Assembly: GCA_029261095.1 (NCBI GenBank) | Contig: JAJDBZ010000381.1 | Location: 1-35,931, forward strand | DNA from: Candidatus Omnitrophota bacterium | Lineage (GTDB): Bacteria; Hinthialibacterota; Hinthialibacteria; OLB16 | Direction: 5' to 3' | Length of the DNA stretch: 35,931 nucleotides | In this document: in pieces, positions 1-35,931 of the stretch | Position numbering within the stretch: the stretch's first letter is position 1 | How the letters are laid out: each line of letters opens with the position of its first letter | Notes under the pieces: generated by a model | The model's database searches: none | What the model saw: only the letters and a program-made list of their open reading frames with translations | What the model was told of the DNA's origin: nothing | Made by a program: the position numbers and the translations under genes

Positions 1-89
1 ACAGAGGAAAAACGATTCTAACATCGCAAGGTGACTCCCTCTATCCAGTTTGCTAGAGTCGCCCGACATTGCTATGGAGGTGAACTTCG

Positions 90-2273
90 ATGAAATTCGT
101 GTCTTTATTCTCAGTATTGTTATCGCTTCTTCTGGTCTCCACAATTGAAGTATCGTGGGGAGATCTCGATTACCGTCACCCAAGGCCCGCGGGATATCAC
201 GAACCGGACGCGCCGCCGAAAGAGAAGGAACTCACCTTTCAAGACGTATCTAAAAAAGCGAGCCGTTTCTTCGATATGACCGCGACTTTCCCCAAAGGTT
301 CCGCCCCGGAATTTCAAGTCGATCGGGTCGAACTCAATGGAAACCCGATTGATGAATATGTCGTCGAGAACGCCGGCATCTTTAATGGCAACCGCCGTGT
401 CCATGGATTAGAACAATTCGCGGTCTCCCTCGAAGGAGATTGGCAGCTCGCCAAGAAGTATCAGGTCAAGGTGACCGGTAAAGACAGCGCCGGCGAGGTA
501 GTCGAAGTGGCTGTAGCCGGGACCAGCCCCGAAAAGGAGGGCATGAATCCGAGTGTTGGATTCCAACGACCGACCATTGAAGACCCTTACCATCACGCCA
601 ATTTTTCCATCCCCAAGGCGGCGGTCGCATCGGCCACGGTCACGAAGGTTCTGGTGGATGGGGAGGAACACCGCAACTTTCGTGTCTTCCAATCGGGATA
701 CAAAGAGACCGACAAGGGACGTGAGCAGGTTCGCGAGGAGAACTACCATTTCCAAATCGAACCCGGCATGGCCGCCCAAATCCTAGTCACTTGTCATTGG
801 ACCAATGGCTCCGAACACACCGTCAAGGTCTTCTTGCAATCCGAGGAAGGCGAAAAAACTCTTGACGCGACTGGAACCGCACCCGGTAAGGGCGGGTATT
901 GGAACGCGGATTGGCCTCATTTCGTTTCGCTGACACTCCACGAAACTGTCGGATTAATCCGCCAGAAAGAACCGGTGATCGCCACCATCGGCGTCTTCGC
1001 GGACACAGTCACCGACCCGGCCAAGGAACTCCGCGTAGTGGCCTACGATCCAACCCACCCCGAGGCAGAACCGGATGGATACATCACCGCACCCTGTCAA
1101 ATCCTGAGTGTGACCACCTGGAACGACCAGGCGGTGATGGACCTCCCGGATGTGGATGGCGAGACCGGCGAACAGATCCATCGTTACGATCCCACCACAA
1201 CTATCGAATTTGTCTTCGCGGCCGATGTCCTTCCCTACGAGGAAAAGGTCTATCAGGTCCTCTATGGCAATCCGAATGCGGAGGCGATGGAGTACGAAAC
1301 GGAATTCCAGATTACACCCGGCGATAACCTGGGACAGACTGTCGCCGCGGCCGATTACGAAATCGGACTGGCCACCAACAGCGGAGCGGTCGAGACAGTG
1401 ATCATCAAAGGCGAGGGCGATCCGGTCCTTCTCGAACACAAGTTGGAAACCAACGGCGCTGTGCATTGGAACCCCGGCTGTTATGCCCCGCCGACTCCGT
1501 GGGTCCATGTCAGCGATTGGGAGAACCCGGAACTTATGGAACAAACCGGGCCGGTCATGCACCGTCGACGTGTCTATGCACCTCTCCCCCACATGACCGA
1601 TGTCGCGGCCAATGTCTCTTATGAGTTTTATTCGGGCCAACCCTACATCATTCAGGAATCGCTGATGGAGGTCATGAAAGACATCTTCGTGAAGGCGCTC
1701 CGCAACGGCGAGATCGTTTTTAATCATGCCGTTCTCAATGAGTTCGTATGGAAGGATGCTCTCGGGGTCGTTCAAAGTCTGGAGATTGAAGGATCTCGCG
1801 AACACCCGATCCATGCTTTGGAGGTTCCCGCCGATGTGGAGTGGATGGCATTTATCAATCGCAAGGAAAAGGTCGGGTTCGCCTCCATCACTTTGGACTA
1901 CTTGAACACCAATCGTTACGGCGACCTCGCCTCGGAGGCCCAACCCTATTTTTACGTTCAGAATGGTCCCTGGATTTATTGGTCCAGACCGCTGGTCTAC
2001 CCCTTCGGAACCAACAACCTGACTCGCATGATGCCGGCGAGGAATGGAAGTCTTTACTACGAGAAAAATGCCTGGGTGCCATTCCGCCTGGGTGATGAAG
2101 ACCCGTTCAAATCTCTTGAAGAAACTGAGAAGCGACTGCGCAACCCACTGCATGTCCATGAATGGATGGGGACCGATAACCGAACCCCCGATCATTGGAT
2201 CATGCCTCTCCTAACCGCCCCCTTCGATGAAGGCGTTTCCGGGGCGAAGGGCAGTCAGAAGGAGGAGGAATAG
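90..2273 (+). CDS. Secreted protein of unknown function, paralogous to the next gene
   Basis: 727-aa ORF with N-terminal signal peptide (MKFVSLFSVLLSLLLVSTIEVSWG). Shares LxLHExVGLxRxxEPV...DxAKELR, AAHWNP/VHWNPG, VSYxFYxxxPxI and FNHAVLNEFVW/LDSHLITHFVW blocks with the downstream ORF. Confidence 0.85.
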   Translation: MKFVSLFSVLLSLLLVSTIEVSWGDLDYRHPRPAGYHEPDAPPKEKELTFQDVSKKASRFFDMTATFPKGSAPEFQVDRVELNGNPIDEYVVENAGIFNGNRRVHGLEQFAVSLEGDWQLAKKYQVKVTGKDSAGEVVEVAVAGTSPEKEGMNPSVGFQRPTIEDPYHHANFSIPKAAVASATVTKVLVDGEEHRNFRVFQSGYKETDKGREQVREENYHFQIEPGMAAQILVTCHWTNGSEHTVKVFLQSEEGEKTLDATGTAPGKGGYWNADWPHFVSLTLHETVGLIRQKEPVIATIGVFADTVTDPAKELRVVAYDPTHPEAEPDGYITAPCQILSVTTWNDQAVMDLPDVDGETGEQIHRYDPTTTIEFVFAADVLPYEEKVYQVLYGNPNAEAMEYETEFQITPGDNLGQTVAAADYEIGLATNSGAVETVIIKGEGDPVLLEHKLETNGAVHWNPGCYAPPTPWVHVSDWENPELMEQTGPVMHRRRVYAPLPHMTDVAANVSYEFYSGQPYIIQESLMEVMKDIFVKALRNGEIVFNHAVLNEFVWKDALGVVQSLEIEGSREHPIHALEVPADVEWMAFINRKEKVGFASITLDYLNTNRYGDLASEAQPYFYVQNGPWIYWSRPLVYPFGTNNLTRMMPARNGSLYYEKNAWVPFRLGDEDPFKSLEETEKRLRNPLHVHEWMGTDNRTPDHWIMPLLTAPFDEGVSGAKGSQKEEE

Positions 2274-2275
2274 CC

Positions 2276-4030
2276 ATGACTTTGCGGAAAACCTTACTCA
2301 CGCTCCTGGTCTTCGCGCTCTCACCCGTGGCTTGGGGAGAAGAGAAAGTCATCTTCGCCGAACAAGGGCGGGATGTCGGCGATGGCAATGTTCTTTACGA
2401 CACCCCCTACGACCCGAACGCAGTCGAGGAAGTCTCTTTCTATTACCCCACCATCACCCACCCCTTCTATGAAATCGTGGTCCCTCTTGGAGATTGGGAT
2501 GAAGGGAAGTCGGCGACATTGAAGGAAGTCCGTGTCAACGGCGTTTTATGCGAGGCGCCTTATGTCTTTGTGGATGGCTACTCCCATGTGCAGAGTGCAT
2601 GGATCACAAGGGACAGCCCAACCGCGAAGAACGTGGTAATCGTGGCACGTTCCCTTTGGCATAACGATTCCGAAACGAAGATCGAGATGGACATCACCGC
2701 TCAGGATGAGGACGGAGAATCTCAAACCATCACGAAGGAATTCACCGCCACCGCTCCATCGAAGGGAGGCGGTCCCGAAGGTTGGAAGCGGTACCAGTCG
2801 CTCGCCTTACATGAGCAGGTGGGACTCGATCGCGAGAACGAGCCGGTCGAATTCTCACTGGCCGCTCGGGCCGAAAACTGCTGCGATCTCGCGAAAGAAC
2901 TCCGCCTCTTCGAAGTGAGCGAGAAAGGGGATCTCATCCCAGTCGGTGTGCAAACCTTCGACGAGCAATCGTACAAGGGGACCCCGCCGGGAACCTCAAA
3001 CGAGAGCTACCTCCAGCACCCCAGCGAATCGCTTTCGGCGGTTTTTTTGGCGAGTGTCCCAGCCAACGATTCGAAGGTTTTTGTGGCGGTCTATGAAAAC
3101 CCGGACGCTCCCGAACCATCCGCTGTGGAAACCGACTTATCCGTGGAGGGGCCGGCAGTGGGCGCGGTGGTGGAGAACGAGTTCTACCGAGTCAAGCTCG
3201 ATGACAAGTGCGGTCAGATCGTCTCGTTCGAATTGAAGGGGCGTGAGGACAACCCGGCCCCGAAGCTGACCAACTCGCTCAGTTTGGCCGCGCATTGGAA
3301 CCCGGATTCCTTTTCCGACAATGGGAAATGGGGGCACACCTTTGCCTGGGACCCGCCCGAGAAGACGGTGGTTTCCGCGCGAGGTCCGATTCTGTTCCGT
3401 GTCACCAACAGCGGGAGAATGCCCGATTGGACACCACAGGTCCATGCCTCGGTGAGTTACTCCTTCTATGCTTCGAACCCTCATGTCGCGGTGAAAACCA
3501 TTACCGAAGTTCGCGATCCCCTTAACGCCAACGCGATCCGGAACGGCGAACTCGTTCTCGATTCCCACCTCATCACCCACTTCGTTTGGGGTGAACGCAA
3601 TGGAGAGATCCACCAGATTCGCACCGCGCACGGACCGAACTGGCAGGACGAGTGGGGGACACGGGTCGATCAGGATGTCCGGTGGCTGGCAATGACCCAT
3701 GAACTCGACGATTACGGTGTCGGAGTCTCTGTCCAAAACTCGATGGCCTTCAACCCGGAGCGTGGCCAGGCAACCACGCACCGTCCCGCTTACTACCTCT
3801 ACTACCACCACTTCTGGAGTATCCCGGTGACCTACTGTACCCGCGGGTGGCTCTATCCTTTCAGCGATTATCAGCGGGGTCCAAACATCCCCGCTCATCC
3901 TGGATCGACCTATGTGGAGGACTGCGCCTTTGTGCCCTTCTATCTTGGAGAAGAGGGTAGTCGGTACAAAATCATCGAGTCCGTAAGCAAACAGTTGAAA
4001 CATCCTTTGTCGCAGAGGTGGGGCCGTTAG
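2276..4030 (+). CDS. Secreted protein of unknown function, tandem paralogue of the upstream gene
   Basis: 584-aa ORF with signal peptide (MTLRKTLLTLLVFALSPVAWG), starting 2 bp after the upstream stop. Shared blocks as above. Confidence 0.85.
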   Translation: MTLRKTLLTLLVFALSPVAWGEEKVIFAEQGRDVGDGNVLYDTPYDPNAVEEVSFYYPTITHPFYEIVVPLGDWDEGKSATLKEVRVNGVLCEAPYVFVDGYSHVQSAWITRDSPTAKNVVIVARSLWHNDSETKIEMDITAQDEDGESQTITKEFTATAPSKGGGPEGWKRYQSLALHEQVGLDRENEPVEFSLAARAENCCDLAKELRLFEVSEKGDLIPVGVQTFDEQSYKGTPPGTSNESYLQHPSESLSAVFLASVPANDSKVFVAVYENPDAPEPSAVETDLSVEGPAVGAVVENEFYRVKLDDKCGQIVSFELKGREDNPAPKLTNSLSLAAHWNPDSFSDNGKWGHTFAWDPPEKTVVSARGPILFRVTNSGRMPDWTPQVHASVSYSFYASNPHVAVKTITEVRDPLNANAIRNGELVLDSHLITHFVWGERNGEIHQIRTAHGPNWQDEWGTRVDQDVRWLAMTHELDDYGVGVSVQNSMAFNPERGQATTHRPAYYLYYHHFWSIPVTYCTRGWLYPFSDYQRGPNIPAHPGSTYVEDCAFVPFYLGEEGSRYKIIESVSKQLKHPLSQRWGR

Positions 4031-4051
4031 AATGGAGAAGTTTCAAATCCG

Positions 4052-5083
4052 ATGAAAGGATCGCTACTCCTGTTCGTTGCGGTATGGGTTCTGCTTGAAG
4101 GGGCGGCCTGTGTCGCGCAGTCGGAATATGAATGGGTCAAGGTCACTCTCGAAGCCCCCTTCGCTCCTCGGGATGGTGCGGGCGCTCTTGTTTTCAAAGA
4201 CCGCATGTGGTTACTCGGCGGGTGGAACCCAAGAGACAAAGAAAACTTCCCAAAAGTCTGCACAAACGATGTCTGGAAATCCACCGATGGACTCCACTGG
4301 AAGTTGGTGAAACCGAACACCTTTGGTCTGTCGGAGTTCAATCCCCAATCGGATTGGGAGGGGAGACACACCGCGGGGTATGTGGTTCATGACAACAAGA
4401 TGTGGATTGTCGGCGGCGACCCGATCCAGGGGCACTATCAAAACGATGTCTGGAACTCGGAGGATGGAAAAACTTGGAAGAGAGTCGCGGGTGAGGTTCC
4501 ATGGGGTCCGAGAGTTCTTCACCATACGCTTGTCTTCAACAACAGAATCTGGGTCATGGGTGGCCAGACACTCCCGCAGTTCGCTCCCGAGGAAGAGAGG
4601 TTCTTTTCCGACATTTGGAACTCCACCGATGGAGTCCATTGGGAAAAGATAGAACCGGTTGATCCCATGTGGTCGGCTCGGGGAATGATCGGCGGTCACG
4701 CAGTCTTCAAGGGCCAAATGTGGATTTTAGGCGGTGGAACCTACGACACCCCGGACCATCCGGACAGAAATTTCTACAACGATGTTTGGAGTTCAGCCGA
4801 TGGAATCCATTGGGAGAAACACACGGATGATGCCGCTTGGAAACCGCGACAATACCACGATGTGGCAGTATTCGATGACAAACTCTGGATTTTGGAGGGC
4901 TGGAACCAGGAGAACCTCAACGACGTGTGGTATTCCGAGAACGGAAACGACTGGCATGAAGTGGTAGACACCCCTTGGGATCCCAGACATGCCGCAAGTC
5001 TCTTCGTCTATGACAACGCTCTTTGGGTGGTGACAGGCAACAACATGCAATCGGATGTCTGGAAACTGGTTAGAGTGGATTGA
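4052..5083 (+). CDS. Secreted kelch-like beta-propeller protein
   Basis: Signal peptide plus repeated motif: DVWKSTDGLHWKLV, DVWNSEDGKTWKRV, DIWNSTDGVHWEKI, DVWSSADGIHWEKH, DVWYSENGNDWHEV, alternating with (M)WI(L/V)GG blocks. Confidence 0.88.
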   Translation: MKGSLLLFVAVWVLLEGAACVAQSEYEWVKVTLEAPFAPRDGAGALVFKDRMWLLGGWNPRDKENFPKVCTNDVWKSTDGLHWKLVKPNTFGLSEFNPQSDWEGRHTAGYVVHDNKMWIVGGDPIQGHYQNDVWNSEDGKTWKRVAGEVPWGPRVLHHTLVFNNRIWVMGGQTLPQFAPEEERFFSDIWNSTDGVHWEKIEPVDPMWSARGMIGGHAVFKGQMWILGGGTYDTPDHPDRNFYNDVWSSADGIHWEKHTDDAAWKPRQYHDVAVFDDKLWILEGWNQENLNDVWYSENGNDWHEVVDTPWDPRHAASLFVYDNALWVVTGNNMQSDVWKLVRVD

Positions 5084-5114
5084 CCGACAAAATCTTCCAC
5101 GTCGGTGCCCCGAC

Positions 5115-5396
5115 CTATTCCACAGCGCAGCGGTAGATGATGCCTTTGGTTGAGAGAGAAACCGTTTTCGGTGCGGGGTGGAATCGAATCTGGGAGTAGA
5201 TCGAATCGAACTCCTCCCATGTGAGTTTGGGTTTGCCAATCGAGTCGGCGGGGGCATGCGGCCCAAACCTCTTTGACCAAGCGTTGTATGCCTTCCACAG
5301 GGGAAGTTGGTCGAGGTCCTGCCATCCGACGCTCATCGCGTACTTGGCGAACTCGAAAACATGTCGTTCCGGCGAGGGCGGCGCTTGTGTCTTCAT
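5115..5396 (-). CDS. Small hypothetical protein
   Basis: ORF 5115..5408; internal Met (MKTQAPPSPERHVFEF) is a plausible start. It is the only sizeable ORF between the kelch gene and the DnaC-like gene. No recognised family. Confidence 0.5.
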   Translation of the reverse strand: MKTQAPPSPERHVFEFAKYAMSVGWQDLDQLPLWKAYNAWSKRFGPHAPADSIGKPKLTWEEFDSIYSQIRFHPAPKTVSLSTKGIIYRCAVE

Positions 5397-5473
5397 CGTT
5401 CTTCCCATTTAAAAAGAGTATACATGATTTTTAAACGGGTGTCCGGTCGGAAAGGTAATGGTCGGTTAAGAAT

Positions 5474-6247
5474 CTAGAAGGATTTCGAATGTCTTCCGCT
5501 AATTCTGAAATCGATATCGCCTGGATTGACGATGCTGCACATCCCACAGACTCGCGAAAAAACCGGGTAAGTAATTTGTTCCTCAAGTTCTTTCATGTTG
5601 AGGTTGCTGGTCACAATCAGGGTTTTATTTTCCGAATACCTCTGATCGATAATCGAGTAGGTCTGCTCGCGCACAAAATCGCTGAGACGTGTAACCCCCA
5701 GGTCGTCAATCACGAGAATATCGACCGAGACGAGTCGATTCAGACGGGAATTCTCCTCGTCCGAAATCGATCCCCCGACACGGTTCCGAAAATCGCGGAT
5801 CAAGGAAGCGGAGTTGTAAAAAAGTCCGGTGTGCCCTTGTTCGACCAAGTCGATCAACGCAGCAACAGCGAGATGAGTCTTACCTGTTCCAGCCGCACCG
5901 AGCAGGAACAGTCCCCCTTTTTCTGTGGAGACATCGAACTCTTTGACGAATTTTCTGACCCGATGGGAGGCGTTTCTGCGCTGATCGGTATCGGCCTTGA
6001 AATTGTCGAGAGTCTTGGATTGGTATCGTTTGGGAATGTTTGCTTTCTTTAGGCGCTTTCGAATCTGCCGATCGGCCAAACAATGGCAGATCTGAACATC
6101 GTTATCGGATACGATATAACCGTAACCATCACAGTCCGGGCACTCATTCTCGACTGTTTCAGTCGGTCCCCTCTCCGCCAGGGATTGAATATCCCTCAGG
6201 AAGTTCAACACCTTTGGGTCTTCCCCAATCTTTTTGAACTCGTTCAT
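5474..6247 (-). CDS. DnaC/DnaI-like AAA+ ATPase (putative helicase loader) with N-terminal Cys cluster
   Basis: Walker A GAAGTGKTHLAVA, Walker B VDILVIDDLGV, N-terminal CPDCDGYGYIVSDNDVQICHC metal-binding-like motif, C-terminal SRVCGMC. The start overlaps the upstream ORF by 89 bp, so it may lie further downstream. Confidence 0.85.
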   Translation of the reverse strand: MNEFKKIGEDPKVLNFLRDIQSLAERGPTETVENECPDCDGYGYIVSDNDVQICHCLADRQIRKRLKKANIPKRYQSKTLDNFKADTDQRRNASHRVRKFVKEFDVSTEKGGLFLLGAAGTGKTHLAVAALIDLVEQGHTGLFYNSASLIRDFRNRVGGSISDEENSRLNRLVSVDILVIDDLGVTRLSDFVREQTYSIIDQRYSENKTLIVTSNLNMKELEEQITYPVFSRVCGMCSIVNPGDIDFRISGRHSKSF

Positions 6248-6848
6248 CTTTACGGGCGCGCTTCAAATACTTTCGTATCCAACCCAGCGCGGTGACCCCC
6301 TCCTCCCGTGCCGCCGAGAACCCCTTCTCCAGTTGATGAGAGGGATACTGCTCGGCCAATTCCACCAGATCTTCGATGATCCGTGAAGACATTTTAAGGC
6401 CGCAGGTCTTTTCATACAACCGAAGGATTCTTTGGTACTTAGTCTCTCCTTTAGTCTCCTCCCAGTAGCGCCATAACTCGGGACGAGTTGGGAGGTTGAG
6501 TTGTTCGAGAACTTCGGCCATTTCTTCCGGAGATTTGGGGATCGGTAGGGGTGAGGCAATCCGGTACTGATAAAACTCAGCAGACTCCCCGAGATCACGG
6601 ATCTCAATCAACCCCTTTTCCCCGAGGGTTTCAAAGATCTTGTCACCCAGTTCCTTATGGATCCCACAACTGCTCATCCAGTTCAGAGAGTTGTAATCGA
6701 CCCAATCGGGGAAGAGGTTTTGGGCGATGTCTTCCTCCACCAGCCGACGAAAAAAGAGCCAGGCTTGTGGATCGACTTCTTGGTTAAGTTTTTCCGGAAG
6801 ACCCGAAGCCTCGAGCCAACGGGGAAAGCGGAGATAACGTTCGTCCAT
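6159..6848 (-). CDS. DnaD-domain (DnaB_2-like) replication initiation/primosome protein
   Basis: ORF 6159..6947; start placed at MDERYLRFPRW, 1 nt after the ispF stop. C-terminal LYEKTCGLKMSSRIIEDLVELAEQYPSHQLEKGFSAAREEGVTALGWIRKYLKR resembles the DnaD C-terminal domain. Confidence 0.75.
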   Translation of the reverse strand: MDERYLRFPRWLEASGLPEKLNQEVDPQAWLFFRRLVEEDIAQNLFPDWVDYNSLNWMSSCGIHKELGDKIFETLGEKGLIEIRDLGESAEFYQYRIASPLPIPKSPEEMAEVLEQLNLPTRPELWRYWEETKGETKYQRILRLYEKTCGLKMSSRIIEDLVELAEQYPSHQLEKGFSAAREEGVTALGWIRKYLKRARKDERVQKDWGRPKGVELPEGYSIPGGEGTD

Positions 6849-6849
6849 C

Positions 6850-7335
6850 TTACTTACAATACAGGAGCGCGACCGCCTGAGCCACGATCCCCTCTTCCCT
6901 TCCGAGGAATCCCATCTTCTCGTTGGTGGTGGCTTTGATGTTGACACAATCCTTGTGAAGGTTCAGACGGCTCGCCAAATGATCGGCGATCTTCCTTTTG
7001 AATGGACCGAGTTTCGGTTTCTCCGCGATGATCGTCGCATCGATATTGATGGGGTCGAATCCGGCCGCATAGATTTTGTTGAGGGTCTCATCCAACAGAA
7101 TCCCGCTATCGATGCCTCGATACTTTTCATCGGTGGGAGGAAAGTGGTCGCCAATGTCCCCCAGGCAGGCAGCCCCCAAGAGAGCGTCGATGATCGCGTG
7201 GATCAGCACATCCGCATCGGAGTGGCCGACCAGTTCGACCTCGGCGGGTATGTCGATACCCCCGAGCCGCAGCGGACCGCCGGGTTTTAGTTGGTGGGTA
7301 TCGTAGCCGATTCCCACCCGATGATTGAATTTCAT
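6850..7335 (-). CDS. ispF: 2-C-methyl-D-erythritol 2,4-cyclodiphosphate synthase
   Basis: VGIGYDTHQLKPGGPLRLGGIDIP, VGHSDADVLIHAIIDALLGAACLGDIGDHFPPTD, NIKATTNEKMGFLGREEGI are signature IspF motifs. Confidence 0.97.
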   Translation of the reverse strand: MKFNHRVGIGYDTHQLKPGGPLRLGGIDIPAEVELVGHSDADVLIHAIIDALLGAACLGDIGDHFPPTDEKYRGIDSGILLDETLNKIYAAGFDPINIDATIIAEKPKLGPFKRKIADHLASRLNLHKDCVNIKATTNEKMGFLGREEGIVAQAVALLYCK

Positions 7336-9174
7336 TTAGACAACCGGTTCTTTCTCGGTATCGCCCGACCAGATCCGTGAGAGGTCGCATCCCCCATAGA
7401 CCGGAAGAGAGGCCCATTGTGAGGCGGATGCCCCGGAGTCTTCAAGCCCATGGTTCAATACCTGAAACGCGCGGCTCCCATCGCGGTAGATGGTGATCCC
7501 TTTGCAACCGAGACGATGGGAGAGGAGGTAGGCATCGGCGACATCTTCCAGCTTCGCCTCGTGATGGAAGTTGATGGTTTTCGACACCGCGTTATCGGTG
7601 TGTTTCTGGAAGGCCGCCTGCATTCGGACATGCTGTTCGGGGGATAGGTCGCGCGTCGTAACAAACAGATCGGCCACCTTCTCCGGGATCCCCTCAATCT
7701 CATGCAGCGCTTCTCCCGCAGCCACCCGACTGAGGAGTTTTTCGGAATAAAAACCCTCCTCTAATGCTCGGGATTTGAAGATGGGGTGCACCTCCACAAG
7801 ACGGTCGTTGTCCATCACATTCCGCCAGTAACAGATCCCAAAAAGAGGTTCGATCCCGCTCGAACAACCCGCGATGATGCTGATCGTCCCGGTCGGAGCG
7901 ACTGTGGTGGTGGTGGCGTTGCGCAGAGGCGGATATCCTTGACCCGGCCAGATGCTCTTCTCGAAATCAACGAACGGCCCTCGTTCGATGGCCAAGTCGG
8001 CGCTCGCTTTCTTGCTTTCGTCCTGAATGAATTTCATGAGACGATCGCCTTCTTCAAAGGAGGCGGCGGAACCATAAGGAATTTCGCGGAGGATGAGATA
8101 ATCGGCGAAACCCATGATCCCCAACCCGATCTTTCGGTTGCGTTCGGTGATCTCTTGAATTTGAGCCAGAGGGTAATTGTTTAATGCAATCACATTATCC
8201 AAGAAACGCACAGCTTGGTGAACGCGGACCTTGAGACGGTCCCAATCGACCTCCCGCGTCTGGGGGTGGACAAATTTCGAAACATTGAGCGACCCGAGAT
8301 TACAGGACTCGTAGGGCAGCAAGGGCTGCTCGCCGCAAGGGTTCGTGCTCTCGTATTCGCCCACATCCGGAGTCGGATTGTCCGCGTTGAGTCGGTCGAG
8401 AAAGACGACACCTGGATCGCCATTCTTCCAGGCCCCTTTGACGATTCGCCAGAAAACTTCGCGCGCGGGAAGCGAGTCGACCTTCTGACCGTTGCGGGGC
8501 GAGATCAGATCGTACTGACCCCCCTCTTCGACTGCTTTAAAAAAGTCTTCGGTCAGAGCGACCGAAATATTAAAGTTGTTGAGAGTGTCACCCGATTCCT
8601 TGCATTCGATGAATTCCAAAATATCGGGATGGTCCACACGTAGAATACCCATGTTGGCCCCACGCCGCGTCCCTCCCTGTTTGATGGTGTCGGTGGCCGC
8701 GTCAAAAACCGACATGAAGGAGATCGGACCGCTCGACACCCCTTGAGTCGATTGAACCACAGATTCCTTCGGTCTTAGCCTCGAAAAAGAAAACCCGGTA
8801 CCACCCCCCGATTTATGAATGAGCGCCGCGTGCTTAACCGATTCGAAAATCCCTTCGAGCGAATCCTCCACGGGGAGGACAAAGCAGGCGGCGAGCTGAC
8901 CAAGTTCTCTTCCCGCGTTCATCAGTGTGGGCGAGTTGGGAAGGAACTCGAGACGGGTCATCATTTCGTAGTAGGTTTCCGCCCACTCCTCCTGGTTTTG
9001 TCCGGTTTCTAGAACCCCCTCGCCAGTCGCCATGAAGGTCGCCACCCGATGAAACATCTCCTCCGGTTTCTCCAACAAATGTCCCCGTTCATCGCGCTTG
9101 AGATAGCGACGTTCGAGAACCCGTTTGGAGTTCTCAGTGAGGGTGAGGAAAGGATTTTCAGGTAGGGTTGGCAT
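7336..9174 (-). CDS. nrdJ: Adenosylcobalamin-dependent (class II) ribonucleotide reductase
   Basis: NSPTLMNAG, LAACFVLPVEDSL, GGGTGFSFSRLRP, NPCGEQPLLPYESCNLGSLN, TTTVAPTGTISIIAGCSSGIEPLF, LGCKGITIYRDGSR. Confidence 0.95.
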   Translation of the reverse strand: MPTLPENPFLTLTENSKRVLERRYLKRDERGHLLEKPEEMFHRVATFMATGEGVLETGQNQEEWAETYYEMMTRLEFLPNSPTLMNAGRELGQLAACFVLPVEDSLEGIFESVKHAALIHKSGGGTGFSFSRLRPKESVVQSTQGVSSGPISFMSVFDAATDTIKQGGTRRGANMGILRVDHPDILEFIECKESGDTLNNFNISVALTEDFFKAVEEGGQYDLISPRNGQKVDSLPAREVFWRIVKGAWKNGDPGVVFLDRLNADNPTPDVGEYESTNPCGEQPLLPYESCNLGSLNVSKFVHPQTREVDWDRLKVRVHQAVRFLDNVIALNNYPLAQIQEITERNRKIGLGIMGFADYLILREIPYGSAASFEEGDRLMKFIQDESKKASADLAIERGPFVDFEKSIWPGQGYPPLRNATTTTVAPTGTISIIAGCSSGIEPLFGICYWRNVMDNDRLVEVHPIFKSRALEEGFYSEKLLSRVAAGEALHEIEGIPEKVADLFVTTRDLSPEQHVRMQAAFQKHTDNAVSKTINFHHEAKLEDVADAYLLSHRLGCKGITIYRDGSRAFQVLNHGLEDSGASASQWASLPVYGGCDLSRIWSGDTEKEPVV

Positions 9175-9337
9175 TCTAATCCTTGATCGACTTCTTCCAA
9201 AGATTTTATTTGGTTAGTATGGTGGCCTCAGGGTCTGATAACAAAGGAAACGAATCTCATGATTCCTCCTATATTTTGATCCAATGGGCCGGTGGTGTCA
9301 ATATGTGCACTATCGCCTGTATGAAAGGGGCCAAACT

Positions 9338-9787
9338 ATGGAAAAAATCGGTTGGTTGTTTCATGGGTTTCATCTGCTGGCGGTGGTCATCGCGGTGGGG
9401 GGAACGTTTTGTTTGAGGTTCGTGGTCTGTCCGAGATTGGGCGAGGGAGAATCGGCTGCGGAGACTCGGAACGCCATCCTCAAGAAGTGGCGGCCCATTG
9501 TCTGGGCAATGATTATCCTCATCACCATCACCGGCCTCGCCAATGTCCACGCCGCTTTTAATCGGGTCGGCACCGATTTCATTTATTGGTGTGTCTTCCT
9601 GGTCAAATTCTTCGCGGCGATGCTCCTTTTCGGGATCGCGCTGATGCTCACGCTGCCCATCGAGGGTCTGGCCAAGGTGCGCGAGAACCGTGACCGATGG
9701 ATGCGCCACATCATCGAGATCGGAACAGTCATTCTCTTCCTCTCCGCCTATCTTCGGTACTTTCGTGTCGAGGACATCGCGGGATGA
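9338..9787 (+). CDS. Four-helix integral membrane protein, CopD-like
   Basis: ORF 9284..9787; start at MEKIGWLFHGFHLLAVVIAVGGTFCLRFVV. Four hydrophobic segments. Confidence 0.75.
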   Translation: MEKIGWLFHGFHLLAVVIAVGGTFCLRFVVCPRLGEGESAAETRNAILKKWRPIVWAMIILITITGLANVHAAFNRVGTDFIYWCVFLVKFFAAMLLFGIALMLTLPIEGLAKVRENRDRWMRHIIEIGTVILFLSAYLRYFRVEDIAG

Positions 9788-10197
9788 AGCGAACGGTTTC
9801 GCTTCCCCACAAGAGGGCAGAGGTTTATCATGCATTCATGGACCCGATTCTTCTTTCGGGTTGGTTGAATGTCCCGTATGTCAGCACCGGGCATGGGGAA
9901 CTGCACCTTTTTGAAATCGAGGATTGGAACAAAAATCATCCCTGGAAGATCCGATGTTTTATCCTGGACAGCATTCGGGATGAGAGTTTTCGCATCGAAA
10001 AGGATGAGATCGGCGATCATCATAAACCGGGTCTCGATCTTCGGTTAGTGGATTCCGAACAGGGGTGCGAACTTAGTCTGGAGTGGGAGGATTCCTACTT
10101 CGACCGACTCGCGAAAGAACTGCTCGACCCTCGCGGACACCTACGATTGGGCCACCTGATCGCGGTCGAGACAACCGATGCTTCGGAAACCCCCTGA
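9784..10197 (+). CDS. SRPBCC/AHSA1-like domain protein
   Basis: MKRTVSLPHKRAEVYHAFMDPILLSGWL resembles an AHSA1 N-terminus. Start overlaps the upstream stop (ATGA). Confidence 0.6.
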   Translation: MKRTVSLPHKRAEVYHAFMDPILLSGWLNVPYVSTGHGELHLFEIEDWNKNHPWKIRCFILDSIRDESFRIEKDEIGDHHKPGLDLRLVDSEQGCELSLEWEDSYFDRLAKELLDPRGHLRLGHLIAVETTDASETP

Positions 10198-12803
10198 TGA
10201 GCCTCAACCCCTACGCGAAAACAGTCTCCGATAGAAAACGGAGAACAGGGTTTGTTGTCTTTTCCATCCTCTACTGGGCTCTCTTCTTTCTCTTCGCCGA
10301 AACCACGATTGTCGGAGATGGCATCCACTACCACACCTTCTTCCCTGCCCTTCTCTCCGACCGCAACCTGAACCTGGCCGATGAGTTTGTCGCCTATCCC
10401 CAGGGTTCCCCCTTCGCCATCGGGTTCAAACTTCTTCCCACGGGTTATGCCGCGAACCCCTACCCCTTCGGGTCCAGTCTCCTTCAACTCCCGTTCCTCA
10501 TCGGCGCCTGGGTTTACGATCGAACGGTCGGTCTCGCCTCGGAGATAGGAATCCATGATTTTCTTTCCGCGCCCTATCTGGTCGCCCAGATCCTGTCGAC
10601 TTGGTTCTATTGCTGGATCGGATGCTTCTGCCTTTGGCGCATTCTCGAAAAACTATTTCGGACCGATGATTCATTCTTGATCGTCCTTTCGATGGTGACC
10701 GCCACACCACTCTTGAACTACCTGATACACGATCCCGCTTATTCCCATGCCTATAGTTTTTTCGCGGTCAGCTTTTTCTATTTCCTGTGGTTCTGTGTTT
10801 CGAGAAAAGATTCCTTCGCTTCCGGTCTACTGATCGGCGCGGCGGGTGGGTTGGTCTTCCTCGTGCGATGGCAGGATGTTCTCTTCCTCTTTCCGGCGGC
10901 AGTTTATTCGATCGGAATGGGCCTACGGGGTGTGGAAACCGAAGGAGAGTCGACGCGTCTCCGGCAACGCTTCGCTTTCGTCGCGGGGGGCCTCATCGGT
11001 TTCCTCGCTTGGATCTCTCCCCAACTCATCTACTGGAACATCCTTTATGGGTCACCGGTCCTTGTCCCGCTGGGGGAAAAGATCTATAGCGAGGGGTACT
11101 ATTTTCAAGAATCCCTCTTCTCCAAAAAGAACGGTCTTTTCAAGTGGCACCCGCTGACCCTGGCGGCCACTATCGGACTCATTTGGATGGCTTACAAAAA
11201 ACGGTGGCTCTGGTGGATTTTGCCCGCGATGATCCTCCAGTTTCTTTTCATCGGATCGCTCGCCGATTGGACCGGGTCCTATGCCTTCGGACAGAGACGC
11301 TGGGTGAGCGGTCTCCCCTTTTGGGCGATGGGTCTCGCGGCGCTCTTTTCAATCCGGTGGAAACCCTGGCGGTGGTTGTTGCGCGCCGGAATCCTCTACC
11401 TCATCGTGTGGAACTTTCTAGTCTTTCAAGTCTGGCATGGCGGGTTCTTCGAGGGGGGGCGTCACAGCACCAGCAAAGTCTTTTGGATGCTTCAGAACAC
11501 ACCAGAGTTTATTTTCGGAGACCTCTTTCAGCTCGCTTTCTTCCCCAACCTGATGGAAGAGGGTTCCCCCCGACGCCTCTCTCTCTTCCTGCTCGCTTTC
11601 CTCCTGACACTCCTCACCGCTTCGGCGGCGATCGTTTTCTTGAACCGACCCCTTGGCAGGAGAGCGGTCATGGCCCTGGCGCTTCCGATGACGGTCATCC
11701 CCCTTGTGCTGGGTGGAAGTTTTGTCCTGGCGGATCGAACGAGCGCGGTTTCACTTCAAGCCGATCTCATGGCGACTCTGTCCACCCCCGGGCAATCCCT
11801 TCCCCTGATCCCAGTGAAAAAGGGGAAGGCCGAGATTTACGCTGGTGTGAAAAGTTCGTTGATACTCGGACCGAAGCGGAAAACCTCTCTCCGAATTCAA
11901 AACCCACAAGTGGTCTCCGAGTTGAATCTGATTGGGTACCTCTCTTCAGCGGCGCCCGAAATCGAAAAGGGACAGGAGTGCCTGCGAATGGTGATCTCCG
12001 GGTTGGAAGGGAAGGAATCGAAAACGGTCCATGTGGGGGAGGAATTCGATTTTCCCTCCCCCGAGTTCGGAAGGATTCGCGAAGCGAGTGGCGCCCTCGA
12101 CCCTCAGACAGTGGAACTGGATGAGGGGGGAACCGTTTATTTTTCCTATGGTGTCGAGTTTCCCTTTTCCTCGCAGGTCGTGCGGGCGGTTACCCTCGAA
12201 AACCTCCTCCCCATGGGAGAGATCGGAATTGAGGCGGTTTCCTTAATCCCGATGAAATTTGAACGGGATGAAATAAGCGCGGTATCACCTGAAAGTCTTG
12301 TCGGTGGTCCCGCCGAGTTGAATCTGAATCCCGTTTACAACGATTCCATCGCTGACCTCGCGCCTCCATTGGGATTCATCCCGGGTGCCACTCTGGAATG
12401 GCGAGGGATTCCCTTTTCAATTTCGGATTCGACCGGATCAGCCTGCCTAAACACAGGAATCGAGCCCCTCCCCCTGAGTTTCTCGACCCCTGTGCGGCCC
12501 GTGGAATGCCAGGCGATTCAATTCTTGCTGACCGAGGAGGGAGCTTCCCCCGGGGATGAGGGACCGATCGCCACTCTACGACTTCATTTTTCGGATGGTG
12601 GGTCGGCTGGCGAGACGGTTTACACCTCCGATCTAAAGGGTGACTATTGGTCGGTTTCAACCAGTGAGGGTGGCCGGCCCGGGTTGTATGTGAAAACGGT
12701 TTTGGTCCCCAGCATGAGCGGCCCGCTCATCGGCTTGGAAATTGAACGCGATCACCAAATCGAACGGGCCTTGGTGATTCTTGCCGCGACAGCGGTCCCT
12801 TGA
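10197..12803 (+). CDS. Polytopic membrane protein, probable GT39/ArnT-type glycosyltransferase
   Basis: ORF 10083..12803; start at MSLNPYAKTV, overlapping the upstream stop. Many TM segments followed by an approx. 340-aa soluble C-terminal region. Confidence 0.7.
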   Translation: MSLNPYAKTVSDRKRRTGFVVFSILYWALFFLFAETTIVGDGIHYHTFFPALLSDRNLNLADEFVAYPQGSPFAIGFKLLPTGYAANPYPFGSSLLQLPFLIGAWVYDRTVGLASEIGIHDFLSAPYLVAQILSTWFYCWIGCFCLWRILEKLFRTDDSFLIVLSMVTATPLLNYLIHDPAYSHAYSFFAVSFFYFLWFCVSRKDSFASGLLIGAAGGLVFLVRWQDVLFLFPAAVYSIGMGLRGVETEGESTRLRQRFAFVAGGLIGFLAWISPQLIYWNILYGSPVLVPLGEKIYSEGYYFQESLFSKKNGLFKWHPLTLAATIGLIWMAYKKRWLWWILPAMILQFLFIGSLADWTGSYAFGQRRWVSGLPFWAMGLAALFSIRWKPWRWLLRAGILYLIVWNFLVFQVWHGGFFEGGRHSTSKVFWMLQNTPEFIFGDLFQLAFFPNLMEEGSPRRLSLFLLAFLLTLLTASAAIVFLNRPLGRRAVMALALPMTVIPLVLGGSFVLADRTSAVSLQADLMATLSTPGQSLPLIPVKKGKAEIYAGVKSSLILGPKRKTSLRIQNPQVVSELNLIGYLSSAAPEIEKGQECLRMVISGLEGKESKTVHVGEEFDFPSPEFGRIREASGALDPQTVELDEGGTVYFSYGVEFPFSSQVVRAVTLENLLPMGEIGIEAVSLIPMKFERDEISAVSPESLVGGPAELNLNPVYNDSIADLAPPLGFIPGATLEWRGIPFSISDSTGSACLNTGIEPLPLSFSTPVRPVECQAIQFLLTEEGASPGDEGPIATLRLHFSDGGSAGETVYTSDLKGDYWSVSTSEGGRPGLYVKTVLVPSMSGPLIGLEIERDHQIERALVILAATAVP

Positions 12804-12830
12804 TATGCGGTCTTTTGAAAGGACAGAACA

Positions 12831-13484
12831 ATGACCGATTCCATGACTCTCAAAGAAAGAATTGGCGATCTCGGTGTGGTTTCGATCCTGGTGATCGATG
12901 ATGTGGATGAAGCTCTCCGTGTAGGAGAAGCGCTCATGAAGGGGGGGCTCCCCTCCATGGAGATCACCTTCCGAACCGAAGCCGCTTTTGAGGGCATTCG
13001 TGCTCTGGTCAAAAACTTTCCCGAGGCCTTGGTCGGGGCCGGGACAATCCTCACCGATGACAATCTCTTACTCGCTCAGGATGCCGGTGCGCAGTTTGTG
13101 GTCACCCCAGGACTCAGCCCGCTTGTGGTCGAAAGAGCCATCGAAATTGGAATGCCGATGTATCCCGGTGTGATGACCCCCGGTGATGTAGAGAGGGGTC
13201 TTGGTTACGGATTGGACATTTTGAAGTTTTTCCCCGCCGGTGAGGCTGGGGGGGTTGGCATGATGAAGGCTCTTTCCGGCCCCTATGCCCACACCGGAGT
13301 CCAATTCATCCCCACCGGCGGAGTCAATTCGAACAACCTTTCCGATTATCTCTCACTCCCGATTGTCCTGGCCTGTGGCGGCACCTGGATCGCGAGCAAA
13401 GACCGTATCAAGAACGGGGATTGGGATGGCATCGAAGCGACCGCAAAAGAAACGGTGGAGATTGTCAAAACGGCGCGGGGTTAG
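12831..13484 (+). CDS. eda: KDPG/KHG aldolase (2-dehydro-3-deoxyphosphogluconate aldolase)
   Basis: GLPSMEITFRTEAA, LVGAGTILT, AQFVVTPGLSP, PMYPGVMTPGDVERGLGYGLDILKFFPAGEAGG, VQFIPTGGVN. An alternative start is MTLKERIG at 12843. Confidence 0.93.
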   Translation: MTDSMTLKERIGDLGVVSILVIDDVDEALRVGEALMKGGLPSMEITFRTEAAFEGIRALVKNFPEALVGAGTILTDDNLLLAQDAGAQFVVTPGLSPLVVERAIEIGMPMYPGVMTPGDVERGLGYGLDILKFFPAGEAGGVGMMKALSGPYAHTGVQFIPTGGVNSNNLSDYLSLPIVLACGGTWIASKDRIKNGDWDGIEATAKETVEIVKTARG

Positions 13485-13630
13485 TGTTCTGTGCTGGAAC
13501 ACTGACCTCATGTTGCTGGAACGTGGCTCGTGGTGCTGGAACGTGGCTGTGCCTCGTTCCTTTCCCCGCATCGGATTCCCATCCGATGTGAGACAGCATG
13601 AACAATAAAATGACGGAACCGATTTCAGCC

Positions 13631-13652
13631 GCGACGAGTTAAAACTCGTCGC
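13631..13652. repeat. Perfect 10-bp stem hairpin GCGACGAGTT-aa-AACTCGTCGC
   Basis: Direct reading; degenerate counterpart at 15750..15772. Confidence 0.9.
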
Positions 13653-13663
13653 TACTCACACGA

Positions 13664-13687
13664 AACCCACACCTATCGGTGTGGGTT
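13664..13687. repeat. Perfect 10-bp stem hairpin AACCCACACC-tatc-GGTGTGGGTT
   Basis: Direct reading; counterparts AACCCGCACC...GGTGCGGGTT at 15380..15403 and 15713..15738. Confidence 0.9.
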
Positions 13688-13747
13688 GAGGATCTGATCC
13701 AAATATCAATTGACGAAATGTCCACCCACTACTAGACTTTTGTAGAA

Positions 13748-15133
13748 ATGATCGTCTATCGAGTCGCCCTGCTCATCGCTATATTCTCCCTCCCGGCTGC
13801 GGCGGCAACCCACCATGTCTCGAAGGATGGTAACGGGACCGATGGACAAACCTGGAAAAGGGCCTTCCCCGCCATCGGCGAAGCGCTCGCCCTAGCCTCG
13901 GCCGGTGACGAAGTGTGGGTCGCAAGTGGGACCTATCATGAGGTGATCGAATTGCCGACCGGCGTGGCATTGTTCGGAGGGTTCCATCCACCGTCGCAGG
14001 TGACGGAGTTCGAGGACCGAGATTGGAAATCGTTTGAATCGATTATAGACGCGACAGGACTTGAAAGGTCCGCCGTCGTTATCCATGCGAGTTGTACAAT
14101 CGATGGATTTACAATCACAGGGGGGTATAGCATTGGCAGAGACGGAGGGGGCATTTCGGTCGGGACCAGGAATACCTCAGGCAGCATCGTGCGGAACAAC
14201 CTCATAACAAGGAACATCTCATTCGGAGGAGGAGGAGGAGGGATTGCTCAATTCCATGGAGCGATTTGCGACAATACGATTAGTCATAATTGGTCGGTTT
14301 TAGACGCCACGATTACCGGTACGGTGGGAAGCGGTCAGGGCGGTGGTCTCTATCGATGTGATGGAGAGATCTATCGCAATGTTATTTCCACTAATAATTT
14401 GGGCAATACCAAATACAGATCTGGTGGCGGTTTGGCTCGTTGTGATGGGGTTATTTCAAAAAATATAATAGTGTCTAACCTTGGGTGGAGCGGGGGAGGT
14501 ATAGCCGGAAGTTCAGGAAGGATAGAAAACAATCTTATAGTGGGAAATATCGCAGAGACTCCACCGAATGAACGGTTACTGAAAGGGATAACAATGGAAT
14601 TCTTGGCCAACGGAGCTGGCTTGGATCAATGTCGTGGAGAAGTGATCAACAACACGATCGTGGATAATATCTCAGAACATAAGCCAGCAGGGATCAGCAT
14701 CTCTATTGTATCGAACTGTATAGCATTCTATAACCTTGTCTCTCAGTCTGGTGAGCAATCCGATATAGGGCTCGAATCTTCGGAAAGGTACTGCTGTATC
14801 GGAGTCGATGATAGAACACTTGACGGAAGTCCCGCTGGAGTTGGCAGCATTGGTGATGAACCCAGTTTCGTCGACAGGGAGGGTGGGGACTACCGTCTTC
14901 TATCCAGTTCTCCTTGCATCGACACAGCCACCGACACTGATCTGACCACCGATATCGAGGGAAACCGAAGACCCGTGGACGTGATTGGAGTGGGTCGAGA
15001 CGGCCAGGATGCGTACGATATGGGGGCTTATGAATTTCAAATTCCGAGATCCGACCTCAATGGCGATGGTTACACCAACCACGTGGACCTCATGATCTTC
15101 CAACAAGATTGGATGAAGGTGTCGGGGTCATGA
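13748..15133 (+). CDS. Secreted right-handed beta-helix repeat protein with C-terminal dockerin-like segment
   Basis: Signal peptide (MIVYRVALLIAIFSLPAAAA); VSKDGNGTDGQTWKRAFPAIGEAL; repeated G(G)GI/N.I..N beta-helix coils; DMGAYEFQ; C-terminal SDLNGDGYTNHVDLMIFQQDW calcium-loop dockerin-like motif. Confidence 0.88.
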   Translation: MIVYRVALLIAIFSLPAAAATHHVSKDGNGTDGQTWKRAFPAIGEALALASAGDEVWVASGTYHEVIELPTGVALFGGFHPPSQVTEFEDRDWKSFESIIDATGLERSAVVIHASCTIDGFTITGGYSIGRDGGGISVGTRNTSGSIVRNNLITRNISFGGGGGGIAQFHGAICDNTISHNWSVLDATITGTVGSGQGGGLYRCDGEIYRNVISTNNLGNTKYRSGGGLARCDGVISKNIIVSNLGWSGGGIAGSSGRIENNLIVGNIAETPPNERLLKGITMEFLANGAGLDQCRGEVINNTIVDNISEHKPAGISISIVSNCIAFYNLVSQSGEQSDIGLESSERYCCIGVDDRTLDGSPAGVGSIGDEPSFVDREGGDYRLLSSSPCIDTATDTDLTTDIEGNRRPVDVIGVGRDGQDAYDMGAYEFQIPRSDLNGDGYTNHVDLMIFQQDWMKVSGS

Positions 15134-15416
15134 ACGCTCGGGGTCTTGATCGGTGCAGGAAAACGGATCATACCCAAGGAATTCAAAAAGTGTCATTTCG
15201 ACGTTAGGAGAAATCTGATGGGAGAGACACGCTGAATCGACGCCACCGGTTACAATGGGTGAGTCGACTCCTTCGATTTAATTTGAGGTTGGACAAGATC
15301 AACAACACCTATCAGATTTCTCCCTCCGGTCGAAATGACAGTGAGTGAAGCATCTGGAGGAATCGAACGTTCAACCCACAACCCGCACCCCCAGGTGCGG
15401 GTTTCGTGTGCATAGA
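15084..15416. repeat. Direct tandem duplication, copy 1 (includes the 3' end of the beta-helix/dockerin CDS)
   Basis: tggacctcatgatcttccaacaagattggatgaaggtgtcgggg(t/a)catgaacgc is repeated 333 bp downstream, with similarity continuing to gcgggtttcgtgtgc(a/g)tag. Confidence 0.9.
15191..15340. repeat. Inverted-repeat (MITE-like) segment, copy 1: arms 15191-15217 and 15313-15340
   Basis: TGTCATTTCGACGTTAGGAGAAATCTG ... CAGATTTCTCCCTCCGGTCGAAATGACA. Confidence 0.88.
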
Positions 15417-15750
15417 TGGACCTCATGATCTTCCAACAAGATTGGATGAAGGTGTCGGGGACATGAACGCGATGCCCTTTGATTGGTGAAGGCAACCTAA
15501 TCATACCCGAGGAGTTCACAAGGTGTCATTTCGACGCTAGGAGAAATCTGCTGGGAGAGACACGCTGAACCGAAGCTGCCGTTTACAATGGGGTAGTCGA
15601 CTCTCGAGATTCAGTTTGAGATCGAATTGAACCCACATCATCTATCAGATTTCTCCCTCCGGTCGAAATGACACTTAGTGAAGCATCTTGAGAAATCGAA
15701 CGTTTAACCCTCAACCCGCACCCCCCGTGGTGCGGGTTTCGTGTGCGTAG
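15417..15750. repeat. Direct tandem duplication, copy 2 (contains an orphan dockerin tail DLMIFQQDWMKVSGT-stop)
   Basis: Aligned by eye to 15084..15416; the first approx. 54 bp differ at one position. Confidence 0.9.
15524..15673. repeat. Inverted-repeat (MITE-like) segment, copy 2: arms 15524-15550 and 15646-15673
   Basis: TGTCATTTCGACGCTAGGAGAAATCTG ... CAGATTTCTCCCTCCGGTCGAAATGACA. Confidence 0.88.
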
Positions 15751-15869
15751 CGACGCGGTTTTAACCCGTCGCGGACTTCAATCGGTTGGACATGTTTCCC
15801 AACTCTTTCCAAACTCCATCGGATGGGAATCCGACGCCGCCGAGGAACGAGGCGGGAGCCACGTTCCAG
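15709..15869. repeat. Right arm of the imperfect inverted repeat flanking the beta-helix module
   Basis: Collinear with the reverse complement of 13536..13691; contains hairpins 15713-15738, 15750-15772, 15819-15834 and 15844-15867. Confidence 0.85.
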
Positions 15870-15895
15870 GAAATGCCCAGCAACCTCAACCCCCT

Positions 15896-15941
15896 CCCAT
15901 GGTCGAAACCATGGGCTATTCTGAAAAGCCCCGATGGGGCT
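15896..15941. repeat. Two further adjacent perfect hairpins: CCCATGGT-cgaa-ACCATGGG and AGCCCC-gat-GGGGCT
   Basis: Direct reading at 15896-15915 and 15927-15941. Confidence 0.85.
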
Positions 15942-15994
15942 AAAAGCAAGCCGCTCTACAATGTTTCTTGAAACCTGGATACTCTTCTCTTGGT

Positions 15995-18091
15995 ATGAAT
16001 CACGAGACCCAAAGTTCGGAATGCGATTGTTGGGAACGCTCGCGGAAATTTCTTGTCGGCGTTTTGCTGACTGGGATTCTCCTGCTCGCGGCCTGCCTGC
16101 GTCTTCAGGATCTCGGAAAGAACTCCCTTTGGGGGGATGAGATCAACATGATGCAGGTCAGTTCCGAATCGAACCTGGCCGAGGTTTGGAAAGCGGTCCG
16201 ACGCCCGCACTCCGTCGGGTATCCCGCCTTTCTCCACTACTGGCAAAGGGTCGATCGAGCCGAGTCGATGGTGAGACTCCCCTCCGCCATCGCGGGGGTC
16301 CTCGCGGTCGGGTTGCTTTACTGGATTGGGAGCCTGGTTTGGAACCGTGGGCTCGGACTCTCCGCCGCCTTTCTTCTGGCCATCGCCCCGGGGGCCATTC
16401 GGTTTTCACGCGAGGTCGCTCCCTATGGCATTCAAAACGCGGTCATCCTTGGCATCTTTCTGGTCTGGCTCTATGCCCTGAAAAGAAACCGTTGGTTGGA
16501 TTGGGTCCTATTCTCAGTTCTCGCAGCATGGAGCCATTACCTCCACCCTTTGGCCTCTCCCACACCGATCGGTCTCATGCTCCTGGCCCCTCTGATTTGG
16601 TTTTCCGGAATACCCAACCGCGGTTCATCCTATTCGGTTCAAAAGAAATCGTTCTGCTTATCGAGATGGGGAGGATCGCTCCTCCTTTATGCAGTCCTCA
16701 TCTTTCCACAGGCCTATGACAACTTTCGCGGGAGCCGCCAGTATGTCGAGAGCGCGAAGGAAACCCTCTCCTTCGGCAATTACTTTGAGGAAATCTTTCG
16801 CTTGTTCGGCGACTTCAATCCGGAAACCGTTTGGGCGGCGAGAGTCATCCTTCCGCTGTTAGTTCTGGGCATACCCATCCTCTTCCTCCGTTCCTGGGTC
16901 TTGGCGCTGGCTGTTCTCGGTTGGGCCTCCGGGACTCTGGCCATCTGGTTCGCCTTTTGGTGGGTGCAATCGCATTTTTTCGATTACCACTATCTGACCT
17001 CCCACCTCCCTGCTCTGCTTCTATTCGCGGGAGCAGGCATCGTTTGGGTCGCTTCCCTTCCAGGTCGTCTCTTTCGTGAGGGCGCGAAAGGTCGTTGGAT
17101 TGTTGGCGGCTTGATCGGTTCCCTGATCCTTGGGGGAATCCTCTGGGCCAGCCTTCCCTCGCTCCGTTACGAAGCCAACCGCAAGTGGCCGAACTACCGT
17201 GAAGCGGGAGAGTTCCTGACCTACCGCCTGCGCCCACAAGACCGGTACTATGTCCAGCCCGATCATTTTCTCTCGCTCAAACTCAAATACTACGCCGAAC
17301 AGGTCATCGATCAGGAAGTCGGGTTCGATATCTTTTTCGACAGGGAGAAACAAAAACAGCTCGCCGAAGAGGAGGGCATCCTCTACATCGCTTCCGGAAA
17401 ACCGCTGGGGGCGAAACGCGACTATCAGCGAAAATACCTTCATGGGGTCAATCTTCAGTGGAACCCGGAGGCCCAGAAGGAGCCCGGGTTTTATCAGAAA
17501 GTCTACCAACAACTCCTTCCCCTCGATCTTTACAAATACGGATTGATCCTGGAGGCCGAGGGGGATTTATCCAGTGCGCTCGCAGCTCATATCCAGGCCG
17601 CCTCCGATTCGCCAACAGACTACCGCCCCTTAAAGAAGAAGGCGGAAGTTCTTTATAAGCTGGGGCGACCCGAGGAATCCATCGCCGCGTTTGAGGAATC
17701 GCTTCCTCATGCACCCGAGGAAGAACGCTGGTGGATCTGGGTGGAAATCGGCAAGCGGTATTCGGAAATGAATGATCTCGAAGGGGAGATCGACAGTTAT
17801 CGGAAAGGTTTGGAGGAACCGGATGCCAATGAAGGTTACCTGTGGGAGGTTATCGGCGAAGCCTATTATCAATCCGAAAAATATGAGGAAGCGATCGACC
17901 CCTTCAAGAGCGCGATCGAAGAGGACCCGCACCGCTCGCGGTCGCTGATCCGGCTGGGTGAATTGATGATCGAGAAAGACCCGAACGCGGCGCGCGATTA
18001 TACCGAGAAGGGACGCGCTCTTCTCGGTCGAACCGATTATTATTGGGTCCAAAAAGCCGATGAAATCGAAGCGAAACTCGAGGAACAATAG
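15995..18091 (+). CDS. Polytopic membrane glycosyltransferase (GT39-like) with C-terminal TPR repeats
   Basis: ORF begins with TTG at 15968; first ATG at 15995 (MNHETQSS). RLQDLGKNSLWGDEINMMQ resembles the GT39-type first periplasmic loop; multiple TM; C-terminal TPR-like repeats (EGDLSSALAAHIQAASDSP, GRPEESIAAFEESLPHAP, SEKYEEAIDPFKSAIEEDP). Confidence 0.8.
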   Translation: MNHETQSSECDCWERSRKFLVGVLLTGILLLAACLRLQDLGKNSLWGDEINMMQVSSESNLAEVWKAVRRPHSVGYPAFLHYWQRVDRAESMVRLPSAIAGVLAVGLLYWIGSLVWNRGLGLSAAFLLAIAPGAIRFSREVAPYGIQNAVILGIFLVWLYALKRNRWLDWVLFSVLAAWSHYLHPLASPTPIGLMLLAPLIWFSGIPNRGSSYSVQKKSFCLSRWGGSLLLYAVLIFPQAYDNFRGSRQYVESAKETLSFGNYFEEIFRLFGDFNPETVWAARVILPLLVLGIPILFLRSWVLALAVLGWASGTLAIWFAFWWVQSHFFDYHYLTSHLPALLLFAGAGIVWVASLPGRLFREGAKGRWIVGGLIGSLILGGILWASLPSLRYEANRKWPNYREAGEFLTYRLRPQDRYYVQPDHFLSLKLKYYAEQVIDQEVGFDIFFDREKQKQLAEEEGILYIASGKPLGAKRDYQRKYLHGVNLQWNPEAQKEPGFYQKVYQQLLPLDLYKYGLILEAEGDLSSALAAHIQAASDSPTDYRPLKKKAEVLYKLGRPEESIAAFEESLPHAPEEERWWIWVEIGKRYSEMNDLEGEIDSYRKGLEEPDANEGYLWEVIGEAYYQSEKYEEAIDPFKSAIEEDPHRSRSLIRLGELMIEKDPNAARDYTEKGRALLGRTDYYWVQKADEIEAKLEEQ

Positions 18092-18093
18092 CG

Positions 18094-19245
18094 ATGGCGG
18101 GAAAGATCCGTTGTGCCCTCCTCTCCGAAATGCTTCAACCCTACCGCATCCCGGTCTTCAATCGCATCGCCGAAGATGACCGTATCGATTTCGAAGTCCT
18201 CCTCCTTTCGGTCCGGGAAGCGAACCGCGAGTGGGAGATCGAGATGGAGAACTGTCGGTTCAAATACCGGACTCTTCCGAGCAGAGATTTTTATATCCGC
18301 TCACTCGATTGGGGACTCCATTTCAATCGAGGCGTCGGCCGGGCATTGGATGAGATTGGCCCGGAGGTGGTGGTCGGCACGGGTTATGTTTCTCCGGCTT
18401 ACCTCGCCGGCCAGAAATGGGCCAAGAGGAACGGAGCGGGGTATGTGCTCTGGAGCGGCAGCACCGCCTCGACCTCCAGGATCGGTAAAGGGCCGCTCAA
18501 GTGGATGAAAAAAAGATTCGTTCGGAATTGCGAGGCCTACCTGAGCTATGGAACCGATGCCACTAAACAGCTGATCGCGCTCGGGGCGGATGCCTCCCGG
18601 GTGGTCACCGGATGCAATACAGTCGATATAGAAACGTTCGAAGAGAGGACGGAGACCGCGCGGAACGCCCCCGAATTCCCCGACTGGCGAAAGGGTTATC
18701 CCAAGCACCTGATCCTTTACATCGGACAGATGATCGAACGGAAGGGAGTCCCCGATCTAATTCGCGCCTTCCAATCGATCAAGGCTCGCGATCTCGGTTT
18801 GGTCCTGGTCGGAGATGGCCCTGAGCGCGAGCGATACCAGCGCGAATTCGAGGGGGTCGACCGAGTTTATTGGGAGGGTTACAAACAGTCTCGGGATTTG
18901 GGACCCTTCTTGGCCGCCGCCGATGTTCTGGTGATGCCCTCGCGTCTGGAGTTGTGGGGGTTGGTGGTCAACGAGGCGATGGCCTCCGGGCTGCCCGTGA
19001 TATCCACTACCTGTTCGGGTTCGACCACGGACCTTGTCGAAGAGGGGGTGACAGGCTATTCCTTCGAGGCAAAGGATGAGATGGCGCTGGCCACCCTGCT
19101 CAAATCGGTCGCCGATCACCCCGATCGTTGGGCGGAGATGGGCGGAAACGCTCGAGAACGTGTTCGAAAATGTGGACCGCGAGAGTATGCGGACTGTTTT
19201 GTGGAATCTGTTATCCTGGCGAAAGAGAATAAGATAAAGGGTTGA
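18094..19245 (+). CDS. GT4-family glycosyltransferase
   Basis: ILYIGQMIERKGVPDLIRAFQSI, LVLVGDGPERERYQREF, ADVLVMPSRLELWGLVVNEAMASGLPVISTTCSGSTTDLVEEGVTGY. Confidence 0.93.
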   Translation: MAGKIRCALLSEMLQPYRIPVFNRIAEDDRIDFEVLLLSVREANREWEIEMENCRFKYRTLPSRDFYIRSLDWGLHFNRGVGRALDEIGPEVVVGTGYVSPAYLAGQKWAKRNGAGYVLWSGSTASTSRIGKGPLKWMKKRFVRNCEAYLSYGTDATKQLIALGADASRVVTGCNTVDIETFEERTETARNAPEFPDWRKGYPKHLILYIGQMIERKGVPDLIRAFQSIKARDLGLVLVGDGPERERYQREFEGVDRVYWEGYKQSRDLGPFLAAADVLVMPSRLELWGLVVNEAMASGLPVISTTCSGSTTDLVEEGVTGYSFEAKDEMALATLLKSVADHPDRWAEMGGNARERVRKCGPREYADCFVESVILAKENKIKG

Positions 19246-19292
19246 ATCCATTCCGGTTACCCTCCCTTTCCAATTGTTGCTAGACTCGCGAA

Positions 19293-20423
19293 ATGCCCAG
19301 AGTTCTTCACCTCTATAAAGACATCTTTCCCCCTGTCTATGGCGGGATCGAAGTGGTCATGGGAAAACTCGCCTCTCATCAGGTGGAGAAGGGATGGGAT
19401 GTAGCCGTCGCGGTCTCCGGTCCTGTCGACCGTGAATGGTCCGAAAAAACCGGTGTCGAGGTGATCCCGGTCGGAGAATGGACACGGACGTTATCCAATC
19501 CGGTCTCATTCGGTTTTCTCAAAGTTCTGCGACGTGAAGAATACGATGCCCTCCACCTCCATCTCCCCTGCCCGACTGTGGTGCTTTCGACTCTGGCGGC
19601 TGGAAAAAGGAATGTCCCCTGGTTCGCATCCTATCAAAGCGACATTGTCCGTCAGAAACTGACAGGAGCCCTCTATGCTCCCCTGCAGCTCCGATTCCTT
19701 TCCCAATGCGAACGGATCTTCGTCTCCTCCCCTCCACTCCTGGAGACATCGCCAGTCCTCCAAAAGGTTCAGGACCGTTGCCAGGTTGTCCCCCTCGGCA
19801 TCTCGAGCGAACGCCTCTCAAAGGAAGACCAGGACGAGGGAGATCGAATTCGCTCGGAGTATCCGGACCGCCCCATTATCCTCTTTGTGGGTCGCTTCCG
19901 CTGGTACAAAGGGCTCAATGTCCTCCTTCAAGCGATGGACGAAGTCGACGCCACCCTCTTGGTGGTCGGATCCGGAACTTCCACACAGGTCCGAGAGACG
20001 CGGAAAATCGCGGCTGGATTGAAACATCCCGATCGAGTCCAATTTCTCGGGACAGTATCACGCCTCGAACCCATCCTTGCGGCAGGCGACCTGTTTTGTC
20101 TCCCCTCGACTCATCGGGCAGAGGCTTTCGGTTATGTCCTACTAGAGGCCTTTCGGACGGGGCTGCCGGCAGTCACCACTGAGCTCGGAACGGGAACCTC
20201 CTATGTGAACCAGGATGGAGTCACCGGGTATGTGGTCGCACCGCGCGATGCAAAAGCATTAGCCGAAGGATTAAACAACGCCATCACTGATCGAGTTCAC
20301 TTGAGAGATTTGGGAATTGCTGCAAGGAAACGTGTGGAAAAAGAATTCGGACTTGAAAAGATGGTGGGAGATATCCTGGACTCTTACCAGACGAAGACAG
20401 CCATCTTCGAGGACACGCGATGA
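19293..20423 (+). CDS. GT4-family glycosyltransferase
   Basis: N-terminal KDIFPPVYGGIEVVMGKLA, ILFVGRFRWYKGLNVLLQAM, GDLFCLPSTHRAEAFGYVLLEAFRTGLPAVTTELGTGTSYVNQDGVTGYV. Confidence 0.94.
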   Translation: MPRVLHLYKDIFPPVYGGIEVVMGKLASHQVEKGWDVAVAVSGPVDREWSEKTGVEVIPVGEWTRTLSNPVSFGFLKVLRREEYDALHLHLPCPTVVLSTLAAGKRNVPWFASYQSDIVRQKLTGALYAPLQLRFLSQCERIFVSSPPLLETSPVLQKVQDRCQVVPLGISSERLSKEDQDEGDRIRSEYPDRPIILFVGRFRWYKGLNVLLQAMDEVDATLLVVGSGTSTQVRETRKIAAGLKHPDRVQFLGTVSRLEPILAAGDLFCLPSTHRAEAFGYVLLEAFRTGLPAVTTELGTGTSYVNQDGVTGYVVAPRDAKALAEGLNNAITDRVHLRDLGIAARKRVEKEFGLEKMVGDILDSYQTKTAIFEDTR

Positions 20424-22459
20424 CGCCAGCTGAAGAGATCGACTCCGGCAAAGGGTCTGTCAAAACCGGGCGTTGGGGGTTCTACATCCTCACGTTCGCT
20501 CTGGTCTTCGGTTCCCTTCTCATCGAAGTCCTTCTGATGATTCTCCTGAATGAAACCTTTTGGTACAAGAAAAAGGAAATCAACGTCAACTTGGCAGACC
20601 CCATCGCGGAGATCCCAAGATTGGGTGCACCCATGTATTCACCTGAAATTGGGAGAAGAAAGGCAAATCCATCCTCTGTATCGGATGCGGAAATGGAGAT
20701 CCATGTGAGGGTCGCGTATGGCGATGCTTTCTTCCAGGCGATTCAGAGGATGAATAACCCCCTCATTCGGCTGGAAATGCTGAACGAGAAGGGAGAAACG
20801 GTTTTCAGTTGGGAAGCCTCAAACGCACAGAAAAAGAGAGATCACTTGAACACATGGGAAAACAGTCTCTTCAGTCGGGATTTCGAATACCCTGTGAAAA
20901 CCTCCAAAGCCCATGATCTCGTCCTTTACTTTGTGAATTCACCCGATGTCCTCGAGGACACCCGCTTTCTTGCCATGAGGTACCGAACTTATTTTGCAGT
21001 GATTACCGCAATTAATTTCTTTGTGGTCATGCTGGTTTATCGCGGTGGGATGCGTCCGCTCGGGAGGATTGCCGGGGCGCTCTCCCATCCACCGGAGGAG
21101 ACTCCACCCATCATCTTCTCCCCGATTCACGAAGCCGAAAAGGCATACAACACACTGGCCAGGAGTACACGGTTGGTGAGGTCCCATTCCGAGATGACTG
21201 ACCGATGGGAAAGCCTGGATGAAGGTAAAATGCTTTCTTCTCTTGAGGACCGAGAAATATTCTGGACGCCCGCGCTCAGAACAATCCGGTTGGGTATGTC
21301 ATACCGGTCGGTCTTTTGGATACCGGCAGTCGAGTTGGAAAGAGGCAGTTGGGACCCAGTGATCGAGATGGACGAAAGAGAGATCGGACTCTTCAATCAA
21401 GATTCCTTTCTTTCCCTAATGGAGAAGACGGACACACCTAATTTGGTTTGGGAATCTCATCCCGAAGGTAAATTGACACGAAACCCGGGTGGCCAAGGTT
21501 CGAGGCCTTGGTTTCTATCGAAGGTTTTTCAAAAAGAAAAGCTTGCGGGATTTCTTGTGGCGACACCAAGGGGGACCAGGGAGTCCTGTCGTCTCGACCT
21601 CCCCTACTTCCAGAATCTGACGGCGTATCTCAGTCAGATCCTAACCCGATCCCTTGAACGATCTGAGCAACTCGATCGGGAGAGGTTCGAAGTGAGTATC
21701 GATCTCTCCGCCTCCATGGGACACGATCTCACCAACATCCTGGCGACAGGGAAACTCGAATTGGAAACACTGAAGACCGCCTTCAAGCGCGGGATTGTCC
21801 AGGTTCCGGATGAGAAGAGGCCAGCGGTCGAAGCGGCTGTCGAGGGATTGCGGAAAACTACGGTCCTATTGCAAGAGGTGGTCAATGTTTATCGCGCGTT
21901 CAGTTTTACCCGGGAACCTCGGTGGGAGATAATGGAACTTTCTCAGACGATCGGGGAGGTCATGGAACTTTATAGGCACTCGACTTCGCGCCCGGTGACC
22001 TACGAGAACCTCAGCGGTGACGAGAAAGTCGAAGCCTTCGCCGATCCTCGTTTGGTCAAACTTGTTCTGTTTAACCTGTTGGCCAATGCCACCCAGGCGA
22101 TCACTGCGCGCCAAAGGGATTCCAAAGAACCTCAGGGTAAGGTGGAAGTCGATTGTCTCTACAAAGAGGGGCAAGCCGTCTTTCGAGTGATGGACAACGG
22201 GACCGGGTTCCGCGACACCGAGGGGCATCGGCTCGAAGGGGTCGCACTCGATCATATTTTCCATTTCGATTTTTCCACGAAAGGCAAACAGGGGGGACTT
22301 GGCCTAGCCTGGGTGAAGAGCATCATCGAAGAGATTCATCCTGGTCACCTGAAGCCCTCCAATCGGGAAGGTGGATTGGGGGCAAATATGGAGGTGTACC
22401 TCCCCATCCCCACCGATGAGGAGCGAGAGAAGGCGGAAACGAACCGTCCATTCGCATGA
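20420..22459 (+). CDS. Membrane sensor histidine kinase, no adjacent response regulator
   Basis: Two TM segments (FYILTFALVFGSLLIEVLLMILL; TYFAVITAINFFVVMLVY) bracketing a sensor region; H-box-like ASMGHDLTNILATGKLEL; N-box LVLFNLLANATQAI; G boxes VMDNGTGF and STKGKQGGLGLAWVKSIIEEI. Confidence 0.85.
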   Translation: MTPAEEIDSGKGSVKTGRWGFYILTFALVFGSLLIEVLLMILLNETFWYKKKEINVNLADPIAEIPRLGAPMYSPEIGRRKANPSSVSDAEMEIHVRVAYGDAFFQAIQRMNNPLIRLEMLNEKGETVFSWEASNAQKKRDHLNTWENSLFSRDFEYPVKTSKAHDLVLYFVNSPDVLEDTRFLAMRYRTYFAVITAINFFVVMLVYRGGMRPLGRIAGALSHPPEETPPIIFSPIHEAEKAYNTLARSTRLVRSHSEMTDRWESLDEGKMLSSLEDREIFWTPALRTIRLGMSYRSVFWIPAVELERGSWDPVIEMDEREIGLFNQDSFLSLMEKTDTPNLVWESHPEGKLTRNPGGQGSRPWFLSKVFQKEKLAGFLVATPRGTRESCRLDLPYFQNLTAYLSQILTRSLERSEQLDRERFEVSIDLSASMGHDLTNILATGKLELETLKTAFKRGIVQVPDEKRPAVEAAVEGLRKTTVLLQEVVNVYRAFSFTREPRWEIMELSQTIGEVMELYRHSTSRPVTYENLSGDEKVEAFADPRLVKLVLFNLLANATQAITARQRDSKEPQGKVEVDCLYKEGQAVFRVMDNGTGFRDTEGHRLEGVALDHIFHFDFSTKGKQGGLGLAWVKSIIEEIHPGHLKPSNREGGLGANMEVYLPIPTDEEREKAETNRPFA

Positions 22460-23448
22460 AGACTCTTATCCGACTCCCCAATTGGATCGGTGACGCGGTT
22501 ATGGCTACACCGATGATTCGTGCTGTGTCGGGCGATCCCGGAACGGATTCCTGTTCAGTATGGGGACCACCCAAGGTGGCGACTCTGTTCCACCACGACC
22601 CTGGCATCGACTCCGTCATTGAGGCCGACTTGAAAGCCGATCCAAGTCGGAGTGAGGAGATTAGGGGAGCCGCGTTCGAACGGATTTACCTTTTGCCCAA
22701 CTCCTATTCCTCCGCGAGGGAGGCGAAATTTATCGAGATCCCGGAGCGGATCGGTTACCGGACTCAGTGGCGGGGTCCGCTTCTCACCCATCCAGTCAGG
22801 TGTGGCCCTAGAATCCGAACCTTGAGAATGGCGGAGTATTATCTTCACCTTCTCCCCACGGACATCCGTTCGCTCGCGGAGGGATCGGTCCCGAATCTTG
22901 CAGTTTCCGATGAAGAAAAGAGCGCGATAAGGGATCGACTCTCAGCCCTCCTCGAGTCGGGCTCTTCACTGGTGGGAATGGCTCCGGGGGCGGCGTTCGG
23001 TCCAGCCAAGCAATGGTTGATTGAGAATTTCCAAGAGCTCGCTGAGGAATTGGTTAGGGATAAAATATCCGTGGTGGTCCTTGGAGGGCCAAATGAGATC
23101 AATGCAGGAGATCAAATCGTTTGTAATCTCCCCTCGGGTTCGAGTCTCAATCTCGCCGGGAGGACGACGATACGCGAAATGATGGCGATCCTCGTTCATT
23201 GCCAAGCGTTAGTCACTAACGATAGCGGGCCGATGCACATCGCCGACGCTCTAGGGACACCAACCGTGGCCATTTTCGGTTCCACCGATTCTTCTTGGAC
23301 AGGGCCGCGTGGGAAACACCACCAAGTCTTGCAATCCAATGTCGCCTGCAACCCCTGTTTTTTGAGGGAGTGCCCGATTGGGTACGAGTGCATGAAAGGG
23401 ATCACGGTTGAAATGGCGAGGGAGGCGGTTGAGCGGGTGCTGGGTTGA
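22456..23448 (+). CDS. waaF: ADP-heptose:LPS heptosyltransferase-like (GT9)
   Basis: LIRLPNWIGDAVMATPMIRAV, GMAPGAAFGPAKQW, VTNDSGPMHIADALGTPTVAIFGSTDSSWTGP, CNPCFLRECPIGYECMKGI. Confidence 0.9.
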   Translation: MKTLIRLPNWIGDAVMATPMIRAVSGDPGTDSCSVWGPPKVATLFHHDPGIDSVIEADLKADPSRSEEIRGAAFERIYLLPNSYSSAREAKFIEIPERIGYRTQWRGPLLTHPVRCGPRIRTLRMAEYYLHLLPTDIRSLAEGSVPNLAVSDEEKSAIRDRLSALLESGSSLVGMAPGAAFGPAKQWLIENFQELAEELVRDKISVVVLGGPNEINAGDQIVCNLPSGSSLNLAGRTTIREMMAILVHCQALVTNDSGPMHIADALGTPTVAIFGSTDSSWTGPRGKHHQVLQSNVACNPCFLRECPIGYECMKGITVEMAREAVERVLG

Positions 23449-23558
23449 ATCACGAACGGCTCGAAGGTGGCCGAAAGACTCGAAGAGAAGAATACAAAAA
23501 TCTTTGATTTTTGTCCTTCGAGTCTTTCGGCCCCTTTCGCGGTTTTCGTGGTTCGATT
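23448..23558. repeat. Long imperfect palindrome between convergent genes (MITE-like hairpin, possible bidirectional terminator)
   Basis: Left arm aatcacgaacggctcgaaggtggccgaaagactcgaag...caaaaatc, right arm gatttttgtccttcgagtctttcggcccctttcgcggttttcgtggttcgatt; 3-nt loop at 23503-23505. Confidence 0.88.
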
Positions 23559-23567
23559 GAACGTAAA

Positions 23568-24287
23568 CTATCGATAACTCCAATCCGCTCTATCGCTCAG
23601 ATGCGGCGTCTCGTTAAAAGAGCTTAAAGTGAACTTGCCCTCGGTGAAGAGGAAGGTGGTGAGCGAGGCATTCCGCAGCATCCAAGAGAGTTGAAGGGTC
23701 GTCTCCGAGTCGGTTTTGAGGGCGTACTGCATCGCGACTCCGATGGTTCCACCCGAGGTGAAAGCGGCGATGTGTTGGCTGCGGCCGACGTTGCGGGTCA
23801 TTTCTTCGATGGAAGACTCGACCCTTCCCACAAACTCCTTCCAAGATTCGACTTTGTTGAAATGAATCTCTCCCGCGATCCAATGTCTCATCGCGGTCTC
23901 GAACATCTTTTGGTAGGTGCGGAAACGCTCTCTGTCGCCGGTCGCGTTTTTGAAGGTTTGGTATTGCTCCTCGAGGGAGGGATCGATTTCGCGAAGATCG
24001 TCGAGGTGGTTGTATAGAAACTCTTCGGCTTGGTATTCGTTCAATCCGGGGAGTACCTTGCTCTCGGGACATGAAAGACCTCGGTCGACGTAGACCTGAC
24101 GAACGATTTCCGCGGAATCAATCTGGCGTTTCAAACCCCCTGAGTAGATTGCATCCAATTGAAGATTCTGGTCGCACCAATATTCTCCGAGAAGTTGGAT
24201 CTGTTTCTCTCCCAATGGAGAAAGCCGATCGTAGTTGTCGGTCAGGAATGATGCCTGACCATGACGGACCAGCAAAAGAAGACTCAT
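23568..24287 (-). CDS. Histidine phosphatase (phosphoglycerate mutase-like) family protein
   Basis: LLLVRHGQASFLTDNYDRLSPLGEKQIQLLGEY RHG motif; FTSGGTIGVAMQYAL in the C-terminal half. Confidence 0.87.
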   Translation of the reverse strand: MSLLLLVRHGQASFLTDNYDRLSPLGEKQIQLLGEYWCDQNLQLDAIYSGGLKRQIDSAEIVRQVYVDRGLSCPESKVLPGLNEYQAEEFLYNHLDDLREIDPSLEEQYQTFKNATGDRERFRTYQKMFETAMRHWIAGEIHFNKVESWKEFVGRVESSIEEMTRNVGRSQHIAAFTSGGTIGVAMQYALKTDSETTLQLSWMLRNASLTTFLFTEGKFTLSSFNETPHLSDRADWSYR

Positions 24288-24940
24288 TCAGAAAGGTGCT
24301 CCCGCACCAGGTCCGACCAGATGGTGTATCCCTTGTCAGTCAAATGGAGACCGTCATTGAGAAGTAGGTCTGGTATCGGTTTCGCATCTTCGCCAATCAT
24401 CGGGGTATCGATGTCGATGTAGATCAGATTCTCATCCTGAGTGGTGTACTGCTCGATCAATTGGTTCGCTTTCCTCATCTCATCCACGAGGGTCCAGCGG
24501 GAGAGACTCGGTTTGATGCAGACATAGAGCAGGCGGGTGTCGGGGAGATGATCCTTGATGATCCCGGCAAAGGTTTTGTAGTCCTCGAAAACATCCTTAG
24601 CCGATTTTCCGCTAGCAATATCGTTGTCACCCGCATAGAAGACGACGGTCGCGGGTTTGTACGGGAGAAGGATGCGGTCTGCAAAATTGATCGAGTCGGC
24701 GATCTGAGAACCGCCGAAACCGCGATTGATGACAGGGAGATCGGGAAAGAATTTATCCAGATCCCAGAACCGAATGCTGGAACTCCCGACAAACAAGATC
24801 CCATTCTGAGGAGGGGGGTTGGCTTTATCCGTCTCCTCGAAAAATTGGATTTCATCCTCCCAACGAGTTGAGTCGTGTTCGGCATGGCACATAAGTGTTG
24901 GGATGATTAAACTGATGATGGAAAGAGCAATGAATCTCAT
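24284..24940 (-). CDS. Secreted SGNH/GDSL hydrolase
   Basis: Signal peptide; ILFVGSSSIRFW (block I), INRGFGGSQI (block II), FYAGDNDIASG (block III), NDGLHLTDKGY (block V). Confidence 0.9.
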   Translation of the reverse strand: MRFIALSIISLIIPTLMCHAEHDSTRWEDEIQFFEETDKANPPPQNGILFVGSSSIRFWDLDKFFPDLPVINRGFGGSQIADSINFADRILLPYKPATVVFYAGDNDIASGKSAKDVFEDYKTFAGIIKDHLPDTRLLYVCIKPSLSRWTLVDEMRKANQLIEQYTTQDENLIYIDIDTPMIGEDAKPIPDLLLNDGLHLTDKGYTIWSDLVREHLSE

Positions 24941-27864
24941 GATCCTTCTCCTTTGAGGTAACCGATCAGATCCGCCAAATCTTGGCGGGACATATTCTTT
25001 TCCAGTTCCTGAGGCATCAGCGACAGGTTGGTTGAATAGATGTCTTCAATATCAGACCGAAGAATGGTTTCTTGCTCTCCTTTGGCTCGGCGGATGGTGA
25101 TGCTGGTCGGGGTTTCAGAGGCGATCAGTCCGGTCAGGACATCTCCATCGACTGTCTCGACGACGTAGTTGGTAAAACTCGGGATAGTCTCGTGATTCGG
25201 GATGAGGATGTGAAGGAGCAACGATTCTTTCGGCTGAGTCCGGATTCCTGTCAGGTCAGGTCCGACCTCTGCCCCTTCCCCATCCAGGAAATGGCACTGG
25301 GCGCAATGCACCTTGAACATCTCGAAACCTTGTTTGGGATCGGCATTCAGGTCGAGGACCGACTTGTAATCCTCAAAAACCTTTTTTCGATCAGGGTTCT
25401 TGATCCCCTCAAAAATCTTCTTGGCCCGCGATTGGATCTCCGCATTCGAACTCTTGAGCAGACGGTTTCGTTGGAGGGGTTCGATGGATGTGGATTGGAT
25501 GTCACCCTTCTCGAGCGCGGTTAGAAAAACGGGTAGGTGGTGCCCCCGGGTCACCACACTGGAGATAATAGTATCGCGCACCGGCGGAGTGAGCCCTCTC
25601 CAACGGTCGCCATCGGATAAAAATTGTCCGACTTCCCCTTCGGGCTTCCTTGCTAATGCCTTCGTGGACGCGATCTGGAGATCTTGTGGAACGAAGGGGC
25701 TGACCAGGTCGAACAATGACTGGCCCACTTTCTGAAACGAGGAGTATTGGAGGAAATCGACTCCTGCCAATCGTTCCTCCATAGGCGCCTCCGAGTCCTC
25801 GGCGACCTGTCTCGCCGATTCAAGCAGTTCCTGTATTCTCGAGGCTGTCTCGACATCATCTCCTGCTAGAAACACAAGGAGATCGGAGTGACCTCGGGCT
25901 TCAGGTTTTTTCTGGAGCGGTTCCAGAAGTCCGAGAATCGCGACTCGTTCCCAGGCCGCATCTTCAGGAGCAGTGGAGACGGTTACTTGGGAGGCGCGTT
26001 TTCGAATTCCTTCCAGAGACTCTTGATTCCCGAGGATGCCACAGAGTGAACGGAGAAACTCTGCCCGGCCTGGACTGCTCAGGTCGTCCCAGTCAAGTGA
26101 CAGTGAAAGCAGTTCACCTGATTTGTCCCCGAGCGAGGAGAGGACAGCGGCCCTTGTCCAAGGATCTTCGACACCGCGTTCCGCGATCGTCGCTAAGGCC
26201 TTCGTCTTTCCATCCAGATCGAATGCGCCGAGGGTCAGCGCGGCTTGGAAACGGACACGATGATTGGAATCGGTTGAAAGCGCGAGGATCCTTTCACTGA
26301 GGGCATCGCTGGCAATCGAGGGGTGGCGTTCTGCCAGGATCAGAGCATTCTCTCTCACACCTGGGTGCGCATCCGCAAGGGCTTCAAGCATTTCACTCTC
26401 GGTCAATGAGTCGAATCGTTCCAGCAACCAAAGTGAAAGGACTCTCCCCTGGGGCGTCGCCGCTTTTCCCACCAGTTCTTTCACTTCACTTACCCATTCA
26501 TCGGGTTCTCTTTCGATTAGTAGTCTTTGCGCCGTCTCTCTCCACCATGAGTTCGGATTATCCAAGAGCTCGGTGAGCTGAGCGGTTGTCATCTCAGCCG
26601 GAAACTTCTCCGGAATAGAAGAGGCGCCTCCGGAACTGTTGGATTTGAAACGATAAATCCTTCCGAGGTCCTTGCCCGTATCGAAGTCTGTGATTTTGCG
26701 GATAGATTCGGGGAGATACGTTGGATGCTCGATGGTTTTGCGATGCATGTCGCAGACGTAGAGCGCCCCATCCGGCCCATTCGCGAGATTGACAGGCCGG
26801 AACCAGTTGTCGGTCGAGGCCAAAAACTCAGTCTTTTCGCGCGGGCGTTCGGCAGTGTAGGAGGCTCCATGATCTTTCCTAACAGCCCGATGTATCAGAT
26901 TGCCGGTTGGATCGCAAACAAAATGGTTTCCATAGAACTCGGGGGGAAGGGCAGAGCCTCGATAGATCTGGAGGCCACAAGCGGCAGTGAAGGTGTGAGC
27001 GTGGGAAATCGCGGTTGTGATATTGTCGCTCATAGGGTAAAGACGGACCGGTTCCCCATCGCCATAAAGATCCTGAACTGTTTGGGTATATGCGAAAGAG
27101 GGATTACGGGAGAGATAATGAAAATCGACGACCACCTGTTCGGCGGGTTTCCGGTTCGAACAGACAAAACGGTGGCCGTAATCGTCGAAGGTATGCCCAA
27201 ATTGCGCTTGACCGGGGATGATCTGGACCTCGAAGGTTTCTGGATGAAACCGAAAATCGTTTCTTTGGGTCTCCACAGGTTTGCGGTCGGGAAAATTCGG
27301 AGAGGTGATGGCTCCGCCACTTAGCCCGTTGGTCAGATAAATCCAACCATCAAGGCCAACAGTCGGGTGGCTGACTCTGAGCTGGGTCGAACCGCCCTTG
27401 GAAAAACCGGTCAACCAAACCTCTCTGAGGTCGGCCTTCCCATCTCCATCGGTGTCTTTCAAAAACAACACATCGGGAGCGCATGTGACGATCACTCCAC
27501 CCTTCCATGGGAGCACTCCATTAGGGAAAGTAAAATCTTCCGCAAAAGTTGATCGCGTTTCATAGATTCCATCTCTGTTCCGGTCTTCCAATCGTGCGAT
27601 TCTCCCGGCTGGTGGTTCGCCTTCAGGGGGGCCGGATGGATATCCAATGTTTTCAACAACGTAAAGTTTCCCCCACTCGTCGAAAGCAAGGGCGACTGGG
27701 TCCAAAACCGTGGGTTCAGCGGCCACGATTTCGGCATTGATATCAGGATGAAGATGGAAATGTTTGAGGCTCTCTTCAGGAGAAACCGGGTTGGCTGCTC
27801 CGACAGATAGGTCGCAGAGAATCGTAACGATAAGGGAGAAAACAGTTGTCTGTGAAAGATTCAT
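24937..27864 (-). CDS. Secreted PVC-type dehydrogenase (sorbosone-dehydrogenase-like propeller, HEAT-like region, C-terminal cytochrome c)
   Basis: VALAFDEWGKLYVVENIGYPSGP, LEDRNRDGIYETRSTFAEDFTFPNGVLPWKGGVIVTCAPDVLFLKDTDGDGKAD, NGPDGALYVCDMHRKTIEHPTYLP, C-terminal CAQCHFLDGEGAEVGPDLTGI haem-binding CxxCH. Confidence 0.92.
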   Translation of the reverse strand: MNLSQTTVFSLIVTILCDLSVGAANPVSPEESLKHFHLHPDINAEIVAAEPTVLDPVALAFDEWGKLYVVENIGYPSGPPEGEPPAGRIARLEDRNRDGIYETRSTFAEDFTFPNGVLPWKGGVIVTCAPDVLFLKDTDGDGKADLREVWLTGFSKGGSTQLRVSHPTVGLDGWIYLTNGLSGGAITSPNFPDRKPVETQRNDFRFHPETFEVQIIPGQAQFGHTFDDYGHRFVCSNRKPAEQVVVDFHYLSRNPSFAYTQTVQDLYGDGEPVRLYPMSDNITTAISHAHTFTAACGLQIYRGSALPPEFYGNHFVCDPTGNLIHRAVRKDHGASYTAERPREKTEFLASTDNWFRPVNLANGPDGALYVCDMHRKTIEHPTYLPESIRKITDFDTGKDLGRIYRFKSNSSGGASSIPEKFPAEMTTAQLTELLDNPNSWWRETAQRLLIEREPDEWVSEVKELVGKAATPQGRVLSLWLLERFDSLTESEMLEALADAHPGVRENALILAERHPSIASDALSERILALSTDSNHRVRFQAALTLGAFDLDGKTKALATIAERGVEDPWTRAAVLSSLGDKSGELLSLSLDWDDLSSPGRAEFLRSLCGILGNQESLEGIRKRASQVTVSTAPEDAAWERVAILGLLEPLQKKPEARGHSDLLVFLAGDDVETASRIQELLESARQVAEDSEAPMEERLAGVDFLQYSSFQKVGQSLFDLVSPFVPQDLQIASTKALARKPEGEVGQFLSDGDRWRGLTPPVRDTIISSVVTRGHHLPVFLTALEKGDIQSTSIEPLQRNRLLKSSNAEIQSRAKKIFEGIKNPDRKKVFEDYKSVLDLNADPKQGFEMFKVHCAQCHFLDGEGAEVGPDLTGIRTQPKESLLLHILIPNHETIPSFTNYVVETVDGDVLTGLIASETPTSITIRRAKGEQETILRSDIEDIYSTNLSLMPQELEKNMSRQDLADLIGYLKGEGS

Positions 27865-27910
27865 GGGGGGATGAGGTTAATGGAAACGAGAAAGAATTGA
27901 ACCTTGGTGC

Positions 27911-29638
27911 TTAGTCAACCAGTTCCTCTCCACCTAACTCTTGAACAAATTTGGAGAAATGCGTTATGCCGAAGTGTTCCCGCAACACGATATCGGCTAA
28001 TCCGAGTTTTTCACGGGCCGAAATGACTTTCTCTCGGTCTTTAGGAGTCAGCTCTCTTGAGTCGAGGACTTTACCCAGGGCCTGGGTCGATTCGGTCAGA
28101 GGTTCTAAAACATGGCCAGCAACTGCCTCGAATCGACCAGCCGTATTTCCGGATAAGATCCCAGACAGGCCGGTGGCCTTTGACCGAAGTTCCATCCCCC
28201 GGGAGGTGATCAAAAACTCGTGGAGATCTTTCGAATGGTCTGTCCCTACCATCTTCATAATCGCCAGAAATCGGTGAACTTTTCCGTTGATCTCCGCGAG
28301 AGAGAGTTGGATGACCGAATCGGCCAAGTAAGAGAAATCAAGACCCGAAGTCGAAAGCGCTCCGCTAATCTCAGCCGATTCATTGAGTGCAAGCGTCGTG
28401 ATGCCCGCCCTTCTGAGAAGAAGAACCAGGAGATGGACCATCTCGCGAAGTCGTTGGGAATCGTCAATTGAGGTACCCAAGTCGGAAATCGAATCAATGA
28501 CCATACAATCATAATGGTTACGGAGAATCCTGAGGGTTAGGTCTTGAACCAGCTTTTCTGGAATCAGACCGACCGGGGAAATGTATTTATAATCAAGTTG
28601 TTCTTTTTCTCGATAAGCCTTTAGATCGAGGCCGAAGGAGTCGGATGCTCCAAGAAAACGTTCTTCTGTTTCTTGGAAAGACAAATGGAAAGCACGTTTG
28701 CCGGAACTAAGGTTTGAGTGTAGAAAATGACGACCGAATGTGGTCTTCCCCGTCCCTGAGTACCCGACGAGCATGTTCAGGGATGGGGTCTCGAATCCAC
28801 CCCCAATCAGGGTGTCCAGGCCAGGCACTTCAGTCGGAATTCGGGTTGGGATAAAACATTTCGGAGCAAAGACTTTTTCAATATCGACAGGGCGGAGGTG
28901 AGGAAACACCTGAATGCCATCGGTCTGAAACTCGAATGGGTGGACCCCTGATATGTGTTTTTGCCCACGCGTTTTCCGGATTTGAATGCCGCGCTCGTTT
29001 TCGACCGCTGATGAAGACGGTTGGTTCGTCAATCTAATTGAAGCATCGACCGCATATTCCTCGAAAGAAACCGACTGCCCCGGGCCTGGATCGAGTTCCT
29101 TTACTAAGATGGTATTGACCCCTTTAATCTTGAGATTGTTGAGAATGCGATGGAGAATCTCGCGGAGTTCAGATTCTTTATTGGTGACCCGTTTGAAATG
29201 GCTGACACTGTCAATCACCAATCGTTTTGCCCCCATGTCATCGACGATCCGCCCGATCAGGTCATCCTTTCCGGAGAAACTCTCGACAACCTTTCTCGGG
29301 TCAGTCCAAATTACACGGAGTCGGTTCTCTTTTTCGAGAGCAGCGAGATCGAACCCATAGTCGGCATATTCCTGATAGATTTGTGTAGGAAACTCTTCGA
29401 ACGCCACCAGAATTCCGGGCTCGTTGTAGATCTTCGCTCCATGGTGAAGGATCTGAACGCCGACCGTGCTTTTACCGGACCCAGGAGGCCCCTCGATCAG
29501 AAGGGAGTTGGAACGATTGATCCCACCGGACAGAAGGTGATCGAGTCCCTTGATCCCGGTAGGCATCCGGCGTGCGAGAAGGTCGTCTCGTACCTTCTGG
29601 GCTCCAGTTTTAGTCTCGTGATCCCGCATTCTATTCAT
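27911..29638 (-). CDS. Double-RecA-domain KaiC-like ATPase
   Basis: Two Walker A motifs (IEGPPGSGKST, VGYSGTGKTT), two Walker B motifs (LVIDSVSHF, MVIDSISDL), each with a KaiC-type GLDxLxxGG start (GLDHLLSGGI, GLDTLIGGGF). Confidence 0.93.
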   Translation of the reverse strand: MNRMRDHETKTGAQKVRDDLLARRMPTGIKGLDHLLSGGINRSNSLLIEGPPGSGKSTVGVQILHHGAKIYNEPGILVAFEEFPTQIYQEYADYGFDLAALEKENRLRVIWTDPRKVVESFSGKDDLIGRIVDDMGAKRLVIDSVSHFKRVTNKESELREILHRILNNLKIKGVNTILVKELDPGPGQSVSFEEYAVDASIRLTNQPSSSAVENERGIQIRKTRGQKHISGVHPFEFQTDGIQVFPHLRPVDIEKVFAPKCFIPTRIPTEVPGLDTLIGGGFETPSLNMLVGYSGTGKTTFGRHFLHSNLSSGKRAFHLSFQETEERFLGASDSFGLDLKAYREKEQLDYKYISPVGLIPEKLVQDLTLRILRNHYDCMVIDSISDLGTSIDDSQRLREMVHLLVLLLRRAGITTLALNESAEISGALSTSGLDFSYLADSVIQLSLAEINGKVHRFLAIMKMVGTDHSKDLHEFLITSRGMELRSKATGLSGILSGNTAGRFEAVAGHVLEPLTESTQALGKVLDSRELTPKDREKVISAREKLGLADIVLREHFGITHFSKFVQELGGEELVD

Positions 29639-29672
29639 TCCCTTCCCTTCGGGGTTTGTGCATCTCTAGCCC

Positions 29673-31391
29673 TCATGCTCGCCCCAAGAGACCGACTCTT
29701 TCGATTTCCGGCAAGCTCGAAACTCCGCTGACCACGAGATCTCTCGCGACATCTTTCAGGGGTACCATCCCTTCTTTAGTCGCAACACGTTTGATTTCAA
29801 GATTAGCTCCTCGTTCCACGATGAGCTCATGAATGGATTCCTCCACCATCAAGAGTTCGTATATCCCTTGTCGGCCGCGGTATCCCGTTCCGCCGCATTT
29901 CGCGCAGCCTTTGGGGACGTGGATCTGATTGAGGTCAGCCACCTGAAGACGGGCCTGTTCGGTTTTGGTGGGTGCTTTAGCTTCTTTGCAGTCGGCGCAA
30001 AGAACACGGACGAGTCTTTGTGCAAGAACGGCACGGAGAGCTGCAGTGAGCAAGTAGGGTTCGACTCCCATGTCGATGAGACGAGTAATTGCGGATATCG
30101 CGTCGTTGGTGTGGAGTGTGCTGAACATCTTGTGGCCGGTCAGGGCTGCCCGGCAGGCGATTTCGGCCGTTTCGAAATCTCTGATCTCACCGACGAGGAC
30201 TGTGTCCGGATCCTGCCTGAGTATCGAACGAAGTCCAGATTGGAAGGTCAACCCAGCTTTGGGATGGATTTGAACCTGTGTAATCCCATCCATTTCGTAT
30301 TCCACAGGATCCTCGAGTGTGATGATATTCGTGGATCCGCGGTCCAAACTTGCAATCGAAGCGTAGAGCGTCGTTGTCTTGCCGCTACCCGTGGGGCCAG
30401 TCACCAATATCATTCCCAGTGGGAGGTCCACAACATTCTGCCACTTTTCGAGCAATTCGGGCGGCATCTTAATGTTCTCGAGTTCGAGCAACGAATCGTC
30501 TTTGGTTAGCAGGCGGATGACGATTTTCTCTCCCCATCTTGAGGGTAAGGAAGAGACACGACAGTCGACCAGCCCTTTTATGGGGTGTTCGAAGGATGTC
30601 CGTCCATCTTGCGGAATTCTACGTTCGGCAATGTCCATTCCCGAAACAATCTTGATTCGACTGATTAATGTTGGAGTCATCTCTTCGGGAAAAAGGCATG
30701 CTACTTGAAGGATTCCATCGACCCGAAATCGGACCGTCAGTCGTTCGTTGCCCGGTTCGAAATGAATATCGGTAACATCCAAATCGGCGGCTCTTTGAAG
30801 AATCTGTTTAGAAAGGTCTGTCGCACCGATTTCCTCTTTCATGACCTCTGGGAAGAGAGGTTTCACGCCACTCTCGAAGACGTTTCCAAACAACGACTTT
30901 TTTTTGTCATCCGTGGTTTCTTTGGATTTCAGCTCTTTGGTCAGAGTGCCATACCAGCGTTGAATCGCGGCATGTATCTCGGACTGTGTGGAGACATGGA
31001 TGTCGAGTTTACATTCCGATGCGATCCTCAAATCCTCGATCGCTCGCTGGTTATCCGGACAGGCGATTGCGACCTCGAGGACTCCCGCCTCTTTTTTTAT
31101 GGGGAAGGCCTCGTACCGGCGAGCCATGCGGTCGGGTATGAGCAGTAGTGCGGAGGGTTCGGGTTTGACTTTTCTGAGATCGATTGCGGGATGAAAAAAG
31201 TAGTTTTCCAGGGTCTTGAGAATCTCTTCGTGGGTGAAAACCCCCTCTTGGAGCGCGACAGCATCGAACGGAACCGACGAACCGTTGGAGGAACCGATCA
31301 GTTCCTCTACTACGGTTGGCTCTAACAGACGCCGCTCAGTAACGATTCTCAGGAAGACGTCGTCTTCGCTGGCAACTTCGAGTGTCATCAT
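29673..31391 (-). CDS. GspE/PilB-family type II secretion / type IV pilus assembly ATPase
   Basis: ORF 29673..31436; start likely at MMTLEVAS (31391 or 31388). VTGPTGSGKTTTLYASIA, TLEDPVEYEMDGITQVQ, GLTFQSGLRSILRQDPDTVLVGEIRDFETAEIACRAALTGHKMFSTLHTNDA, CADC...CAKCGGTGYRGRQGIYELL. Confidence 0.95.
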   Translation of the reverse strand: MMTLEVASEDDVFLRIVTERRLLEPTVVEELIGSSNGSSVPFDAVALQEGVFTHEEILKTLENYFFHPAIDLRKVKPEPSALLLIPDRMARRYEAFPIKKEAGVLEVAIACPDNQRAIEDLRIASECKLDIHVSTQSEIHAAIQRWYGTLTKELKSKETTDDKKKSLFGNVFESGVKPLFPEVMKEEIGATDLSKQILQRAADLDVTDIHFEPGNERLTVRFRVDGILQVACLFPEEMTPTLISRIKIVSGMDIAERRIPQDGRTSFEHPIKGLVDCRVSSLPSRWGEKIVIRLLTKDDSLLELENIKMPPELLEKWQNVVDLPLGMILVTGPTGSGKTTTLYASIASLDRGSTNIITLEDPVEYEMDGITQVQIHPKAGLTFQSGLRSILRQDPDTVLVGEIRDFETAEIACRAALTGHKMFSTLHTNDAISAITRLIDMGVEPYLLTAALRAVLAQRLVRVLCADCKEAKAPTKTEQARLQVADLNQIHVPKGCAKCGGTGYRGRQGIYELLMVEESIHELIVERGANLEIKRVATKEGMVPLKDVARDLVVSGVSSLPEIERVGLLGRA

Positions 31392-31493
31392 GTTTCCCTG
31401 TGAGTGAATACCATCCCTCAGGGTGTATGATATCAAAGTTATGTCGTTTTAGTCAAGTTACACGTAAAAGCAAATCTTGATGGATAGGCAATA

Positions 31494-32240
31494 TTAGGTA
31501 TGTTTTTTCGAATGGAGCACATTCGTTTGAATTTGGATAAGTTCGCGGATTCCTTTCTCCGCTAATCCCAAGAATTGTTCCAGTTGGTCTCGCGAAAACG
31601 TTGTGGATTCGCCAGTCCCCTGAATCTCCACGAACTCACCGTTTTCGGTCATGACCACATTCATGTCGACACCCGCCAAACTGTCCTCCGAATAGCAGAG
31701 ATCGAGGAGGGGGTTCCCGTCCACCAATCCGACACTGACCGCTGCAATTTTTTCGCGGATGGGCCACTTCTCGAAAGCACCGGCAGAATGCATCAGTTCA
31801 CAAGCCTCCCAGAAGGCCACCAGTGCCCCGGTGATCGCCGCGGTCCGTGTCCCTCCATCGGCCTGAATGACATCGCAGTCAATGTTGACAAGACGCTGGC
31901 CTAAGGCCGCAGGATCAGTGATGGCCCTTAGCGAACGACCGATAAGACGTTGGATCTCAGCGGTCCGTCCTTTCGGTTTGCCGCCATCTCGATTGATCCG
32001 GCTTTTGGAAGACTTTGGAAGCATGCCATATTCCGCAGTCACCCAGCCTTGACCATCGGGTAACCAGTTGGGTGTGCTCTCCGAAAAGCTGGCTGTACAC
32101 AGAACCTTGGTCTTTCCAAACTCGATCCAACAAGAACCCTCAGCAGTTTCGAGAAAGGACTTTTGAATCTTGATAGGGCGTAGTTCGTCTGCTAGACGAC
32201 CATCTTGGCGTGGAGTCATTGTCATAGTGTCTCGGGTCAA
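31494..32240 (-). CDS. rph: Ribonuclease PH
   Basis: FGKTKVLCTASF, GWVTAEYGMLPKSS, EIQRLIGRSLRA, CDVIQADGGTRTAAITGALVA, DLCYSEDSLAGVDMNVVMTENGEFVEIQGTGE. Confidence 0.96.
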   Translation of the reverse strand: MTRDTMTMTPRQDGRLADELRPIKIQKSFLETAEGSCWIEFGKTKVLCTASFSESTPNWLPDGQGWVTAEYGMLPKSSKSRINRDGGKPKGRTAEIQRLIGRSLRAITDPAALGQRLVNIDCDVIQADGGTRTAAITGALVAFWEACELMHSAGAFEKWPIREKIAAVSVGLVDGNPLLDLCYSEDSLAGVDMNVVMTENGEFVEIQGTGESTTFSRDQLEQFLGLAEKGIRELIQIQTNVLHSKKHT

Positions 32241-33091
32241 CCTCCAACAAATTCAAGTTCGACGGGGTTGGGGATGAGTCCTTTCTCATAGCCTTTCCGT
32301 AGAAGTGTACGGATCGCTTCTCTACCCCGGTCACCATAGTCAAGTGTCCAGTGGTTGACATACATCCCGACAAACTCATCCGCCAAATCCGCTTCCATAT
32401 CTCTTGCCCAGGACAGGGCATATTGAACCGCCTCTTCCCGGTGATCGAGCGAATACTGGATTGATTCTGTCAGTAGATCGGAAACCTCTTCCATGGTCTT
32501 CTTCCCGAAATCCTTGCGGATAGTGTTGGCGCCTAGTGGAAGGGGGAGTCCTGTATCTTCCTGCCACCAAACCCCAAGATCGACAATCAGTTTGAGACCC
32601 CTTTGGTTCCAGGTGAGTTGCCCCTCGTGAATGATGAGACCCGCATCCGATTTACCACTTTCGACATGCTCGAAAATCTGATCGAATGGGACGACCTCAT
32701 AGTCGAATTTCCCGATGCAGAGCGAAAGGGCCAGGAACGCGGTTGTCATGGTCCCGGGGACAGCAATCTTGTGGTCTGCCAGATTATCAAGAGTGATATC
32801 CTGGTTGGTGACCACCATGGGGCCATATCCATCTCCCATACTGGAACCGCTTGGAAGCAGGGCATACTTGTCCAGAACACTGGCGTAAGCATGGACACTA
32901 ATTGCGGTGATATCCAGTTCCCCTTTCATCGCTCGGCGGTTCAGGGTTTCGATATCCTGGAGGACATGTTCGAAGGAGTACCCTCTCTGGTCGATCTTGT
33001 CCTTCGCTAAGGCATAAAACATGAATGCGTCATCTGGATCGGGGCTGTGGCCCAGGGTCAAATGATGGGTCATGGTCGAATTTCTCTCCAA
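32237..33091 (-). CDS. mqnD: 1,4-dihydroxy-6-naphthoate synthase-like (futalosine-pathway menaquinone biosynthesis)
   Basis: LTLGHSPDPDDAFMFYAL, LDITAISVHAYASVLDKYALLPSGSSMGDGYGPMVV, LPLPLGANTIRKDF. An alternative start is MTHH at 33073. Confidence 0.9.
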   Translation of the reverse strand: MERNSTMTHHLTLGHSPDPDDAFMFYALAKDKIDQRGYSFEHVLQDIETLNRRAMKGELDITAISVHAYASVLDKYALLPSGSSMGDGYGPMVVTNQDITLDNLADHKIAVPGTMTTAFLALSLCIGKFDYEVVPFDQIFEHVESGKSDAGLIIHEGQLTWNQRGLKLIVDLGVWWQEDTGLPLPLGANTIRKDFGKKTMEEVSDLLTESIQYSLDHREEAVQYALSWARDMEADLADEFVGMYVNHWTLDYGDRGREAIRTLLRKGYEKGLIPNPVELEFVGG

Positions 33092-33194
33092 AATCTATAG
33101 AAAATCGTCAGGTGCAAAGCAGGGATAGTGCCTGAAAGGCGGAGTGATTTTAAGGGTGGGGGACCGAGCTGGATTGGAATGGACAATAAATAGT

Positions 33195-35009
33195 TCAGAA
33201 TCGATAGGTCGCCTCAAGTCCCACATTGAACGTGGAAGACTCGTTTTCGTCAAATGTATCAAAGAACTGCTTCGAATGAGAAACGGTGAGGGAGAACTGG
33301 AGGCTTTCTTTGGGGATATAATCGACAGAAAGGGATGAGTATGTCCCTGTAAAATCAGCGATCCGGGGAAAGTCGAAGAGATAAAATGCGGTCGCGCCTG
33401 TCTCTCCTTCGGGGAACCATCGGTGGTAAACATCCTCAAACAGGTTGACTCGCCATTGGTCGTTAGGAAACCAGGAGACCGAAAAATTCATCCCTGCTTC
33501 ACGATAATCTCCATCCGATTTGTCGCGCGGAAGACGTGGGTCGAGAGGGATGTCATCGGGGACCTCTCCAAAATGAAAGACCTGACCAAATCGCGGCTCA
33601 ACCGTTACAAAGAGTTCAGTTCCCTTTGAGTACTCATAGAGCCGGGCCAACTCAGCCCGGAGGGCGTTCGAATTGAGGTCTTCAGTCGTCGGATAGAAAC
33701 GAGGTTCCATTGTAAGCCGCCATCCTTTGGAAAAGGAATCGTTCAATCTCCTCCTACAAGTCGCAGTCCAGACAGAAATGAATTCGTCTTCCTCGCTCCC
33801 CGGTTGGTTGTAGTCTCGGTAGTAGAAATCCCCATCGAAATCGAAGCTGACGTCATCGTCCAGGGTGAAGACATGAGTCAGAAGACGATGCTCCCAATAG
33901 TCCTGGCTACTGTTATCGGAATCGAAACGGCTCTCGCGTGTCAACTCATACCCGATATCCACCCACTTATCGAACCCTTCTCGATAGTTCCATTCCGAAA
34001 TCAGAGTTCCTCGAATAAACCCATCGTCTCTGTCGGCTTCATATTCATGCCGTAGGTCTATTTCGAATCCACGCTGCCACTCCCACTCGTCTGAGAGTTT
34101 CTGAATGTACCTTGCTTCGAAGTCGTTCTGGACAAAAGAATCTCCTTGGTCATTTTGGAAGACTTTCCAGATCGATCGATTGTCCCACCAGAATCGATCC
34201 CCACTTGGCAAGTCGCGCTTCACAGTGAAATTCATCTCCTCGTAGAAGAAGTCCTGGTTCAATTCGATTTCGTTCTCGAAGTATAAGTGGCGCTCAGAGT
34301 CGAGGTCTCCGGATTCGACATAGTTCCAACTGACGAAACGTCCTATTTGCCTTTCCGTTCGCCTCGGCGCCTCGAATTCCGAAGTTGCATGGAAGACAAA
34401 CTGGTCGTAGTCGACTCCTGTACGAAGTGTCTGGTTGACCTCAAGGTCGGGGTAATGCGGTTTCATATCCTTGCCCAACGAATCCATGGTCGAATCGGGG
34501 GAGATCGAAATCTCTTCCGACTCCAATTGGAGAAGCCATGCCTCATAGTCGAGGAGAGTTTCATCAGTTACATCCGCCAAAAGATCGGGTGCCTGTTCAA
34601 GTATGGATTTGTCTTCTGTCGGAATCGACTCCAACAAACGATCGATCTTGTCAAAACTATCTTCGGTTTGTTTGAGAAGAACACTTTTGGAAGGATAAAG
34701 CAGAGCCCGGTCTCCCACCCTAACAGCGGACATAGTCTGTCGGTTTTCCTCACGGACATTAATATCGGATTCTGAGAGTTTATTGGTCACTCGAAAATCT
34801 ACTGGTCCTTGCCTCGATTGTATGAAACCCAGGGATCCAGTCGAAAGTTCGGTGGTAACCGAGAACCTGAGGGTCGCTTGTCCCCGGTCTGGCCGGACCT
34901 CTAGGACCCTCCCAGGTAGGAGGTCGGATTGGGTCCAGGCCGATTCAAGAACCAGGGTAATGGAAAGGATTGTGATGACTGCTAGCGCGGACCGTGCATT
35001 CACAAACAT
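33195..35009 (-). CDS. Putative secreted/outer-membrane beta-barrel protein of unknown function
   Basis: ORF 33195..35096; internal start MFVNARSALAVITILSITLVLESAWTQ gives a signal peptide. C-terminal half has alternating aromatic strands and ends ...VGLEATYRF (terminal Phe). Confidence 0.7.
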   Translation of the reverse strand: MFVNARSALAVITILSITLVLESAWTQSDLLPGRVLEVRPDRGQATLRFSVTTELSTGSLGFIQSRQGPVDFRVTNKLSESDINVREENRQTMSAVRVGDRALLYPSKSVLLKQTEDSFDKIDRLLESIPTEDKSILEQAPDLLADVTDETLLDYEAWLLQLESEEISISPDSTMDSLGKDMKPHYPDLEVNQTLRTGVDYDQFVFHATSEFEAPRRTERQIGRFVSWNYVESGDLDSERHLYFENEIELNQDFFYEEMNFTVKRDLPSGDRFWWDNRSIWKVFQNDQGDSFVQNDFEARYIQKLSDEWEWQRGFEIDLRHEYEADRDDGFIRGTLISEWNYREGFDKWVDIGYELTRESRFDSDNSSQDYWEHRLLTHVFTLDDDVSFDFDGDFYYRDYNQPGSEEDEFISVWTATCRRRLNDSFSKGWRLTMEPRFYPTTEDLNSNALRAELARLYEYSKGTELFVTVEPRFGQVFHFGEVPDDIPLDPRLPRDKSDGDYREAGMNFSVSWFPNDQWRVNLFEDVYHRWFPEGETGATAFYLFDFPRIADFTGTYSSLSVDYIPKESLQFSLTVSHSKQFFDTFDENESSTFNVGLEATYRF

Positions 35010-35231
35010 CGACTTTTCGCTCTTACTCCTAGGTTCCCGTTCCATCAGATGCCGACTTACGAGGGTCGATTCAGAGTATCGACTGCTCGAAGCCACAACC
35101 AGAGTATGTCCAAAAATACCGAAAAATAAGGAGTGCCGGGTGAAGTTGGAGATCTTTTCAAAAAAACGGCATTCCCGCTTGTTCTATGCGTTTTCTCGGG
35201 GTTATACTCGGTGCGATGAGGAGGGATTGGC

Positions 35232-35423
35232 ATGGAGTGCGATCAGGAAAATCAGAATTTCGCGACCGATTCGGAAAATTATGGATTGGGTTTCCATAAA
35301 TGGCCACTGGGAATCGCGGTTGCGGTGACACTAGCCCTTTATGGGTTCATCTGGTTTTTCGTGGATTCCACTCCAACCTTTATCGATCCAATCCAATTAC
35401 CTCCTCCTCCAGGTAGTTTTTAA
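35232..35423 (+). CDS. Small single-pass membrane protein
   Basis: 63-aa ORF with TM segment GIAVAVTLALYGFIWFFV and a proline-rich tail LPPPPGSF; lies in the gap between divergent genes. Confidence 0.5.
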   Translation: MECDQENQNFATDSENYGLGFHKWPLGIAVAVTLALYGFIWFFVDSTPTFIDPIQLPPPPGSF

Positions 35424-35574
35424 ACCCCAAGGTGGGGGAGACGTTCTCGATCAATCGATCCAGAGAATCACAATCATGTGAATTCTTCTGGTTACAAAAA
35501 GTGTTTAACGGGCAATGTCTTCTAGAAGATTGGTCCTTTTTCCAGGAGGCTCGGTGTAAGCCGGAATAGCGGAA

Positions 35575-35931
35575 ATGGAAATCACGATCAAAAACAATTT
35601 GGACGAGATTTATTCTCTGGAACACACGATCCTGCAAAGAGTCGAAGAAGCGGGATACGAGGAGAGTTCCGCGTTCGCTATCCGTTTGGCTTTGGACGAG
35701 GCTCTGGTCAATGCCTACAAGCATGGCAACGCCGAAAACCCCGAGAAATCGGTACGCATTCGATACGAGATCGACGAGGAAAAAATCGATATCGAGATCG
35801 AAGACGAGGGAAAAGGATTCGATCAAACTCTTTTGCTCGACCCACGAACAGACGATCGCCTTCGAGAAACCAGCGGGCGGGGCATCTTCTTGATCCGTCA
35901 ATTCATGTCAAAAACCCTTTTCAATGACTAT
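35575..35931 (+). CDS. RsbW/SpoIIAB-like anti-sigma-factor-type HATPase domain protein, truncated by window end
   Basis: Translated by eye from ATG at 35575: MEITIKNNLDEIYSLEHTILQRVEEAGYEESSAFAIRLALDEALVNAYKHGNAENPEKSVRIRYEIDEEKIDIEIEDEGKGFDQ...RETSGRGIFLIRQFMSKTLFNDY; N-box EALVNAYKHG, G1 DEGKGFD, G2 GRGIFLIRQFM. Absent from the ORF track because there is no stop in the window. Confidence 0.88.
   Translation, partial: MEITIKNNLDEIYSLEHTILQRVEEAGYEESSAFAIRLALDEALVNAYKHGNAENPEKSVRIRYEIDEEKIDIEIEDEGKGFDQTLLLDPRTDDRLRETSGRGIFLIRQFMSKTLFNDY

Follow-up and report, generated by a model that had tools for sequence, protein, structure and literature searches.

In an uncultured Candidatus Omnitrophota bacterium, a gene for a PilB/GspE-type secretion ATPase is directly followed by a gene for a double-domain KaiC-family ATPase, and we give an even chance to the reading that the two form the unit of a rare, patchy bacterial module for the control of a type IV pilus or secretion motor ATPase by a KaiC-family ATPase. 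Control of bacterial type IV pilus motors is known in few cases, namely by c-di-GMP through the MshEN domain and by Pil-Chp signalling. KaiC proteins are, to our knowledge, widespread in bacteria that have no known clock, and most of them have no known function. A recurrent operon of a motor ATPase and KaiC, usually with phosphorelay parts, gives one KaiC clade a concrete and testable function. Our observations suggest that some bacteria control pilus motors with relatives of a clock protein, as archaea do; if this is true, KaiC-type control of secretion motors would be a principle common to archaea and bacteria, not a peculiarity of the archaellum.

The pilB-kaiC locus and its two proteins

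The pair lies on the minus strand of the window, by which we mean the whole stretch of 35,931 nucleotides that was analysed, and the gene order in the direction of transcription is mqn (menaquinone biosynthesis, 32237-33091), rph (RNase PH, 31494-32240), pilB (29673-31391), kaiC (27911-29638) and a gene for a large DUF7133/cytochrome c protein (24937-27864). The pilB product (572 aa) consists of an MshEN-type N-terminal domain and a T2SSE ATPase domain, and that of kaiC (575 aa) of two KaiC domains and a C-terminal tail of ~75 aa. A preliminary description, made from the sequence, had reported a PilB/GspE ATPase gene followed on the same strand by a double-domain kaiC, which the Pfam domains and ORFs confirmed, the ATPase gene being full-length; the 34 bp that it placed between the two genes correspond to positions 29639-29672 (minus strand), and its PilB start, an in-frame ATG at 31391, holds as well, the enclosing ORF being 29673-31436 (minus strand).

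Within the gap, a purine-rich stretch, AAGGGAAGGGA, stands immediately 5′ of the kaiC ATG, and the site scan reported neither promoter-like nor terminator-like sites on the minus strand there; pilB and kaiC are probably co-transcribed. The interval between rph and pilB holds a promoter-like site (31427-31456, minus strand: TTGACT, 18 nt, extended -10 TATCAT), of which only the position is suggestive, because promoter-like sites in this region do not outnumber those in shuffled sequences. In G001, a genome of the same family, rph and mqn also adjoin (69% and 80% identity to those of the window, respectively), and rph is followed by tyrS, a tyrosyl-tRNA-synthetase-like gene, at the place that pilB-kaiC takes in the window. 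Chimerism of the contig was considered and rejected on the basis of this rph-mqn synteny, which covers the upstream side, and of the base composition of the pair, which is near that of its neighbours. Elsewhere, the window encodes an IstB/DnaA-type ATPase of 257 aa (5474-6247, minus strand) and contains four long ORFs (584-906 aa) without a Pfam match at the thresholds used (33195-35096 on the minus strand; 10083-12803, 90-2273 and 2276-4030 on the plus strand). A role in anti-phage defence was also discarded, the single weak PADLOC match (mad8, 3e-7) being probably a P-loop match.

The window PilB falls within the T2SSE superfamily, with a domain score far above the cut-off (PF00437, 1.7e-121, 406 versus 24.9 bits) and nucleotide-binding motifs that are intact in the alignment; Walker A, the Walker B region, the Asp and His boxes and both CxxC motifs are all present, and the N-terminal part matches MshEN (2.4e-16). 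Among solved structures, Thermus PilF and other PilB/GspE proteins come closest to it, and it scores under the equivalog cut-offs for both PilB (524 versus 676 bits, TIGR02538) and GspE (517 versus 630 bits, TIGR02533). In the genome as a whole, five T2SSF genes (PilC/GspF type) and several PilT-type or partial ATPases are encoded, along with six long PilB-type ATPases, one of them cut by a contig end. Apart from the window pilB, four pilB/gspE genes are complete (contigs C171, C82, C36 and C24), and each is directly followed by a T2SSF gene, a position that is occupied by KaiC behind the window pilB, with no platform gene alongside.

The window KaiC matches PF06745 in two stretches (1.6e-88, 296 bits versus a cut-off of 26.6), which places it in the KaiC superfamily. 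Double-domain KaiC proteins are its nearest solved structures, and clock KaiC shares the same fold at 27-30% identity. An AlphaFold2 model, used solely to describe the KaiC fold and the C-terminal tail, shows two confident KaiC domains and, with moderate to low confidence, a tail of two long helices.

Recurrence of KaiC beside motor ATPase genes

Relatives of the window KaiC were sought in 386 diverse genomes, in 14 genomes of the window's class and in two sets of genomes (395 and 390) that surround the nearest relative's, and further by a pattern scan of GTDB species genomes. Of the 63 distinct KaiC-domain ORFs collected at related loci, many of which are visible for only ~1.5 kb on either side, just four have a same-strand T2SSE gene within 50 bp, namely those of the window, L124, G142 and G333. 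Restriction of the adjacency to one strain had been named in the preliminary description as an observation that would speak against a functional pairing; instead, the pairing occurs in three more genomes, none of them a close relative of the window's. The other 13 members of the window's class are without this KaiC. No relatives of the window KaiC were found on viral contigs, and, among the matches listed, plasmids carry only KaiC proteins of ≤31% identity.

The nearest KaiC found, that of L124 from a deltaproteobacterial groundwater MAG (genome G386), is 43% identical over residues 24-557; its start and the stop codon of a PilB gene overlap. It surfaced when an alignment of the window and G142 KaiC served as query, while a single-protein query with the window KaiC returned no relatives in the genome contig scan. 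The KaiC of G142, a genome from another, barely sampled phylum, is 39% identical to the window's and starts 47 bp downstream of a gene for a PilT that scores above its family cut-off. The window, L124 and G142 proteins make up a clade of only three members (100/98 support) when 38 double-domain KaiC proteins are placed in a maximum-likelihood tree, and the data on them are MAG data. Walker A and the EE pair of KaiC domain 1 are kept in all three; in domain 2, Walker A is kept and the EE pair varies (QE in the window, DD in L124, EE in G142). The fourth case, G333, has a KaiC outside this clade, 46 bp behind CpaF in a Tad pilus operon (L085:4431-16985) that encodes, in this order, CpaB, a secretin, a CpaE-like protein, CpaF, KaiC, a kinase-like protein of 927 aa, two receiver proteins and two TadB/C-type T2SSF proteins; it ties KaiC to a pilus motor ATPase a second time, and apparently independently.

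All three loci other than the window carry phosphorelay parts. Upstream of the L124 pair lie genes for a hybrid histidine kinase (PAS, HisKA, HATPase, receiver and Hpt domains) and a receiver protein, and the L124 KaiC itself has a receiver and an Hpt domain fused at its C-terminus (KaiC-REC-Hpt); in G142 a receiver-domain gene adjoins KaiC, 6-7 bp after it; and in the G333 operon the kinase-like protein resembles a hybrid kinase and has, as read from the sequence, receiver and PAS regions, in addition to which there are the two receiver proteins. No kinase or receiver gene stands beside the pilB-kaiC pair in the window. The recurrent picture is one of a phosphorelay, KaiC and a motor ATPase.

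The window PilB and the KaiC-linked L124 PilB come out as sisters (100/99) in a tree built from 36 PilB/GspE proteins of the window's class and of genomes G386 and G387, and the two are reciprocal best hits within this set. Their ATPase domains are 53% identical, the next ones reaching 46-49%, and the window PilB matches the KaiC-linked PilB of G386 with 488 bits, compared with 381 for the best G386 paralogue and 415 for the best protein of the window's class. Both proteins sit on long branches, with the usual caveat, and the sister grouping persists when the other long rows are removed; for the N-terminal 190 residues alone, the L124 PilB is not favoured from the window's side. Since the two PilBs are reciprocal best hits and sisters, pilB and kaiC share a history in the window and L124. 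The finding of tyrS at the corresponding place in G001, and of no KaiC in the other members of the class, fits a pair that was gained as a unit or lost in all sampled relatives. Taken together, pilB-kaiC looks like a rare, patchily distributed module. The association with phosphorelays, the range of partners (PilB, PilT and CpaF), the missing PilC/GspF neighbour and the absence from the rest of the class were not visible from the window sequence with which the preliminary description had worked.

The L124 PilB (L124:4031-5980) carries an extra C-terminal double zinc ribbon, which is absent from the window PilB. With a crude pattern, the c-di-GMP motifs of MshEN (two of the RLGxxL...G...Q type) are not recognisable in the window or the L124 PilB. 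We considered this erosion as a sign that KaiC had replaced c-di-GMP control and rejected the idea as non-specific, because many PilB paralogues have lost the motif too.

Other KaiC neighbourhoods were set aside as not representing the same system. In L050 (6059-10482) and L081 (5869-10335), KaiC lies between tilS and a histidine kinase gene, and in L083 (1690-4800) directly before a kinase gene; these KaiC proteins form a separate clade with its own conserved neighbourhood and have no T2SSE gene nearby. Two Armatimonadota KaiC ORFs (L125:6001-8649 and L127:6001-8619) encode proteins of 872-882 aa with long C-terminal extensions.

A possible mode of action and its alternatives

Most likely, and by analogy, KaiC would be a partner of the motor ATPase that is gated by a signal and acts on it as the archaeal ArlH does on ArlI. 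That KaiC might be a partner of a pilus motor had been proposed from the window alone; the recurrence of the pairing strengthens this part of the proposal, whereas the likeness to ArlH and ArlI stays an inference, with scores far under the ArlH and FlaI cut-offs. The double ring of KaiC would be placed at or close to the C-terminal ATPase ring of hexameric PilB (or PilT), whose activity would rise or fall with the nucleotide state of KaiC; in the relatives, a phosphorelay (histidine kinase, receiver and Hpt) would set the state of KaiC. By analogy, KaiC may switch PilB, and with it extension or secretion, or PilT, and with it retraction. As no kinase or receiver gene adjoins the window pair, its input would come from elsewhere or from nucleotide sensing alone. 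The window PilB, which comes without its own platform-protein gene, may be an alternative and switchable motor that drives one of the other PilC-type machines of the genome. Adjacency is association, not contact: the genes, their recurrence, the common ancestry of the pair in the window and L124 and the tie to phosphorelays in the relatives are observed, and from these we infer co-transcription, physical contact, the direction of regulation and the machine that PilB would drive. The scheme in its full form, in which a phosphorelay sets a double-ring KaiC that docks onto PilB, PilT or CpaF hexamers and switches extension, retraction or secretion, as a bacterial counterpart of ArlH/ArlI which spread from one phylum to another, is a tentative one and, in our estimate, would rather fail than hold in all its parts.

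The missing pilus neighbours also allow a different reading, in which the PilB-like protein is no longer a pilus motor and has taken on the role of hexameric ATPase partner or output in a KaiC-centred signalling hub: neither the window nor the 13.6 kb of L124 has a PilC, pilin or other pilus gene next to the pair, both PilBs are long-branched and under the PilB and GspE equivalog cut-offs, and that of L124 has gained a zinc ribbon. However, all motor motifs are intact in both proteins, and the partner can also be a PilT above its family cut-off (G142) or a CpaF inside a full Tad operon (G333), and we regard such a hub as unlikely. A similarly low probability attaches to the idea that KaiC regulates pilus gene expression, or another process altogether, and is merely co-transcribed with pilB, so that the two proteins never meet. 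Many bacterial KaiC genes do lie with histidine kinases and without a motor gene, as in L050, L081 and L083, but these belong to other branches of the KaiC tree, and the immediate adjacency of KaiC to three kinds of T2SSE motor suggests a link at the protein level.

A chance neighbourhood of two unrelated genes would agree with the rare and patchy distribution and with the lack of a second case in close relatives. Yet a T2SSE gene stands at the same place in both closest KaiC relatives, the PilB partner of the L124 KaiC is also the closest PilB, and, with ~6-13 T2SSE genes among some thousands, chance adjacency is roughly estimated at well below 1% per locus; this explanation is largely contradicted already, and we hold it to be very improbable. 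Least credible of all, to the point of being nearly dismissed, is a KaiC that belongs to a circadian or hourglass clock which happens to control pili. It has the full-length double-domain KaiC fold in its favour, but the window KaiC lies far under the circadian KaiC cut-offs (192 versus 546 bits, TIGR02655; 299 versus 408 bits, PRK09302), and the clock phospho-acceptor pair S431/T432, judged by eye from alignments, is not kept in the clade (S/Y in the window, A/H in L124, A/V in G142). Moreover, a search for KaiB (PF07689), positive in known control genomes, gave no match in the window's own genome, which is 84% complete, so that kaiB or a kinase gene could be missing from the MAG. The preliminary description had likewise seen no kaiB and had taken this KaiC for something other than a clock protein.

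Comparison with known systems

The two window proteins are members of the KaiC and T2SSE superfamilies and, with scores under the NCBIfam cut-offs, not shown members of the ArlH, FlaI, clock KaiC, PilB or GspE families. With the cyanobacterial clock KaiC, the window KaiC shares two tandem KaiC domains of the same fold; it differs in the extra C-terminal helical tail, in the phospho-acceptor pair that is not kept and in the lack of a detected KaiB. PilB and GspE, which serve type IVa pilus extension and type II secretion, respectively, are matched by the window PilB over its full length and in all motor motifs, but the protein remains under both equivalog cut-offs, and KaiC replaces the PilC/GspF gene. 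The TilS-KaiC-histidine kinase loci (L050 and L081) also combine a double-domain KaiC with a histidine kinase, although their KaiC is of another clade and no motor ATPase is nearby. In the open-licence literature we found no report of bacterial PilB-KaiC or PilT-KaiC operons, an absence that is not thereby proven; a paper on IncP-2 plasmids was rejected as a report of KaiC with PilB, the match being a personal name.

The closest parallels are archaeal. FlaH (ArlH) interacts with FlaI (ArlI) at the latter's C-terminal domain, and the ATPase activity of FlaI is stimulated thereby, most strongly at a 1:1 ratio (PMC6011876); the ArlI/ArlH motor pair is also found in some Chloroflexota (PMC12488501). 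The window resembles this pair in that a KaiC-family ATPase gene lies directly beside a gene for a T2SSE-superfamily motor ATPase. The differences are that ArlH is a single-domain protein and the window KaiC has two domains, that arlH precedes arlI and kaiC follows the motor gene, and that the window proteins score far under the archaellum cut-offs (68 versus 215 bits for ArlH, NF052589; 57 versus 550 bits for FlaI, NF058587); of the window genes scanned, none was recognised as an archaellum gene. KaiC-family genes also occur in archaeal type IV pilus operons, where they were proposed to be regulators (arCOG01171, arCOG01174, arCOG01175 and others; PMC4858521). These operons share with the bacterial module the presence of KaiC-family genes in or near operons of pilus ATPases, and the two are set apart, going by their descriptions, by VirB11/TadC-type components in the archaeal operons and by PilB or PilT with phosphorelay parts in the bacterial module.
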